Notes under the pieces: model-generated
The model's database searches: none
Told to the model about the DNA's origin: nothing
What the model saw: only the letters and a program-made list of their open reading frames with translations
Assembly (NCBI RefSeq): GCF_002260525.1
Contig: NZ_MRYI01000001.1
Coordinates: 62,001-126,000 of the forward strand
Length of the DNA stretch: 64,000 nucleotides
Direction: 5' to 3'
Source: Hahella sp. CCB-MM4
Lineage (GTDB): Bacteria > Pseudomonadota > Gammaproteobacteria > Pseudomonadales > Oleiphilaceae
In this document: piece after piece, positions 1 to 64,000 of the stretch
Numbering within the stretch: position 1 is the first letter of the stretch
Layout of the letters: each line of letters opens with the position of its first letter
Made by a program: the position numbers and the translations under genes

Positions 1-186
1 GACGTCATATTCGCTATCCATCAGCCTGTTCACCGCCTGATTATAGGCACTGACATGCTCGGTTTCGTATTTCACCCGGACGCTGCTCTTCAAGGCCTGA
101 TTGATCAGAATAAAGTCCTGGCGGTCGTCCTCTACCACCATCACCTTGATCAGTTTTTTACTCTTGGGAGATGCTTGTATGTCCAT
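1..186 (-). CDS. Response regulator receiver protein (partial, runs off the window start)
   Basis: Only the first 62 codons are present; the rest lies beyond base 1. The visible part is the beginning of a CheY-like receiver domain: after a short basic lead comes a hydrophobic strand ending in VVEDD (acidic pocket at residues 19-21), then an amphipathic helix. The ATG at 186-184 follows a TAGGGA ribosome site. The start overlaps the end of the preceding response regulator gene by 29 bases, so the two are probably translationally coupled members of one operon led by the ethylene-receptor-like kinase. The phosphoacceptor aspartate and any output domain are outside the window, so the output cannot be stated. 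Confidence 0.8.
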   Translation of the reverse strand, partial: MDIQASPKSKKLIKVMVVEDDRQDFILINQALKSSVRVKYETEHVSAYNQAVNRLMDSEYDV

Positions 187-628
187 GAGAATCCCTATTT
201 AAACTAAACCAATAGCGATAAACCTCACCGATGATTCTTTCCAGGCTGGCAAGATCATCAGGTTTGCAGATGTATGAGTTTGCTCCCAGCTCGTAACTGT
301 TCATGATGTCTTCACCTGACTCGGAGGTAGAAAACACAATGATTGGCAATGATGCCAGTTTGCTATTGTTTTTAATGTCCCGAAGGCAACTTCGACCATC
401 TTTCTTCGGCATATTGAGATCAAGAAATACAATGGTTGAATGGCTGAATAACTCAACTTCCTGATCATTCTCTGACAGCAGGTGAAGTGCTTCCATGAGT
501 TCTTCGCCATCACGGAAACTCTTTACCGTAAAAGGCGTATTTGACCGTTTGACCGCCGTTCGAATCAGCAATAGGTCTTCAGGGTCATCATCCACAACCA
601 GCAGTTGCGGCAGGTAATCAGAATCCAA
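158..628 (-). CDS. Single-domain response regulator (Rcp1-like), partner of the upstream kinase
   Basis: A 156-residue stand-alone receiver domain. Acidic pocket D13-D15, likely phosphoacceptor D70 in FLDLNMP, conserved hydroxyl residue at S100/T101 and K122 in CKPDD are all present. There is no DNA-binding or enzymatic output domain, as in Rcp1-type regulators that pair with phytochrome-like kinases and relay phosphate. I chose the TTG at 628-626 because it sits six bases after a strong GGAGG lying inside the last codons of the kinase gene. It overlaps the kinase stop by 11 bases. A longer open frame upstream of this TTG is just antisense-like reading within the kinase gene and lacks receiver features. 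Likely coupled translation with the kinase. Confidence 0.85.
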   Translation of the reverse strand: MDSDYLPQLLVVDDDPEDLLLIRTAVKRSNTPFTVKSFRDGEELMEALHLLSENDQEVELFSHSTIVFLDLNMPKKDGRSCLRDIKNNSKLASLPIIVFSTSESGEDIMNSYELGANSYICKPDDLASLERIIGEVYRYWFSLNRDSHGHTSISQE

Positions 629-2270
629 TGCCCACCTCCTTCTGATATATCGGGAGTTCAAAATAGATAGAAGCCCCTTTCCCCGGCGCTCCCTCAGCCC
701 AAATCGCTCCCTGGTGCCGCTCAACAATCTTGCGGCAGATTGCCAACCCCATACCGGTACCGGAGTATGTATCCCGCCCATGGAGACGCTTGAACACCTC
801 AAAAATCTGCTCAGAGTAACGAGGGTCGAAACCGATGCCGTTGTCTTTGATACAGATTTGGTAAATATCATCCTGAATGACCGTGCCGTTGATACTCACA
901 ACAGGCACATTTCCATCGACCTTGTATTTCAGGCTGTTGGCGATAACGTTCTGCATCAATTGCCTGACCTGACTCGTATCGCACTCAATCGTGGCCAGAA
1001 ACCCGGTTTGGATTTCAGCGCCAGATTCATCAATGGCCAACTGCAGGTCTGATAAGACATCCTCCAGGATCTTATTCAAATCCGTTGGCTGAAAGCAGCT
1101 TCCCTTGGAAGTTACCCGGCTGTATGACAGCAAGCTGTCCAGCAACTCCCTCATCCTCTCCGCAGCGCTGACCACATAGCCTGAAAATTCCTGCCCCTCT
1201 GAGGTAAATTCACCGTAATCCTGACTCTGCAGCAACTTGGAAAAGGAGATGATTTTCCTTAACGGTTCCCGCAAATCATGGGAAGCAATAAAAGCAAACT
1301 CCTGTAGTTCCCGATTTGATCTTTCCAGTGCGGAATTCCGACTTTCTATACGCCGTTCATATTCTTTGCGCTCACTGACATCCACCACAGAAGCAACGAT
1401 TTCCTGCCGATCAATACTCCCCACAGGGTTCAAGCCAATTTCCACAGGCACCCGAGTGCCGTCCTGTCGCAGGCCGTAGAGATCCTTTCTCTCTCCCATC
1501 GCCCGGCGTTCCGGGGCATCACAGTAGAGACCACGGTCTTCAACATGTTGTTTGCGTAATTCGGAAGGCACCAGTAACTCGATACTTTTTCCCTCCAGCT
1601 CCTCCGACGCGTAGCGGAAGATGGAAAGAGCCTGTTCGTTGGCCTGAAGCACTTTGCCCTGCCGGTTGATGACGATCATGCCATTCGGAGCACACTCGAA
1701 GATGCTGCGAAAGCGTTGCTGTGCCCGGGTGGCAAGCTCAATCTGGTTTTCCAGTGCCTGCTTGGCAGATTCCAATTCCTGGGTCCGCTCTGCCACCTTA
1801 TGTTCTAACGATAAATAAAGTCTGCGGAGTTCCTGCTCTACTTCTTCCCGTCGGGACATTTCATCTCCCAGAGCCCTGTTGCGCTCTTCCAGTATCGCCA
1901 GGCTCGGCATACTGAGCACCTTGGGAAGCAGTGGCCATACCAGTACCGCTGTTACCAAAGAGACTAACGCGGTAAAACCTTTGACGTAGCCTTCCAGATA
2001 ATAATTGCTGTGCCAGGTATTCCAGATATTGAGAAGGTGAGTGGTTCCGCAGGCAAAAATGAAGCAGGCAAACAGGATAAAAATCCAATTGAATTCAAAG
2101 TCCCGTTTTTTAACCCAGATTAGATACAACGCCAGAGGAATGGAGTAATACGATACGGCAATCAGCGCGTCAGAAGCCGTATGCAGAAAGACAAGATCTG
2201 TCTGCCAAAGATAGCAATAACCATGAGGCGTCAACGTTTGTGAGGAAAATTGGGCCAGCAGTTCGTCCAT
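618..2270 (-). CDS. Histidine kinase with an N-terminal ethylene-receptor-like (ETR1-type) domain
   Basis: 550 residues. Residues about 25-120 form three membrane helices that match the plant ethylene-binding domain. Every key ETR1 position I could check is present at a constant offset of nine: D34, Y41, I44, P45, I71, C74 and H78 correspond to ETR1 D25, Y32, I35, P36, I62, C65 and H69, the last two being the copper ligands. A coiled coil (about 125-185) leads to a PAS domain (about 186-300), a HisKA dimerisation helix with phospho-accepting H331 (IASHDLREPL), and an ATPase domain with N445, DNGIG (476-480) and GTGMGL (504-509). Two response regulators follow in overlapping frames. The ligand is inferred from the domain; binding is not shown. 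Inner-membrane location. Confidence 0.92.
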   Translation of the reverse strand: MDELLAQFSSQTLTPHGYCYLWQTDLVFLHTASDALIAVSYYSIPLALYLIWVKKRDFEFNWIFILFACFIFACGTTHLLNIWNTWHSNYYLEGYVKGFTALVSLVTAVLVWPLLPKVLSMPSLAILEERNRALGDEMSRREEVEQELRRLYLSLEHKVAERTQELESAKQALENQIELATRAQQRFRSIFECAPNGMIVINRQGKVLQANEQALSIFRYASEELEGKSIELLVPSELRKQHVEDRGLYCDAPERRAMGERKDLYGLRQDGTRVPVEIGLNPVGSIDRQEIVASVVDVSERKEYERRIESRNSALERSNRELQEFAFIASHDLREPLRKIISFSKLLQSQDYGEFTSEGQEFSGYVVSAAERMRELLDSLLSYSRVTSKGSCFQPTDLNKILEDVLSDLQLAIDESGAEIQTGFLATIECDTSQVRQLMQNVIANSLKYKVDGNVPVVSINGTVIQDDIYQICIKDNGIGFDPRYSEQIFEVFKRLHGRDTYSGTGMGLAICRKIVERHQGAIWAEGAPGKGASIYFELPIYQKEVGIGF

Positions 2271-2501
2271 GCATCCTCCAATGAATTAGCGCAGACCTGT
2301 TTAGAATATTCCCGTACGGCTATGCCCATAGCACATTTAGTGACGCCTCCGGATAACACCCATCCTGGAAACGACAACCATGTATCAGTGTAGATCGCAC
2401 TATCAGCTAAAGCGAATATCCCGAGTAATTCCGAAGGATATTATTCGGCAAACCTAAATAATGATTTGATTTCTCTTTAAAAAACTTGGAAGACGCTAGA
2501 G

Positions 2502-2590
2502 AAGATACTAGATAAAGATGGTAAGGAGACTAGCGATAATAGGGATGGTACAGAGACTAGTAACAATAAAGGATTAGCGAAAGAACTAGC
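2502..2590. repeat. Degenerate tandem repeat in the gap before the kinase gene
   Basis: The 365-base gap 2271-2635 has no convincing gene. Within it the word ACTAG recurs at 2507, 2529, 2556 and 2586, each closing a purine-rich unit of 22, 27 or 30 bases that also shares a GATGGTA or similar core. The copies are imperfect. The kinase promoter must lie in the same gap, but I could not pick a clear -35/-10 pair. Confidence 0.55.
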
Positions 2591-2600
2591 GGACGTACAG

Positions 2601-2627
2601 GCAGATGAAGACTCGCTTCATCTGCCA
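2601..2627 (-). terminator. Strong hairpin just downstream of the binding-protein gene
   Basis: A perfect 11-base inverted repeat (GGCAGATGAAG against CTTCATCTGCC) with a five-base loop starts nine bases past the stop of the minus-strand binding-protein gene. There is no T run on the minus strand, so it may be a terminator or a 3'-end stabilising hairpin. Confidence 0.55.
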
Positions 2628-2635
2628 CAAGTCTT

Positions 2636-3361
2636 TTATTTGACACCATAATCCGCAAGGATCTTGTTGTAGGTTCCATCAGCCTTTATGGCCGCCAGTC
2701 CCCGGTTATAAGCATCAATGATTTTCTGCCCTCTGGCATTCGCCCTTCCGGCCGCGACATGAAGATTGTTCACTGACAAAGCACTGGTCGTGAAATCCAC
2801 GGCTCCGAGATCCAAACCGGCTCCCTTGATCACAGACTTGGCGACGATTTCATCTTCCAGAGTCAGATCAATACGGCCACTCAACAATTTCTTGATATTT
2901 GCTTCTATGCTGCCCGCTTCCGGCCGGGAAAAATTGCCTGCCTTGGAGAATTCATCCCCATAGCCATAACCACTGACAATACCCACTTTTTTCCCACTGA
3001 GACTATCCAGCCCGTTAAACTCGAAGGCGTCTCCTTTTTTCTTGATGAACTTGATACTGTTCTGCGCGTAGTAATCGCTATATATCAGGTAGCCTTCGCG
3101 CTCTTCGGTATACCAGGCCCCCGGCAGCAGATCTACATTGCCATTCTTGACCTCATTTAATGCCCGATTCCAGGGCATGATTTTGAAATCCACCGTGTAG
3201 CCTTCCTTTGCCATGGCCGCCTTCAATAAGGCAATCGATATACCCGGATCCGAACCTTCCTGAATAAAAGGAGGCCAGGGATCCTGAGCCGCCGTAACAG
3301 TTTCAGCTTGGACAGAAAATGCAAACAGCAGGCTAACTATCAAAGTGGAGATTATCTTCAT
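2636..3361 (-). CDS. Periplasmic solute-binding protein, family 3 (amino-acid type)
   Basis: 241 residues with a clear signal peptide, probable cleavage after SVQA (residue 19). The mature protein has the bilobed SBP family 3 pattern: an early WPPF ligand loop, a DLLPGAW segment in the first lobe, and a GKKVGIVSGYGYG strand-loop at the start of the second lobe. Start ATG at 3361 follows GAGGT at six-base spacing. The gene lies 60 bases behind a chemoreceptor gene on the same strand, with no permease nearby. It may therefore serve sensing (delivering a ligand to the chemoreceptor) rather than, or besides, transport. The ligand is not identifiable from sequence. A hairpin at 2601-2627 follows. 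Confidence 0.85.
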   Translation of the reverse strand: MKIISTLIVSLLFAFSVQAETVTAAQDPWPPFIQEGSDPGISIALLKAAMAKEGYTVDFKIMPWNRALNEVKNGNVDLLPGAWYTEEREGYLIYSDYYAQNSIKFIKKKGDAFEFNGLDSLSGKKVGIVSGYGYGDEFSKAGNFSRPEAGSIEANIKKLLSGRIDLTLEDEIVAKSVIKGAGLDLGAVDFTTSALSVNNLHVAAGRANARGQKIIDAYNRGLAAIKADGTYNKILADYGVK

Positions 3362-3421
3362 TAAGGTACCTCACTAAGCCGTGACTTTCACTTTCGCTTG
3401 GGCGACCTGAAGCTACCACTC

Positions 3422-4963
3422 TCAGGTCCTGAACTTCGACAACCTTCCTATCACTTCTCCAGCGAGCTGACTGACATCTTCTGCCCGCTCAGCTGATGCC
3501 GTGGCATTTTGGGACAGGGAGGTCGCAACCCCGGATATTTCTACGATGTTCTGATTGATTTCATTGATCACATTACTCTGCTCATCAGAAGCCGTAGAAA
3601 TGTGGATATTTTTCTCTGCCATGGTCTGGATAACCGCGTTGATTTCCTCAATGGCTTCACCAGCCTTATTCACCCGTTCAACGCCGGCCTGAGTTCTTTC
3701 AGCCAGTAGCGCAACCCCTTTCTCAACGGCATCGCTGACACTCTGCAGAGTCTCAATACTTGCCTGAATTTCATCCGTGGACTGGCTGGTTTTGACGGCA
3801 AGGTTACGTACCTCATCCGCTACCACGGCAAATCCGCGCCCGGCTTCACCCGCCCTGGCAGCTTCTATTGCCGCATTAAGTGCCAACAGGTTCGTCTGCT
3901 CGGAAATACTCTTGATCACTTCCAGAACCTGGCTGATGTTCTTACCTTCTGAAATCAACTGGGATGCACGGGTTGTAACGGTTCCAATCTCGGTGGCCAG
4001 TGAATCGATATCGCGGACGACTTCTCCCACAATGGCCTTGCCTTGAGAGCTTTTTTCCATGGCGCTACCCGCATCCTCGGAAGCTTGCGCAGCACTGCGG
4101 GCCACTTCAGAGATCGACTCCGTCATTTCAGAGGTAGCGGTGGCCATCATCTCAATCTGGGATTGTTGCCCGGCCAGGTGCTGCGAGGTTTCCGCCGCCA
4201 TTTCACGGTTCCGGCTGGACTGGTTCTGCAACTCAGCCGCCGCCGCGCTAATACTGGAGACAATTTCCTTCAGAGAGTTAACAAAGGTATTGAAGCCGTT
4301 GGTCAAGCGATCCAACTCTTTGCCGGGAGGCATTTCCAACTGTTTGGTAAGATCCCCTTCCCCAGTGGCAATTTCCTGGATGGCGTCGGAAATCACTTCG
4401 ATCGGCTTTAGAACTGTGCGACTCAGTACAACCAGCATCAACAGGGTAATGGCGATATCCAGGACCACAATCATCACAACCTGTTGGGTCAAAAGACCGT
4501 TCAGGCGAGGAGCTATAATATTCATGTCGACATAGACAGTTACTTTCCCGACAGCGTTTTCCTCACCATATTCCACGTAGGTCAGGTTGGCTTCCACCGT
4601 ATCCGTGGAACTTTCAGGAGGCGCTTTGATTTCAACAAAGACAGGGTCGCCGTTGTCGTCAACACCATCCTTACCGAACCACGACAAGGTCTTTCCGTCT
4701 GCACCTGTGACCTGTATCGCCGCCATGACGTCTGCGGTAAGTTCTGATTTGATATTGGCGTTCAGCGGATCAATGCTGTAATTCCAGATCGGCCCCGGCA
4801 GGCTGAGCTGCATACGCCCGACTGCCGCGTTAACCGCATTGTTTAAATCTTTTACCAGATCATCCTTGAGACTGTTGTAGTTGTAGTAGCCGAACAGCAC
4901 CAGTATCAATGTGACGACCACAACAATTTGACTAATAAATTGAAACTTGATGCTCCTGAGCAT
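3422..4963 (-). CDS. Methyl-accepting chemotaxis protein
   Basis: 513 residues in the classic transmembrane layout: membrane helix about 10-28, a small periplasmic sensor of about 130 residues, a second helix about 161-181, a HAMP linker about 182-235, then a long signalling coiled coil. The hairpin tip that contacts CheA/CheW is clear ([20 protein letters not shown] followed by [10 protein letters not shown]). There is no C-terminal CheR-tethering pentapeptide. I set the start at the ATG at 4963-4961, six bases after GAGG; an in-frame GTG five codons earlier has no such site. The periplasmic-binding-protein gene follows by 60 bases, suggesting a sensing pair. The sensor domain did not suggest a ligand. 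Confidence 0.93.
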
Positions 4964-5255
4964 GACGTTCCTCACCACTACTAAAGGTACCCGGATAATC
5001 AGGTATTTAGACGATTGTTAATTTGGGTGATCTGAATAGGAATTCACCGGTAACTTTAAGAATAGACAAAAAATTATCATTAGATAAAAAATGCACAGAT
5101 TTTTGTCGCTTTCTTGTAAAGTTCTCGCCGCTTAGGGACACATTCCCACGGGTCGGCAATACAAGGGAAGTTATCTATACTCAATTACTGAACAGAAAAT
5201 GCACAGCGCCAACATTCATTGAACAGGACTCATAACAACCATAAGGGGTCGAATC

Positions 5256-6125
5256 ATGAACGATCGTTTGTATTACTGGACAGCCATTCTACTGACGCTT
5301 TTCAGCCTGTCTGCGCAAGCCATAGACGTCCGCCACGCAGAAGCCCGGGAAGGCTCCGTACTGGATCAATACTCGATAGATCTACTGAAGTATCTGATCG
5401 AAAGTTCCGGGGAAACGGCCAATCTGATCCCCTACAAACCTTCCGGAGCCCAAACCCGCAAAGAGTTACAGCTCAAAGAAGGAAAATATGATATCGACTG
5501 GCTGGGGGCCACCGCAGACATTGAGCAACGGGTAACCCCCATTCGTTATCCAATTTTGCGGGGATTACTGGGCCATCGGGTGTTTATCACCAATAAGCAA
5601 ATCAGCGGCAAACTGTCCAAGGGCATGTCAGTCGACGATCTGAAAGCCATGACGCTGGTGCAGGGTCAGGGCTGGGGTGACATACCGATTCTGGTAGGCG
5701 GCGGATTTACCAGGATGCAGACCAGCCCAAGCTTCGACAATATTTTTAAGATGATCGACAGCAACCGCGCGGACCTGTTCCCCCGCTCAATTATCGAACC
5801 CTATGGAGAACTGGCCAGTCGCTGCAAGCTGGATGAAAATTATGTCTGTACCGACAAGAACATGTTGGTGGATGATAAATTGCTCGTGGTGTACAAGCTT
5901 CCCATGTTTTATTTCGTCTCACCCACACGCCAGGACCTGATCGACCTGCTGAACAAAGCGTTCAGTACCCATTACGACGGCTTTCTGGAGTTTTTCAATA
6001 ACCATCCCCTGGTGAAAGACTCTCTCCAAAAAATGGAAGGGCGCACAGTTTTCAAGATCGAAAAGAACGAATCCCTGAGTGCCGAGACCAACGCTATTCC
6101 TGACAAATACTGGCTGAGCCTCTAA
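5256..6125 (+). CDS. Periplasmic solute-binding-like protein
   Basis: 289 residues with a signal peptide (cleavage probably after AQA near residue 22) and an ABC-type binding-protein fold pattern related to SBP family 3, though diverged: a KEGKYDIDWLG segment typical of the first lobe, and a VQGQGWGD strand-loop typical of the second. Start ATG follows AAGGGG at seven bases. It is divergent from the chemoreceptor gene and stands alone, with no permease or ATPase near. The ligand is unknown; proteins of this type are often annotated as diguanylate-cyclase- or chemotaxis-associated binding proteins, but nothing here proves that role. It converges on the lipoprotein gene, ending at a tandem repeat. 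Confidence 0.7.
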   Translation: MNDRLYYWTAILLTLFSLSAQAIDVRHAEAREGSVLDQYSIDLLKYLIESSGETANLIPYKPSGAQTRKELQLKEGKYDIDWLGATADIEQRVTPIRYPILRGLLGHRVFITNKQISGKLSKGMSVDDLKAMTLVQGQGWGDIPILVGGGFTRMQTSPSFDNIFKMIDSNRADLFPRSIIEPYGELASRCKLDENYVCTDKNMLVDDKLLVVYKLPMFYFVSPTRQDLIDLLNKAFSTHYDGFLEFFNNHPLVKDSLQKMEGRTVFKIEKNESLSAETNAIPDKYWLSL

Positions 6126-6170
6126 ACCTTGGAGGCCGCCAACATTTTGGGATTTACCGGAACTTTAAAA

Positions 6171-6242
6171 GCTGCCGGTATTTTGGACACTAGCGGTATC
6201 TAGCAAGTTGCTGGTATCCAGGAAGTTACCGGTATTTAAGAA
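6171..6242. repeat. Four tandem 18-base degenerate repeats
   Basis: Four contiguous 18-base units (6171-6188, 6189-6206, 6207-6224, 6225-6242) share the core GCCGGTAT/GCGGTAT/GCTGGTAT/ACCGGTAT followed by an A/G-rich tail. The last unit encodes the C-terminal codons and stop of the minus-strand lipoprotein gene, so the array spans a gene end. Confidence 0.8.
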
Positions 6243-7587
6243 GCCCAATGGTGATCGCTGCAATATCCCGGGCAGGCTGACTGGCATCATACACAAAGAG
6301 AGCACCATCCGAGCTGACGACTCCGTATCGCCCGTTGATCGTCAGCTCCCCATCGCTGTCCACGTTGTAGTCCAGACGCTCTTCCCGCAAGGCAACATCA
6401 TTGGTGACCAGGGTCTGGCGATTAATGCCTGACCCGGCACCATCGGCCGTATACTCACTGAGAATCAGAGAGCCTTCGATGGAATCCTGGTATAACGTCC
6501 CCATCCAGTAGGTTCCTGATATTTTGCTGTTCGACATCCCCCCGGAAGTATTGCGAATGCAGACATTCCAGTTAAGACGTTTTTTCCAGGCTTTATTCAA
6601 TGGCTGAATAGCGGATACCGGTTCCACCGGGTTCGGTGGATATCCGCACCCCGGATCAGTGTCAGGACAAGTACCGGCAAACAGATCCTCATTAATTTTC
6701 CGCTCTACGTATGCCACCTGCGAAAAATGCACAACACTACCGTCGCTCGAAGCCCCGCCAAATGCTTTAACTTCGATCGGGCAGCCTCCCAGATATGGCA
6801 CCTGGAAATACTCTGTTCCAAACTCGTCCTCTAAAAGAATCTTGTCACAGCTATTATCGATAACTGGCTCAAACACCCCTTTCCAGTATCCGTCTGACGA
6901 GGCATCAGTCACTTCGAGGACTTTATTTCTGGTGAACCCGTACCCAAACAGTTTTGCAGGATCACCCGTCCCCGGCGTGGTTTTGGTCATCGAGAGATTG
7001 TCCGCATCGACAAACTGAGCGCTGTACGAGTGGACTTCCATGGGACCATCTTCAATCAGGTCGCCATCGCCATCCCGCTGATCTTCCAGTCGTATGCAGG
7101 TGTAGTTACCGTCAGTCAAATCCGGCGGCGTCACGGTATCGGTATCGCTTTCCGGCAACTTCCCGATCGGGGTAAACAGACCCAAAGCGACTTCCTGGGT
7201 GTTCAAGGTCATGAATGTCTTGAGCGACTTGTTTGGCATCATCAATCGATAGTTGGCATTTTTTTCCGTGTAGTACTGTTCGGCACTCTGGTATCGCCAC
7301 TCGATCCCCCGATAAGGGATGAATTCGCCTTTGTTATCCTGTTCCAGCGCATCCAAAAAGGTAGAAGCGGCAGTATCGGCGGTATAGCCAATGGAAATTC
7401 TGGCATCACCACGATTCAAGGAACTTTCAGTTCCGATCGTATTGCCTTGCAGGAAAAATGGATCGCCTATTACCAAGGGGGTTTTGGGTTTATTTTCCAG
7501 CTCTTCACAGCCCATCATCATCAAGGGAACAGCAACTGCGAATGCAAATTTGGTAAGCGATGTCGAACTGATACGTGCCAGGTTCAT
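6226..7587 (-). CDS. Hypothetical lipoprotein
   Basis: 453 residues. The N-terminus is a lipoprotein signal: positively charged start, hydrophobic stretch, then PLMMMGC with the lipidated cysteine at residue 27. The -3 residue is methionine rather than the usual leucine. The mature part is rich in Asp, Gly and Thr with short repeated strand-like segments and several cysteine pairs (for example GTCPDTDPGCGYPP), suggesting an extracytoplasmic beta-rich fold. I do not recognise the family. Start ATG follows GGAA at six bases. It stands alone; the 3' end lies in an 18-base tandem repeat. Probably anchored in the outer membrane, function unknown. Confidence 0.75.
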   Translation of the reverse strand: MNLARISSTSLTKFAFAVAVPLMMMGCEELENKPKTPLVIGDPFFLQGNTIGTESSLNRGDARISIGYTADTAASTFLDALEQDNKGEFIPYRGIEWRYQSAEQYYTEKNANYRLMMPNKSLKTFMTLNTQEVALGLFTPIGKLPESDTDTVTPPDLTDGNYTCIRLEDQRDGDGDLIEDGPMEVHSYSAQFVDADNLSMTKTTPGTGDPAKLFGYGFTRNKVLEVTDASSDGYWKGVFEPVIDNSCDKILLEDEFGTEYFQVPYLGGCPIEVKAFGGASSDGSVVHFSQVAYVERKINEDLFAGTCPDTDPGCGYPPNPVEPVSAIQPLNKAWKKRLNWNVCIRNTSGGMSNSKISGTYWMGTLYQDSIEGSLILSEYTADGAGSGINRQTLVTNDVALREERLDYNVDSDGELTINGRYGVVSSDGALFVYDASQPARDIAAITIGLLKYR

Positions 7588-7700
7588 TGTTATTCCGTTA
7601 CAAAACTCAACATATTCTTACTCAGGCATACTAAAGAGCATGCGCAAAAATACGTTGATCAACTTGGCAATTGTTAAAGGAGAGGAAACCCCAAAGAAAG

Positions 7701-7727
7701 GAAGCTAAGGAAGCTAAGGAAGCTCCG
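7701..7727. repeat. Three tandem 9-base repeats
   Basis: GAAGCTAAG, GAAGCTAAG and GAAGCTCCG follow each other directly in the 151-base gap just past the 3' end of the acyltransferase gene. The surrounding sequence is purine rich (AAAGGAGAGG, CCAAAGAAAGG). Confidence 0.75.
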
Positions 7728-7738
7728 GAGCATAGAAC

Positions 7739-9187
7739 TCAGGAGCGACGTTTCCGGTATTTGGGGTTGGTGGATGCCGCCATACTGGTGAGAGACTTGT
7801 ACTCCTCAAAAGAGGCGACAATCGCATTGATCAAATCTTCAGGTTCATCAATCAACTCGCGGTCCACATTGATACCGATCTGGACGCCACCGTTGTAACT
7901 CAGAAGACTCAGCCCCAGACCAATGTCCCCCGCCTGAGGCACCCAGAACATCAGTTCCTTCACCTGACTTCCAGCCAGATAACGCGCCCGTCTGGCCGCC
8001 GGAACATTAGAAAGCACCATGGAGGTCTTATTGCTGAACAATTCCAGCAACGACTCCTGCACCCCTTGCGGCACCAGGCCAATCGCTGCCAATAAAGTGT
8101 GCGAGAGGGTTGGCTGCATAGATTCCTTCAAGGCCATCATGTCATGTTTGACCTTATACAACCGCTCTACCGGATTGCCGATTTGAGCCGCCAGCGGCAC
8201 AAAGACGGTACCGAATTGATTTCCCAGTTCATGCAGTTGCACTCGCCCGGCTCGGGTTTCCAAGGGCCTTAGGTTGACCGGGAGCGTGGCATGTACCCGG
8301 AGCTCATCCACATCATCTTCCCGCTCGACCAATAACTGACGCAGTCCACCACTGACACAGGCCAGCAGCACATCATTAATAGTGCAGCCAAAACTCTGGG
8401 CCACTTGTTTAAAGTCCGTCAGGGGAATAGCTTCGGACCAGCTACAGGATTTCATGACACCAAGACTACGCCGTAAAGATCGCGCATTGTCAGAAGGCAG
8501 GGCTGCGAGCTTGGCCAATTCTGCCGCACCATTCAGACCACTGCGAATGGTATCCATCGCATATTCTGAATTCTGCAGCATTTGCCGCCCTTCTTCCGTC
8601 AGCCGATAGCTGAGTCGGGTACACTTCTCTACCGCTCGCGCCAGACTTTCTATGCCGAAACTAAGAGCCTGTCTGGCCTGCTGAGTGCCTTTAACAGACT
8701 CCTGCCCCGGGAAAGGATCTATATTGGGAGTCTGATCAGATATGCTGCCGAATACGGCCGCCAGGGACAGCCCATCTGCATAACTGTGGTGCACACGCAT
8801 CACCGCCACATGCTGTCCCTGGTAATTCTCCACCAGAACGAACTGCCACATGGGCTTGGTGGGATCCAGAGGAGTGCTCATCTGCTCTCCAATAAACTCC
8901 TGCAGGGTTTTCTTGTCTGCCGGCTCCGGCAATGCCACACGGCGAACATGGTAATCCAGGGAAAAGTGTTGTGCAGGCTCCCAGAGATAGACACCTGAGT
9001 GACTCCTGGGCACCTTGAGAAAACGAGAAAATGTCAGAAAGCGGGTACGTACGAGTTCCTTGAACTTGCTGAATTTTATTGGCTCAACCACGGCCATTGC
9101 GGTAATGACCATATTATTGGTGGGGCGATCCAGCCGCAGCCAGGCCGCATCGACACCGTTGACAGGTTCAAAGGATGTATCACTCAT
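7739..9187 (-). CDS. Wax ester synthase / diacylglycerol acyltransferase (WS/DGAT)
   Basis: 482 residues from the ATG at 9187. The family's active-site motif HHxxxDG is present as HHSYADG (H133, H134, D138, G139), along with the conserved NDVLLACVSGGLRQ and SNVPAARR segments of the C-terminal half. The enzyme joins acyl-CoA to a fatty alcohol or diacylglycerol, producing wax esters or triacylglycerol at the inner membrane face. An in-frame GTG nine codons upstream is possible, but family members normally begin close to the GVDAAWL segment. An alpha/beta hydrolase gene is divergently oriented across a 386-base gap containing a strong inverted repeat at 9250-9284. Wax synthesis versus TAG synthesis cannot be separated from sequence. 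Confidence 0.92.
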   Translation of the reverse strand: MSDTSFEPVNGVDAAWLRLDRPTNNMVITAMAVVEPIKFSKFKELVRTRFLTFSRFLKVPRSHSGVYLWEPAQHFSLDYHVRRVALPEPADKKTLQEFIGEQMSTPLDPTKPMWQFVLVENYQGQHVAVMRVHHSYADGLSLAAVFGSISDQTPNIDPFPGQESVKGTQQARQALSFGIESLARAVEKCTRLSYRLTEEGRQMLQNSEYAMDTIRSGLNGAAELAKLAALPSDNARSLRRSLGVMKSCSWSEAIPLTDFKQVAQSFGCTINDVLLACVSGGLRQLLVEREDDVDELRVHATLPVNLRPLETRAGRVQLHELGNQFGTVFVPLAAQIGNPVERLYKVKHDMMALKESMQPTLSHTLLAAIGLVPQGVQESLLELFSNKTSMVLSNVPAARRARYLAGSQVKELMFWVPQAGDIGLGLSLLSYNGGVQIGINVDRELIDEPEDLINAIVASFEEYKSLTSMAASTNPKYRKRRS

Positions 9188-9249
9188 AGAAAATAACTTG
9201 GTTGCAGTACCCACTGAATTATTGCATCCCTGTGATGATAGCGTGAATT

Positions 9250-9284
9250 CCTGGTGACCGTCGATTTACAGGACGGTTACCAGG
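9250..9284. promoter_or_regulatory. Inverted repeat upstream of the WS/DGAT gene
   Basis: CCTGGTGACCGTC at 9250-9262 pairs with GACGGTTACCAGG at 9272-9284 across nine bases, 13 pairs including one G-U. It sits about 63 bases before the WS/DGAT start and could be an operator or a 5'-UTR hairpin. The rest of the 9188-9573 gap shows no gene; a short AAGGTTTG/AGACCTT imperfect palindrome occurs near 9436. Confidence 0.5.
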
Positions 9285-9573
9285 AGATTACAAAATGTTA
9301 CAATCATCCCACATACCCAGACCTATAATCGGGTAATCAACTACTGCCAGGATGGCCCTGCCAAGCATTATCCGCTTGTATTATATGGCATGATGAAAGG
9401 ACCAATCGGGGATGTCTATTATCCGAAGGTTTGTTTCAGACCTTTGTCGAGTGCCCCGAATACTACAAAGAATAACGATAATCCCGTCCCGGGCTCCCAA
9501 AATCCACATTATTATGGTTAGGGAATATACTGGGTAAAAAACGGGGGCATAGGCAGACTGGGAGTACAACTCA

Positions 9574-10509
9574 ATGAAAGCCATTCATGCACGAAAGTTA
9601 TTGCGTCCGATTGACCCCGCGTATACCGAAATGTTCTCCGGGCGGGTTTATTCTATAGGCAAAGGCGCAGCCTCTGTCAGAAACCACAGTGCACCTGCCG
9701 AAAATACAGTGATAGGTGTTCACGGATTCCTGGAAAACCACTGTTACTTTACCCAAACCTACCAGGCTCCCGATACTGAGCTTATATTGCTGACCTGCAG
9801 CAACTACCACATTCCAGTCAGCGGTCCGACGGTGGTGGAAGCCCCCTGGCAAAAACCAATCAAATATCTGGAAGCCACGATCGAATATGACGCTTCCATT
9901 CTCAACCAAACCATCGAGAACCTGCCTTCAACTAAGAGAATCAGAGTTCACGGACACAGCCGTGGCGGTGCTGTGATCATGGAAGCCATGTTACAACGCC
10001 CGGAGCTGTTTAAGGATATTGATGTGGTGTTGGAAGCCCCGGTACTCCCACAGGGGAAACTACATCCACTGGTCAGTGTCCTGCTGGATCCGGTCAGCCA
10101 TGGTATGTGGCCCTGGGTCATTCGCCTGATCAACTCAGCCCCGTCAACCGCTTACGGACAGACCTTCTTCGGCAAAATCAATCCCAGAAAAAGGGCTTTG
10201 CTGGACAAACTGTTTGCCGCGACCAGAGACCACCTGACCATCGTGCGAAACATTGAAAACATCATCGCATGGATGGAGAAAACCGGGCCTGATGCCTATA
10301 AGCACATGCGTCACGGAACAATTCTGATCCCTAAAATAGATCGCATCCTTGATCGCGAAGCCATGCTGAAAAGCGCAGAGCACTCGGCCAACGCCATTCG
10401 CATCATTGAGACGGGTGCAACCAGTCACTTTGTCACCCTGGACAGCCAGGAGTGGGTGCCCTCTCTTGCGCACCTGCCTGAGCTTCATGCAAAGGTAAAC
10501 GCAAGCTGA
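9574..10509 (+). CDS. Alpha/beta hydrolase
   Basis: 311 residues. The nucleophile elbow is GHSRGG (127-132, Ser129), and a GVHGF oxyanion-type loop lies at about 48-52. A late acidic residue and the histidine in ATSHF near residue 290 would complete a Ser-Asp-His triad. No signal peptide or membrane segment, so probably cytoplasmic. Start ATG follows GGGAG. It is divergent from the wax ester synthase/DGAT gene, which suggests, but does not show, a role in neutral-lipid or wax turnover such as an esterase or lipase. The substrate is unknown. A 14-base tandem repeat and a small hairpin follow. Confidence 0.8.
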   Translation: MKAIHARKLLRPIDPAYTEMFSGRVYSIGKGAASVRNHSAPAENTVIGVHGFLENHCYFTQTYQAPDTELILLTCSNYHIPVSGPTVVEAPWQKPIKYLEATIEYDASILNQTIENLPSTKRIRVHGHSRGGAVIMEAMLQRPELFKDIDVVLEAPVLPQGKLHPLVSVLLDPVSHGMWPWVIRLINSAPSTAYGQTFFGKINPRKRALLDKLFAATRDHLTIVRNIENIIAWMEKTGPDAYKHMRHGTILIPKIDRILDREAMLKSAEHSANAIRIIETGATSHFVTLDSQEWVPSLAHLPELHAKVNAS

Positions 10510-10514
10510 CTTTC

Positions 10515-10542
10515 TTTAAAGTGCGCGCTTTACAGTGCGCGG
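10515..10542. repeat. Two tandem 14-base repeats
   Basis: TTTAAAGTGCGCGC is followed at once by TTTACAGTGCGCGG (two mismatches), immediately after the stop of the hydrolase gene. Confidence 0.75.
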
Positions 10543-10551
10543 CAGCCTGCT

Positions 10552-10569
10552 CTAGGTAGGCGTACCTAG
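10552..10569. terminator. Short perfect hairpin after the hydrolase gene
   Basis: CTAGGTA and TACCTAG flank a four-base loop. No T run follows at once, so termination is only possible, not certain. Confidence 0.35.
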
Positions 10570-10655
10570 ACTTTCTCGGTTACACTCCTGCTGCGCAGGC
10601 AACATATACGCCTGCGGTTTCCCAAATGAATCTTTAACCAACCTACTGAGATCCG

Positions 10656-11390
10656 ATGTCCAAAGAAAAGCTGCTGAGTGTACAAGCCAAGACCCCCCAT
10701 ACCCGAAGACTTCAGCAGTTACTTCTGGAATACAATGAATATCGCAAGCAACGGGATCTACATCCGCTGGGGGAGTTCATCGATTACCTTGGCGATTGGC
10801 AGATCACCCGGCTGAAAAGAACCCATCACGATCTCTATGCAACTCCGCAGTATCACGATGCCCTGGAGTTTCTATTGAAGGATTTATATTCCCCCAAAGA
10901 GTTCACCCAACGGGACGCAGATTTGGAGCGTATATTTCCCAAAATGGTCAAGCTTCTTCCAGACCAGGCGTTGGGCACCGTTGCCAACCTGATCGAACTC
11001 AACCTGCTGACCCAGAAGCTGGATGAGCACATGGCGGTGGTGTTAGCCGAGGAAATGAACGTAAAAGAAATAACCGAGACGACTTACGCCGAAGCCTTTC
11101 GCCGATGTGACAATCTTTCCGTCAGGGAGCATCAGATTCATCTGATACAAAGCTCTGGTGAAGAACTTGAAAAATACGTAAAAAGCCGTTTCCTGAGCTT
11201 CAGCCTTTCAATCACACAAGGCGCGGCGGAAATGGCCGGTCTGGGCCAACTGCATCAGTTCCTGGTCAGGGGGATGAAAGCTTTCAAGGAAATCGGGGGA
11301 GTGAAATCGTTACTGGATAGCATTGTCTTGCGGGAACGCGATATTCTACAGAGAATATATGCCGGTCATGAAACACCATTTGCGACTTAA
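10656..11390 (+). CDS. FFLEELY-motif family protein, function unknown
   Basis: 244 residues, mostly helical, no signal peptide or membrane segment. Residues about 66-80 (YHDALEFLLKDLYSPKEF) resemble the signature of a family annotated only as FFLEELY-motif proteins, here varied to FLLKDLY. This is followed by a long acidic/basic helical region and a RERDILQ segment near the C-terminus. Cytoplasmic. Family function is not known to me. It lies between lipid-storage-type genes and the ubiquinone operon; a hairpin terminator follows at 11398-11425. Upstream spacing from the hydrolase gene is 146 bases, so it may have its own promoter. Confidence 0.7.
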   Translation: MSKEKLLSVQAKTPHTRRLQQLLLEYNEYRKQRDLHPLGEFIDYLGDWQITRLKRTHHDLYATPQYHDALEFLLKDLYSPKEFTQRDADLERIFPKMVKLLPDQALGTVANLIELNLLTQKLDEHMAVVLAEEMNVKEITETTYAEAFRRCDNLSVREHQIHLIQSSGEELEKYVKSRFLSFSLSITQGAAEMAGLGQLHQFLVRGMKAFKEIGGVKSLLDSIVLRERDILQRIYAGHETPFAT

Positions 11391-11397
11391 TGGCACC

Positions 11398-11425
11398 AAG
11401 AGCCTGCACACTCTGACAGGCTCTT
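11398..11425 (+). terminator. Hairpin terminator after the FFLEELY-type gene
   Basis: AAGAGCCTG and CAGGCTCTT form a perfect nine-base stem around a ten-base loop. It starts seven bases past the stop codon and lies between two convergent genes. The downstream T content is modest. Confidence 0.6.
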
Positions 11426-11486
11426 GCTTGGTATTCACAATCATCACAATCCGGACCACCATCGATCCGGATGCCTCTGATTCAGG

Positions 11487-11768
11487 TCAAACCACCCCAT
11501 CCATATTATCCAGATGATTGTGAACCTCCTGTTCAATACGATCTTTGAAAGGTCGCACCAGCAATCCCAGCTCGAGGCGGATATGGAGCTTTCCGGGAGT
11601 CACTTCAAGCTGCCCCTTGATTCCCGAACGCTTGAACTTCAGCACGTTATCCTGCCACTGATAGTCAACGCTAAACCGTTCTGACAGGCTGACTGCCAGT
11701 TCATTGGCAGTTTCCTTGGCGTGCTCGATATCCATGGTGTGGTCACGGGTTATTTCAATCACCGACAT
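11487..11768 (-). CDS. Polyhydroxyalkanoic acid system family protein
   Basis: 93 residues with the pattern of the small PHA-granule-region family: an N-terminal strand (ITRDHTM), a helix with AKETANELAVSLSERF, then alternating strands (YQWQDNVLKFKRSGIKGQLEV) and a C-terminal helix. In Pseudomonas such genes lie beside phasins and close to ubiE, and the same closeness to ubiE is seen here. No PHA synthase or phasin is present in the window, so a granule role is inferred from family only. Soluble, no signal peptide. Start ATG at 11768; a second in-frame ATG at codon 12 would remove the first strand. Confidence 0.75.
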   Translation of the reverse strand: MSVIEITRDHTMDIEHAKETANELAVSLSERFSVDYQWQDNVLKFKRSGIKGQLEVTPGKLHIRLELGLLVRPFKDRIEQEVHNHLDNMDGVV

Positions 11769-12011
11769 GTCTTACAACCTTTCACTAGTGTTCGTTCTTG
11801 AATAATGTGCGGATATTACCCCATCAATTTCCTCACGTCCTCACTCAGTGTCAATGACGGCCGCCTTTAGCTCATAAGACGCTCAATAACAGTATATTGA
11901 CGGGAATCTGCACCCGGATTAGCACTATATATTCTCTCTCTGCGATTGCGGGTAGGACTTTCTTAACGAGATGAGTAGAATACCGTCCATCATTGCATTA
12001 GGAGAGGGTCC

Positions 12012-12761
12012 ATGGCCGACCAAAACACCACACATTTTGGCTACAAGGAAGTACCTGCCAAAGAGAAGGAGTCACACGTCGCCAAGGTGTTCGACTCCGT
12101 CGCCAGCAAATACGACATTATGAATGACCTGATGTCACTGGGTATCCATCGACTGTGGAAGCGCTTCACAATCGACAAAAGCGGTGTAAGAGCCGGACAT
12201 GCGGTTTTGGATATTGCCGGTGGAACCGGAGATCTGGCGAAGAAATTCGCACGTATCGTGGGGCCGACTGGACGTGTGGTACTGGCCGATATCAATGCTT
12301 CCATGCTTGAGGTGGGACGCGACCGGTTAACCGACGAAGGGTTTGGCGGACAAATAGAATTTGTGCAGGCCAATGCCGAAGCGCTCCCGTTTCCTGACAA
12401 TACGTTTGATTGCATCACCATTGCCTTTGGATTACGCAACGTCACCAATAAAGATACCGCCTTGGCCGATATGGCCAGAGTGCTCAAACCCGGCGGACGT
12501 CTCTTGGTGCTGGAATTTTCCAAACCGGAAAATCCCCTGCTGACCAAGGCCTATGACACTTACTCCTTCACAGCCCTTCCCATGATCGGGCAACTGGTCG
12601 CCAACGACAGCGAAAGCTATCGTTATCTGGCAGAGTCCATCCGGATGCATCCTGACCAGGAAACCCTGAAAGGCATGATGGAAGAAGCAGGCTTAAGTCT
12701 CTGCAAGTACTACAACCTGACCGGCGGGATTGTCGCGCTGCACACCGGAATTAAGGCCTGA
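12012..12761 (+). CDS. ubiE: Ubiquinone/menaquinone C-methyltransferase UbiE
   Basis: 249 residues, a class I SAM-dependent methyltransferase that adds the C-2 methyl of the ubiquinone (and menaquinone) ring. Visible hallmarks: the N-terminal [19 protein letters not shown] motif, the SAM loop [10 protein letters not shown], and the family motif [12 protein letters not shown]. The length matches E. coli UbiE (251). Start ATG follows AGGAGAGGG. It opens the ubiE-ubiJ-ubiB operon; the ubiJ start lies eight bases after the stop. Cytoplasmic, acting in the Ubi complex. Confidence 0.97.
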
Positions 12762-12768
12762 GCAAGGA

Positions 12769-13398
12769 ATGACCATTTCTCCAACTCTGCTTTCAGCTCT
12801 GTCTCTGGCGTTGGAGGAAGTCGCCAATCAGGTGATTTCCCTCGACGCAGCCAGCACCCACAGATTGGAAAAGCTCAGTGGCAGGTGGGTTTCCGTTGAG
12901 GTACTGCCCTTTCAGCTGCAACTCTATTTCGGACTTGGCTATCCGGTAAGAGTCGCAGTCGCGCGGGACGATGACAATGATTTATCGATTGCAGGATCCC
13001 CCGGCGCATTCCTCCGTTATCTGCAAGGAGACCATCAGGCCGAGGGACTAGATCTGAGCGGGGACGTCAGCCTCGCCCAGCAACTGGCGGCCACACTGGC
13101 CAACCTGGAGGTTGACTGGGATGCGAAGCTGGCAGATGTGATGGGAGATGTGCCCGCCCATCTGATTGGCAAGGGCGCCAGAGGTATCGGAAGCTGGTTG
13201 AGCCATGTAAGGCGCAGTTTTTTGGCTGACGCTGAGGAATACATCCACCACGAAACCCAATCACTCCCGAACAAGGACGAGGCGGAATACTGGTCAGAGC
13301 AGGTTGAACAGGCCCGCATGACCCTGGACCGCCTGGAGGCCCGCATCCGCCGACTGGAAAGCAACACACAACAACGCAATATAGAAGATCAGCAGTGA
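12769..13398 (+). CDS. ubiJ: Ubiquinone biosynthesis accessory factor UbiJ
   Basis: 209 residues. The N-terminal part is an SCP2-like lipid-binding domain and the C-terminal 50 residues are a charged coiled coil ([20 protein letters not shown]). UbiJ binds the hydrophobic ubiquinone intermediates and supports the cytosolic Ubi complex. I chose the ATG at 12769, preceded by AAGGA; an open frame extends upstream but overlaps ubiE. The ubiB GTG overlaps its stop by four bases, showing tight coupling. Confidence 0.93.
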
Positions 13399-15035
13399 GA
13401 AGACTGTATCGTTTTATCAGCATTATCTGGGTCATCTGCCGTTATCGACTGGATGAGTTTGCTCCCTTAACCGCTTTGCCCCTGCCACTCAGGCTCTTAT
13501 TCCTATTCGCCCCCTGGCACTTCTTCCCACGTCCCAAAATGAGTCGCGGAGAGCGTTTGCGAAAGGCTTTGGAGCAATTGGGACCGATTTTCGTTAAGTT
13601 CGGGCAAATCTTGTCGACCCGTAGGGACCTGCTGCCGGAAGACCTGGCCAACGAGCTTAAGAACCTTCAGGATCGTGTCCCTCCATTTCCGGGCGAACAG
13701 GCCATTGCCATCATCCAGAAATCCCTGAAAGCGCCTGTTGATCAGGTATTTGACAACTTTGAAGCACAACCGATGGCCTCAGCGTCCATCGCCCAGGTCC
13801 ATACGGCAAGGCTCAAAACCGGTCAGGATGTAGTCGTTAAGGTTATCCGCCCTGATATTGAGAAAGTTATTCGCATCGATATTGCCTTAATGCTGATGTT
13901 TGCCAATCTGGTGGAAACCTACTGGGAAGACGGCAAACGGCTTCACCCGGTTGAAGTGGTGGAAGACTATGAACACACCATCATCGACGAACTGGATTTA
14001 CAACGGGAGGCAGCCAACACCTCGCAGCTAAAACGCAATTTTGCCAATTCAAACCTGATCTATATTCCGGAAGTGTATTGGGACTATACCTCCCAACGTG
14101 TGTTGGTGATGGAACGCATCTATGGAATCCCCATTGCAGAAGTGGAGTCTCTTAAAAAGGCTGGAGTGAATCTCAAACTCCTGGCTGAAAGAGGCGTAGA
14201 GATATTCTTTACCCAGGTTTTCAGGGACAGTTTTTTCCACGCGGACATGCACCCCGGCAATATTTTTGTGGATATCAGCAACCCCGCTGACCCACGGTAT
14301 ATCGCCATCGACTGCGGCATCGTGGGCACCCTGACACAGGAAGACCAGAGCTATCTGGCACGAAACCTTTTGGCTTTTTTCAAACGGGACTACCGCCAGG
14401 TGGCGGCTTTGCATGTCTCATCCGGCTGGGTCCCGGAACATACCAAGGTCAATGAATTCGAAGCAGCGATACGCACCGTCTGCGAACCCATATTCGAAAA
14501 GCCGCTGAAAGATATTTCCTTTGGCCAGTTTCTTCTCCGCTTGTTCCAGACAGCAAGGCGCTTCGATATGGAAGTCCAGCCACAGTTGGTATTGCTTCAG
14601 AAGACACTGCTGAATATTGAAGGCTTGGGACGACAACTGTATCCGGACCTTGATCTCTGGAGTACCGCCCATCCCTATCTGGAAAACTGGATGCGGCAAC
14701 GGGTGGCTCCCCCCGGCCTGTTCAAAGCCATCAAGCAACAGTTACCGAACTGGCTGGAACAAACCCCCGAGCTGCCGCAGGTCCTCTATGAAGCGGTTGA
14801 TCAACTTCGCCACCTTGACCGCTATAACCGGGCCAACCAGAACAGCCTGGATGCCTTAAACCGGGCATTGGCCAAGGATAAACAGCAGAGAAAAGATTTC
14901 TGGCTCGGAAGTGTTACACTGGGAGTGGCTGGATATCTGGCTTTCAGCCAACCTTCAGTTGTGCTGCAGGATATCCACTGGAGTGTTTGGGCACTCAGCA
15001 CCGTAGGCATTTATCTGGTAGCCCGTCCTAAATAA
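13395..15035 (+). CDS. ubiB: Ubiquinone biosynthesis atypical kinase UbiB
   Basis: 546 residues, a member of the ADCK/UbiB atypical kinase family. The family-defining KFGQ motif ([16 protein letters not shown]), the alanine-rich loop [11 protein letters not shown], the catalytic HADMHPGN and the metal-binding D of AIDCGIVG are all visible. Two hydrophobic segments at the C-terminus ([11 protein letters not shown] and [11 protein letters not shown]) anchor it in the inner membrane. Start is GTG overlapping the ubiJ stop (GTGA). Required for early ubiquinone steps, probably helping extract membrane intermediates. Length matches E. coli UbiB (546). Confidence 0.96.
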
Positions 15036-15104
15036 TCTGACGGCCTAACCTGGTCTGAGCTGCCTATTAATGAAGTGTGTATTTTTGATAGAGAGCAAGA
15101 AAGA

Positions 15105-15497
15105 ATGAAAAACGCGCCCCTGTGGGACGAAATCAAATGGAATGAAGACGGACTGATTCCCGCTATAGCCCAGGATGCTGAGACCGGCACCGTACTGATG
15201 ATGGCCTGGATGAATGCGGACTCCCTGCAGGAAACCATTGAGCGCAGGGAAGCTGTTTACTGGTCCCGCTCCAGGCAAAAGCTCTGGCACAAAGGGGAAG
15301 CATCGGGCCATGTACAGAAAATTCACGACATATTGCTAGACTGCGATGGCGACACTCTGCTTCTGAAGGTCAATCAGATAGGAGGCATAGCCTGCCACAC
15401 CGGACGCAACAATTGTTTTTTCCGCTCCCTGGAAGGTGACGACTGGAAAGTCAACGCGGATGTCCTCAAATCACCCAAAGACATCTACGGAAAATAG
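15105..15497 (+). CDS. hisI: Phosphoribosyl-AMP cyclohydrolase HisI
   Basis: 130 residues; catalyses the third step of histidine synthesis, opening the purine ring of PR-AMP. Seen: the LMMAWMN core, VYWSRSR and WHKGEASGH motifs, D-rich Mg site in [10 protein letters not shown], and the zinc cysteines in [12 protein letters not shown]. The single-function form (hisI separate from hisE) is as in Pseudomonas. I chose the ATG at 15105 because family members start with MKN-W-DEIKW; an earlier frame start adds ten unrelated residues. It lies 70 bases after ubiB. A 140-base gap separates it from hisE. Confidence 0.95.
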
Positions 15498-15637
15498 GCA
15501 ATAGCGCACATGGTATGTATTATGCGTTGTCTGCCATCTGTAGAAGCTGGCGCCGGAGAAGAATCCCCGTTAACATGACTTCAGATTGTCATAATGATGA
15601 AATACATTGATACCCCCGCGGTACGACGACACTGATT

Positions 15638-15970
15638 ATGAGTAGTATATTGACTGAACTGGGGCATGTTCTGGAAGCTCGCAAGAATGCCTCACCAGAT
15701 TCCAGCTACGTCGCCAGCCTTTATGCCAAAGGAATCAACAAGATTCTGGAAAAGGTCGGCGAGGAATGCACCGAAACCATCCTGGCAGCAAAGGATGCTG
15801 AGCGTACAGGTGAAACCAGGGACCTGGTCTACGAGACCGCTGATCTGTGGTTTCATTCCCTGGTCATGTTGAGTCATCTGGATATTGAACCTCAGGCGGT
15901 ACTGGACGAACTGGCTCGCCGGTTTGATCTGTCAGGCCTTGAGGAAAAAGCCTCGCGAACCAAGAAATGA
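15638..15970 (+). CDS. hisE: Phosphoribosyl-ATP pyrophosphatase HisE
   Basis: 110 residues; hydrolyses PR-ATP to PR-AMP, the second step of histidine synthesis. It is an all-alpha MazG-like fold with the metal-binding pattern [16 protein letters not shown] and [13 protein letters not shown]. Start ATG at 15638. The gap from hisI (140 bases) is larger than in many relatives and may carry its own promoter. It is followed 63 bases later by tatA. Confidence 0.94.
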
Positions 15971-16033
15971 TCGCGAGAAGCCTGAATACTGAAAGAATTG
16001 AGAAGTTTTTAGTTAATATTGAGGAGCAACACC

Positions 16034-16285
16034 ATGGGCATTTCCATGTGGCAATTACTCATCGTTCTTGTGATTGTGGTTCTGCTGTTCGGGACCAAGA
16101 AGCTGAAGAACATCGGCGGAGACCTGGGCAGCGCCATCAAAGGCTTTAAAAATGCCATGAATGATGAAAGCAAGGACAACAAGGATCATCAGGAAGACCC
16201 CAAGCTTGAGCAGAAAAAAGCTGATGAGAAAGTGATCGAGGGTACCGCACAGCGCGAAAGTACCACTGAGACCAAGCAAAGCTGA
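16034..16285 (+). CDS. tatA: Sec-independent translocase protein TatA
   Basis: 83 residues: one N-terminal membrane helix ([15 protein letters not shown]), the hinge [14 protein letters not shown], an amphipathic helix and a charged tail rich in K, E and D. TatA polymerises to form the transport pore for folded proteins. I chose the ATG at 16034, which follows GAGGAG; a TTG five codons earlier precedes this ribosome site. The stop codon lies inside a perfect 10-base hairpin (16276-16297). Confidence 0.96.
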
Positions 16286-16297
16286 TTTCAGCTTTGC
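16276..16297 (+). promoter_or_regulatory. Perfect hairpin across the tatA stop codon
   Basis: GCAAAGCTGA and TCAGCTTTGC are separated by two bases. The stem covers the last tatA codons and the TGA. It may stabilise the tatA transcript or reduce read-through to tatBC, giving more TatA than TatB or TatC. Confidence 0.5.
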
Positions 16298-16341
16298 ACT
16301 GATTTCCAACAATCATTTTCCATTACAGACAGAGCAGCTAT

Positions 16342-16683
16342 ATGTTCGACATTGGCTTTGCCGAATTGCTGGTAGTTGGCGTTATCGCATTGCTGGTATT
16401 GGGGCCTGAGCGCCTTCCCCACGCCGCCCGGACCACAGGTCGCTGGGTCGGCAAGATGCGCCGCATGGTCAGCCAGATGACCCAGGAAATTGACCGCCAG
16501 CTCAAAGCAGATGAGTTACGCGAAAAACTACGCAAGGAGGGGGACACTCTCGGCCTGGAAAAAATCCAGAAAACCGTCGATGACGCCCTCTCTAAAGCCA
16601 AGAAGTTCGAACATATGGTTGAAAAGCCAGAGACTTCTGCTGACAAGAAACCCGACCAGCCATCCAGCTCTTCAAATTTATGA
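16342..16683 (+). CDS. tatB: Sec-independent translocase protein TatB
   Basis: 113 residues with the TatB pattern: [26 protein letters not shown] (membrane helix then the GPERLP hinge), a long amphipathic helix and a polar, lysine/glutamate/serine-rich tail. TatB with TatC forms the receptor for twin-arginine signal peptides. Its stop overlaps the tatC start by four bases (ATGA). Confidence 0.96.
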
Positions 16684-17459
16684 GTGCCCCTGAATCCCCT
16701 ATGCCAGAGTCTGAAGAAAATCTGACCGAGCAGCCATTGATTGAGCATCTGGTAGAGCTGCGAAACCGTCTGCTGAAAATCGTCGCCGCGGTATTGATTG
16801 TATTTGCCCCGCTGTTTGCCTTTGCCAACGATCTTTACGGGATACTTTCGAAACCTTTGCGCGCAGCACTGCCCGAAGGCGCTACCATGATTGCCACGCA
16901 GGTCGCCTCACCGTTTCTGGCACCGTTTAAGCTGACGCTGGTATTGGCGATATTTCTCGCTGTCCCATACATTCTTTACCAAATCTGGAGCTTTATCGCG
17001 CCGGCACTTTACCGGCACGAGAAACGGCTTGCCATCCCGATGCTGGTGAGCAGCGTTATGCTGTTTTACCTGGGAGTGGCATTCGCCTATTTTGTCGTCT
17101 TTCCCTTGGCTTTTGCCTTTTTTGCCGGCGCCAGCCCGGAAGGCGTCTCCATGATGACCGACATCAACAGCTATCTGGATTTTGTACTTAAGCTTTTCTT
17201 TGCCTTTGGTATCGCTTTTGAGATTCCCATTGCCACCATGTTGATGGTAAAAGCGGGCATCACCACAGCAGACAGCCTCAGGGAAAAACGCCCCTATGTC
17301 ATTGTCGCATGCTTTGTATTCGGTATGCTGCTGACCCCGCCTGACGTGATTTCGCAAACACTGTTGGCGGTCCCCATGTGGCTGTTGTTTGAAGCAGGCG
17401 TTTTCTGCTGCCGCTGGTTGACGGTAAGCCCACAGCCTCAGGATTCCGCTGAGTCGTGA
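16680..17459 (+). CDS. tatC: Sec-independent translocase protein TatC
   Basis: 259 residues with six predicted membrane helices. The N-terminal cytoplasmic segment has the TatC signature [14 protein letters not shown], including the conserved Glu and Arg of the signal-peptide site. Later [19 protein letters not shown] is the conserved end of the fifth/sixth helix region. It binds RR signal peptides at the inner membrane. The start overlaps tatB by four bases and the rsmE GTG overlaps its stop by four, so tatABC and rsmE form one transcription unit. Confidence 0.97.
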
Positions 17460-18169
17460 ACTTTCTGCTATTCGCTGCGGAAGAACTTTCTGCAGACGGG
17501 ATACTGCATTTACCTTCCGATGATCGCAGGTCCCGTCACATTACGTCCGTGCTTAAACTGCAGCCGAAAGACTCCCTCAAGGTTGGTCAGCTTGGGGGCA
17601 AAATGGGATCGGCGGAAGTGCTGAAGCACACCTCTGCGGGCTACGACCTTGCCGTCACATTAACAGCCCCCCCTCCTCCTGAGTTGGATTTAACCCTGAT
17701 TCTTGCTCTTCCAAGACCGAAGATGATGAGGCGGGTGATCGAAAATATTGCAGCCTTAGGAGTCAAGCACCTGATTCTCCTGAATGCCTACAAAGTCGAA
17801 AAAAGCTATTGGCAAACGCCATGGCTTGAGGCTGAAACTCTGCGTCATCACTGCCTTCTTGGCTTGGAGCAGTCAGGCGACACCATAGTTCCCCGCATAG
17901 AACAGAAAAAACGCTTCAAGCCGTTCGTGGAAGACGAACTACCCGGCATTATCCAGGGCCACAGCGCCTGGGTAGCTCATCCCGGAAGCGAAAAAGGAAT
18001 CCCGGAAACACCGGCATCAATGGTACTCGCCATTGGCCCGGAAGGTGGGTTTACCCCTTATGAAGTTGGTAAATTACAGGAAGCAGGCTGCCAGAGCTTC
18101 AGCCTGGGCTCTCGAATACTACGGGTAGAAACGGTTGTACCAGCACTTCTGGGTCGACTCTATCTGTAG
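17456..18169 (+). CDS. rsmE: 16S rRNA (uracil-1498-N3)-methyltransferase RsmE
   Basis: 237 residues, SPOUT family. The N-terminal PUA-like part ([19 protein letters not shown]) is followed by the trefoil-knot domain with [21 protein letters not shown], the SAM loop [11 protein letters not shown] and the C-terminal [16 protein letters not shown]. It methylates U1498 of 16S rRNA. The GTG start overlaps the tatC stop. It converges on the ubiI-like gene with a 26-base gap and no obvious terminator. Confidence 0.95.
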
Positions 18170-18195
18170 CCAACAACAGCAGAGAGTTTGCCCCG

Positions 18196-19425
18196 CTAAA
18201 GCCCCATCGCCTGACGAATAATGGCTTTTTTTACCGGCAACAAAGCGTTCACCCGATTCATCCCTTCATTCCTCAACCAGCTGACCACCGGATTGGTAGA
18301 GGTAAAGCCCCGCTTAAAACTTTCCATAGCGGCCATCATTGCCAGATTTTCCGGCTGGCGCCGTCGCTGATACCGCTTTAATACTTCGGTCTCTCCCGGC
18401 TTCAAGCGTCGGGATTTGGCCCGCTCCAACTCTTCCAGCAACACTCTGACATCCTGAAAGCCGAGGTTGACCCCCTGCCCGGCAAGAGGGTGAATCGTAT
18501 GTGCAGCATCTCCGACTAACAGGCTATTGGAAGCGATATAGTGTTTTGCATGCCGTTGAATCAATGGAAATTTTGCTCTTGGACCGATATTCACAACTTT
18601 CCCGAGAACCCACTCAGAGGCCTGGGCCAATTGTTCTTTGAATGAATCATCATCCAAATCATAAAGCTCGCGACACCTTTCCTGATCAACCGACCAGACA
18701 ATAGAGCAATATTTATCTGAACCTTCTCTGTCGTGTAACGGCAACAGGGCTAACGGGCCAGATTGCAGGAACCGCTGCCGGGCCACGCTCTCGTGTGACT
18801 GCTCAGTTTGAATAGTGGCAACAATGGCCTCCTGACCATAATCCCATTCACGGGTAGGAAGCGACAGCAGCTGCCGCGTTCTGGAAAGTGCACCATCGGC
18901 TCCTATTAGCAGAGAAGCGGTAATGTGATGCCCTTCGGCCACAATACTAACACTGCCATTCACCTGTAGACTTTCCAGAGAAGCTGGTATGACTTCAATA
19001 TTATCGGTGTGGACCAGCTCGGAGTACAAGCTGCTCAACACCCGACTATTTTCCACAATACACCCGAGGTCATCCTCAAACACTTCCGATGCAGAAAAAT
19101 GAATACGCCCAGAACCTTCAGCGTCCCAGACATCCATCTGCACGTAGTGTTGAATGAAAGGAACCACCGGTTCCCAGCATCCCAGTGAATCCAATAATCG
19201 CTGAGACGCCCGGGTCAGCGCGCTGACCCGCAAATCAAAGGATTTAACATCGCTGCCAAGAGGGCCACTTTTCTTGGCCTGACATCCGGTCGGGTCCAGA
19301 ACGGCAACACGATAACCCAGACGAGCAGCCCCTATGGCAGTCGCAGCTCCGACCAATCCACCACCGACCACAACAATATCAAAGACTCTTGTTTCACTTA
19401 ATACGTCAGCTGCGCTCATCGCCAT
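18196..19425 (-). CDS. ubiI: FAD-dependent ubiquinone hydroxylase, UbiI/VisC family
   Basis: 409 residues, a class A flavin monooxygenase. The FAD dinucleotide fold (DIVVVGGGLVGAATAIGAAR), the DG motif (LIGADGALSRTRQ) and the second FAD motif (GDAAHTIHPLAGQGVNLG) are present. By position behind ubiH and pepP it corresponds to E. coli UbiI (C5-hydroxylase of the ubiquinone ring), but it could have the regioselectivity of UbiF or UbiL; sequence alone does not decide. The first ATG (19425) overlaps the ubiH end by ten bases; a second ATG is two codons later. Confidence 0.88.
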   Translation of the reverse strand: MAMSAADVLSETRVFDIVVVGGGLVGAATAIGAARLGYRVAVLDPTGCQAKKSGPLGSDVKSFDLRVSALTRASQRLLDSLGCWEPVVPFIQHYVQMDVWDAEGSGRIHFSASEVFEDDLGCIVENSRVLSSLYSELVHTDNIEVIPASLESLQVNGSVSIVAEGHHITASLLIGADGALSRTRQLLSLPTREWDYGQEAIVATIQTEQSHESVARQRFLQSGPLALLPLHDREGSDKYCSIVWSVDQERCRELYDLDDDSFKEQLAQASEWVLGKVVNIGPRAKFPLIQRHAKHYIASNSLLVGDAAHTIHPLAGQGVNLGFQDVRVLLEELERAKSRRLKPGETEVLKRYQRRRQPENLAMMAAMESFKRGFTSTNPVVSWLRNEGMNRVNALLPVKKAIIRQAMGL

Positions 19426-20723
19426 TCTCTCGCCACACCGGAAACTCCCATGGCCACTTCAGTAAACTGTTCTTTTGCCAACCCCAGCAAGTTAAGACTC
19501 ACCAACCCTAAACTCCTTGCCTGTCGTATCCAGGAGGCCTTCGATCCGAACAGTTTCAGCAATCCATCACTCCCCATAATGGTTCTCGCCTGATCAGCCC
19601 TCTGCATTTCGAAATAGTGATTCAGCACTTCCAGTGAACCAACCTGTTCAACTGTTGTAGTCTGCCGGATGCATTCAGCCAGCGTCATGGCATCCCTTAG
19701 CGCCAGATTGTATCCCTGGCCCGCTACCGGATGCAGGGTGTGAGCAGAGTTCCCTAACAACACCAACCCTTGCCGAAATTGCTCAGAAGCCGTTTTCAGC
19801 TGCAAAGGATAAGTATGGCGCTCCCCTACCCTGATAAAACGACCGGCCCGATGACCGAACACCTTCTGCAAGCGCGCCAGAAAATCCGCATCGCTGATTT
19901 CCAGCAGACCGGGAGCCTGACGTGAGGGCACGGTCCAGACCAAAGCTGAACGAAATTCCCTTTTACCCGCCAGACCCATCGTCGAATCAGAAACATCATT
20001 TTCGCCGCCAGGTGGAGATATGTAGTCCGCCAAGGGAAGTAGAGCCATTGCCCCCTCACCGGTGAAGCGCTCATAGGCGATTTCTTCATGTGACCGTGAA
20101 AGTCCAATATTGGCAATGACCGCATGCTGATGATAATCGGAAACCTTATAGGATATTCCCAGTTGCTCAGCCAGATTTGAGCGTCCTCCATCAGTGACGA
20201 CAACCAAGCGTGCCGACAGCTGTCTTGAGGGAATATCACTGGAATCACCGAGAGTCAGCAGATACCCCCCGGACTGCGCCACCATGGAGCTGACCTTTAA
20301 TGAGGCAACTAACTCAACCTGCCGCTGCTGATGAAAAGCCCGATACAGGTTTCTGCCCAACACTTCATTGGGAACCACATAGCCATAGCAATCCATTCCC
20401 TGCTCGGAAGCGACCAACCGGGTCGCTCCCCACTGACCTTTATCAGAAACATGAATCCGACGGATAGCCGCTGCACTGGACACTACTCCATCCCAGATTC
20501 CCAGTCGGCGGTATATTCGCTCGGTACTGTAGGAAAGAGCTGTAGATCTTGCATCAAAACTTGGGTTCGCGGATTGGTCCGCCGACATCATCGGATAGGG
20601 TTCAATGACCGCGACTTTGAGGCGCTGGGAAGTCTTTGACTGGGATTGTCCTAAGGCCAGTGCCAGGCTCAGCCCAACCAGCCCTCCTCCGACAATCACA
20701 ATATCATAGGGTTCGGTGATCAT
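19416..20723 (-). CDS. ubiH: 2-octaprenyl-6-methoxyphenol hydroxylase UbiH
   Basis: 435 residues, a paralogue of the adjacent hydroxylase. Seen: the FAD fold DIVIVGGGLVGLSLALALGQ, the DG motif VVTDGGRSNLA, and GNSAHTLHPVAGQGYNLALRD, the form typical of UbiH. It hydroxylates the ring in aerobic ubiquinone synthesis at the membrane surface. The start overlaps the pepP stop by four bases (ATGA), and its stop overlaps the ubiI-like start. The pepP-ubiH-ubiI order is the same as in E. coli. It is somewhat longer than E. coli UbiH (392), with an extra segment around residues 225-250. Confidence 0.92.
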   Translation of the reverse strand: MITEPYDIVIVGGGLVGLSLALALGQSQSKTSQRLKVAVIEPYPMMSADQSANPSFDARSTALSYSTERIYRRLGIWDGVVSSAAAIRRIHVSDKGQWGATRLVASEQGMDCYGYVVPNEVLGRNLYRAFHQQRQVELVASLKVSSMVAQSGGYLLTLGDSSDIPSRQLSARLVVVTDGGRSNLAEQLGISYKVSDYHQHAVIANIGLSRSHEEIAYERFTGEGAMALLPLADYISPPGGENDVSDSTMGLAGKREFRSALVWTVPSRQAPGLLEISDADFLARLQKVFGHRAGRFIRVGERHTYPLQLKTASEQFRQGLVLLGNSAHTLHPVAGQGYNLALRDAMTLAECIRQTTTVEQVGSLEVLNHYFEMQRADQARTIMGSDGLLKLFGSKASWIRQARSLGLVSLNLLGLAKEQFTEVAMGVSGVAREWR

Positions 20724-22036
20724 TTGCCGCGCATCAAAGCTTCAATATCATCAATGTCTTTGGGGACATCACGGGTAAATATTTCCGGAGCCTGCTTGGT
20801 AACCAGCACATCGTCTTCAATGCGAATACCAATCCCTCGCCAGCGTTCATCAATATCCTCAAGCTCAGGGGCGATGTATATGCCCGGCTCAACGGTCATC
20901 ACCATACCCGGCTCCAGCACTCGCCATTCGCCTCCGATCTTATAGTCACCGACATCATGGACATCCATTCCAAGCCAATGGCCGGTCCTGTGCATATAGA
21001 ACTTCTTGTAGGCTTCCGTTTCTATCAGTTCTTTGAGTTCTCCCTGCAGCAGGCCGATTTCAAGCAATCCTTCCGTAATCACCCGTACCGCGGCTTCATG
21101 GGGATTATTCCAGTGGTGCCCCGCTTTGACTTCTTCAATCGCTGCATACTGTGACGCCAGCACGATCTCGTAGATGGTTTTCTGCTCAGCGGTGAACTTG
21201 CCGGATACAGGGAAGGTTCGGGTGATGTCTGCGGCATAACAGTCAAGCTCACAGCCGGCATCGATCAATACCAGATCTCCAGACTTTAATTTTGCGCTAT
21301 TGGTAATGTAATGAAGCACACAGGCATTGGCTCCACCACCAACAATCGATGGGTAAGCATTAAAGCGGGCACCTTCCTGCATGAAAACATGCTGAATAGC
21401 CCCCTCAAGCTGGTATTCATAGAGACCGGGCTTACAAATTTTCATTGCCTCACAATGGGCCTTGGCACTGATTTTACCGGCCTGACGCATCACCTTGATT
21501 TCAGCGGGGGATTTAAACAACCGCATATCATGGAGGGTATGTTCCAGAGCAACAAACTCATCAGGTGGATGCGCACCGCTACGAACTTTGCTGCGTAGAA
21601 TATTGATCCATTCCATAACATGGCGATCAAACTTTTCATCCAGCCCCATGCTGTAATATACACGGTTACGTCCTTCCATCAGTCCGGGCAAAATGTCGTC
21701 GATGTCGTTGATCGGAAATGCATCATCAAACAGCAATTCGCTGATAGCATCTTCCTGCCCGACCAGTGTTCCGTTCCAGCGTTCAAAATCCGGGTCTTTT
21801 TCCTTGCAGAAAAGAATAGACTCGCCATGCTCCCGTTCCGGGATCAATACGATGACCGCATCAGGCTCAGGTAAGCCGCTCAGATAGTAAAAATCACTGT
21901 TCTGGCGAAAGGGGTATTCTACATCGCGATTGCGGGGACGCACCGGTGCGGCAGGCAATATCGCAATACTATTCGGAGCCATGGCATCCAATAAATGCCG
22001 GCGGCGTTTCTGATATTCTCTTACTGAAATCTGCAC
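20720..22036 (-). CDS. pepP: Xaa-Pro aminopeptidase PepP
   Basis: 438 residues, removes an N-terminal residue preceding proline. The N-terminal creatinase-like domain is followed by the pita-bread metalloprotease domain. The dinuclear metal ligands are clear: D in LIDAGCELD, D in YAADITRTFP, H in HRTGHWLGMDVHDVG, E in VEPGIYI, and E in GIRIEDDVLVT. Length equals E. coli PepP (441). Cytoplasmic. First gene of the pepP-ubiH-ubiI unit; 208 bases separate it from ygfB on the same strand, with nothing recognisable in between. Confidence 0.96.
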   Translation of the reverse strand: MQISVREYQKRRRHLLDAMAPNSIAILPAAPVRPRNRDVEYPFRQNSDFYYLSGLPEPDAVIVLIPEREHGESILFCKEKDPDFERWNGTLVGQEDAISELLFDDAFPINDIDDILPGLMEGRNRVYYSMGLDEKFDRHVMEWINILRSKVRSGAHPPDEFVALEHTLHDMRLFKSPAEIKVMRQAGKISAKAHCEAMKICKPGLYEYQLEGAIQHVFMQEGARFNAYPSIVGGGANACVLHYITNSAKLKSGDLVLIDAGCELDCYAADITRTFPVSGKFTAEQKTIYEIVLASQYAAIEEVKAGHHWNNPHEAAVRVITEGLLEIGLLQGELKELIETEAYKKFYMHRTGHWLGMDVHDVGDYKIGGEWRVLEPGMVMTVEPGIYIAPELEDIDERWRGIGIRIEDDVLVTKQAPEIFTRDVPKDIDDIEALMRGK

Positions 22037-22244
22037 TCTGGTTTCACTCCATCAATAACCTGACGACTGGACTGTAACTCCCTCTAACAGCCTTAAATTA
22101 CCGGGCCACATCTTTATCTTTTCTCAAGACGCGCCACATTTGAAGACATACCATCTCTTTCAGGACATAGCAGGCGTTACCCAAGACGGCCCAAACATGA
22201 ATGGCCATTGCTCAACATCAACGGCTAATGCCTAAAATAGATTG

Positions 22245-22814
22245 CTAATGCAAAGTAGATCCATGACCAGCAGCACCGGGTCCTGAGGATACGACTCCAA
22301 GCTCATGGTATAAATTCAGGGCTGCCACCTTAACGAACTCAGATAATTCAAGAAGCTGCCTTTCATCCTCATCTGTCCCCGAAACTTCTGAATCAACCTC
22401 TCCGATCGCCAGCAAATCCTGCACAACTTCTTTTACTTCAGGAGACTTTTCCATCAGTTCCGGGCCTTTTACAGAGATCAGGCCTTCTATAAACCCGCGA
22501 CACCAATCCGCCAACGCGGACACACGAAGTGAACATTCTGTGCTGTCTGCTGGTAACCAGGGCTCAAAGCTAAAATTATCCTGCTGCAGATTGGCCTCAG
22601 CAAAACCCGCCACGGCCTGGAATGCCGCCAGGATATTATTGTCGACCTCTCCAGCCAAACCGGCCATCCGCATGGTGTAATCCCACCACTGGTTATTCTT
22701 CGGGGTATCCCCGGTAGCAAATCTACCGCACCACAACCCATGCACAGAAGCTGGCGAGACCTCCGCATTAATTTTTTCCAATAGTTGCTGTAAGGCATGA
22801 TAGGGTTGTGACAT
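22245..22814 (-). CDS. ygfB: UPF0149 family protein YgfB
   Basis: 189 residues, all-helical UPF0149/YecA-like fold. The family pattern ADWCRGFIEGL and the C-terminal DEDERQLLELSEFVKVAALNLY are visible. In E. coli the family member ygfB lies just before pepP, as here. YgfB has been linked to gene regulation and beta-lactam response in Pseudomonas, but a precise role is not evident from sequence. Soluble. The start ATG at 22814 is the first in frame. Its upstream region holds a 21-base tandem repeat and is shared with the divergent TIGR02449/zapA pair. Confidence 0.9.
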   Translation of the reverse strand: MSQPYHALQQLLEKINAEVSPASVHGLWCGRFATGDTPKNNQWWDYTMRMAGLAGEVDNNILAAFQAVAGFAEANLQQDNFSFEPWLPADSTECSLRVSALADWCRGFIEGLISVKGPELMEKSPEVKEVVQDLLAIGEVDSEVSGTDEDERQLLELSEFVKVAALNLYHELGVVSSGPGAAGHGSTLH

Positions 22815-22845
22815 GAAAACTTTTCCTCAAACAATAAACCACCTA

Positions 22846-22887
22846 ATGCTACCACGAGCGCCCGTGATGCTTCCACGAATGGACCAG
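22846..22887. repeat. Two tandem 21-base repeats between divergent genes
   Basis: Units 22846-22866 and 22867-22887 share ATGCT-CCACGA and a C-rich tail. They lie in the 163-base divergent gap before ygfB and the TIGR02449 gene. Confidence 0.6.
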
Positions 22888-22977
22888 CCGCCAGTGACAC
22901 TTAGCAGAGAATGGGTCTGCAACATTGACCACCCTCCAACCCTCTCTTATAGTTAATTCAAGTAGTTAGAATTCTTA

Positions 22978-23196
22978 ATGGAACCCCTGATGGAAGTGTC
23001 CCAACTGCAACAGCTAAGCGACAAGATTGATCGCCTTATCAATAAGTGCAAACAATTGGAAGCTGATAACCATGCCCTGAGAGAATTGCAGGAAGAATGG
23101 CAGCAGGAGCGCATGCAATTATTACAGAAAAATGACCTGGCCCGTTCCAAAATAGAAGCCATGATCAGCCGACTGAAAGCACTGGAGCAACGTTAA
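22978..23196 (+). CDS. TIGR02449 family coiled-coil protein (ZapA neighbour)
   Basis: 72 residues, a single continuous coiled coil with heptads of L, I and M (LSDKIDRLINKCKQLEADNH onwards). The family TIGR02449 is regularly found directly before zapA and resembles ZapB in size and shape. A role in Z-ring organisation with ZapA is likely but inferred. Its stop shares one base with the zapA start (TAATG). The first ATG has no ribosome site; the ATG at codon 5 (22990) has GGAA six bases before and could be the true start. Confidence 0.85.
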   Translation: MEPLMEVSQLQQLSDKIDRLINKCKQLEADNHALRELQEEWQQERMQLLQKNDLARSKIEAMISRLKALEQR

Positions 23197-23486
23197 TGAG
23201 CACCACTCCCAACACCGTCAGCGTCAATATTCTGGAAAAAGAGTATCTGGTGGCATGCCCCCCGGAAGCTCGTGCCCAACTCGAACAGGCCGCAAGAGTA
23301 TTGGACAACAAGATGAAAGAGATCCGCTCATCCGGCAAGGTCTATGGGACAGAAAGAATTGCCGTCATGGCAGCACTGAACCTGACCCACGACCTGTTGC
23401 AGGAGGGTGAGAAATCGACAAAATTCGACACCACTCTTGAATCTTTGCAGAGCAAGATTGATACAGCACTGAAAAGCCTGTCCTGA
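23196..23486 (+). CDS. zapA: Cell division protein ZapA
   Basis: 96 residues. N-terminal globular domain (VSVNILEKEYLVACPPEARAQ) with the family pattern AARVLDNKMKEIR, then ERIAVMAALNLTHDLL and a C-terminal coiled coil. ZapA cross-links FtsZ filaments at the division site. Translation is coupled to the TIGR02449 gene. The 6S RNA gene follows about 90 bases later, the conserved gammaproteobacterial order zapA-ssrS-fau. Confidence 0.95.
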   Translation: MSTTPNTVSVNILEKEYLVACPPEARAQLEQAARVLDNKMKEIRSSGKVYGTERIAVMAALNLTHDLLQEGEKSTKFDTTLESLQSKIDTALKSLS

Positions 23487-23563
23487 TCGACGCGATCTCA
23501 ATCTGCTGACAAAAAAATAAAACTAATTTTAATAACCCCATCTTAATTTGCTGAAGGATTCGT

Positions 23564-23569
23564 TATACT
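23564..23569 (+). promoter_or_regulatory. -10 box of the 6S RNA promoter
   Basis: TATACT lies eight to nine bases before the inferred 5' end of the 6S RNA. A matching -35 is not clear; the upstream sequence is AT rich. Confidence 0.5.
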
Positions 23570-23576
23570 AGCGCCC

Positions 23577-23760
23577 GACTCCCTAGAGTGTTGGCCAGTT
23601 GGATGCGTCCTCGAGCCGATGAATTTTATTTATGGCGGCCGCCTGCGGGTGATGTGTGCAAGTCCCACATTGATGGGAAAGCCTAATTCATCACAGAGGC
23701 CTCCTCCTTGAACCAAAGGGTTCAAGGGCCGTTTCTGACAGCGGCACTTCCGGGGAGTTT
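23577..23760 (+). ncRNA. ssrS: 6S RNA
   Basis: Located between zapA and the 5-formyltetrahydrofolate cyclo-ligase gene, the usual 6S site. The ends pair: ACTCCC and AGTG near 23578-23590 against CACTT and GGGGAGT at 23746-23758, forming the closing stem. Inside is the well-conserved hairpin CCTTGAACC-AA-GGGTTCAAGG (23706-23727), found also in E. coli 6S. A G/C-rich arm GGCGGCCGCC around 23635 borders the central bubble. The RNA mimics an open promoter and binds sigma-70 RNA polymerase in stationary phase. Ends are accurate to a few bases only. Confidence 0.9.
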
Positions 23761-23791
23761 TTTCGCGTTCAGGGATTTTTCACAGACGCTC

Positions 23792-24373
23792 ATGAACAAA
23801 ACCACCATTCGTCGCCAGATGCGACAAAAGCGACGCTCACTGTCCGCAATTCAACAGAAACAGGCATCAATACTTCTCGCCCGTCAGATCGAACGTCACC
23901 ACTTACGATTTCAAAAGCGCTGGGCGTTGTATTTTGCGAATGACGGCGAAATATCTCCTGCCATTTGGCTAAAAAAAGTATCGGACCGCAATCACGCCGT
24001 ATATCTACCTGTACTCCATCCTATTCATCATAACCGTCTCTGGTTCTTGAAGCTGGATGCCAACACGCGGCTAAGAAAAAATAAATACGGTATTTTTGAG
24101 CCCGACCCGAGAACCACTTCGCGAACGCCTGCCTGGGCACTCAATGTTATCTGTTTTCCATTGGTCGCATTCGATACCACGGGAAATCGGCTGGGGATGG
24201 GCGGAGGCTATTATGACCGCACCTTTGCGCCAATCAGGACCCGAATCAAGAAACCAAAGCTGGTCGGACTGGCACACGATTTCCAACAGGTGGAAGAACT
24301 TCCAAGTGAGCCATGGGACATTGCACTTCACGGAGTGGCCACGGACAGAGCCTTCTACCGCTTCGCTAGGTAA
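23792..24373 (+). CDS. fau: 5-formyltetrahydrofolate cyclo-ligase
   Basis: 193 residues; converts 5-formyl-THF to 5,10-methenyl-THF with ATP. The basic N-terminus IRRQMRQKRRSLS and the signature GMGGGYYDRTF (nucleotide/folate loop) are visible, as is the late GLAHDFQQVEELPSEPWD. I chose the ATG at 23792; an upstream in-frame ATG (23708) lies inside the 6S RNA and would add an unrelated stretch. Co-location with 6S RNA is the conserved ssrS-fau (ygfA) arrangement, and the two are often co-transcribed. Confidence 0.94.
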   Translation: MNKTTIRRQMRQKRRSLSAIQQKQASILLARQIERHHLRFQKRWALYFANDGEISPAIWLKKVSDRNHAVYLPVLHPIHHNRLWFLKLDANTRLRKNKYGIFEPDPRTTSRTPAWALNVICFPLVAFDTTGNRLGMGGGYYDRTFAPIRTRIKKPKLVGLAHDFQQVEELPSEPWDIALHGVATDRAFYRFAR

Positions 24374-24424
24374 TGCAACATATCGGATGTTAGCGGACAA
24401 ACCTTACGACGCCCCATAAATGAC

Positions 24425-24457
24425 AAAAGCCCAGTCTGCAGTGCATTCCGGGCTTTT
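24425..24457. terminator. Bidirectional terminator between fau and the small membrane gene
   Basis: AAAAGCCC and GGGCTTTT face each other across 17 bases, giving a stem with T runs on both strands. It suits the plus-strand fau transcript and the minus-strand small gene ending at 24488. Confidence 0.7.
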
Positions 24458-24487
24458 GCTTGCCATTCGGCATTGGCGGATAGACGT

Positions 24488-24640
24488 CTAATTTGCTTCC
24501 TGAGAATCATCGGCAATCGATGAAACCAGAGGAGCATCAACACGCTCCTGGTTGTAGCCAAAGGTGGTAAATCCACTGATCACCAACCCAAGGCAGAACA
24601 CAACCACAAGCATGACCATGACGTCAGGCTTGCGTTTCAT
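24488..24640 (-). CDS. Small single-span membrane protein (50 residues), unknown function
   Basis: The frame runs ATG at 24640 to TAG at 24488, with GGGGGA seven bases before the start. The product has a basic N-terminus (MKRKPD), one hydrophobic segment (VMVMLVVVFCLGLVISGF, residues 7-24) and a polar acidic tail ending SIADDSQEAN. This is the layout of a small inner-membrane protein with the tail outside. It lies between the fau terminator and a 207-base gap before ilvA; that gap (24641-24847) shows no other gene. I do not recognise the family. Support comes from the ribosome site, start, membrane pattern and terminator. Confidence 0.6.
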   Translation of the reverse strand: MKRKPDVMVMLVVVFCLGLVISGFTTFGYNQERVDAPLVSSIADDSQEAN

Positions 24641-24847
24641 TTTTCCCCCTAACTTTTTAGTTTTCAGCTATTTATGTCGTCGGGACTCCTCCCGACATTT
24701 CCTAGCTTCGAGCCTCTAATGCCTTGTGCTCTTGTTGATACCGCAAAATTTATAGTTATCAGACGACTACATAAAAGTCTTAACAATCAAGTATAGAAAA
24801 GATTGCTAAACTTGTGTACTTTTTATCGTCAGTTTTTTATTTACTGA

Positions 24848-26365
24848 TCATGCCCCGAGAAATAAACGATAAGCGGGGTTATTTGTCTCTTCCCAATAGC
24901 GGAAGCCGACCGTATCCAGCATCTGCTTAAACTCTTTCATATCCTTATCCTCAACTTGCGCCCCCATTAAGACACGGCTATAGGCTGCCCCATGGTTGCG
25001 ATAGTGGAACATTGAGATATTCCACCGGGCCCCCAGCGACATCAGGAACTTCATCAAAGATCCAGGGCGTTCAGGAAATTCAAACCGAAAGACTTTTTCA
25101 TTGTTCAGATTAGGTGAGTGACCGCCCACCATATGGCGAATATGCATTTTCGCCATTTCATTATCCGTCAAATCCAACACCGGCAGATCGTGTTTTTCCA
25201 GTGCCTCCACGAGCTCAAGACGCTCGTGCTCACCCTCACGAATCTGAACGCCCACAAATATCTGGGCTTCATCAGGATTAGAATAACGATAATTAAATTC
25301 CGTAATATTGCGCTTGCTCAAAGCCTGGATAAATCGCTTAAAACTACCGGGGCGCTCAGGAATTTTCACTGCCAGGATCGCTTCACGCTCTTCGCCGACC
25401 TCCGTCCTTTCAGTGATATAACCCAGGCGATCAAAATTCATATTGGCGCCACTGATAATCGCCACCAGATTTTCATCCTGGATATGCTCACGGGTAACAT
25501 ATTTCTTGAGTCCGGCAACGGAGAGCGCGCCAGCCGGTTCAGCAATGGACCGGGTGTCCTCAAAAACATCCTTGATGGCGGCACAGATCTCGTCCGTGGT
25601 GACGGTAATCACTTCATCAACATGGTCTTTGCAGATATCCCAAGGCAGCTTACCAATCTGGCGAACTGCCACCCCATCGGCGAATATTCCCACTTCCTTC
25701 AACTTTGCGCGCCGCCCGGCTTTCAGAGCTGTCTGCAGGCAGTTCGAATCTTCAGGCTCTACACCAATCACCTTGACGTCAGGGCGTAGATATTTGACGT
25801 AGGCAGCAACGCCGGCAATCAAACCACCGCCTCCAACAGGAACAAATACTGCGTGGATAGGCGAGGTATGCTGCCACATGATCTCCATACCCACAGTTCC
25901 CTGGCCAGCGATTACATCTTCATCGTCGTATGGCGGGATGTAGACGAATCCCTTTTCTTCCACCAGTTTGGCAGCATAAGCTGCAGCTTCATCAAAGGCA
26001 TCGCCTTTGAGAACCACTTTGGCCCCTTTTGCCTTGACCGAGTTCACCTTGATTTCCGGCGTGGTCTGCGGCATTACGATCGTCGCTCGAATTCCCAGCC
26101 TCTGCGCAGCCAGCGCCAGACCCTGCGCATGATTTCCCGCCGAGGCGGCAATGACACCGGTAGCCTTCTGAGCATCTGATAGCTGCGCTAGTTTGTTATA
26201 TGCCCCACGCAACTTGAACGAAAAGACCGGTTGAAGGTCCTCTCGTTTCAGCATCACATGATTGTGAAATCTATGGCTTAGCAGGTGGGCATCGTCCAAT
26301 GGCGTTTCAATCGCCACGTCGTAGACTTTAGCGTCCAATATTTTTTTAATGTAACGGTGGGGCAT
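24848..26365 (-). CDS. ilvA: Threonine ammonia-lyase, biosynthetic (IlvA)
   Basis: 505 residues. PLP enzyme that deaminates threonine to 2-oxobutanoate, first committed step to isoleucine. The PLP lysine is in FSFKLRGAYNKL, with the glycine-rich loop PVGGGGLIAGVA and SAGNHAQG. Two C-terminal ACT-like regulatory repeats (about 330-410 and 425-505) fit allosteric control by isoleucine and valine. I chose the ATG at 26365 because relatives begin with M-x-YIKKIL; a TTG 12 codons upstream is less likely. Divergent from rpiA across 185 bases. Confidence 0.95.
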   Translation of the reverse strand: MPHRYIKKILDAKVYDVAIETPLDDAHLLSHRFHNHVMLKREDLQPVFSFKLRGAYNKLAQLSDAQKATGVIAASAGNHAQGLALAAQRLGIRATIVMPQTTPEIKVNSVKAKGAKVVLKGDAFDEAAAYAAKLVEEKGFVYIPPYDDEDVIAGQGTVGMEIMWQHTSPIHAVFVPVGGGGLIAGVAAYVKYLRPDVKVIGVEPEDSNCLQTALKAGRRAKLKEVGIFADGVAVRQIGKLPWDICKDHVDEVITVTTDEICAAIKDVFEDTRSIAEPAGALSVAGLKKYVTREHIQDENLVAIISGANMNFDRLGYITERTEVGEEREAILAVKIPERPGSFKRFIQALSKRNITEFNYRYSNPDEAQIFVGVQIREGEHERLELVEALEKHDLPVLDLTDNEMAKMHIRHMVGGHSPNLNNEKVFRFEFPERPGSLMKFLMSLGARWNISMFHYRNHGAAYSRVLMGAQVEDKDMKEFKQMLDTVGFRYWEETNNPAYRLFLGA

Positions 26366-26518
26366 AACGTATTCAGAAACAATTGGGTGAAAGGGGGCCA
26401 AATAATATCCAGAATCCGCCCTGATCGTCTACAGTAAGTCACAGATTCTCTGCTATACAGGTGAATATCCGGGAGTATTTAGTCACGGTTAGCGGTGTAT
26501 GAAGTCTCGTCAGATGTT

Positions 26519-26524
26519 TATAAT
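26519..26524 (+). promoter_or_regulatory. Likely -10 box for rpiA
   Basis: A consensus TATAAT 26 bases before the rpiA ATG. The matching -35 position (TGTATG at 26496) is weak. Confidence 0.5.
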
Positions 26525-26550
26525 GCCTGCATTTAACCACGGGGCGCACC

Positions 26551-27228
26551 ATGAACCAAGACCAACTCAAGCAAGCCGTCGCCATGGCGGCTATCGAATA
26601 CATAAAACCTCACCTGGACAATGACACTGTACTGGGCATTGGCACAGGCTCTACAGCAAACTACTTTATTGATGCACTGGCAGAGCTGAAAAACCATTTT
26701 GACGGCGCAGTAGCGAGCTCTGACGCTTCCGCTGAGCGGCTGAAGAAGCATGGTATTCCCGTCTACGATCTGAATTCCATTGCAGGTTTTGAGTTTTATA
26801 TCGACGGCGCTGATGAATCCAATCACCAACTGGAACTGATCAAAGGCGGCGGCGCTGCGCTGACCCGTGAAAAAATTGTGGCTGCCAATGCCAAGACCTT
26901 TATCTGCATTGCAGACGAATCGAAATGGGTGGATGTTCTGGGCACCTTTCCCCTTCCGGTTGAAGTAATTCCCATGGCTCGAAGCTATGTTGCGCGCGAA
27001 CTGGTTAAACTTGGAGGCGATCCGGTTTACCGGGAAGGCTGTGTTACAGATAACGGCAACATCATTCTTGATGTTTTCAATCTTCGCATCATGGAGCCCA
27101 AAAAGCTTGAGGCTCAAATCAACCAGATTACCGGCGTCGTTACTAACGGAATTTTCGCGCAACGCTCAGCTGATGTATTGCTCCTGGGAACGGCTGAAGG
27201 CGTTAAAACCTTCAAAAAGCCAGAATAA
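26551..27228 (+). CDS. rpiA: Ribose-5-phosphate isomerase A
   Basis: 225 residues; interconverts ribose-5-phosphate and ribulose-5-phosphate. Seen: the phosphate loop [22 protein letters not shown] with catalytic acid, [12 protein letters not shown] with the catalytic region, and DNGNIILDV near the C-terminus. Length close to E. coli RpiA (219). Start ATG follows GGGGCG. The ilvA/rpiA divergent pair is common in pseudomonads. A 19-base tandem repeat and a hairpin follow the stop. Confidence 0.96.
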
Positions 27229-27241
27229 CCCCTTCCTCTAT

Positions 27242-27279
27242 GCCTTTGCGGCAGAGCCAAGCCTTTGCGGTGGTGCCAA
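27242..27279. repeat. Two tandem 19-base repeats after rpiA
   Basis: Units 27242-27260 and 27261-27279 both begin GCCTTTGCGG and end CCAA, with three mismatches between. The second unit forms one arm of the hairpin 27265-27291. Confidence 0.8.
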
Positions 27280-27291
27280 TCACCGCCGCAA
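27265..27291 (+). terminator. Hairpin after rpiA
   Basis: TTGCGGTGGTG and CACCGCCGCAA form an 11-pair stem with one G-U around a five-base loop, 37 bases past the rpiA stop. No long T run follows. Confidence 0.5.
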
Positions 27292-27408
27292 TTCCACGCA
27301 CTTAATTCAGACCAGCTTCATTTCAGAGCAACCTCGCCGCCACACTTAATTCTGCTGCCCCTTTCCTCTGGCTACAACTTTCGTAAATAGTGTCAACATG
27401 CGCACTAA

Positions 27409-27424
27409 CCAAGCGCTTGCTTGG
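27409..27424. promoter_or_regulatory. Candidate operator before the acyl-CoA dehydrogenase gene
   Basis: CCAAGC and GCTTGG flank GCTT, a perfect six-base palindrome about 50 bases before the start codon. Such palindromes are typical of TetR-family repressors that control fatty-acid genes, but the regulator is unknown. Confidence 0.4.
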
Positions 27425-27475
27425 GAGACAAATACCTCTTATGCTGATTGAAAACAATAAGCAGAAGAGCCTCTC

Positions 27476-28612
27476 ATGCCCCCCTTCAATGAAACTCACG
27501 AACTTGTACGCTCCACAGTGCGCGAATTCATCAAACGCCATGTCCTGCCACATATCCAAGAGTGGGAGGAAAACAATGAATTCCCCAGAGAGATATATCA
27601 ACTGGCCGGTCAGGCAGGTATTCTCGGCATAGGCCACCCGGAACAATGGGGCGGCACCGGCGCAGATGACCTGTATATGAAAGTCGCTGCCAGTGAAGAA
27701 CTGATGCGCTCAACTTCCGGCGGCTTTGTCGCCAGCCTCGGCTCCCTTGATATTGCACTTCCCCCAATCGAACATTGGGGCAGTCAGGAGCTGAAAAACA
27801 AGGTCATTACAGAGGTACTGAAAGGCGAGAAAATCGCCGCTCTGGCCATTACAGAACCAGGCGGCGGATCTGATGTCGCCAACCTGAAGACCCGCGCCAG
27901 GAAAGACGGTGACCACTATCAGGTTAACGGCAGTAAAACCTTCATCACCAGCGGTATCAGAGCAGACTACTACACCGTCGCCGTTCGCACGGGAGGAGAA
28001 GGTTATGGTGGCATCAGCCTGCTCTTGATAGAAAAAGGAACCCCCGGTTTTCACATCGGCCGCAAACTCAACAAAATGGGCTGGTGGGCCAGCGACACTG
28101 CTGAATTGTTCTTCGATGACTGCAGTGTTCCCACTTCCAATCTCATTGGACCGGAAAACGCCGGTTTCCCGGCGATCATGAGCAACTTTCTCAAGGAACG
28201 TCTCGCCTTGTCCGTGATGGCTTACATGACCGCCCAGATGGCCTACGAAGAATCTCTGGCTTATGTGAAACAGCGTGAAGCCTTCGGCCGGCCAATCGGT
28301 AAATTCCAGGTGATTCGGCACAAGCTGGTAGACATGGCCACGCAAATCGATATTGCACGTCAATATACCTACCATTCCACCGACCTCATTCAGGCAGGCA
28401 AAAATCCAATCAAAGAAGTCTCCATGGCCAAGAACTTTGCTACTGACGTAGCAGACCAGGTGACCTACGAGGCTGTGCAGATTTTCGGAGGCATGGGATA
28501 CATGCGGGAATCGGTAGTTGAGAGACTCTATCGGGATGCCAGAATACTTTCTATCGGCGGAGGGACCACCGAGATCATGAAAGAAATCATCGCCAAGCAG
28601 ATTGGCCTGTAG
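27476..28612 (+). CDS. Acyl-CoA dehydrogenase
   Basis: 378 residues, an FAD-dependent acyl-CoA dehydrogenase of fatty-acid or branched-chain oxidation. Seen: ALAITEPGGGSDVANLKT (substrate/FAD contact), VNGSKTFITSG, REAFGRPIGKFQ, and the C-terminal QIFGGMGYMRESVVERLYRD then GGGTTEIMK, which bind FAD and close the active site. Length is normal. Start ATG follows GAAGAG. It stands alone between rpiA and ppa with a palindromic operator upstream. The acyl-chain specificity cannot be told from sequence. It probably belongs to the lipid metabolism of this lipid-storing organism. Confidence 0.92.
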   Translation: MPPFNETHELVRSTVREFIKRHVLPHIQEWEENNEFPREIYQLAGQAGILGIGHPEQWGGTGADDLYMKVAASEELMRSTSGGFVASLGSLDIALPPIEHWGSQELKNKVITEVLKGEKIAALAITEPGGGSDVANLKTRARKDGDHYQVNGSKTFITSGIRADYYTVAVRTGGEGYGGISLLLIEKGTPGFHIGRKLNKMGWWASDTAELFFDDCSVPTSNLIGPENAGFPAIMSNFLKERLALSVMAYMTAQMAYEESLAYVKQREAFGRPIGKFQVIRHKLVDMATQIDIARQYTYHSTDLIQAGKNPIKEVSMAKNFATDVADQVTYEAVQIFGGMGYMRESVVERLYRDARILSIGGGTTEIMKEIIAKQIGL

Positions 28613-28698
28613 CACTCACCAGCCCGGCTGATGCCATCTATTTGATATGCTCCCCAAGTTGTTGGCATGCCGCCATGGAGTTGTGGGTTCAAACTGCC

Positions 28699-28704
28699 TA
28701 TAAT
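28699..28704 (+). promoter_or_regulatory. Likely -10 box for ppa
   Basis: Consensus TATAAT 40 bases before the ppa start. The -35 region (GGAGTT) is weak. Confidence 0.5.
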
Positions 28705-28743
28705 TTGGGGCCACGAATTTGAACTCAATGGAAATCGGACATT

Positions 28744-29274
28744 ATGAACTTCGAACATATTTCAGCCGGTAAAGACCTGCCTGAAGATTTTAACTGTGTT
28801 GTCGAAATCCCTGCCCAAAGCAGCCCGATCAAGTATGAAATCGATAAAGACTCAGGTGCAGTTGTTGTAGACCGCTTCATGGCTACCCCAATGTTCTACC
28901 CGGCCAACTACGGCTTCATTCCTCACACCCTGTCTGACGACGGCGATCCCCTGGATGTACTGGTCGTCGCTCCGTATCCGATTCAGGCTGGTGCTGTTAT
29001 CCGCTGCCGCCCCGTTGGTGTTCTGAAGATGACCGACGAAGCTGGCGAAGACTATAAACTACTGGCTGTTCCACACTCTAAACTGACTCCGCTGTACAGC
29101 AAAGTCCAAGAACCGAGCGATCTCCCCGAGCTTTTAATCAAACAAATCGAGCACTTTTTCGAAAACTACAAAGATCTCGAACCCGGCAAATGGGTAAAAG
29201 TTGAAGGTTGGGCAGGAAGTGATGAAGCTCGCAAAGCGATCATGGATTCTGTAGCCGCATACAACAAAGGCTAA
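28744..29274 (+). CDS. ppa: Inorganic pyrophosphatase
   Basis: 176 residues, family I soluble pyrophosphatase that splits PPi and so drives biosynthesis. The metal-binding signature is [28 protein letters not shown] and [15 protein letters not shown] are also typical. Length equals E. coli Ppa (176). Its own promoter and a following hairpin (29317-29341) suggest a single-gene unit. Confidence 0.97.
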
Positions 29275-29316
29275 ACTGAGTCACTGAAAAGTCGGTGCCT
29301 TTAGCATCGCTTTTCC

Positions 29317-29341
29317 GGGGCGCACTCAAATGGGTCGCCCC
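29317..29341 (+). terminator. Hairpin after ppa
   Basis: GGGGCG and CGCCCC enclose a 13-base loop, followed by TCTTA, 43 bases past the ppa stop. Confidence 0.55.
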
Positions 29342-29431
29342 TCTTACGATGGTTCGATAAGCAGCTGATAGCCACAAGAACATTGACGGTCTGCTTATGG
29401 ATCGTGGTTTCATTCTGGCTTTGGCGAAAAC

Positions 29432-30877
29432 ATGTCTTTTGAGAACACCGCACCTTCTATATCAAACCGCCTGATATTTCTCCACCTGACGACAACTCAC
29501 GACAACTCTATCCGAACGATACTCGACGTTGTCACCACCTCAGAAGCATTAGAAAAGCTAGACATCCATATTATTCTCACTCCCGAAACCGCGACGGAAT
29601 GGGGAAATCACGCGCTACCATCCAACATCAGGACCGAAATCTGCCACTCTCCGGACAAGCAGTCAGTTGCCGACCAGATACTTAAAATTCTGGCTGCCAA
29701 CCATGCAATGGCGGGTGTCATGGTAAACAACACCCAGGAACAGGAAATTGGAGCAATAGTACGCACAAGCTGCTCCCATCCTGTATTCATTTGGCGAACC
29801 TGGCATGAGTTTGAGCCTCTTGAAAACAACCGTTCCAATAAGCGTTTTTACAACAAACAGACTGACATAAACTGCTTCGCCAGCAGAGAGATTTACCAGC
29901 AGTTCAGGGCTCCTCGCCAGAAGCCACTGGGGCTAGGCAATCCTTACGTGTTGGAACAGGAATCTTTGGGGCTGGATAGTCTGAAGCTCATGCTTGAACA
30001 TGGACTTCTAAGCTTATTCTTCCCTACCCGACAGCATCAGGTGTCGGGAAATAAACGAAGTTATTCTCACATTAAGCTGACTTATGTGACGCATTTCTAC
30101 TGCAATCAGAAAACTACTGATTCCGTGATCCAGCTACTGACAAAATATGCGTCCTACCCAAAAGAATTATTAGATCGAATTCACTTTGTCATCGTGGATG
30201 ATGGATCGCCCATAGAATATGAAATACCTGATTTGCCACTCAACCTGACATGGCTAAAGGTTAAGAAAGACATTCGCTGGAATCAGGCAGGGGCTCGCAA
30301 CCTTGGCGTTTTATATGCAAAATCCGATAGTGTCATTGCCACAGATCTGGATCATGAGTTTCCTGAAAGCACTTTAGAGAAACTACTTAAGTTGAAGAGC
30401 ATTGGTAAGCGGCTTTATAAGTTCTGGCGTAAAAATCCTGAAAATAACACCTGGAAAAAAGGACACCCCAATATTTTCCTGTTTTCAAGAGGTCGCTTCT
30501 TTGAGCTGTTTGGATATGATGAGGAATTCGCCGGAAACTATGGAGCGGAGGATTTCCGGTTTGTTAAGTTCCATAAGGATCAGGGAACCATCCACGTTCA
30601 TCTGCCTAAGAAATATTTCTGCATTGAGCGCCAGGATATTGACCGCAAACGGTCTTACCACAGCTTAAACAGGGACCTGTCGTTCAACACTCCCGTCGAT
30701 GCACGCAAGAAACTGGAATTCCAATGGTATGGCCATGGCTACGGGCACAGCCGCAGCTCTTTCAACTTTGAGCACGAGGTGTTGCGGGAATATTGGAGAG
30801 AGCCCCCACCACCTTCCATTGATAAGTCATGGAAAAGACGGTACCTGTTGAGGACTCTGCTGCCAAAAGGATGGTAA
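29432..30877 (+). CDS. Glycosyltransferase-like protein (GT2/GT-A fold) with an extra N-terminal region
   Basis: 481 residues. The C-terminal part (about 212-400) has a GT-A nucleotide-sugar fold: VTHFYC strand, IVDDGSP (DDGS 256-259), NQAGARNLGV, a metal-binding DLDH at 305-308, and a late acidic GAEDF segment in the acceptor loop. The first 210 residues are unlike a glycosyltransferase core: a strand-helix series (FLHLTTTHDNS, VMVNNTQEQE) that I do not recognise. No membrane helix. It is the first gene of the LPS region and ends 38 bases from the convergent hldE. The donor and acceptor sugars are unknown. Confidence 0.7.
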   Translation: MSFENTAPSISNRLIFLHLTTTHDNSIRTILDVVTTSEALEKLDIHIILTPETATEWGNHALPSNIRTEICHSPDKQSVADQILKILAANHAMAGVMVNNTQEQEIGAIVRTSCSHPVFIWRTWHEFEPLENNRSNKRFYNKQTDINCFASREIYQQFRAPRQKPLGLGNPYVLEQESLGLDSLKLMLEHGLLSLFFPTRQHQVSGNKRSYSHIKLTYVTHFYCNQKTTDSVIQLLTKYASYPKELLDRIHFVIVDDGSPIEYEIPDLPLNLTWLKVKKDIRWNQAGARNLGVLYAKSDSVIATDLDHEFPESTLEKLLKLKSIGKRLYKFWRKNPENNTWKKGHPNIFLFSRGRFFELFGYDEEFAGNYGAEDFRFVKFHKDQGTIHVHLPKKYFCIERQDIDRKRSYHSLNRDLSFNTPVDARKKLEFQWYGHGYGHSRSSFNFEHEVLREYWREPPPPSIDKSWKRRYLLRTLLPKGW

Positions 30878-30915
30878 ATAACAAAGAGTGATAAATAGTT
30901 AGCGGGCTCGCTGCT

Positions 30916-32343
30916 CTACGACTGCTTCTTGATTTTTTCAACAATGGCAGTTGTGGAGCAATTATCGAGGAAATCCAAAGCCTTCACTTCGCCACCATAG
31001 CTCTCAACGATTTCCCAGCCGACCACCTGTTCCTTGGAGTAATCACCCCCTTTCACCAGAATATTCGGCTTGAGCGTCTCCAAGAGTCTTTCCGGTGTAT
31101 CGTCGTCATACCATGTCACCCAATCCACCGATTCAAGCCCGGCCAATACTGCCATACGGCGATCCAATGAGTTGATTGGGCGTGCATCACCTTTCAGGCG
31201 CCGAACAGATTCATCGCTATTGATGGCTACCACCAGCCGATCCCCCAGCTTACGCGCCTGTTCCAGATACCCGACATGACCGGCATGGATAATGTCGAAA
31301 CAGCCGTTGGTAAAGACAATTTTTTCACCGTGGGCTCTGGCGTCTTCAAGGGCATACTTAAGCTGCTCCTCAGTCATAACGCCATGCCCGGCTCCCTGGA
31401 GCTGCTGAGTGGCGCGGCGCAATTCGGGCCCGCTTACAGTGGCGGTTCCCAGCTTGCCAACCACAATACTGGCGGCAATATTTGCCAGTGCCACGGCATC
31501 TTCCATGGTACTTCCTGCCCCCAGCGCAGCCGCTAGTGTGGAAATCACCGTATCACCGGCCCCTGTAACATCAAATACTTCCTTGGCATAGGCAGGAAAG
31601 TGAAGCTCCGGCTGACCTCGACGTAACAGGGTCATACCATGTTCACTACGGGTGACCAGCAGAGCCTCCAACGAAAGCTCTTCAATTAACTTCTGACCGC
31701 GCGCGACCAATTCATTTTCAGATTCGCAGTGTCCGACGACAGCTTCAAACTCGCTAAGATTAGGTGTCAGCAAGGTCGCCCCTCGATATTTACCGAAGTC
31801 ACTTCCTTTAGGATCCACCAATACAGGAATACTTGCTTTGCGTGACATCGTGATAAAGACCTGCGGGTCGGAAAGCGCTCCCTTTCCATAGTCGGATAAA
31901 ATCACAGCCCCCGACTTCTCCAATTGATCTGAGACCCTGGCTTCCAACCCCTTTTGATCGCACCCTGCGAAGCTTTCCTCAAAATCCATGCGAATTAATT
32001 GCTGGTGCCGACTGATTACCCGTAGCTTGGTGATGGTGGGCAAGGTCTCATGCTGGTAGAAATCAGCGAGTATTCCGGCGGATTCGAGTCGCTGAGCTAA
32101 CGCATCTGCAGCTTCATCTCTTCCCGTAATACCAGACAACACCGCAGCGCTACCCAAGGCTGCAATATTGAGCGCAACGTTGGCGGCACCACCTGGCCGA
32201 TCTTCGATTTGTCCCACTTTCACAACCGGCACCGGAGCTTCAGGAGAAATACGGGATGTCGACCCGTACCAATAGCGATCCAGCATGACATCTCCGACAA
32301 CCAACACCCTGGCATTTTGAAAAGGGGGAACCTGAACTTGCAT
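30916..32343 (-). CDS. hldE: Bifunctional heptose kinase/adenylyltransferase HldE
   Basis: 475 residues. The N-terminal ribokinase-type domain ([42 protein letters not shown]) phosphorylates heptose-7-phosphate; the C-terminal nucleotidyltransferase ([20 protein letters not shown]) makes ADP-heptose for the LPS inner core. Length matches E. coli HldE (477). I chose the ATG at 32343; the frame extends 24 codons further up, but those residues are not part of the family. Divergent from the lipid A acyltransferase gene. Confidence 0.97.
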
Positions 32344-32526
32344 CAACTCAAATCTCTTTTTTAATCCTGAAATTGCTCCCACGCCGCACCATTTGGCACA
32401 GCCAGGAAGGGGCATCGACCGGCAGCCATATTACCATGCACAACCAACTCGGGCACCTGCTTCAATTGGCAATCCTGTTTGACCAAACTGGAGCTACCCG
32501 CACAATGTGGGTAGAATATCCGGATT

Positions 32527-33525
32527 TTGGCGGACCACTACAAAGTGTCGGAAACATCCCAACGTCATTCCGGTCAGCAATCTGGAATTTCATCCAGCAA
32601 CAGCGCCGGGAAACTACGCTATTCGGATTTCACCCATCCCAAATACTGGCTGACCTGGATTGGCATTGCCTGCCTGTGGGTCGCCGCCAAGCTGCCGCTA
32701 ATCGCCCAGAGAATCCTTGGCAAAGGCTTGGGTCTGCTAGGTTACTACTGCATTCCCCGACGTCGTCAAGTGGCCGAGGTAAATATCCGCTTATGCTTTC
32801 CAGAACTTTCTGCTGAAGAACAGAAGTCACTGGTTAAACAGGCCTTTGTAAGCAATGCTATAGGATTTTTTGAAGCAGCTTCAGCCTGGTTTTCCTCCCC
32901 CGAACGTTTCCGGCCAATCACGAATGTTCACGGACTTGAATATTTGCAGGCAGCCCAGGCAAAAGGTAATGGCGTCATACTCTTGGGGGGACACTACAGT
33001 ACACTGGATCTTGGCGGCGCCCTGTTCAGCCTGTATTCCTCTGCGGCCAGCATGCAGCGTGACCACGACAACCCGCTTTTTAATCTCGTGATGACCCGCC
33101 GACGCCTGAGGTTCTGCGACGGGTTGCTGAGCAAGGATGATTTAAGAGGCCTCATCAAACTACTAAGAGATGGGCGAACCATCTGGTACGCCACCGATCA
33201 GGACTATGGGAAACGAGGCAGTGTTTTTGCCCCATTTTTCGGCGTTCCCGCAGCCACTATTACAGCAACTGCCAGAATAGCGAATAAGACAGGTGCTGCG
33301 GTAGTACCCTTTAGCCACTTCAGAAATGCGAAAGGCGGGTATGAAGTTTATTTTGGAAAGGCCTTGGAAGCGTATCCCAGCGGGGATGATGTCAGTGACG
33401 CCACCACAACCAATAAAATCATTGAAGAGGAGATACGACGCTATCCTGATCAGTATCTCTGGATGCACAAGCGCTTCAAATCCCAACCGGAAGGTGAAGA
33501 TCATCACCTATATGGCGGAAAATAG
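32527..33525 (+). CDS. Lipid A late acyltransferase, LpxL/HtrB family
   Basis: 332 residues. It begins with a membrane-associating segment (THPKYWLTWIGIACLW, as in LpxL), then the HX4D catalytic motif HYSTLD within GGHYSTLDLGG, and ends with the family's YLWMHKRFK. It adds a secondary acyl chain to Kdo2-lipid A on the inner face of the inner membrane. LpxL and LpxM cannot be separated with certainty. The start is uncertain: TTG at 32527 is the first after a stop, GTG at 32545 is another option, and neither has a clear ribosome site. Confidence 0.88.
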   Translation: MADHYKVSETSQRHSGQQSGISSSNSAGKLRYSDFTHPKYWLTWIGIACLWVAAKLPLIAQRILGKGLGLLGYYCIPRRRQVAEVNIRLCFPELSAEEQKSLVKQAFVSNAIGFFEAASAWFSSPERFRPITNVHGLEYLQAAQAKGNGVILLGGHYSTLDLGGALFSLYSSAASMQRDHDNPLFNLVMTRRRLRFCDGLLSKDDLRGLIKLLRDGRTIWYATDQDYGKRGSVFAPFFGVPAATITATARIANKTGAAVVPFSHFRNAKGGYEVYFGKALEAYPSGDDVSDATTTNKIIEEEIRRYPDQYLWMHKRFKSQPEGEDHHLYGGK

Positions 33526-33559
33526 TCCTTAGACTCATGTGTCTATTCTGTTTATATAT

Positions 33560-33611
33560 ATGTGAGCACATCTATATAAATGCGAACACACTCAGTATGC
33601 ATGTGAATACA
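33560..33611. repeat. Three copies of ATGTGAGCACA-like repeat, 20-21 bases apart
   Basis: ATGTGAGCACA (33560), ATGCGAACACA (33580) and ATGTGAATACA (33601) lie in the 115-base gap before the waaQ-like gene, one per two DNA helical turns. They could be binding sites on one DNA face or a simple tandem duplication. Confidence 0.7.
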
Positions 33612-33640
33612 CTTTAAGATTGCGGGAACATTAAAATTCA

Positions 33641-34735
33641 ATGTCGGCTTCCAATGAATATGTCACCGATGGCGTAGACTTTAATCAGGTCAAGCGAGTA
33701 CTGATCATTAAGCTGCGTCACCATGGTGACGTACTGATTACCTCTCCGATGTTTACGGCGCTGAAGGAACAGTTTCCCCATCTGGAAATTGATGCTCTGG
33801 TATACCTGGATACCGCCTCGATGCTTGAGTTTCATCCCCACCTTAGCCAACTCCATACAATTGACAGGCAGTGGAAAAAGCTGGGGATCAAAGGCCAGAT
33901 TCGAGAAGAGTGGAGTCTGATCAAACGATTGAAAGAACGCCAGTATGATGTTGTCTTTCACATGACGGATCATTGGCGGGGGCTTACCCTGGTCAAATTT
34001 CTGAAGCCCAAAGTATCCATTACTCAGATCCACCCCAGGAGAACCGGTAGCTTCTGGAAAAAAAGCTTCGACTATAACTATCCGGTCAATTTTAAAAAGA
34101 GACACATGGTGGAAAAGCATCTTGATGCTCTCCGCCGCCTGGGAGTTTATCCCAGCACTGAAAGCAAACGCATGATAGCCATTCCCGGCGAGGAAGCAGA
34201 GTCCAAAGTTAAGTCACTTTTAGCAGACGCCGGCCTGGAACCGGGACAGTATATTCATATCCACCCCACTTCTCGCTGGCTGTTTAAAAGCTGGGATGTC
34301 GACAAAATGGCCGCTGTCATCAATCAGCTTCAGGCAAAAGGTTATCCTCTGGTTGTCACAGCTGCGCCGGACAGAGCGGAGATGCGAATGATGGACGCCA
34401 TACTGGCGCAAGTGGAAAAGCCAGTGGTAAATCTTTGCGGCAAGATTAATCTGAAAGAGTTAATGGCACTGATTCAACATGCCCGGCTGTTGATTGGCGT
34501 GGACTCAGTTCCTATGCATATTGCCTCCGCAACAAACACCCCCTGTGTTGCATTTTTTGGCCCCAGCAATGAACTTGAGTGGTCTCCCTGGATGAACAGA
34601 CATATCATCCTCTCATCAAATCACAGTTGTCGACCTTGCGACCTGGCAGGCTGCGGTGATGGCAGAAGGAGTGAGTGCCTCTCATCCATCACCGTTGAGC
34701 GTGCTCTATCCGCCGTGGAAACGCTGCTGTCATGA
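33641..34735 (+). CDS. waaQ: Heptosyltransferase, WaaQ-type (GT9)
   Basis: 364 residues, GT-B fold GT9 family. N-terminal RVLIIKLRHHGDVLITSPMF and C-terminal LIGVDSVPMHIASATNTPC with PSNELEWSPW are GT9 hallmarks, and the HHGD form plus MTDHWRG is typical of heptosyltransferase III (WaaQ). It adds a branch heptose to the inner core. Its last bases overlap the start of the WaaG-like gene (ATGA), so they are coupled. The three upstream repeats may regulate it. The specific linkage is inferred from family. Confidence 0.87.
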   Translation: MSASNEYVTDGVDFNQVKRVLIIKLRHHGDVLITSPMFTALKEQFPHLEIDALVYLDTASMLEFHPHLSQLHTIDRQWKKLGIKGQIREEWSLIKRLKERQYDVVFHMTDHWRGLTLVKFLKPKVSITQIHPRRTGSFWKKSFDYNYPVNFKKRHMVEKHLDALRRLGVYPSTESKRMIAIPGEEAESKVKSLLADAGLEPGQYIHIHPTSRWLFKSWDVDKMAAVINQLQAKGYPLVVTAAPDRAEMRMMDAILAQVEKPVVNLCGKINLKELMALIQHARLLIGVDSVPMHIASATNTPCVAFFGPSNELEWSPWMNRHIILSSNHSCRPCDLAGCGDGRRSECLSSITVERALSAVETLLS

Positions 34736-35862
34736 CCACAAAACTGGCCTTGATTCGCCAAAGATATCGCCCTGACGGAGGTGCAGAGCGATTTATCAGT
34801 CGGGCTCTTGAACGATTGGGTAGTCAGGAACTGGAAGTGACGGTGATTACACGGAAGTGGCAGGATCAGAAAGGCAATTTCAAGGTCCTGACCTGCAATC
34901 CCACAAAGTGGGGCCGAATCAGTCGGGAACGGGGCTTTGCCCGTCAAGTCTGCCAGCTATTGGAACAACACCATTTTGACTTGGTCCAGTCTCATGAGCG
35001 CTTGAGCTGCTGCGATATATACCGTGCAGGGGACGGTGTTCATAAGGTCTGGTTAGAACAACGCAAGAGAATCCTAAGCCCCCTTCAAAGGAAGTTGCTG
35101 GACCTGAGCCCATATCATCGCTATGTCTGCCAGGCAGAAAAATCGATGTTTGAGAGCCACAGGCTGAAGGCAGTTATTTGCAACTCCCATATGGTTAAAG
35201 AAGAAATTCTGGCCAACTTTCGACTGGAGCCTGAGAAAATTTCCGTCATCTACAATGGCATTGACACCGAGGTATTTACTCCTGCGCTACGTGACCAGTT
35301 TCGCCAAAAGAGACGGGAGGAAATGGAGTTCAACGACCAGGAAATTGTCGCAATATTTGTCGGCTCAGGCTTTGAACGCAAGGGCTTGGAAAGCGCCATT
35401 CGTGCCTTATCAGCATGCGAGAAACCGGTACGCTTAATCGTTGTCGGAACAGACAAACATTTGAACCACTACCAGCAGTTAGCAGTGCAGTTAGGTGTCA
35501 CCGTCCATTGGGCAGGAGTTCAAAAAGATGTACGCCCATACTATGCTGCGGCTGATTTCTTATTGTTGCCGACACTATATGACCCTTTCCCCAATGTGAT
35601 TTTTGAAGCCATGGCATGCGCCCTGCCGGTGATTACCAGCAAAAAGTGCGGTGGGGCTGAGCTGATAAAAGAAGGCATAAACGGATATACTTCAGACTCC
35701 CTGGATATCACCAGCATCGCCAATGCTATAAGTGAGCTTGATCATCCAGAGCGCTGCCTCACCATGGGTGACTCTGCTCGCCAGACTGTTGAAGCCTATA
35801 GCCTGGATCAGATGGGAGAGCAACTGACCGCCTTATACGCACATTTGCTGTGCCGCACCTGA
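34732..35862 (+). CDS. waaG: LPS core glucosyltransferase, WaaG-like (GT4)
   Basis: 376 residues, GT-B fold. N-terminal loop RYRPDGGAERFISRAL, a VYNGIDTEVFTP hinge, FVGSGFERKGLESAI and the donor-site PLYDPFPNVIFEAMACALPV-like stretch (YDPFPNVIFEAMACALP) are WaaG hallmarks. WaaG adds the first outer-core glucose to heptose II. It follows the waaQ-like gene with a four-base overlap, the order seen in enteric and pseudomonad waa clusters. Confidence 0.88.
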   Translation: MTTKLALIRQRYRPDGGAERFISRALERLGSQELEVTVITRKWQDQKGNFKVLTCNPTKWGRISRERGFARQVCQLLEQHHFDLVQSHERLSCCDIYRAGDGVHKVWLEQRKRILSPLQRKLLDLSPYHRYVCQAEKSMFESHRLKAVICNSHMVKEEILANFRLEPEKISVIYNGIDTEVFTPALRDQFRQKRREEMEFNDQEIVAIFVGSGFERKGLESAIRALSACEKPVRLIVVGTDKHLNHYQQLAVQLGVTVHWAGVQKDVRPYYAAADFLLLPTLYDPFPNVIFEAMACALPVITSKKCGGAELIKEGINGYTSDSLDITSIANAISELDHPERCLTMGDSARQTVEAYSLDQMGEQLTALYAHLLCRT

Positions 35863-35901
35863 ATAATTTAGGGACTAGGAAACTCATACGGAGTCTATCG
35901 A

Positions 35902-36942
35902 ATGAAACCATCCAATGCTCAATCGACATTACCCGCATTTCTGATCACCATTGATACAGAAGGCGATAATATTTGGGCGAGCCCCAGACAGATTGAGACG
36001 CAAAATGCCAAATTTCTGCCACGATTCCAGGAACTGTGTGAGCTCTACGGACTGAAGCCCACCTACCTGACCAATTATGAGATGGCAGTTTCGGACTCCT
36101 ACATAGAATTCGCCAGTGATTGCCTGCATCGAAAAACGGCAGAAATAGGTATGCACCTACACGCATGGAATAGCCCACCAGAAAAAGCCCTCACGGAAGA
36201 TGACTACCGCTTTCTACCTTATCTGATCGAATACCCCAAGGAACTGGTAGAACAAAAAATAGATTATCTGACCAAACTGCTGGAAGACACGTTTAACACC
36301 AAGATGACCAGTCATCGGGCCGGGCGCTGGGCGTTTGATGAACACTATGCACAAACTCTGGCAAAGCATGGATACAAAGTGGATTGTTCTGTCACGCCGG
36401 GAGTGAGCTGGCGCAAGAATATGGGCGACCCCAAACAGCAGGGGGGGACCGACTACCGCGACTTCCCTGACCATCCCTATTTCCTGGATCTCAACAATAT
36501 AGGTCAGGCAGGCAACTCCAACCTACTGGAGCTGCCTGTCAGCATACTTCCCAAATATTCTCCGTTTATCAGCCGCTGCCGCAAAGCCGTCAATCAGCTG
36601 AAGGGACGTCAAAAGGACGATGCCACAATATGGCTGCGCCCTAACGGAAAGAACCTGAAGCAAATGAAGAAAGTGCTGGATGAGGCTATTCGCAAAAACC
36701 GTCCCTATGTGGAATTTATTCTACACTCGTCCGAGTTTATGCCTGGCGGCAGCCCAACCTTTAAAACAAATGAATCGATTGAAGCTCTTTATAGAGATCT
36801 GACCCAGCTGTTCGAATACACTCGCCGCCATTTTATCGGGCTGACACTTACAGAGTTTGCGGAACAATTTCACCGGCAGGTGAAGCAGGATGATACTGAC
36901 GGAGAGCTTGCATCATTTCATCCATATAACGCTCAAACCTGA
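35902..36942 (+). CDS. Polysaccharide deacetylase family protein
   Basis: 346 residues, NodB-like fold. The first metal-site motif is ITIDTEGD (D18, D22 region), followed by GMHLHAW (H85, H87) and SHRAGRWAFD, which match the conserved motifs of the carbohydrate esterase 4 group. No signal peptide, so cytoplasmic, consistent with a step in LPS or polysaccharide assembly. Start ATG follows CGGAG. In Pseudomonas core clusters a de-N-acetylase gene (dnpA) holds a similar place, though of a different family. Its last 95 bases overlap the 3' end of the opposite glycosyltransferase gene. Confidence 0.82.
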   Translation: MKPSNAQSTLPAFLITIDTEGDNIWASPRQIETQNAKFLPRFQELCELYGLKPTYLTNYEMAVSDSYIEFASDCLHRKTAEIGMHLHAWNSPPEKALTEDDYRFLPYLIEYPKELVEQKIDYLTKLLEDTFNTKMTSHRAGRWAFDEHYAQTLAKHGYKVDCSVTPGVSWRKNMGDPKQQGGTDYRDFPDHPYFLDLNNIGQAGNSNLLELPVSILPKYSPFISRCRKAVNQLKGRQKDDATIWLRPNGKNLKQMKKVLDEAIRKNRPYVEFILHSSEFMPGGSPTFKTNESIEALYRDLTQLFEYTRRHFIGLTLTEFAEQFHRQVKQDDTDGELASFHPYNAQT

Positions 36943-38077
36943 ACTGACTGCGGCTCCACTGCCGGGCTTCCTGGCTCATTCGCATATATAAGTCTGCTGA
37001 ATTCGCCAGCTGTCTTACAGCATCTGCAATATCGGCCGGGTCCAGCAATTTGGGGCTTACGATGCTGTCAGAATCCACATCATAGACTTTCTCTGGAAGG
37101 TTTGGACTGGATGCTTCCAGTTCCATGTATTGCTCCCGGGTTAACCTGGGAGTGATACAGAAACCAGTAATACCATCCTTCACGACCTCCGGCAGTCCAT
37201 CCACTTTTCCGACAATAGCAGGAGAGCCAGCAGCCATTGCCTCAGCACTGACCAAGCTGAAAGTTTCATGTATCGACGTTGACAGCATGCAATCAATCCC
37301 TGAATAAAACGCATCCATATCGTCGACCAAACCAAGGAGCTTTACAGAGGACGCCACACCGAGCCTCTCAGACAAGGCGACCAGCTGGTCTTTCATCGGC
37401 CCGGCACCCGCAATTCTCAGTTCGCACCGAATGCCTGAATCCTGCAGATTTTTAATGGCATATATCCCCAGATTTACCGCTTTGAGAGCCACTAACCGAC
37501 ATGCCATCCCGATGACAAAAGGTTTACTCTTATCGGGAGCCGCTATTTTAGTGGGATAGTGCATACAGGCATTACGAATAGGATTCAGACAGACATCAAT
37601 CTCCTTATTAACATCATATTTAAGCTGCAACATGCGCTTGGCAGCATGAGAGGCCGCTATATATCCGTCAATCTGCGGAATAAAGTTTCTCTCTTTTGCC
37701 TGACTATGGGTATACCAGGCCATTCCGTGTTCGTAGTAAACCACCGGAATATCGGACGGTATATCCCCAGGCCGGGTGTCCGAGAGTTGATTCCAGATCA
37801 AAACAAGATCGGGCTTGATTCGACTAATGATCCGCTTCCGATGATTTAACCTGATACTGGCCGGCTTTTTGGGGATTTTTACTTTGCCCCAGTGCTTGAG
37901 AAAACGAATATCCTGGGTATGCCTTTTAACGGTACCCACCAACAATGGAGCAATATTCTTACTGTCAGCAAACACCAGGTTTGTAACTTCATCAGGATCG
38001 GTATGGCTGATAAATTCGCAAAACAGCCTTTCAACTCCGCCTACGTTGTCGAGATTAATTAAGTGTAAAATTCGCAT
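36848..38077 (-). CDS. Glycosyltransferase family 4 protein
   Basis: 409 residues, GT-B fold. N-terminal NLDNVGGVERLFCEF (acceptor loop), NPIRNACMHYP hinge, IGMACRLVALKAVNLG, and the C-terminal donor motif HETFSLVSAEAMAAGSPAIV with the usual E-x7-E glutamates. It probably works on LPS core or a related glycan; sugar unknown. Its 31 C-terminal codons, including the conserved end helix RFERYMDEMMQALRQY, are encoded opposite the end of the deacetylase gene. Upstream is a 236-base gap with a 20-base tandem repeat. Confidence 0.87.
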   Translation of the reverse strand: MRILHLINLDNVGGVERLFCEFISHTDPDEVTNLVFADSKNIAPLLVGTVKRHTQDIRFLKHWGKVKIPKKPASIRLNHRKRIISRIKPDLVLIWNQLSDTRPGDIPSDIPVVYYEHGMAWYTHSQAKERNFIPQIDGYIAASHAAKRMLQLKYDVNKEIDVCLNPIRNACMHYPTKIAAPDKSKPFVIGMACRLVALKAVNLGIYAIKNLQDSGIRCELRIAGAGPMKDQLVALSERLGVASSVKLLGLVDDMDAFYSGIDCMLSTSIHETFSLVSAEAMAAGSPAIVGKVDGLPEVVKDGITGFCITPRLTREQYMELEASSPNLPEKVYDVDSDSIVSPKLLDPADIADAVRQLANSADLYMRMSQEARQWSRSQFRFERYMDEMMQALRQYHPASPAGEIVPQTL

Positions 38078-38162
38078 TAAAAATGCAAGCCCTCTATATA
38101 TGCCCTAATTATTCGCCATTCCGCTGGCTAAAATCCCAGCATTATAAACACCTTCGCACGAC

Positions 38163-38202
38163 TAATGGAGTGCAATGACCAATAATGGAGCGCGATGGCC
38201 AA
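38163..38202. repeat. Two tandem 20-base repeats
   Basis: Units 38163-38182 and 38183-38202 both begin TAATGGAG and end CCAA, with three mismatches. They lie in the divergent gap 38078-38313 before a DUF115-like gene; the rest of the gap is AT rich without a gene. Confidence 0.8.
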
Positions 38203-38313
38203 CTTTCCCAGTTTATTCAATATGACCTGAACGCTTTACTCAACTCCGATTGAATAATTGCTTTAGAATAAACAGGACTCCAGAATTAGAAGCTTCCCGG
38301 AACTCAGTACACG

Positions 38314-39318
38314 ATGCCAGCCGTACAAAATAAATCATCACTGTATCGCCTGATCCATAAGAAAATCCGTTCACTGGTCAAACAGATATACCGTTACACT
38401 CACAGGCGGAATATGCGGCATATGGAAAACCTCTGGCCATATCTGAAAATTGATTCTAAAGAGAATGGGTCGAAGTCTATATATTGGCGATCACAGGACG
38501 TATGCCATTGTGAGTCAATTGCCACACTCAAGAATAGCTTACCGGGCACCTGGTACCTGGTTGCAAACGGCCCATCAGTAAGCAATATCGACTTCAACAA
38601 GCTTAGAGACAAGCAATTATGTGGCGTTAACGCGTCAATAGCTTTAACCGACAAATACGACATTCACTTCGATGCCTATGTGGTCATTGACCCTGTATTT
38701 ATTGATAAAAACTACGAGATGATGAGGAAAATTCTATTATCTCAAACAAAATGCTTTATGACGGTCTATTGCATTATTTCGATTTATCATCGTGAACCCG
38801 AGTTGCTGAAATGTTCAAAAATTTATCTCGTTGAACACATTAATAGGAGGATCTTCAAGCCAGTATTGGATATTCACTCATTTAGGACATGGGTGGCATC
38901 CATCCCCAGCCTCCACTTTTCAGAAACAAACACCGATATAAAGATCGGCTGTAGTGAGGACATATCTCTTGGGATCTTCGACGGCGGAACGGTTGCTGTA
39001 TGGGCTCTCCAGATTCTGGCCTACGCTGGGGCATCTAACATTAACTTGCTTGGAGTTGATATTAGAGGACAAAAAGACAGGAATCGCTTTTTTGAGGACA
39101 AAGACAATAAACAACCAAGTGACCTGATGGACAAATACAGCACCATCATTGAACCATCGTTAAAAGCAGTGAAAGAGTGCTGTGAAAATAAGGGTATCAC
39201 TTTGCGCAATTACTCCCCTAACAGCATAATCCCAGAATCACTTATCGAAAAAGCAGATCCGTCTGACCTTCTCATTGCCCCACCACACCAAATCACCAAG
39301 GAACGCTTCAATCCTTAG
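38314..39318 (+). CDS. DUF115/MptE-like protein, sialyltransferase-like layout (paralogue 1)
   Basis: 334 residues. After a basic N-terminus with YRYTHRRNMRHMENLWPY it shows a Rossmann-like domain: VANGPSVSNIDFNKL (GPS 86-88), GVNASI (104-109), AYVVIDPVFI, DGGTVAVWALQILAYAG (223-239), LLGVDI (245-250) and YSPNSIIP near the end. This order is shared by the MptE-like DUF115 domain and by bacterial GT42 sialyltransferases. The GT42 catalytic histidine is not obvious. A paralogue lies at 45438-46409. The stop abuts the neuA stop with no base between. A role in adding nonulosonic acid or another core sugar is inferred from context. Confidence 0.65.
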   Translation: MPAVQNKSSLYRLIHKKIRSLVKQIYRYTHRRNMRHMENLWPYLKIDSKENGSKSIYWRSQDVCHCESIATLKNSLPGTWYLVANGPSVSNIDFNKLRDKQLCGVNASIALTDKYDIHFDAYVVIDPVFIDKNYEMMRKILLSQTKCFMTVYCIISIYHREPELLKCSKIYLVEHINRRIFKPVLDIHSFRTWVASIPSLHFSETNTDIKIGCSEDISLGIFDGGTVAVWALQILAYAGASNINLLGVDIRGQKDRNRFFEDKDNKQPSDLMDKYSTIIEPSLKAVKECCENKGITLRNYSPNSIIPESLIEKADPSDLLIAPPHQITKERFNP

Positions 39319-40014
39319 TTAAGACAACCTTTTCTGCTCTAAAAAAATTTCAAGCCTGGCCACATCACTCAGACTATCAATATCCAGACTGGTGTCTCGG
39401 GACATCTTAAATACCTTAAGGGTCGGCGAATATAGAGAGTGCGTCTGCAGAAATTCTTTAACACTTCTAATATAGATAGCACCATTTATTCGAAAACTTT
39501 TTTGAAGCTCTTGCCTGGGACTGGAAAGATCCTGCCACGTCGTTATTGGCTTGATTCCATCGCTTGTTTCTATCAGGCCTTTTTGGAAAGGGTGCTCAGC
39601 CTCGCAGACGCTTACCAGACTATCCGCATGACTACTTTTATAAATCAAAAGTGCTGCTTTGATATCATTCGCAGTGCGTAAAGGAGATGTTGGCTGCAAT
39701 AGAATAAAGTCATCAAAATACTGATGATAAGATTGAAGCTCAAGAAGAGTATGACTGATCGCATCTTCAGATTTTGCAAAATCTCCGGAGATTTCCTTTG
39801 GCCGGTCAATTACTCTGACTCCAGCCTTACTGCAATAGAGGCTGATATCCGGGCAGTCAGTACTTACAACAATATCAGTGAATACTTCGGAGTCCCTGGC
39901 AGCAGTAATAGTAAAATCAATTAGCGGAACACCATTAATAGGGTAAAGGTTCTTCTTTTTAATACCTTTGGATTTTCCACGAGCAGGAATAATCGCCAGT
40001 AGTTTCCTCTCCAT
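39319..40014 (-). CDS. neuA: CMP-N-acetylneuraminate cytidylyltransferase NeuA
   Basis: 231 residues; activates sialic acid to CMP-sialic acid. The CTP-binding signature is LLAIIPARGKSKGIKKKNL (usual form IPARGGSKGI; here Lys replaces one Gly), followed by VVSTDCPDISLYCSKAG, ILLQPTSPLRT and the metal-binding DTSLDIDSLSD near the C-terminus. It is the last gene of the waaE-neuB-neuC-neuA unit; its ATG directly follows the neuC TGA. Relatives act on legionaminic or pseudaminic acid, but the neighbouring NeuB type favours N-acetylneuraminate. Confidence 0.88.
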   Translation of the reverse strand: MERKLLAIIPARGKSKGIKKKNLYPINGVPLIDFTITAARDSEVFTDIVVSTDCPDISLYCSKAGVRVIDRPKEISGDFAKSEDAISHTLLELQSYHQYFDDFILLQPTSPLRTANDIKAALLIYKSSHADSLVSVCEAEHPFQKGLIETSDGIKPITTWQDLSSPRQELQKSFRINGAIYIRSVKEFLQTHSLYSPTLKVFKMSRDTSLDIDSLSDVARLEIFLEQKRLS

Positions 40015-41151
40015 TCAGGAAAGAACCTCTTTATCCATAAATAACTTTTGTGTGTCGATAGTCCATGTTCTTGGATTGGATAAGCACTGAATAAATTTAT
40101 CGGCACTTTGACCTGAACCGAAGTACTCACAGGTGACATTTCCAGAATCAATGCCTTGTGAAGATTCTATCGCTGCCAAAATTTCTGCTTTATTAAAAGG
40201 CACGTTGAAAACTCCTTCTCCAATAAACCGACAGTTCTGACGGTCTCCAACGTTAATTGCCGGAACACCATAAAAAGGAGCTTCCCGAACCCCGGCACTA
40301 GAGTTTCCAATTATATGGTCAGCGTGTCTTAACAAGGTTAAGAAGTACTCGAACCGCATAGAAGGAAATATTCTGAACCGAGGGTTTTCCAATAAAACCT
40401 GATAGTAGTCCAATATTATCGGACTACCTTCATCGTTATTCGGATAAATGACCACATAATTTCTTTCACTCTCAATTAATGAGTCTATAAGTACCGAAGT
40501 ATCAGATGACAAGGTTTCCAATCGAGTTGTCACAGGGTGATACAGGAGTACTCCGTAGCGACTGAAATCAAGTTGGTAATAGCGAAATACTTCTTTTAGA
40601 TCAGGCAAATTACTGGACAGCATCACATCATAGTCTGGAGAACCAATGATATGCACAGTTTCAGGAGCTTCTCCCATTTGTAAAAGACGATTCCTTGCCT
40701 CATCATTTGATACAAAATGCAGATGGGACATTTTACTTGCAGAATGACGAATCAGCTCGTCAATCGTCCCTGAACGCTCTCCCCCTTCAATATGAGCTAC
40801 CAGAATATTGTTTATAGCCCCAGTAACAGCTCCGGCCAGGGCTTCCACCCTATCTCCATGTATAACCAACATATCGGGCCGGTTTTCATGTAAGTATCGA
40901 GACAACCCTTTTATCGTATTAGCCAGGGTATCTTCCATTGGCTCACCAGTATGCTGGTTATAAAATACGTGGACACTATTATTGAATGCTTTCTTTACCT
41001 CTAACTGTGTATTGCCATATAAAGCCATGGTATGCATGCCGGTAACGAATATCTGAAGCTCGAAATCCGGATGTTTCTCCACCGAATACATGAGTGGTTT
41101 GAGCTTCCCAAAATCCGCTCTGGTCCCCGTTAGAAATAAAATTTTCTTCAT
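40015..41151 (-). CDS. neuC: UDP-N-acetylglucosamine 2-epimerase (hydrolysing) NeuC
   Basis: 378 residues, GT-B-like epimerase fold. It releases UDP from UDP-GlcNAc and inverts C2 to give ManNAc, the substrate of NeuB. Seen: FLTGTRADFGKLKPLM (residues 6-21), VIHGDRVEALAGA, HIEGGERSGTIDELIRHSAS and IGNSSAGVREAPFYGVPAINVG, all characteristic. The gap to neuB is two bases. A LegG-type enzyme acting on the 2,4-diacetamido sugar is possible, but no dehydratase or aminotransferase for that path is present. Confidence 0.9.
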   Translation of the reverse strand: MKKILFLTGTRADFGKLKPLMYSVEKHPDFELQIFVTGMHTMALYGNTQLEVKKAFNNSVHVFYNQHTGEPMEDTLANTIKGLSRYLHENRPDMLVIHGDRVEALAGAVTGAINNILVAHIEGGERSGTIDELIRHSASKMSHLHFVSNDEARNRLLQMGEAPETVHIIGSPDYDVMLSSNLPDLKEVFRYYQLDFSRYGVLLYHPVTTRLETLSSDTSVLIDSLIESERNYVVIYPNNDEGSPIILDYYQVLLENPRFRIFPSMRFEYFLTLLRHADHIIGNSSAGVREAPFYGVPAINVGDRQNCRFIGEGVFNVPFNKAEILAAIESSQGIDSGNVTCEYFGSGQSADKFIQCLSNPRTWTIDTQKLFMDKEVLS

Positions 41152-41153
41152 CG

Positions 41154-42191
41154 CTACTCGATATCATCCCAACTGAGATGTTGATCTTTGGAGATACTGC
41201 TTTTTGCTCTTTTTCCTAATAGAGTATTAAAACTCTCCGCCTTTATCTGTCCTGTTCCTGGCCTCTTCACCCAAATATTATCCTTGGACAGAAGTTCACC
41301 TTTTTCAATATTTTCTATTGCTACCACCGTCGAAAAGGCAAAATCCATTGTTACCTGCTCCTCCTTAATGGCAACCTTCTTTCCTCCCCGGCATAGGAAT
41401 ATTTCATGCGCTCCGCGGATAAGCTCTCTGCACGCGGCCTCATCCATCGAGCAGACTATATCTGGACCAGCCCTCTCCATGTGGTCAGTAAAATGCCTTT
41501 CCAATAGAGCAGCCCCAAGAGCAACCGCACCCAAACAAGCATTATTTGAAGTGGTATGGTCGGACAAACCAACAACCGCGTCAGGAAAAGCTTCTTTCAG
41601 TTCCACCATCGCACCCAGCCTTACCAAATGATGAGGAGTAGGGTATACATTGGTACAGTGCATTAAGGCATATGGAGCCTGATAACTCCTTAAAACTTCC
41701 ACCGCTCTGGCAACAGATTGAATATCATTCATCCCGGTGCTAAGAATTATCGGCTTTCCGAACGCAGCAATATGCTCAATTAAAGGAAGGTTATTACATT
41801 CTCCGGAACCAATTTTGAATGCAGGAACATCTATAGAGTTAAGAAAATCTGCCGCTGCCCGGGAGAATGGCGTGCTGATATAAATCATACCAAGCTCCTC
41901 TACAACACTCTTGAGACAGACTTCTTCATCTTTCGATAGCGCGCACGATTCCATTATTTCATAAATGGAAATATCAGCATTCCCTGGAATAACCTGCTTG
42001 GCAGCTTGGCTCATCTCGTCAGAAACGATATGAGTTTGATGCTTAACAATCTCTGCTCCAGCTCGCTTAGCCGCTTTTGCCATCTCTATGGCTACAGACA
42101 GTTTTCCTCCATGATTAATACCGATTTCTGCAATGACAAGAGGAGGTGCACCATCACCTATGAGTCGATTACCAATCTTAAATTCTGCCAT
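41154..42191 (-). CDS. neuB: N-acetylneuraminate synthase NeuB
   Basis: 345 residues. TIM-barrel domain followed by a C-terminal antifreeze-like SAF domain ([20 protein letters not shown]). It condenses phosphoenolpyruvate with ManNAc. Seen: [55 protein letters not shown] and [15 protein letters not shown]. The KHQTHI and SGECNN forms recall Campylobacter jejuni NeuB1 (the Neu5Ac enzyme) more than the legionaminic or pseudaminic synthases, from memory and unchecked. It follows the waaE-like gene by 21 bases. Confidence 0.93.
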
Positions 42192-42212
42192 CTTCCCGCT
42201 TCCAAAATCAGA

Positions 42213-42983
42213 TTATTGGTTAACTTCCTTCGCTTTATTCGACTTAACCTGAAGTTCATATAATTTGGCGTACTTGTTGAAGCTATTCATACAGCCTATA
42301 AGGATATGGATCAATCCTGGAACGCCATCCCGAAAACCTCGACGAACGATATAGAACTTTAGAAACCTGAAGAAGGGACTAAAAATCATTCTACTGACTG
42401 AAAAAATCTTTCCCTTGGCTAGCATCTGCTCAGCTTGCAGGCTTGTATAGCGGTTTTGCTTGGTTAGATAGGCTTGAATGCCGTCCTCAGAGAAATGCAT
42501 GAGGTCTGATTTTAATACCCCTACACTCACAGCCGTTTCAACCTTTTCATGTACCACGTCCTCAGACCAACGAGCATGCCTGCGGTCGAACATCCGTAGA
42601 CTCAGATCCGGATAGCCTTCTCCGTAGCGAAGCCAGCGACCCAGAAAAGTATTACAACGAGGCATTGAGTATGCGTGATAGGCAGGATTCTGCATCGTTG
42701 AGATGATCTCCGAAGTCAGTTCCGGGCTAGGACGTTCATCGGCATCAAGACAAAACACCCAATCATTGGTTGCCTGCTCTACGGCGAATTGCTTCTGTGC
42801 GCCGAAACCTCTCCACGCTTCCTTAATAACCTTAGCCCCTGCCGCTTCTGCAATAGAAACCGTTCCATCTGTACTGCCAGAGTCTATTACCAGCACCTCA
42901 TCTGCAAAGCTTACGGAGCGAATGCAGGCTTCGATATGCTTTGCTTCATTTAACGTGATGATGGTCACGCTAATTTTTGGCAT
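42213..42983 (-). CDS. GT2 glycosyltransferase, WaaE/KdtX-like
   Basis: 256 residues, GT-A fold. N-terminal SVTIITLNEAKHIEACIRSV, VIDSGSTDGTVSIA, the DxD motif in CLDADERPSPEL, and a C-terminal RYTSLQAEQMLAKGK segment. This matches the WaaE/KdtX family that adds a beta-1,4-glucose or related sugar to heptose I of the LPS core. It opens the operon with neuB, neuC and neuA (gaps of 21, 2 and 0 bases), so expression of core extension and sialic acid supply is coupled. Divergent from a GT4 gene at 43094. Confidence 0.85.
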   Translation of the reverse strand: MPKISVTIITLNEAKHIEACIRSVSFADEVLVIDSGSTDGTVSIAEAAGAKVIKEAWRGFGAQKQFAVEQATNDWVFCLDADERPSPELTSEIISTMQNPAYHAYSMPRCNTFLGRWLRYGEGYPDLSLRMFDRRHARWSEDVVHEKVETAVSVGVLKSDLMHFSEDGIQAYLTKQNRYTSLQAEQMLAKGKIFSVSRMIFSPFFRFLKFYIVRRGFRDGVPGLIHILIGCMNSFNKYAKLYELQVKSNKAKEVNQ

Positions 42984-43093
42984 CTATTCCCCCTTGATGA
43001 TTTACCCTGAAAACAGGTAGTTGCCCTCTCCCACCCACAATGGAGCAATGTTCGGTATAATGCCCGACAATTTTACTAACGTGTAGTCTGACT

Positions 43094-44218
43094 ATGAGAA
43101 TCGCACATCTGGAAAGCAGCCTGAATTGGGGCGGGCAGGAACTCCGAATTATCGAGCAAACACAGTGGCTCAACGAAAATGGCTACCCTACCTGGATTCT
43201 GGCCAGATCAGGCTCTGCCATATTAAGAGAAGCTAAAGCCCGCAAGCTCCCTAACCATGAAATAGAGTTTCGCGGCTCAGCAAACCCCAAGATCATAAAA
43301 GAGTTGCTGGATTTCATACGGACTCAGAAAATTGACCTTATTGACGCACATAGTAATAGAGATGCCTCTTACGCCATGTTTGCCAAATGGTTTTCCCAAG
43401 TTACTGTAATTCGTTCAAGACATGTCACCACCCCGATAAAAAACAGTTTGCTGCATCGCCTCATCTGGAAAACCGGCAATCACGGTATAATAACGACGGC
43501 AAAAGCTGTAAACAGGATGATCCTGGAACTTGGCTTAGCGTCAGAAAAGAATATTTATGCCGCGCGCGCCGGTGTGGATTCTCAGCGATACAATACTTCA
43601 GTAAGCAGCAACCAGCTTCGGGAGAATTTAAATATTCCTGATGATCATCATGTGATCAGCAATATTGGGATGATACGTAAAGACAAAGGTCAGCTGTATT
43701 TCGTCAAGGCTTGTGAACTGATTGCTCAGCAATTTGATAATGTCACCTTTTTACAGATCGGAGAGGCGACGGTAGACACCCAGAGTTATGCTGACGAAGT
43801 TAAACAGTATTGGGAATCTTCACCGCATAAAGACCGTATCCGATTTCTCGGCTACCATAGTGACATCGAGCGTTATCAGGCAATTTCCGACATCGTCATG
43901 ATATGCTCTATCGGAACGGAGGCACAAACGCGGTTAGTCTCGCAGGCATTTCTGATGCGCAACAATGTTGTGGCCACCAATGTCGGAGGGCTTCCGGAAA
44001 TGATCGAACACAACCGTACAGGATTGATATGTCCCGCCGCTGATCCATCAGCTCTCGCTAATGCGTGTATTGAGCTAATCAATTCCGAGAAATTGCGCGA
44101 AGAAATAAAGGACAATGCAGAGCATTACGCTTATAAGGAAATGACTTTCGAGCGCATGATGGAAGGGATGCTTCAAGCGTATCACAATGCTCTTAGTCAC
44201 CTTCCCGTGAACAGATGA
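43094..44218 (+). CDS. Glycosyltransferase family 4 protein
   Basis: 374 residues, GT-B fold. N-terminal LNWGGQELRIIEQTQWL acceptor loop, RSRHVTTPIKN, GVDSQRYN hinge, NIGMIRKDKGQLYFVKA, and the C-terminal donor site with TEAQTRLVSQAFLMRNNVVA and NVGGLPEMI. The expected EGF motif is replaced by TEAQ, but the spacing is normal. Part of the LPS core or sialic-acid region; donor and acceptor unknown. Start ATG at 43094. It converges on waaL with an 18-base gap. Confidence 0.86.
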   Translation: MRIAHLESSLNWGGQELRIIEQTQWLNENGYPTWILARSGSAILREAKARKLPNHEIEFRGSANPKIIKELLDFIRTQKIDLIDAHSNRDASYAMFAKWFSQVTVIRSRHVTTPIKNSLLHRLIWKTGNHGIITTAKAVNRMILELGLASEKNIYAARAGVDSQRYNTSVSSNQLRENLNIPDDHHVISNIGMIRKDKGQLYFVKACELIAQQFDNVTFLQIGEATVDTQSYADEVKQYWESSPHKDRIRFLGYHSDIERYQAISDIVMICSIGTEAQTRLVSQAFLMRNNVVATNVGGLPEMIEHNRTGLICPAADPSALANACIELINSEKLREEIKDNAEHYAYKEMTFERMMEGMLQAYHNALSHLPVNR

Positions 44219-44236
44219 AGTCCTAAAAACATCCTC

Positions 44237-45448
44237 TTATTCAACCACCTGCTCACGAGACTTATTTAAAACATCTTTCATTGTATATTGGAGTAACGGT
44301 GGCATTACCAAGGCCACCGGAAACCACCAGAATAGCCAGTTGTCTCCAGGATGCCCCAATATTCTGGTACCATGCGTTAATCCGCAAAATGTCCCATATA
44401 CCAGAAGCCCCAATGTAAACCAGCTCCCCCCAGAATATGACTGGCGAATCCCAAGCCAATAGGTATATAGCACCACACATAATACCAAGCTCAGACCCAA
44501 TATACCTCCAAGCATAAATGAGCCGACATAAAGACTATGAGTCGTGCTGAACGTTTCGCGTAGTTCAACTACAGTTACGCCTATCCTGCTGTGATATCCA
44601 ATACCAGATAGTAAAGCCCCCTGATCTTTCACCTCTTGCCATATTTCATGCCAAACCAGGAACCTAGGTATTGGTCTATCGCTGTTTAAAGATGGCAAAT
44701 GGAAACGCTCTAATAACCCAAATTGCCATGCCACAATCAGAATAACCACCATGGCTGAGACACACACCAGCATATGCTTGATACGCATGTTCTTTATTAA
44801 TATCACAACACTTGCCAGACAAAAGCCAATCAAGGCGGTTCGAGTCTCAGTCAACATCATTCCTACGATCAAATAAATAAGAAGAGGAATGCTCCACCTT
44901 TTAAGGAACTTACATTCAATAATTGCAGACAATAACAATATAGAAGCAAAGCCGTATGCAACCCCTAAATCAACGGCATTCTCATATGATACAACACCAT
45001 ACATTCTGTCCTTGTTACCAGAAACAAAAAAATAGAGGTTTATAGTTAATCCAACTCCTGCCGTTATGGATATAAATTTAACTACACTCCAAAACCAACG
45101 GTCCCTTTGAAAAACCATCGATACTGCAGCGATATATAGCAATATATACACTATATGTCTTAAGCTTTGCCCCCATTTTTCAACATATGGTTGATCACCC
45201 CAAAATGTTGAAAACGCGAAATAAAATAATACTCCCGCTATTAGTAATAAAAGGCGATTTTCCCGGAACCTTGGAGGGGTGCGAAAAATAATAATAAACA
45301 TAGGAAGCAAAACGCCAACATAAAACAGGTTATTGATCAGTTTCATGGGAGGCAATACATACATGGAACTTAGAAAAATGATTAATCCGCATCCAACCCA
45401 CCTGAACAACCACTCGGGTACAGCATTATAAGAAGCGCTAGATGGCAT
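44237..45448 (-). CDS. waaL: O-antigen ligase family protein (WaaL-like)
   Basis: 403 residues with about ten to twelve predicted membrane helices. A large loop between late helices holds the Wzy_C/WaaL-like pattern: LTETRTALIGF, then RFLVWHEIWQEV and the conserved histidine in STTHSLYVG. WaaL joins O-antigen (or an O-antigen-like glycan) to lipid A core on the periplasmic side. I chose the ATG at 45448; it overlaps the DUF115-like gene by 11 bases, and an in-frame extension of 28 codons upstream is hydrophilic and unlikely. A Wzy polymerase is possible, but the location in a waa cluster favours ligase. Confidence 0.82.
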   Translation of the reverse strand: MPSSASYNAVPEWLFRWVGCGLIIFLSSMYVLPPMKLINNLFYVGVLLPMFIIIFRTPPRFRENRLLLLIAGVLFYFAFSTFWGDQPYVEKWGQSLRHIVYILLYIAAVSMVFQRDRWFWSVVKFISITAGVGLTINLYFFVSGNKDRMYGVVSYENAVDLGVAYGFASILLLSAIIECKFLKRWSIPLLIYLIVGMMLTETRTALIGFCLASVVILIKNMRIKHMLVCVSAMVVILIVAWQFGLLERFHLPSLNSDRPIPRFLVWHEIWQEVKDQGALLSGIGYHSRIGVTVVELRETFSTTHSLYVGSFMLGGILGLSLVLCVVLYTYWLGIRQSYSGGSWFTLGLLVYGTFCGLTHGTRILGHPGDNWLFWWFPVALVMPPLLQYTMKDVLNKSREQVVE

Positions 45449-46409
45449 ATTTCTCGCCCATGTACTCTTCAAACGATTTTTTATTGAAAACATCAGATGG
45501 AAGACGACTATACGGAGACAGGTTAACCACATTGATACTCAATTGCTGACAAACCTTGGAAGCCAATTGAAAGCTGGGTAAAATCGTCGCCTCAAAATTA
45601 TCATCAAGTGAAGAATGCTCTGCACGCGCTTGGCCCTCATAAAACCGATGGCTCCCCCCTTTAGACCCCATATCCATTCCAAGTATCGCCACCTCAGAAA
45701 CACGATAATTCACCAGCACCTGTAAAGCCCAATGAACCACGGTGGCACCGTCATATACCCCTCTCTCTGGATCATGGCTAAACCCGACACACCCATTAAC
45801 AGAGCCAAGCACTTCCAGACCATCATCAGTTTCCATTGCCCTGGCGAGATCAGAAGAATTCTTTCTCCCAACCCCATACCTCTCGTTATAATTTTCTATA
45901 AGAAAAATGCTCGCTTCCTTTAACAAATCAGGGCGACGTTTACAAACTTCAAAAATACAATCGAAAGTAAGAAAGCATGGAATCTTCTGGCTGACAACAC
46001 GTTCAAACATTTCAAAGCGGCGCTCGATAAAGCCTCTATCTACAATAAAGTAAGCGGAAAATTGCACATCGCTTGAATCTTGTATCGCTATAGCCCCATT
46101 AACACCAACAATTGGCCCATGATGATGTAATCCATTTAGGTCCAATTCACATATTGAGGGACCAGTAGCAAGCACGAAAACATTCTTATTAAGAAAGACT
46201 TCCGATAAGTCTTTCCATGGCAGTAAAGTGCAGATCCGAGACCCGCACCAAATCACTTCTTTATCATTAGGAGACATACTATCGATATGAAAATAAGGCC
46301 ATGAATTTTCCATGTGCCTCATGGATCGGTGATGAGAATACCGATATACCTGCTTTAGAAATGTTCTAATCCATTTATATCGAGGATATTTTTTTAACAA
46401 ACTAAACAT
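45438..46409 (-). CDS. DUF115/MptE-like protein, sialyltransferase-like layout (paralogue 2)
   Basis: 323 residues, paralogous to the product at 38314-39318. Shared landmarks: N-terminal YRYSHHRSMRHMENSWPY, LATGPSICELDLNGL (GPS 83-85), GVNGAIA, YDGATVVHWALQVLV, ILGMDM and LSPYSRLP. It is inserted between waaC (eight-base overlap) and waaL (eleven-base overlap), so it is an integral part of the waaF-waaC operon rather than a stray gene. Cytoplasmic. A glycosyl- or nonulosonate-transfer role is inferred from fold layout and context; the catalytic residues are not proven. Confidence 0.65.
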   Translation of the reverse strand: MFSLLKKYPRYKWIRTFLKQVYRYSHHRSMRHMENSWPYFHIDSMSPNDKEVIWCGSRICTLLPWKDLSEVFLNKNVFVLATGPSICELDLNGLHHHGPIVGVNGAIAIQDSSDVQFSAYFIVDRGFIERRFEMFERVVSQKIPCFLTFDCIFEVCKRRPDLLKEASIFLIENYNERYGVGRKNSSDLARAMETDDGLEVLGSVNGCVGFSHDPERGVYDGATVVHWALQVLVNYRVSEVAILGMDMGSKGGSHRFYEGQARAEHSSLDDNFEATILPSFQLASKVCQQLSINVVNLSPYSRLPSDVFNKKSFEEYMGEKYAI

Positions 46410-47430
46410 TAGATGCTGCTATGAGTTGTTCCAATTGATATTGAACATCATCCAGCTTTACTTTGTTCCAACATGGAGGAGCAAATTCAAAATCATCCTT
46501 GACCTGCTGGTAACGACAACGGCGCTTCATACAAGGTGCACAGTGGTATTCCGCACTTATTGATACTTGGCGTCGACCATAAATGCCCGTCAATCGAGCG
46601 CTGGTCGGGCCATACAATGCAACGAGGGGGCAACCTAGAGCCGCAGCCAGATGGCCAAGTCCAGTATCTACAGATATAACAGCACTGGCCCCTTTCAAGA
46701 GGGAAGCAACCTCTCTTAGTGACATTTTGGGCATAACGCGTACACCTGCAATTTCACCTAATCGATCAGCTCTCTCTTTCTCTTGAGAATTGCCCCACAA
46801 CACCCTGACCTCGAAGCCAAGATTTACCATTCTCTCGGCAAGTATTTTCCATTGGTCTTCAGGCAAGTGTTTTGTCTGCCACGTCGTACCATGTAGAAAA
46901 ACAATATATGGCACGTTGTTTTCATCTTTGTTAATAACAATGCCATAGTCGAGCTCTTGCCAGCTTAGGCCATACCCCATAATCACACTGAATAAGTGAC
47001 GCATTCTCTCAACTGCATGCAAAGATCGGGATACGGCAAAACACTTATTATAGAACAGGCTAGCCACAGGTTCTCTAATTGAACATGAGTCGTAACCTAA
47101 AACCGGAACTCCGACCAACTTCGCCACCAAGGCACTTTTGAGCAATCCTTGGGCATCAATTACCAGATCATATTGGCGAGATTCCAACTTTGATTTAAAT
47201 CTTTTCCACTCCCCTGACCTAAACGCTTTTAGGGGATTCTTGCGCCATCGACGTAATGCAATGGGTATAACTTCATTAACTCCCTTGTGCCAGCTCGGAA
47301 TCTCAGCAAAGGCCTCCTCTACCACCCAATCAATTTCCAGAGACGGCATCATGGCTTTGGCATCAGTAATCGCGGGCAATGTATGAATAACATCTCCCAG
47401 AGAAGACATTTTTATTAACAGAATGCGCAC
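46402..47430 (-). CDS. waaC: Lipopolysaccharide heptosyltransferase I
   Basis: 342 residues, GT9. The N-terminal RILLIKMSSLGDVIHTLPAI is a textbook WaaC start, and the donor-site SVDTGLGHLAAALGCPLVALYG is clear. It adds the first heptose to Kdo of lipid A. Start is GTG at 47430. A cysteine cluster (CAPCMKRRC) lies near the C-terminus. It is two bases behind waaF and overlaps the DUF115-like gene by eight bases, giving a waaF-waaC-DUF115-waaL operon. Confidence 0.95.
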   Translation of the reverse strand: MRILLIKMSSLGDVIHTLPAITDAKAMMPSLEIDWVVEEAFAEIPSWHKGVNEVIPIALRRWRKNPLKAFRSGEWKRFKSKLESRQYDLVIDAQGLLKSALVAKLVGVPVLGYDSCSIREPVASLFYNKCFAVSRSLHAVERMRHLFSVIMGYGLSWQELDYGIVINKDENNVPYIVFLHGTTWQTKHLPEDQWKILAERMVNLGFEVRVLWGNSQEKERADRLGEIAGVRVMPKMSLREVASLLKGASAVISVDTGLGHLAAALGCPLVALYGPTSARLTGIYGRRQVSISAEYHCAPCMKRRCRYQQVKDDFEFAPPCWNKVKLDDVQYQLEQLIAASNV

Positions 47431-47432
47431 AG

Positions 47433-48500
47433 TTATTCCTTTATAAGGGAATTTTCGGCAATTTCAGGCTGGCCAGGAAGTGCTTCAAGCGCCCCTATCA
47501 CCAGCTCTGGAGAGAGATCTTTCAAACACTTATAGTGCCCGTAAGGACAGGTTCTTTCAAAGCAAGGACTACAATCGATCCCGGTACGAACCAGCTTTGC
47601 GTGATCAGTCAAAGGCGGTGTAAATTCAGGAGAGGTTGAGCCATATACAGCAACCAGAGAACGCCCGAGGGCAGCTGCCACATGCATCAGTCCAGAATCA
47701 TTAGACACAACTTGAGTGGTTAAAGATAAAAGGGCAACGGCCTCCTGAAGAGAGGTTTGACCAGAGAAATCCCTTACCCCTCCTCCGGAAATTGACAGTT
47801 CACCACTGATTTGCTCACAAACCTTCCGATCATTCTCAGATCCGAACAACCAGACTTCACCGCCACTCCGAAGACACCATTTCGCCACTTCTGCATAATG
47901 TTCAGCAGGCCACTGTTTTGCGGCTCCAAATTCTGCCCCCGGACAAAGACCAAGAACATAGCCAATGGTTCCAATAGAGAACTTGGATTTCACTTGTTCA
48001 AGGTTTGCCTCTGGCACGGACAAAGAGGGGTTCGGGATATTTATAAGATCTGCTTGGCCCTTTGGGTATGCCAGAGCAACGAAGCGCTCCACCATTAATG
48101 GCATGGCCTGCTTATCCAGCTTTCGAAGATCATTTAGCAACCCATACCGCATCTCCCCTTTCCATCCCGTTCTTTTGGGGATTTTCGCCAACCATGGGAT
48201 TAGAGCCGATTTAAGGGAGTTAGGGAGGATTATCGCCCAATCATAGCCAGCTTCACGCAGATGATTCGCCAGAGCTTTTCGCGCGGACAACATCAGCTTA
48301 CCGTGACCGACCGGCATATCGATGGGACTTCTGACTTCTGGCATGGCTTGCAGAATCGGTCGACTCCAGGCAGGTGCCAACACATCAATTTGGGATAAGG
48401 GATAAAGGCGCTTGAGCACTTTGAACAAGCTTTGCGCCATTACCATGTCACCAACCCAGGAAGGGCCTACTATTAGAATATTCAATGGCTGATTTGCCAC
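47433..48500 (-). CDS. waaF: ADP-heptose:LPS heptosyltransferase II
   Basis: 355 residues, GT9. The signature ILIVGPSWVGDMVMAQSL opens the protein, PGAEFGAAKQWPAEHYAEVA and SNDSGLMHVAAALGRSLVAVYG close the donor site. It adds heptose II. Start is GTG at 48500 (relatives begin near KIL-IGPSWVGD). The C-terminus carries a CSPCFERTCPYGHYKC cysteine cluster typical of WaaF. Followed by waaC with a two-base gap; preceded by ilvE 42 bases away on the same strand. Confidence 0.95.
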   Translation of the reverse strand: MANQPLNILIVGPSWVGDMVMAQSLFKVLKRLYPLSQIDVLAPAWSRPILQAMPEVRSPIDMPVGHGKLMLSARKALANHLREAGYDWAIILPNSLKSALIPWLAKIPKRTGWKGEMRYGLLNDLRKLDKQAMPLMVERFVALAYPKGQADLINIPNPSLSVPEANLEQVKSKFSIGTIGYVLGLCPGAEFGAAKQWPAEHYAEVAKWCLRSGGEVWLFGSENDRKVCEQISGELSISGGGVRDFSGQTSLQEAVALLSLTTQVVSNDSGLMHVAAALGRSLVAVYGSTSPEFTPPLTDHAKLVRTGIDCSPCFERTCPYGHYKCLKDLSPELVIGALEALPGQPEIAENSLIKE

Positions 48501-48542
48501 GACTCACATTTAACAGTTGATAAGAGTTTAACGTCGCAATAC

Positions 48543-49466
48543 TCAGGACACTGAAGTTAGCCAGTGCTTGTATTTTTCATTGCGCCCTTTCACCACATCA
48601 AAATAGAGTGTCTGAAGTTTCTCGGTAACAGGCCCGCGGCGCCCTTCACCTATTGCACGCCCATCCAATTCCCTAATTGGAGTAACTTCGGCCGCCGTGC
48701 CAGTAAAGAATGCTTCATCTGAGATGTAAATTTCGTCCCGGGTGATACGCTTCTCAACCAACTGATACCCCAGATCTGCCGCCAGCTGCAATATAGTATT
48801 TCTGGTAATGCCATTTAGACATGAAGTCAGCTCTGGAGTATAAATAACACCATCACGAACCACGAAAATATTCTCACCAGAGCCTTCGGCCACATAACCT
48901 TCCGGATCAAGCAACAGGGCTTCATCACACCCACAGGCCAGCGCCTCATTCAATGCCAACATTGAATTGATATAATGACCGTTTGCTTTAGCTCGAGTCA
49001 TGGATATATTCACGTGATGACGGGTGTAAGAACTGGTTCTTACTTTGATGCCTTTCTCCAATGCCTCGTCGCCGAGATATGTTCCCCATTCCCAGGCAGC
49101 AACAATCACATGAACCTGCAAGCCTGCTGCTCTCAATCCCATACCTTCTGAACCGTAAAAGACCATTGGACGCATATAGGCAGACGTCAGGTTATTGTCC
49201 TTTACAGCCCGGCGTTGAGCCTCATTAAGCTCATCCTTGGTAAATGGCATTTTCATATTCATGATATGAGCAGAGTCAAACAGCCGGTCTGTGTGCTCCT
49301 GCAACCTAAATATGGCTGTACCGTCCTGAGTCTGGTATGCACGAACACCTTCAAAGACGCCCATCCCATAGTGTAAGGTATGGGTCAACACATGAACCTG
49401 GGCATCACGCCAAGGAACCATCTTACCGTCAAACCAGATCAGACCGTCACGGTCAGCCATGGACAT
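48543..49466 (-). CDS. ilvE: Branched-chain amino acid aminotransferase
   Basis: 307 residues, fold-type IV PLP transaminase. Seen: LHYGMGVFEGVRAYQT, the PLP lysine region SMTRAKANGHYINSMLA, EALLLDPEGYVAEGSGENIF and the C-terminal DEAFFTGTAAEVTPI. It performs the last step of leucine, isoleucine and valine synthesis. The ATG at 49466 follows GGAG at eight bases. The order glnE-ilvE-waaF-waaC is shared with Pseudomonas. Confidence 0.96.
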   Translation of the reverse strand: MSMADRDGLIWFDGKMVPWRDAQVHVLTHTLHYGMGVFEGVRAYQTQDGTAIFRLQEHTDRLFDSAHIMNMKMPFTKDELNEAQRRAVKDNNLTSAYMRPMVFYGSEGMGLRAAGLQVHVIVAAWEWGTYLGDEALEKGIKVRTSSYTRHHVNISMTRAKANGHYINSMLALNEALACGCDEALLLDPEGYVAEGSGENIFVVRDGVIYTPELTSCLNGITRNTILQLAADLGYQLVEKRITRDEIYISDEAFFTGTAAEVTPIRELDGRAIGEGRRGPVTEKLQTLYFDVVKGRNEKYKHWLTSVS

Positions 49467-49551
49467 ATCTATAACTCCTTCGGGCCCAAAGCCTCAAAAT
49501 TAAGTATCTATTACCAGTAGAATGCTGTGAGGAAGAGACAGACCACCGCCT

Positions 49552-52479
49552 CTACCCTTCGAATATTTCTTGCCAGAATTCTGTTACCCGATTTCGTTCT
49601 CTCTGCAATTCGTCCGGCGCAACCCTGGCCGGCAAATTCTGAAGAGCCAGTCGATGTCCACGGGCACGGTATTGACGGTAAATTTCACAGAGTTCATCAC
49701 TCAGCTCATTCCTGACAACACCGACTTCGGCCAGCGATTCCATAATGCGAATATTGTCGCTCCATTTCACCACTGAGGGGTATTTATGAGCCCATCGCAA
49801 AGCTGCATATTGAACCATAAATTCGATATCAACGATACCGCCAGAATCGTGCTTTAGATCGAAATATGGCAGGCTTCCATCAGACTTTGGAGTCGTTGCC
49901 AGCGCCGCCCTCATTTTTTCCCTCATTTCGAGTACATCCTGCTTCAACTGCCCAGAATCCCTATCTTGGGTAAGCACAGCAACTCTCGCCGCCTCAAACT
50001 TTGATCGCACACTGTCGCTTCCAGCCACAAAACGCGCTCGAACCAGCGCCTGATGCTCCCATGTCCACGCTTTTTCGCCCTGGTAACGCTGCCAAGCCCC
50101 TACAGAACTCACCAACAAGCCCGAATTTCCCGACGGCCTCAATCGCATATCAACTTCATAGATGTCACCAGAGGCAGTTTTGGTACTCAGAAGATGAATA
50201 ATTCTTTGCCCCAGCCTGGTAAAAAATACTTGGTTATCAATACTGCTCTCCCCATCCGTTGATAGATCATCACCACCAGCATGAAGAAAAACCAAGTCCA
50301 AGTCAGACCCATAACTCAATTCAATTCCGCCAAGTTTTCCATAGCCGATTATCCCGAAATCAGGATCACAGACTGTTGTTTCGTCCCGCATTGGACGGCC
50401 ATATTTTGATGTCATGGTTTGCCATGCTTGCTCAAGAACTTGAGCAAGTATTGTTTCAGCAATAAACGTCAGATAATCACTAACTTTCATTAGAGGCAAT
50501 GTGCCGCGTATATCCGAAGCAGCTACTCGCAAGGCATGAGCTCTCCTGAAATAGCGCAAAACCTCCATTTGCTCCTCAAGGTCATCCTGAGGAATACGCA
50601 ACATCTCCTGACGCAACTCATCACGTAAAGTTTGCGTATCCGGAGGAGTATATAAACTTTCTGAGTGCAACAGCTCGTCGAGCAGCAGAGGCATCTGAGC
50701 AATCTGTTCACCAACCCACAAGCTCTCACCAAACAGACGAACCAATTCATTAAGCGCGCTAGGGTTCTCATTTAGCAATACAAGATAAGCACTACGCCGA
50801 ATAATGGCCTCCACAAAATGGAGGAGGCGACCAAAGGTATCAGCATCGACTTTTTGCTCTACCGCAACTCTCAGCAAGTTCGGCATAAACAAGTCCAACC
50901 TGTCCTTACCCTGAGCTTGAAGATGGCGCACCTTAGAACTTCTGACCAACTCCCTAATCAGGGATTCATATCCTTCCGGATCTGGACAACCGGAATCAAT
51001 CAGAAACTCAATAGATTCTTCAGAAGGCAGCTTGGCAGCCCACAGCAACTGCCATACCTTCATATCTTCCCGAGAGCTTTTTGCCTCGTGAGGCTCTGCA
51101 ATTACCTCGGCAAAATGACGAGATACATTATCCCGATGTTTTTGCAGCTCCCGCTCACATTCATCCCAGCACCGAAAACCCATAGCCAAAGCAATTCTGG
51201 CACGACCTCGTTCGTCGGACGGAATTTGCTGTGTCTGCTTATCTGCAAGGCCCTGAATAGCATGCTCCATATTACGTAGATAGATGTATGCCGACCGCAA
51301 TTCATCTACCACCGCTCCCGGCATCAATCGTTCCGACTTGATTACCTGAAGCACATCCAACAATCCGCGCTGCTGAAGCTTGACATCACGGCCTCCGCGA
51401 ATTAGCTGAAATACCTGCGCAATAAATTCAACTTCGCGAATCCCTCCAGATCCTAGCTTGATGTTGTGACCAATTCCTTTTCTCAACACCTCCCTTTCAA
51501 TCATATCCTTCATGGAACGCAGGGACTGAATAACGCCAAAATCGATATACTTGCGATACACGAAAGGCTTCAGCTCCTCTAGCAACCTTATGCCCTGAGC
51601 AATATCACCAGCCACCGGGGCAGCCTTGACCATGGCATAGCGCTCCCAGTCCCGCCCCTGCTCCTCGTAATATTCTTCCATTGCGGTAAAGCTAAGAGCC
51701 AGAGCCCCACTCTGGCCATATGGCCTCAGCCTCATATCAACCCTAAAGACAAATCCATCAACGGTTGTATTATCTAGAGCCTGAATCAACTTCTGCCCCA
51801 ACCTGGTGAAGAAATTCTGGTTGTCGATACTTCGAGATGCCCCTTGAGTTTCACCATGCTCGGGAAAGGCAAATATTAAATCTATATCTGAGGATACGTT
51901 AAGCTCTCCGGCACCAAGCTTGCCCATACCCAAAACAACCATTCTCTGAGCCGCCCCATTTTTCGATACCGGGTTACCATACATACCAGCGAGAAATTCG
52001 TGCAGCCAACCTAACGCGGCATCAATACAAATCTCCGCCAACCATGAAACCTGCTTACCTGTATTTTCATATGCCTCCGCAAGAACCAAGTCCTTCCATA
52101 CGATATGGAACATTTTCTCCCGACGAAAAACTCTCAGCGCATGGTGAAGATCGGCCTCCGAAGAACAAGTTTTCATACTTTGCGCCAACTCATCTTCCCA
52201 ACCTCTCTTCGGCGCAATCTCCCCAGCAGAAAGCATTCCCTCCAACCAAAGAGCTACCTGATCCGGAAACCTGATAACGACATCAGACAGAAAATCACTT
52301 ACAGCAAAAGCTCTTAGCAAGCCTTCAGAATAGGGAATGAGCTTTTCTTGTATCGATACATCAACTTCACTCAAACGATCGAAATTGTCATGCAAGAGAG
52401 TATGCAATTCCTGGGGATAATCCCCAGCGAGAGCGGAAAGCTTGTGAATTAGCGGTAAATTATCCGAGATCAATCTCAT
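49552..52479 (-). CDS. glnE: Bifunctional glutamine synthetase adenylyltransferase/deadenylase
   Basis: 975 residues. Two nucleotidyltransferase domains flank a helical regulatory region. The N-terminal one (deadenylase, about 110-450) has GMGKLGAGELNVSSDIDLIF; the C-terminal one (adenylylase, about 600-975) has GYGKLGGIELSYGSDLDLVF. The GSDxD forms carry the catalytic aspartates. It attaches or removes AMP at the conserved tyrosine of glutamine synthetase, whose gene glnA lies 7 kb away. Length is close to E. coli GlnE (946). First gene of the glnE-ilvE-waaFC direction. Confidence 0.96.
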   Translation of the reverse strand: MRLISDNLPLIHKLSALAGDYPQELHTLLHDNFDRLSEVDVSIQEKLIPYSEGLLRAFAVSDFLSDVVIRFPDQVALWLEGMLSAGEIAPKRGWEDELAQSMKTCSSEADLHHALRVFRREKMFHIVWKDLVLAEAYENTGKQVSWLAEICIDAALGWLHEFLAGMYGNPVSKNGAAQRMVVLGMGKLGAGELNVSSDIDLIFAFPEHGETQGASRSIDNQNFFTRLGQKLIQALDNTTVDGFVFRVDMRLRPYGQSGALALSFTAMEEYYEEQGRDWERYAMVKAAPVAGDIAQGIRLLEELKPFVYRKYIDFGVIQSLRSMKDMIEREVLRKGIGHNIKLGSGGIREVEFIAQVFQLIRGGRDVKLQQRGLLDVLQVIKSERLMPGAVVDELRSAYIYLRNMEHAIQGLADKQTQQIPSDERGRARIALAMGFRCWDECERELQKHRDNVSRHFAEVIAEPHEAKSSREDMKVWQLLWAAKLPSEESIEFLIDSGCPDPEGYESLIRELVRSSKVRHLQAQGKDRLDLFMPNLLRVAVEQKVDADTFGRLLHFVEAIIRRSAYLVLLNENPSALNELVRLFGESLWVGEQIAQMPLLLDELLHSESLYTPPDTQTLRDELRQEMLRIPQDDLEEQMEVLRYFRRAHALRVAASDIRGTLPLMKVSDYLTFIAETILAQVLEQAWQTMTSKYGRPMRDETTVCDPDFGIIGYGKLGGIELSYGSDLDLVFLHAGGDDLSTDGESSIDNQVFFTRLGQRIIHLLSTKTASGDIYEVDMRLRPSGNSGLLVSSVGAWQRYQGEKAWTWEHQALVRARFVAGSDSVRSKFEAARVAVLTQDRDSGQLKQDVLEMREKMRAALATTPKSDGSLPYFDLKHDSGGIVDIEFMVQYAALRWAHKYPSVVKWSDNIRIMESLAEVGVVRNELSDELCEIYRQYRARGHRLALQNLPARVAPDELQRERNRVTEFWQEIFEG

Positions 52480-52658
52480 CTCCAGTATTTATTGTGGGAG
52501 GTGCCGCAATTTTGAGAGTAACAGGTGGTGTATTAGTATGACCAGGATTGAAGCGGATATCGACATTGGCCTCTCTCAACATCTAAGCTTGCTAGATGGC
52601 CGTAGAGTCCAACAAATGATGAGAGAATCTTCTTTCCTTTCAGAGCTGAATTTGAGAG

Positions 52659-53615
52659 CTACTCATTTCCGAGTGAGGCACTAAGAATTGCCATCCCAGC
52701 TCGCCCCAACCATGTTGATCGGCTCATTTTATGAGCTAATTCCTCTAGCCCGTTAATTTTCGCAAGAGCCCTAGATTCTACGATCAATTCATCCCAAGGA
52801 TCGCCGGCAAAATTAGCCTCAAGCACCTTCTTCTCCAGCACTTCAATCAATAAAGAAAAATCACTAATTTCAACACTGCCAGGAGTAACGTTGGCTAATT
52901 TCTGCACAAATCGCCCCATAACATCAACCCAGTTACTCAGCGTAGCAATCGAGTTAATTTCACTGGAATTGAATCCGCACCCTCCTGCAAGCAACCCATA
53001 ACCTCTGGCGGCCTTACTGGGCGTATACAGCCAACATGGAATGCTTTCAACCAGCCTTTTTCCGACCGAAATCAAAGACTCGACCTGCCCATGCAGCAAC
53101 TCAAGCTCAATCTCAGAAATAGGCGAATCTTGTCGTCCATCTACTTTAATAACACCAAGATCACATGCTATTTCAATTTGGAAATCATCATTCCCCATAC
53201 CCACAAGAGCATCATTCTGAGCGGATGCGCTTTCAATTTTCCAAGCTGTCCTCACAAAGTCTGTTAAGAACACTGGCTGCACTTTTCGGACATTCTCCGC
53301 AGGAAATTCAGAAACTTTTTTTAGCAGACCAAGATCCAATGCTTTGGAACTTATCGGCCAGTTATGCTCTATTCTCTGGTGCAACCCCGCCTGCGCCTTC
53401 CCCATTCCTTTAACCGTCTGCTCATACCTGCCACCCCCCATGTCACGCACTCTCAATGCCCATCGAGACTTTCGCAGAGATAACTCTGGCGTGTCATAGT
53501 ATGTATTGGAAAGGCCCCTGGAATTTCCTTTTTTTTCGAGCAAAGTCGTCAGTTCACGCAAGACTATGTCTTCACTAGCACTAGGGAAGCTGAGTTTTAT
53601 TTCAATCTCATTCAT
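52659..53615 (-). CDS. CYTH domain protein (YgiF-like inorganic triphosphatase)
   Basis: 318 residues. The CYTH tunnel-fold signature EIEIKL is at the very N-terminus (residues 3-8), followed by YYDTPELSLRKSRWALRVR and EQTVKG with the conserved basic residues, and EIELELL as the returning acidic strand. The first 200 residues are CYTH; the remaining 118 are a helical tail shorter than the CHAD domain of E. coli YgiF (433 residues in total). It hydrolyses triphosphate in relatives. Adjacent to glnE, as in E. coli. A 179-base gap separates it from glnE, with nothing recognised. Confidence 0.85.
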   Translation of the reverse strand: MNEIEIKLSFPSASEDIVLRELTTLLEKKGNSRGLSNTYYDTPELSLRKSRWALRVRDMGGGRYEQTVKGMGKAQAGLHQRIEHNWPISSKALDLGLLKKVSEFPAENVRKVQPVFLTDFVRTAWKIESASAQNDALVGMGNDDFQIEIACDLGVIKVDGRQDSPISEIELELLHGQVESLISVGKRLVESIPCWLYTPSKAARGYGLLAGGCGFNSSEINSIATLSNWVDVMGRFVQKLANVTPGSVEISDFSLLIEVLEKKVLEANFAGDPWDELIVESRALAKINGLEELAHKMSRSTWLGRAGMAILSASLGNE

Positions 53616-53636
53616 TTATATAAACCAATAGAAACG

Positions 53637-53661
53637 AAAAAACCGGCCGAAGCCGGTTTTT
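53637..53661. terminator. Bidirectional terminator after the porin gene
   Basis: AAAAACCGGC and GCCGGTTTTT flank CGAA, a strong stem with A and T runs on either side. It lies 25 bases past the porin stop on the minus strand. Confidence 0.85.
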
Positions 53662-53686
53662 CTTTACACTTTATAATCAGGGAAGA

Positions 53687-54715
53687 TTAGAAGGTGTAGG
53701 TTGCGCCGATAGCGAAGTCTTCAGTATCGATATCCTGGCTACCAGACTGCTCTTTAGTACCAGATACATATTCAACGTAAGCGTACATGTTATCAGATAC
53801 ATTGTGCAGAGCCTGCAGATAAAACTGGCTATTTTCTACAGCGTTAGTTTGATCGTCTTCGTCTGCGTAGTAACCAGCCGCCAGCTGAGATGCACCCAGA
53901 GAGTAGATAGCGATCAAGCCATAGCCAGACTGATCAGTTGATTTGTCATCTACACCAGCAGATGAGTCAGCAGACTTAGTCTCGTACTGAGCACCCAGAG
54001 TCAGGTCTCCCAAGAACACCTTAGCGCCCAGACCAATACCGTCACCAGTGTCTACACCAGCTTCTTCACGGCCCATAGAGTAACCCAGGATGACTTCAAA
54101 CATGTCAGTTTTGTACTTAGCACCCAAAGCACCAGTATGAGTCTCAGTGCTATCCAGAGCCATAGTAACACCGATAGTCAGACCGCCAGCAATAGTTGGG
54201 GATACATACTGAACATTGTCGCCCTCGTGTACAGCAGCGGTTTTAAACTCACCAGAAATACCAACAGCTTCAGAGATATCAATAACATCCCACCACTCGT
54301 ATACGGTGTCATCAGAACCGATTTGTACAGAACCGAAGTCACCTTTAACACCGATATACGCTTCATCAAGCTGAGCAAATGCAGTATCGGTAGCATCATC
54401 GTTACCGTCGTTATCAACGTCATAGCCGTTGCTTACTTGACTAGTGCTCTTGTCATCAGCGTCGAAGTCAACTTCAACTTTCAGAAAACCGGTCAATCCA
54501 GGAGAAATTTCATGACTATGCTTCCAACCAATAGTAGAACCATTGTCAGCGAAGTCATTGGAAGTGGTTTCGGTGCTGCCTTGCTCGGTAGAGTTGTGAA
54601 CATAAGCCAACTGGATGTTACCGTAGAACTCAGGCATGTTAGCCATTTCGGCTGCTTGAGCAACAGACGCCATAGACACAGCTGCAACAGCTGAAGCGAT
54701 CAAAGTCTTTTTCAT
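53687..54715 (-). CDS. Outer-membrane porin (Gram-negative porin family)
   Basis: 342 residues. Signal peptide cleaved after AQA (residue 21), then alternating beta strands with acidic turns, many glycines and a C-terminal phenylalanine (AIGATYTF), the outer-membrane assembly signal. The pattern FYGNIQLAYV and EFYG openings fit general porins of the OmpC/Porin_4 kind. A very acidic loop (DVDNDGNDDATD) suggests calcium or cation effects or a cation-selective mouth; inferred. Followed by a strong terminator. Its upstream gap of 817 bases is unusually long. Confidence 0.88.
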   Translation of the reverse strand: MKKTLIASAVAAVSMASVAQAAEMANMPEFYGNIQLAYVHNSTEQGSTETTSNDFADNGSTIGWKHSHEISPGLTGFLKVEVDFDADDKSTSQVSNGYDVDNDGNDDATDTAFAQLDEAYIGVKGDFGSVQIGSDDTVYEWWDVIDISEAVGISGEFKTAAVHEGDNVQYVSPTIAGGLTIGVTMALDSTETHTGALGAKYKTDMFEVILGYSMGREEAGVDTGDGIGLGAKVFLGDLTLGAQYETKSADSSAGVDDKSTDQSGYGLIAIYSLGASQLAAGYYADEDDQTNAVENSQFYLQALHNVSDNMYAYVEYVSGTKEQSGSQDIDTEDFAIGATYTF

Positions 54716-55532
54716 TTCGTCTTCCTTTTGTGTGTTAAATCAACTTCTTTCGATGTTGATGGTTAAAAGCCACATTTTTTCATTATTCAGGGCGATATGA
54801 GCGCCCATTTATATTTCGGAATTATGTCATTTTGATGACATTTTGCAATTCGATGTTTTATCAGATATTCAAGCCTCCTCTTTAATGAGCGAACCCATCA
54901 GTTTCGAGAATGTTGATAGTATTACCTATTTTCAGTAAGCGAAACTTACCTACACATCATCACTGAAGGTCAGCCAAAGAGGCTTAAATTCCTTACCTAT
55001 CAACAACTTATTGAAGTTACTACTGCAGCTTTCATGCTTGCAATTTAGAAATTCCCTTTCAAACAATAAGTTACATCGAACTCTTAACAAACAGAATTAA
55101 TATCAATATGTAATACAACATTGAAGACTTTGCAACCAAAAAAGTGCAATTAACGACTTTTTTTGTAACAAAACACCTGGTTGATTTGCGAACCTACAAG
55201 AGCAGAAACTTTGCCAACTCATCGTTTTTTAAACAAATCATCAGGTTAGAAGGCATCACCGGTATTACAATGGTATATAGCACCACCAAATTGGTGCGCC
55301 TACGTTTTTTTATTGCACCACATTGAAACACTTGCGACTTGAAAGAGCGGCGAGTTACTAGAACCCAGCCGTACTATATCAAACGCATAGTCAAATTGGT
55401 GCGGACATCTTATAGGGGATTTCCGAAACACCAAACTAGCCAAAGGTATCATTTTGTAACCAGATGTCATTTCATTCCTATGACAAAATTCGTCGCAGGA
55501 ATGAATTCTACTGGAGGATCCTTGATCAACCT
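54716..55532. other. 817-base intergenic gap upstream of the porin gene
   Basis: AT-rich, without a convincing gene. Short open frames of 60 to 90 residues occur but have no ribosome sites or recognisable features. Near the porin start there is a GGGCG/CGCCC hairpin around 54794-54811 and a possible minus-strand promoter (TTGCAA and TAATTC). The repeat CAAATTGGTGCG occurs twice further up. Confidence 0.6.
55287..55403. promoter_or_regulatory. Two copies of CAAATTGGTGCG (55287-55298 and 55392-55403)
   Basis: Identical 12-base words 105 bases apart. The first is part of an imperfect palindrome with GCACCA to its left, similar to NtrC sites; the second lacks a left arm. The same core occurs in the NtrC-type site before ntrB at 61555. 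Confidence 0.5.
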
Positions 55533-55970
55533 CTAAACTTCCAGCAAGAAAGTTGCCGGACCTCTATTTTGAATATTTACCAACATATCAGCCCCAAATT
55601 CACCCGTCACGATTCTGACACCTCGGGTACCAGCCTGCTCTACAAAATAGCGGTAGAGTTCATCGCCCTTTTCCGGCTCAGCTGCTTTAGTAAAACTTGG
55701 TCGCATGCCTTTACGAGTATCAGCAGCCAGGGTGAACTGTGACACTATCATCAGCTCTCCATGCACATCCAGAAGGCTAAGATTCATCTTTGCCTGCTCA
55801 TCCTCAAAAACCCTGTAACTTAACACTTTTGCCAGCAACTTATCTGCTGATTGCTCGTCATCATGGGCCTCCACCGCAAGGAACAATACCAAACCGTTCC
55901 CGATTTCACCCCGAACAACACCATCAACAGCAACACTGGCTTCCGACACTCTTTGCAATAATCCCTTCAT
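55533..55970 (-). CDS. dtd: D-aminoacyl-tRNA deacylase
   Basis: 145 residues, exactly the length of E. coli Dtd. Conserved SQFTLAADTRKGMRPSF and the C-terminal NRGPATFLLEV with the GP cis-motif are present. It hydrolyses D-amino acids (and glycine) wrongly attached to tRNA. I chose the ATG at 55970, which has GGAG five bases upstream; a GTG two codons earlier is part of the same ribosome region. Confidence 0.95.
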   Translation of the reverse strand: MKGLLQRVSEASVAVDGVVRGEIGNGLVLFLAVEAHDDEQSADKLLAKVLSYRVFEDEQAKMNLSLLDVHGELMIVSQFTLAADTRKGMRPSFTKAAEPEKGDELYRYFVEQAGTRGVRIVTGEFGADMLVNIQNRGPATFLLEV

Positions 55971-56064
55971 ATACACTCCGGTTCTATCGCTCGTTATTTT
56001 TTATGGTTATTTATTCAGACTTACATTAGCACTCTACTTTATATATCCCTCCAACACTCTCCCA

Positions 56065-57024
56065 CTAGCCATTAAGCTTCCCATATCCACCCAGACGATC
56101 CGCCAACTGGCCGATTATCCGGATCATTGCATCCGCCATAGCTGGATCATGCGGAGAATGCCCCGCATCTCTGACCACCACCAACTCGCTACCTGAACTG
56201 CGCTGATGCAAGCTATAAGAAACCTCCAGAGGAGTTACTGCGTCATACCGCCCATGCACTATCGTAGCAGGAATACTATCAGGAACAATTGAGACAGACC
56301 GTTCTGTTTCCGACAATTCTCGAAATACCGAAACGCCAAATTTAGCGAGGGTGATCGCGTTATGAGGATGAACATACTGATCAATCAAATGCGGCTGACA
56401 ATGAAGCGTGGATATTTTGGCCAACCATTTAGCCCAAGCCTTCGCAGCCTGAATCTGCTCCAACTCATTGGCCCCCAGCAACATATCTTCCATCGCAGAC
56501 ATAACAGGAACGGATGGGCCGCCACCCAAACGATTTATCAGCTCTTGGAAATGATCAGGAAAGAGATTAGGCGCTCCATTATCGAGCAACCATTTTACGG
56601 AGTGATGATCACAAAACCCGTAGCCGCAAAGTATCATTCCATTTAATTGTCCCGGATAGGCCATGGAATAATCTACAGCAATGCGCGCGCCCCAACCAAA
56701 CCCTACCAGGGAGACACTTTCAAGCCCCAACTTCTCGATTAGCGCCCGCAAATCTGAAGTAGCCTGAGAGACATTCCATCCCTTCACCTCACCTAATGGC
56801 AATGATCGGCCAGTGCCTTTCTGGTCATACTGAATGATACGGTATTTTTCAGCATCAAAGAGACGCCTGTGAAACGGGTCAGAACCACCACCTGGCCCAT
56901 CATGCAAAACAAAAACGGGCAACCCTTCCGGGTTACCCGTTTCATCAAAGTGAATAATGTGGTCTTTATCAATCTCTATCGAACCAGAGTTGTAGGGCGT
57001 TATTTCTGGGTAAGGGGTGAGCAT
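56065..57024 (-). CDS. Proline iminopeptidase-like alpha/beta hydrolase, nucleophile serine missing
   Basis: 319 residues with the size and order of Pip peptidases (S33 family): VFVLHDGPGGG (normal form HGGPGG), YDQKGTGRS (normal DQRGxGxS), SLVGFGWGARIAVDYS, then HGRYDAV with D261 and AGHSPHD with H289. At the nucleophile elbow GxSxG the serine is replaced by glycine (G110, codon GGT in G-F-G-W-G). The HGGPGG loop also has Asp for the first Gly. Asp and His of the triad remain. It is therefore unlikely to be a normal peptidase, and may be inactive, binding-only, or use another mechanism. Stop and start are normal, no frameshift. Confidence 0.85.
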   Translation of the reverse strand: MLTPYPEITPYNSGSIEIDKDHIIHFDETGNPEGLPVFVLHDGPGGGSDPFHRRLFDAEKYRIIQYDQKGTGRSLPLGEVKGWNVSQATSDLRALIEKLGLESVSLVGFGWGARIAVDYSMAYPGQLNGMILCGYGFCDHHSVKWLLDNGAPNLFPDHFQELINRLGGGPSVPVMSAMEDMLLGANELEQIQAAKAWAKWLAKISTLHCQPHLIDQYVHPHNAITLAKFGVSVFRELSETERSVSIVPDSIPATIVHGRYDAVTPLEVSYSLHQRSSGSELVVVRDAGHSPHDPAMADAMIRIIGQLADRLGGYGKLNG

Positions 57025-57117
57025 CCGACCTTTTCCGTCCAGTCAATGAATGCCATCACTATAACACCCACTTTTCACTCCGAAAAGCAGATCACTCTGT
57101 TACGACAAGGAAATCAA

Positions 57118-58938
57118 TTAAGCCTCTTTACTCCGGTCCGCACGCTTACGCTCATGCTCTTTTAGGAGCTTCTTCCTTAACCGGATAGAAGCCGGAGTAA
57201 CCTCAACCAGCTCATCGTCTTCAATAAATTCCAGAGCCTGCTCAAGTGAGAACCTGATGGGTGGCGTCAAAAGAATATTCTCATCAGTCCCTGCTGCCCG
57301 GATATTCGTCAACTGCTTGGCCTTTGTTGGATTGACCACCAGGTCGTTATCCCGGCTGTGCAAACCGATAACCATCCCTTCATATACTTCAATATTGGGA
57401 TCCACAAAGAGACGTCCACGGTCCTGGAGATTGAACAGTGCATACGCAAGGACCTTGCCTGCAACATTCGAAATCAGCACACCATTATTGCGCTCAACAT
57501 CGACACCATCTTTATAAGGACCATAATGATCGAAAATATGCGTAAGAATTCCCGTTCCTGAGGTCATGGTCAAAAACTGAGACCTGAAACCTATCAAACC
57601 GCGAGACGGCAATACAAACTCAAGACGTGTACGACCTTTACCATCTGGAACCATGTTTACCAGTTCCCCACGACGCAGCCCCATCTCTTCCATGATCGGG
57701 CCTTGGTGCTCATCTTCAATATCTATGATCACCTGTTCGAAAGGCTCAACCTTTTGACCGTCTTCTTCCTTGATGATAACTTCCGGACGAGAAACTCCCA
57801 GCTCGAAGCCCTCGCGACGCATAGTTTCGATCAGAACAGAAAGATGCAGCTCTCCACGACCAGATACCTTGAACTTGTCCGGCGACTCGCCCTGTTCCAC
57901 GCGAAGAGCCACGTTGTACAACAACTCTTTCTCCAGACGCTCCTTAATGTTGCGGCTGGTAATATACTTCCCTTCTTTTCCGGCAAAGGGGCTGTCGTTT
58001 ACCTGGAAGGTCATACTGACTGTCGGCTCATCAACAGTAAGAGCTGGCAAGGCTTCAGGAGCTTCCGGAGAGCAAAGAGTATCAGAGATATTCAATGCAT
58101 CTATCCCGGTGATACAAATAATATCGCCCGCTTGTGCTTCTGGCACTTCCTGACGCTCCAGGCCGTGATATCCCATTACAGACAACACACGCGCATTACG
58201 CTTATTACCATCCCGATCAACGACAACCACAGGAGTATTGGTTTTAACCTTGCCACGGGTAACACGCCCAACCCCAATAACGCCAACATAGCTGTTATAG
58301 TCGAGAGCACTGATCTGCATCTGGAAAGGGCCATCTGCATCAACATCTGGAGATGGAACCCTATCCACAATCATTTCAAATAGCGGCGCCATATCTTCTG
58401 ACATGTCATCCGGGTCCATACCCGCAATACCATTAAGGGCAGAAGCGTATACGATAGGGAAATCAAGCTGCTCTTCTGTCGCCCCAAGACGATCAAACAG
58501 ATCGAATACTTCATTGATAACCCAATCAGGACGAGCACCCGGACGGTCAATTTTGTTGATAACAACAATAGGCTTCAGCCCCTGGTCGAATGCCTTTTGA
58601 GTCACAAAACGGGTTTGAGGCATTGGTCCGTCCACTGCATCAACAAGCAGTAGCACTGAGTCCACCATAGACAGAACACGCTCAACCTCTCCACCAAAAT
58701 CCGCGTGCCCAGGAGTATCAACGATATTGATACGGTAATCATTCCACTTGATGGCTGTATTCTTGGCCAAAATGGTAATGCCGCGCTCTCGCTCCTGGTC
58801 ATTGGAATCCATAATACGCTCGGCACCCATGTCCTTACGGCCCAAAGTCCCGGACTGCTGTAACAGCTTGTCAACCAAAGTGGTTTTGCCATGGTCTACG
58901 TGCGCGATAATGGCAATATTTCTTAACTTCTCAATCAC
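57118..58938 (-). CDS. typA: Ribosome-associated GTPase TypA/BipA
   Basis: 606 residues. EF-G-like GTPase: G1 [10 protein letters not shown]2 [10 protein letters not shown]3 [12 protein letters not shown]4 VINKIDRP. The following beta-barrel, two EF-G-like domains and the BipA-specific C-terminal region end in a lysine/arginine-rich tail. It binds 70S ribosomes, affecting stress and cold response. I chose the GTG at 58938 because the product then begins [11 protein letters not shown], as in E. coli; a TTG two codons earlier is unneeded. Divergent from glnA across 519 bases of regulatory DNA. Confidence 0.96.
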
Positions 58939-59124
58939 AATCAAATTCTCTAGTTCGAGGTTAGGCGGTCCGTAATCTGGGACTTCAACCGCAAAAAGGC
59001 GCGATATTATACAAGAGAGATGGTTTAGTTTTATACAAATGTTGTGAAATCTTTTTCAACGAAAACCAAATTCTCTCGAATGGCAACTCATTCAATCTCA
59101 TACCCTCCCAAAAATGGTGCACAA

Positions 59125-59141
59125 AGCACCACTTTGGGTCA
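59125..59141 (+). promoter_or_regulatory. NtrC-type binding site 1 upstream of glnA
   Basis: AGCACCA-CTT-TGGGTCA compares with the NtrC consensus TGCACCA-N3-TGGTGCA, six and five of seven matches per arm. It overlaps another palindrome, TGGTGC-ACAAA-GCACCA (59115-59131). Confidence 0.7.
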
Positions 59142-59155
59142 CGCCAAGATTTTTG

Positions 59156-59172
59156 CGCACAATTATGGTGCA
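59156..59172 (+). promoter_or_regulatory. NtrC-type binding site 2 upstream of glnA
   Basis: CGCACAA-TTA-TGGTGCA, with a perfect right arm. Its centre is 31 bases (three helical turns) from site 1, as at E. coli glnA, and about 100 bases upstream of the sigma-54 element. Confidence 0.75.
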
Positions 59173-59177
59173 TAATT

Positions 59178-59205
59178 TTGACAGGAATTTTACGCCCTTT
59201 ATAGC
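59178..59205 (+). promoter_or_regulatory. Sigma-70 promoter upstream of glnA
   Basis: A consensus -35 TTGACA (59178-59183) and TATAGC (59200-59205) at 16-base spacing. It adjoins NtrC site 2, so NtrC may repress it, as at glnAp1. Confidence 0.65.
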
Positions 59206-59258
59206 TACAGTTCGTCTCTTTCCTTGATTTTCAATGCGCCTGAGGCAGGCTCAAATGT

Positions 59259-59274
59259 TGGCAGACAAATTGCT
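59259..59274 (+). promoter_or_regulatory. Sigma-54 promoter of glnA
   Basis: TGGCAG-ACAAA-TTGCT matches the -24/-12 consensus TGGCAC-N5-TTGCW at nearly every position, with the required GG-N10-GC. The two NtrC-type sites lie upstream. Start of transcription is expected about 12 bases downstream. Confidence 0.88.
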
Positions 59275-59457
59275 TTAACTGGCTACATTTGCTGCGGATA
59301 AAAACCAGAAGCAACTATAAAATAGGCGTGATATGATTTTGCGCTCTTAGACTTCCCGGAACGCTTACCTTCGGCGCTAGTTTGAGGAGTGGGTGGGCGA
59401 ATGGATGTTCCGGCATCATCTCAACAAACATACACCAATAAATACGGAGTAACTGGA

Positions 59458-60864
59458 ATGTCAGAGAAAACTCTGAATCTCTTGAAAGAGCACGAAGTTA
59501 AATGGGTTGATTTACGCTTTACCGACTCCAAAGGTAAAGAACAGCATGTGACCATCCCCTCTTCAGAAGTCAAAGACGACTTTTTCCAAGAAGGAAAAAT
59601 GTTTGACGGTTCCTCAATCGCCGGCTGGAAAGGTATTAACGAATCCGACATGATCCTGATGCCGGACGATGCTACTGCCGTAATTGATCCGTTCACCGAA
59701 GAAACCACTCTGAACCTGACGTGTAACATTATTGAGCCTTCCACCATGCAAGGCTACGAGCGCGATCCTCGCTCTATCGCACAACGCGCCGAAGAATACC
59801 TGAAGTCTACTGGTATTGCTGACACTGTATTGTTTGGTCCAGAGCCTGAGTTTTTCGTATTTGACAGCGTTAAATGGGACGTTGGCATGCGCGGAGCTTC
59901 ATACGACATTTTCTCCGAGGAAGCCGCTTGGGTTTCTGGTGAAGATTTCGACCGCAACAACATTGGTCACCGTCCAGGCGTAAAAGGCGGTTATTTCCCC
60001 GTTCCTCCAGTTGATTCTCTGCATGACCTGCGCGGCGCAATGTGTGCAGCAATGGAAGCAATGGGCCTGGAAATTGAAGTACACCACCACGAAGTGGGTA
60101 CTGCCGGCCAGTGCGAGATCGGTGTTGGCGCTAACACACTGACCCTTAAAGCTGACGAAGTTCAGATCCTTAAGTACTGCGTCCATAATGTGGCTCACGC
60201 TTATGGCAAAACAGCGACGTTCATGCCTAAGCCTGTTGTTGGTGATAACGGCTCCGGCATGCACTGCCACCAGTCTCTGTCAAAAGATGGCAAGAATATC
60301 TTCGCTGGTGACGGCTATGCCGGCCTGAGCGACATAGCTCTGTACTACATTGGCGGCATCATCAAACACGCCCGTGTACTGAACGCTTTCACTAATGCTT
60401 CAACCAACGCATATAAGCGTTTGGTTCCAGGTTTCGAAGCTCCTGTAATGCTGGCCTACTCTGCGCGTAACCGTTCAGCATCTATCCGGATTCCTTTCGT
60501 TACCAACCCAAAAGCACGCCGTATCGAAGTTCGCTTCCCGGATCCTTCTGCAAACCCATACCTGGCATTCGCAGCAATGTTGATGGCTGGTCTGGACGGC
60601 ATCCAGAACAAGATTCACCCTGGCGATGCCATGGACAAAGATCTGTACGATCTGCCAGCTGAAGAAGCTGCCAACATCCCGACCGTTTGTAACTCTCTGG
60701 AGCAGGCTCTGAACTACCTGGAGCAAGACCACGAGTTCCTGACCAAGGGCGGCGTATTCACCGAAGACATGATCGCTGGCTACATCGATCTGAAGCGCAA
60801 TGAAGTAACTCGCCTGAACATGACGACTCACCCAGTTGAGTTCGACATGTACTACTCAGTCTAA
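59458..60864 (+). CDS. glnA: Glutamine synthetase, type I
   Basis: 468 residues; makes glutamine from glutamate, ammonia and ATP as a dodecamer. Seen: [17 protein letters not shown], the metal-binding [22 protein letters not shown], and the adenylylation loop [10 protein letters not shown] with Tyr397, the same number as in E. coli, the target of GlnE. I chose the ATG at 59458 (eight bases after GGAG), giving MSEKTL; the frame extends upstream but that part holds only leader sequence. Transcription is expected from a sigma-54/NtrC promoter and a sigma-70 promoter, and ends at 60919-60957. Confidence 0.98.
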
Positions 60865-60918
60865 TCACCGAGTAGCGTAAAACTACAGAGATAACCTGCG
60901 GTTTTACAAGGCAAATAG

Positions 60919-60957
60919 ACCCTGCCAAGGCTTTCAGCAATGGCAGGGTTTTTTTTT
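60919..60957 (+). terminator. Rho-independent terminator of glnA
   Basis: CCCTGCCA and TGGCAGGG form a perfect eight-base stem around a 13-base loop, followed by nine T. Confidence 0.95.
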
Positions 60958-61027
60958 GCTAAATCCGTGCTAGAGTTGCTTATACCCGTTATCGGTGAAC
61001 AGATATTCCTACACAAAAAGAGCCAGG

Positions 61028-61555
61028 ATGTTGAAAACGAATTGGATATCCGCAGTATGTATGGCATCGCTGATAGCTTCACAACCTCTATCAGCCGAGA
61101 TTTATCGCTGGGTCGACGACCAGGGCAATGTTGAGTACAGCGACCAACCCAGAGATGGCGCCACCAAAATCGAGGTACAGGATCCAGCAACAATATCCTT
61201 GCCTAAATTGTCCAATCTCCCAGCCACAACCTCAGGAGAGGACACCCCACCACCTCTTCAATATAAGCGGCTTCAGATTACCTTCCCAGAGAATGGTAGC
61301 GCCTTTCATTCCGGCGACGGTAATATCACCGTGTTGACTGAAGTGTCGCCAGACCTGTTACCCAATCACTCCTTACGCCTGACGATGGATGGCTCAGTAA
61401 TGGGCACAACTAAAGCCGGCTTTTTCACGCTTACCAATATTGATCGAGGTACCCATGTACTCCAGCTCGACATTATTGACAACAGTAGCGTAGTTCAGAG
61501 CGGCCCCAGCGTAACCTTCACCATACACCGCCCCTCAGTACTCAAGAAGAATTAA
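61028..61555 (+). CDS. DUF4124 domain protein (exported, between glnA and ntrB)
   Basis: 175 residues. Signal peptide cleaved after PLSA (residue 22), directly followed by the DUF4124 motif EIYRWVDDQGNVEYSDQP. The remainder (about 75-175) is a beta-rich domain with FPENGSAFHSGDGNITV and HVLQLDIIDNSSVV, like an immunoglobulin-type fold. Periplasmic. I chose the ATG at 61028; an upstream GTG would add 11 charged residues before the signal. DUF4124 proteins are commonly encoded beside glnA and ntrB in pseudomonads, but the function is unknown. Confidence 0.82.
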   Translation: MLKTNWISAVCMASLIASQPLSAEIYRWVDDQGNVEYSDQPRDGATKIEVQDPATISLPKLSNLPATTSGEDTPPPLQYKRLQITFPENGSAFHSGDGNITVLTEVSPDLLPNHSLRLTMDGSVMGTTKAGFFTLTNIDRGTHVLQLDIIDNSSVVQSGPSVTFTIHRPSVLKKN

Positions 61556-61571
61556 GCACCAAATTGGTGCA
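61555..61571 (+). promoter_or_regulatory. NtrC-type site before ntrB
   Basis: AGCACCA-AAT-TGGTGCA, 13 of 14 arm positions matching the NtrC consensus. It begins at the stop codon of the DUF4124 gene, 237 bases before ntrB. Confidence 0.75.
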
Positions 61572-61612
61572 TAACAACTAAAACAGGCATAGACTTTGTG
61601 CATAAGGTGTCC

Positions 61613-61636
61613 CTGGATAGTGCGTTTGCTATCCAG
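61613..61636 (+). terminator. Hairpin in the DUF4124-ntrB gap
   Basis: CTGGATAG and CTATCCAG form a perfect stem with an eight-base loop, 58 bases past the DUF4124 stop. No T run follows. The rest of 61556-61808 has no gene. Confidence 0.45.
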
Positions 61637-61808
61637 TGCTCCATAACTTGCCAAAATCAGGCGGAGTCCGTTATGCACAGAGCGCCATTGTTTTAGCCCC
61701 CTCCCGGTATCGCCCCAGAGCTGTGCAAACAAGTACGAAATTCGCACCTGAATACGGCAAAGATGGTTTGGATATTGCATTCGCAAATTAAAACATCAGG
61801 TTATAACT

Positions 61809-62885
61809 ATGCTGCCAGCCAGTACCCAGGAACGTTTACTCGATAATCTCAACACTGCAGTCCTTGTACTCAATGATGACCTTTGTGTTTCCTACAGCAA
61901 CTCTGCCGCGGAAATGCTATTGGAAATCAGTGAGCAACGAGCGCTTGGAACCTCGATTAACAGTCTACTGGTGGATCAGGTGTCCACGTTGATCGGACTT
62001 CAGGAATGTCTGCGCACCGGGTATTCGTACACACAAAGAGAAGCAGAGTTTTTGCTGCCGTCGGGAAGCCGGCTATCGGTGGACTATACAGTAGTCCCCA
62101 TAAGCGATAACGGCTATTCATTCATCCTGATGGAGATTCAGGCACGGGACCGTCTTCTGCGTATCAGCAGGGAGGAAGAGTTACTGGCAAAGCAGGAAAC
62201 CTCCCGCATTTTGGTTCGCGGTCTCGCCCATGAAATCAAGAATCCCTTAGGTGGGATTAGGGGCGCTGCCCAACTATTGGATAAAGAGCTTAAAGAAGAA
62301 GGCCTGCATGACTATACCAGCATCATCATTGCGGAGGCAGACCGCCTGCGTAATCTGGTTGACCGCATGCTGGGCCCAAATCAAACCTTCAAGCAGGATC
62401 CCACCAACATCCATGAAGTATTGGAAAGGGTCGTCAGTCTGATAGAAGTGGAGAGTCATGGCAAAGTTAGACTGGTCAAAGACTACGACCCAAGCCTGCC
62501 GGAATTTCCCGGAGACAAGGAGCAACTTATCCAGGCATTTCTGAATATTGCTCGAAACGCTTTACAGGCACTGGAAGCTGCCGCCCCCCCTGTTGAAAGC
62601 CCTGAAATTATTTTTCGCACCAGGCCATTACGACAAATCACCATTGGCCACACCCGTCATCGCCTGGTATTGCGCGTGGACATTATCGACAACGGCCCGG
62701 GAATTCCTCCGGATTTCCTCAAAAACATTTTTTACCCCATGGTCAGCGGCAGGGCACAGGGGACTGGATTAGGCCTCTCCATTACTCAGAGCATCATCGG
62801 CCAGCATCATGGCCTGGTGGAATGCGAAAGTGAGGCCGGACGCACTAATTTCATCATCTATATTCCATTGGAGCCAACATTATGA
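61809..62885 (+). CDS. glnL: Nitrogen regulation sensor kinase NtrB (GlnL)
   Basis: 358 residues, cytoplasmic. An N-terminal PAS domain (about 10-115), HisKA with phospho-accepting H141 in GLAHEIKNPLGGIRGAAQLL, and an ATPase domain with IARNALQAL, DNGPGIPP and GTGLGLS motifs. It phosphorylates NtrC under nitrogen limitation and is controlled by PII. The stop overlaps the ntrC start (ATGA). An NtrC-type site lies upstream. Confidence 0.96.
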   Translation: MLPASTQERLLDNLNTAVLVLNDDLCVSYSNSAAEMLLEISEQRALGTSINSLLVDQVSTLIGLQECLRTGYSYTQREAEFLLPSGSRLSVDYTVVPISDNGYSFILMEIQARDRLLRISREEELLAKQETSRILVRGLAHEIKNPLGGIRGAAQLLDKELKEEGLHDYTSIIIAEADRLRNLVDRMLGPNQTFKQDPTNIHEVLERVVSLIEVESHGKVRLVKDYDPSLPEFPGDKEQLIQAFLNIARNALQALEAAAPPVESPEIIFRTRPLRQITIGHTRHRLVLRVDIIDNGPGIPPDFLKNIFYPMVSGRAQGTGLGLSITQSIIGQHHGLVECESEAGRTNFIIYIPLEPTL

Positions 62886-64000
62886 ACGCAACCCCCAACG
62901 TCTGGATCATCGACGATGACCGATCTATCAGGTGGGTTCTGGAAAAGGCATTGGAGCAGGCAGAACTCAATACCCGTTCATTTGAATCCGGTGAAGGCAT
63001 CCTGAATCGACTGGAGCGCGAACAGCCAGATGCGATATTGAGCGACATCCGAATGCCTGGAATTGACGGGCTCGACCTGCTTAACCAGATACATTCCAAT
63101 TTCCCACACCTGCCGGTTATTATCATGACCGCGCATTCCGACCTGGATAGCGCCGTATCATCCTACCAGCGTGGTGCGTTTGAATATCTGCCCAAACCAT
63201 TTGATGTGGATGATGCCGTTTCATTAGTGAAGCGTGCTGTCGCCCATGCAAGGGAGCAGATGGCTGTCAGTCAGCCTGCGTCGTTGGACCCGATGACCCA
63301 AAACACGGAGATTATCGGTGAGGCTCCAGCCATGCAGGAGGTTTTCCGAGCGATCGGAAGACTCTCCCACAGCAACATCACTGTTCTGATTAATGGCGAA
63401 TCCGGTACCGGTAAAGAATTAGTTGCCAGAGCTCTGCACCAACACAGCCCACGGTCAGATAAATCGTTCATTGCCCTCAATATGGCCGCCATTCCGAAAG
63501 ACCTGATTGAGTCCGAACTCTTTGGCCATGAGAAAGGATCCTTTACCGGAGCGGGCGGTCAGCGCCAGGGCAGATTTGAGCAAGCGAATGGCGGCACGCT
63601 GTTTCTGGACGAAATCGGCGATATGCCCCCAGACACTCAGACCCGACTATTGAGGGTACTTGCTGACGGGGAATTCTATCGGGTCGGTGGAACAACCCCC
63701 ATCAAGGTAGACGTCCGGATTATCGCTGCGACTCACCAGAACCTCGAAACACTGGTGCATGAAGGAAGGTTCCGCGAAGACTTATTTCACCGGCTCAACG
63801 TAATACGGATGCACCTCCCCAAGCTCAGTGAGCGCAGGGAGGACATTCCCAGACTGGCTCGGCACTTTCTGAAGCAAGCCGCCGAGGAACTCAATGTCGA
63901 ACCTAAAATTCTCAAACCCGATACTGAAGAGTACATGTGCACGCTACTCTGGCAGGGTAACGTTCGGCAATTGGAGAATACTTGCCGCTGGCTGACCGTG
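62882..64000 (+). CDS. glnG: Nitrogen regulation response regulator NtrC (partial, runs off the window end)
   Basis: 373 codons are present with no stop. Receiver domain with phosphoacceptor D55 (ILSDIRMPG), T84 and K105; then the sigma-54-activating AAA+ domain: Walker A GESGTGKE (172-179), Walker B FLDEIGDM, GNVRQLENTCRWL near the end. The sigma-54 contact loop is GSFTGA (219-224), with Ser220 where the usual form GAFTGA has Ala. The C-terminal DNA-binding domain lies outside the window. It activates glnA and other nitrogen genes and is coupled to ntrB by a four-base overlap. Confidence 0.95.
   Translation, partial: MNATPNVWIIDDDRSIRWVLEKALEQAELNTRSFESGEGILNRLEREQPDAILSDIRMPGIDGLDLLNQIHSNFPHLPVIIMTAHSDLDSAVSSYQRGAFEYLPKPFDVDDAVSLVKRAVAHAREQMAVSQPASLDPMTQNTEIIGEAPAMQEVFRAIGRLSHSNITVLINGESGTGKELVARALHQHSPRSDKSFIALNMAAIPKDLIESELFGHEKGSFTGAGGQRQGRFEQANGGTLFLDEIGDMPPDTQTRLLRVLADGEFYRVGGTTPIKVDVRIIAATHQNLETLVHEGRFREDLFHRLNVIRMHLPKLSERREDIPRLARHFLKQAAEELNVEPKILKPDTEEYMCTLLWQGNVRQLENTCRWLTV

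Follow-up and report, generated by a model that had tools for sequence, protein, structure and literature searches.

An ethylene-receptor-type histidine kinase of Hahella sp. CCB-MM4 is encoded in a gene run with a predicted c-di-GMP enzyme

The window, the whole 64,000-nucleotide stretch of DNA that was analyzed (C1:62001-126000 of the 6.66-Mb source genome), cuts through a tightly packed run of four genes that extends beyond it. The gene order is kinase, Rcp1-type receiver, REC-GGDEF-EAL, receiver-like protein (Table 1). The likely start of gene 2 is a TTG codon behind AGGAGGT, with which the gene overlaps the kinase stop by 11 nt. Gene 3 starts at position 186, shares 29 nt with the end of gene 2 and lies mostly left of the window. 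This spacing suggests that the four genes are co-transcribed.

Table 1. Features of the locus; positions are those of the window unless prefixed with L002.
Feature	Description	Position	Strand	Basis or remark
Gene 1	Ethylene-receptor-type histidine kinase, 550 aa	618..2270	-	Pfam; kinase motifs located
Ethylene-binding domain (EBD)	Gene 1 residues 1-125, three predicted long helices	1896..2270	-	Alignments; model
Gene 2	Single-domain Rcp1-type receiver, 156 aa	158..628	-	Pfam Response_reg (on 158-631); PDB sequence matches; start region
Gene 3	REC-GGDEF-EAL, 582 aa	1..186 (first part); whole gene L002:8438-10186	-	
Gene 4	Receiver-like, 148 aa	L002:7985-8431	-	Wholly left of window, 6 nt beyond gene 3
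Solute-binding protein gene	SBP_bac_3	2636-3361	-	Same strand, upstream of kinase
Chemoreceptor gene	HAMP chemoreceptor	3422-4978	-	Same strand, upstream of kinase

The product of gene 1 matches the Pfam model ETR1_N at residues 26-121 (E 7.5e-36; 122.7 bits against a cut-off of 27), the one ETR1_N match in the source genome. An earlier note on this DNA had read the remainder of the protein as PAS, HisKA and ATPase domains, and Pfam agrees, with PAS at 186-291, HisKA at 322-387 and HATPase_c at 431-541. The kinase motifs are all present: H331 in HisKA, N445 in HATPase_c, DNGIGF and GTGMGL. The same note held that seven positions of plant ETR1, both copper ligands included, are conserved at a constant +9 offset. 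The alignment bears this out: D34, Y41, I44, P45, I71, C74 and H78 occupy the same columns as ETR1 D25, Y32, I35, P36, I62, C65 and H69, and 37 of 115 aligned positions are identical. A structure model of the domain (mean pLDDT 86.6; 52 sequences, that is, 51 relatives and gene 1) has long helices at 24-54, 62-87 and 90-111. The earlier note had named in advance a Cys and His outside the second helix as grounds for giving up its reading; in the predicted model I71, C74 and H78 all fall in helix 2, while D34, Y41, I44 and P45 lie in helix 1. A fold search with this model returned no PDB match at E <= 0.001.

Could the seven residues match by chance? The E value for ETR1_N, together with its absence from all 14 control genomes (0/14), rules this out. 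All seven residues occur in 126 of the 141 EBD frames that we gathered (duplicates kept; the best 80 of at least 585 named loci included), and hence the pattern is normal for the EBD family. We conclude that the family model, the residues and the predicted helices support gene 1 as an ethylene-receptor-type histidine kinase, with ethylene binding as a prediction. Its kinase motifs and overlapping partner receiver gene further identify it, as judged from sequence, as a receptor kinase of the AzoEtr1/SynEtr1 type.

Ethylene binding requires seven residues of the EBD (excerpts of PMC6682694 and PMC11819568). As a receptor, gene 1 is of an already known kind: AzoEtr1 of Azospirillum brasilense, 49% identical over the EBD, binds ethylene (excerpt of PMC11819568). 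The earlier description of such domains as little studied was fair in general, but AzoEtr1 has binding, mutant and metabolome data (same excerpt). Perhaps the EBD binds copper and responds to a different input, such as copper or redox state, another small olefin, or light, or perhaps sensing falls to the PAS domain while the EBD chiefly anchors the kinase? SynEtr1 is described as a receptor for ethylene and light (excerpt of PMC11819568), gene 1 does carry a PAS domain, and relatives whose Cys ligand is Trp (L031) or Ala (L103) still keep the operon. The full set of residues in gene 1 and in most of its family, and the binding of ethylene by AzoEtr1, argue the other way, and we regard such a different input as quite improbable.

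The earlier note had called the downstream regulators unknown. This no longer stands, as the kinase is followed by the overlapping gene 2 and then by gene 3. The best PDB sequence matches of gene 2 are RcpA, a CheY-like protein and Rcp1. Gene 3 scores 152.2 bits for GGDEF and 238.2 bits for EAL in Pfam, and its catalytic motifs RxxD, GGDEF, EALVRW and DDFGTG are present; its best NCBIfam match is phosphodiesterase DibA, with a score under the cut-off of that model. These domains and motifs identify gene 3 as a predicted c-di-GMP enzyme. The source genome (G000) has 73 GGDEF matches, a large c-di-GMP network, and gene 3 is thus one such enzyme of many.

Gene 4 has no Pfam or NCBIfam match. The copy of H. 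ganghwensis has a predicted receiver-like fold (pLDDT 80.3; 8 sequences) with Rcp1 as best PDB match (E 2.4e-7). By eye, in two separate alignments, the phospho-Asp and the conserved Lys were not found in any of 12 gene 4 copies, and because these residues are missing we label the protein receiver-like and not a working receiver. Gene 2 resembles the Rcp1-type regulators of bacterial phytochromes by sequence, and gene 4 may do so by this predicted fold. They differ in that the partner here is an ethylene-receptor-type kinase and in that gene 4 is without phospho-Asp and Lys.

We compared 12 four-gene operons, chosen for having the operon. They come from the source genome, H. ganghwensis (G006), another genome of the same family (G281), four Marinobacter records, one Ectothiorhodospiraceae bacterium, and G083, G144, G216 and G296, which are one genus of another family; the EBDs of two of these last are identical to Saccharospirillum records. 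All 12 keep the gene 2 Asp motif LDLNMP, the gene 3 receiver motif [VL]DYFL and the RxxD before GGDEF. The GGDEF motif is found in 11 (SGDEF in L121), as is EALxRW (EGLLRW in L111). The H. ganghwensis proteins are 83% (kinase) and 84% (gene 3) identical to those of the source genome; in the other ten operons, identity ranges from 46 to 62% for gene 3 and from 24 to 38% for gene 4. Other arrangements occur as well. In further genomes of the genus (G001, G002 and, for one copy each, G004 and G005) the receiver comes first, then REC-GGDEF-EAL, then the EBD-kinase, and G015, G023 and G054 have EBD-kinase, receiver and a REC-GGDEF gene without EAL. The EBD gene of G010 lies on a contig too short to show its neighbors. 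Second EBD-kinases of another type are encoded in G004 (L023:8979-10247(-)) and G005 (L025:8903-10171(-)) with no GGDEF gene adjoining, and they group with G245 and G285 in the EBD tree.

Of the 58 genomes in the relatives search, 10 had an ETR1_N match above the cut-off, and of the 390 genomes of the order, 46 did; both counts include the source genome. The named EBD loci are the best 80 of at least 585 and not a random sample. After nine identical rows were merged and a second, weak EBD frame of L095 was dropped, 131 distinct frames were left, of which 13 near contig ends were excluded from linkage counts. Among the 118 with full context (which include those best 80 of at least 585 loci), 20 have receiver and GGDEF neighbors, 5 have a GGDEF neighbor (with a receiver on the far side of the GGDEF gene in 4), 9 are fused to GGDEF, 19 have a receiver only and 65 have neither. 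With 34 of these 118 frames tied to GGDEF, GGDEF is one output of EBD proteins among several. One clade, Zhongshania and its kin, makes up 19 of the 65. In the EBD tree, a 19-row gammaproteobacterial set (SH-aLRT 90) contains 18 rows that are GGDEF-linked or fused; the remaining row, L087, is cut off by the end of its contig. Linkage to GGDEF changes at least 11 times on this tree, a rough guide given its few columns and its 57 open inner branches of 128.

The 84 of 118 frames without a GGDEF link (best 80 of at least 585 loci included), and AzoEtr1 with only a receiver, are points against a c-di-GMP relay. Perhaps the kinase senses ethylene and acts mainly through the Rcp1-type receiver on some other target, such as the motility or adhesion machinery, with gene 3 as a side branch? 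AzoEtr1 and the 19 receiver-only genes in this same sample would fit such a scheme, as would the chemoreceptor gene upstream of the kinase. Against it stand the overlap of gene 3 with gene 2 and the presence of gene 3 in each of the 12 operons that we compared, and between the chemoreceptor gene and the kinase lie the solute-binding gene and a gap of 365 nt. We think it unlikely that the main target lies outside c-di-GMP. We also considered the solute-binding and chemoreceptor genes (2636-4978) as part of the system and found no support for this.

How often would any kinase have such neighbors? We applied the same neighbor rule to EBD genes and to control kinases that lack an EBD, with phmmer single-sequence queries that can miss distant receivers and GGDEF domains. 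The 52 controls were hand-chosen among the matches listed in 8 genomes. From G000 we took 20 of the 23 non-EBD rows that were listed, passing over one broken frame and two lower rows. A further 20 rows with high scores came from G216, G006, G144, G083, G281 and G296, after two rows sharing a neighborhood had been set aside. To these first 40 we added 12 rows of G015, a genome rich in close kinase cores. A GGDEF neighbor alone showed no clear excess, either over all non-fusion EBD genes (25/109 versus 11/52 controls, p 0.84) or over the G-labelled genomes only (19/49 versus 11/52, p 0.08); without G015 the controls gave 9/40. We rejected a GGDEF neighbor by itself as proof of a c-di-GMP tie. 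A receiver and a GGDEF gene together were commoner beside EBD genes (24/109 versus 3/52, p 0.012), and also within the G-labelled genomes (19/49 versus 3/52, p 6.6e-5), in tests on related genomes that ignore kinship.

These counts bear on the idea that the c-di-GMP enzyme arrived as part of the kinase module, i.e., that a cassette of kinase, receiver and REC-GGDEF-EAL existed already and that varied sensors, the EBD among them, were put in front of it. The CHASE domain is known from cytokinin receptors. In G144, which also has an EBD operon, a CHASE-domain kinase is followed by a receiver and then a REC-GGDEF-EAL gene (L210:4802-8817(+)). In L188 and L209 a kinase is followed by REC-GGDEF-EAL with no separate receiver, and when the first 40 controls are ranked by closeness of their kinase core, within the matches listed, three of the top four have a GGDEF enzyme adjoining, one of them with a CHASE sensor. 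The lack of an overall GGDEF excess over controls fits this origin too. The excess of receiver plus GGDEF beside EBD genes, and the existence of EBD-GGDEF fusions without any kinase, speak against it. We put such an origin at a little under an even chance, and in some lineages we do read the EBD as placed ahead of a pre-existing cassette. Even then, the signal would still end in c-di-GMP.

Bacteria commonly share sensor domains between kinases and GGDEF proteins, so the presence of the EBD on both is not unusual in itself. Nine frames (from the sample that includes the best 80 of at least 585 loci) carry EBD and GGDEF in one chain, with no kinase, and all 6 that were submitted to a Pfam search were confirmed. 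All seven residues are present in 8 of the 9, L107 being the exception. An EAL domain is present too in four of them, which come from Methylovorus mays, two Deltaproteobacteria MAGs and an Aphanothece MAG; the EALxRW pattern was found in one of these four (L161). These chains are the best evidence, at the level of sequence, that an EBD can feed into c-di-GMP without a kinase. Residue loss was seen in three GGDEF-tied proteins: the Cys ligand is Trp in L031:8314-10371(-) and Ala in L103:6742-9495(+), and Cys and His are both missing from the alignment in L107:5155-7278(-). These may be natural variants that sense something else.

Among known systems, AzoEtr1/AzoRR-etr1 is similar in its EBD, PAS and histidine kinase followed by an overlapping single-domain receiver gene (excerpt of PMC11819568). 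Only a receiver is seen adjoining AzoEtr1, whereas the Hahella run adds the REC-GGDEF-EAL and receiver-like genes. SynEtr1 (slr1212) of Synechocystis is likewise a bacterial EBD kinase with phosphorelay signaling, but its target, slr1213, turns on a small RNA and is not a c-di-GMP enzyme (excerpt of PMC11819568). GeiEtr2 of Geitlerinema is an EBD kinase with a diguanylate-cyclase-domain gene in its neighborhood; it differs as a cyanobacterial hybrid kinase, and the excerpt of PMC6682694 describes no relay operon. We found no description of the four-gene operon or of the EBD-GGDEF fusions in the open-access literature, the scope of our search. This is weak evidence that the receptor joined to a c-di-GMP relay and the receiver-like gene 4 are the new part.

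In plant ethylene receptors the membrane domain works as a dimer. By our preferred reading, which we consider somewhat probable, gene 1 is a receptor kinase like AzoEtr1 and SynEtr1, and its operon relays the signal to c-di-GMP. The three-helix membrane domain would bind ethylene as a dimer, with Cu(I) coordinated by C74 and H78. Ethylene would turn the kinase down, as analogy with AzoEtr1 and SynEtr1 suggests, and phosphate from H331 would pass to the receiver of gene 2, that of gene 3, or both. The phosphorylation state would then set the making versus breaking of c-di-GMP by gene 3, and gene 4, unable to accept phosphate, would probably act as a competitor or as a scaffold. The simplest chain would run from ethylene through less phosphorylated receivers to changed c-di-GMP. 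Inhibition by ethylene is predicted for AzoEtr1, and for SynEtr1 there is indirect evidence of it (excerpt of PMC11819568). Ethylene reduces both c-di-GMP and biofilm in A. brasilense, where that excerpt states the path from receptor to responses, the c-di-GMP fall included, to be unknown. In Synechocystis ethylene raises biofilm (same source); hence the direction of its effect cannot be assumed.

A single gene run here encodes receptor, receiver and predicted c-di-GMP enzyme, and elsewhere one protein combines the receptor domain with the enzyme. The ethylene-c-di-GMP link is consequently open to test on a small set of purified proteins and a single deletion strain, and the gene arrangement suggests a route from ethylene gas to control of bacterial lifestyle. 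More tentatively, the EBD may have been taken up repeatedly as an input to c-di-GMP: gammaproteobacteria would use the four-gene relay, and several proteobacterial lineages and a cyanobacterium would use GGDEF or GGDEF-EAL enzymes that ethylene gates directly, within one chain. If so, ethylene would serve bacteria generally as a signal from the environment to attach or disperse, and gene 4 would tune the relay as a phosphorylation-dead receiver.

Two minor observations may be added. A conjugative Novosphingobium plasmid (L016:1013-6462) encodes an EBD protein and a receiver near Cas9 and Cas1 genes, an example that EBD kinases can travel on plasmids. Three frames, window 7739-9214(-), L002:9-878(+) and L002:1488-3392(+), resemble wax ester synthases and a polyhydroxyalkanoate synthase; ethylene increases PHB in A. 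brasilense, according to the excerpt of PMC11819568.
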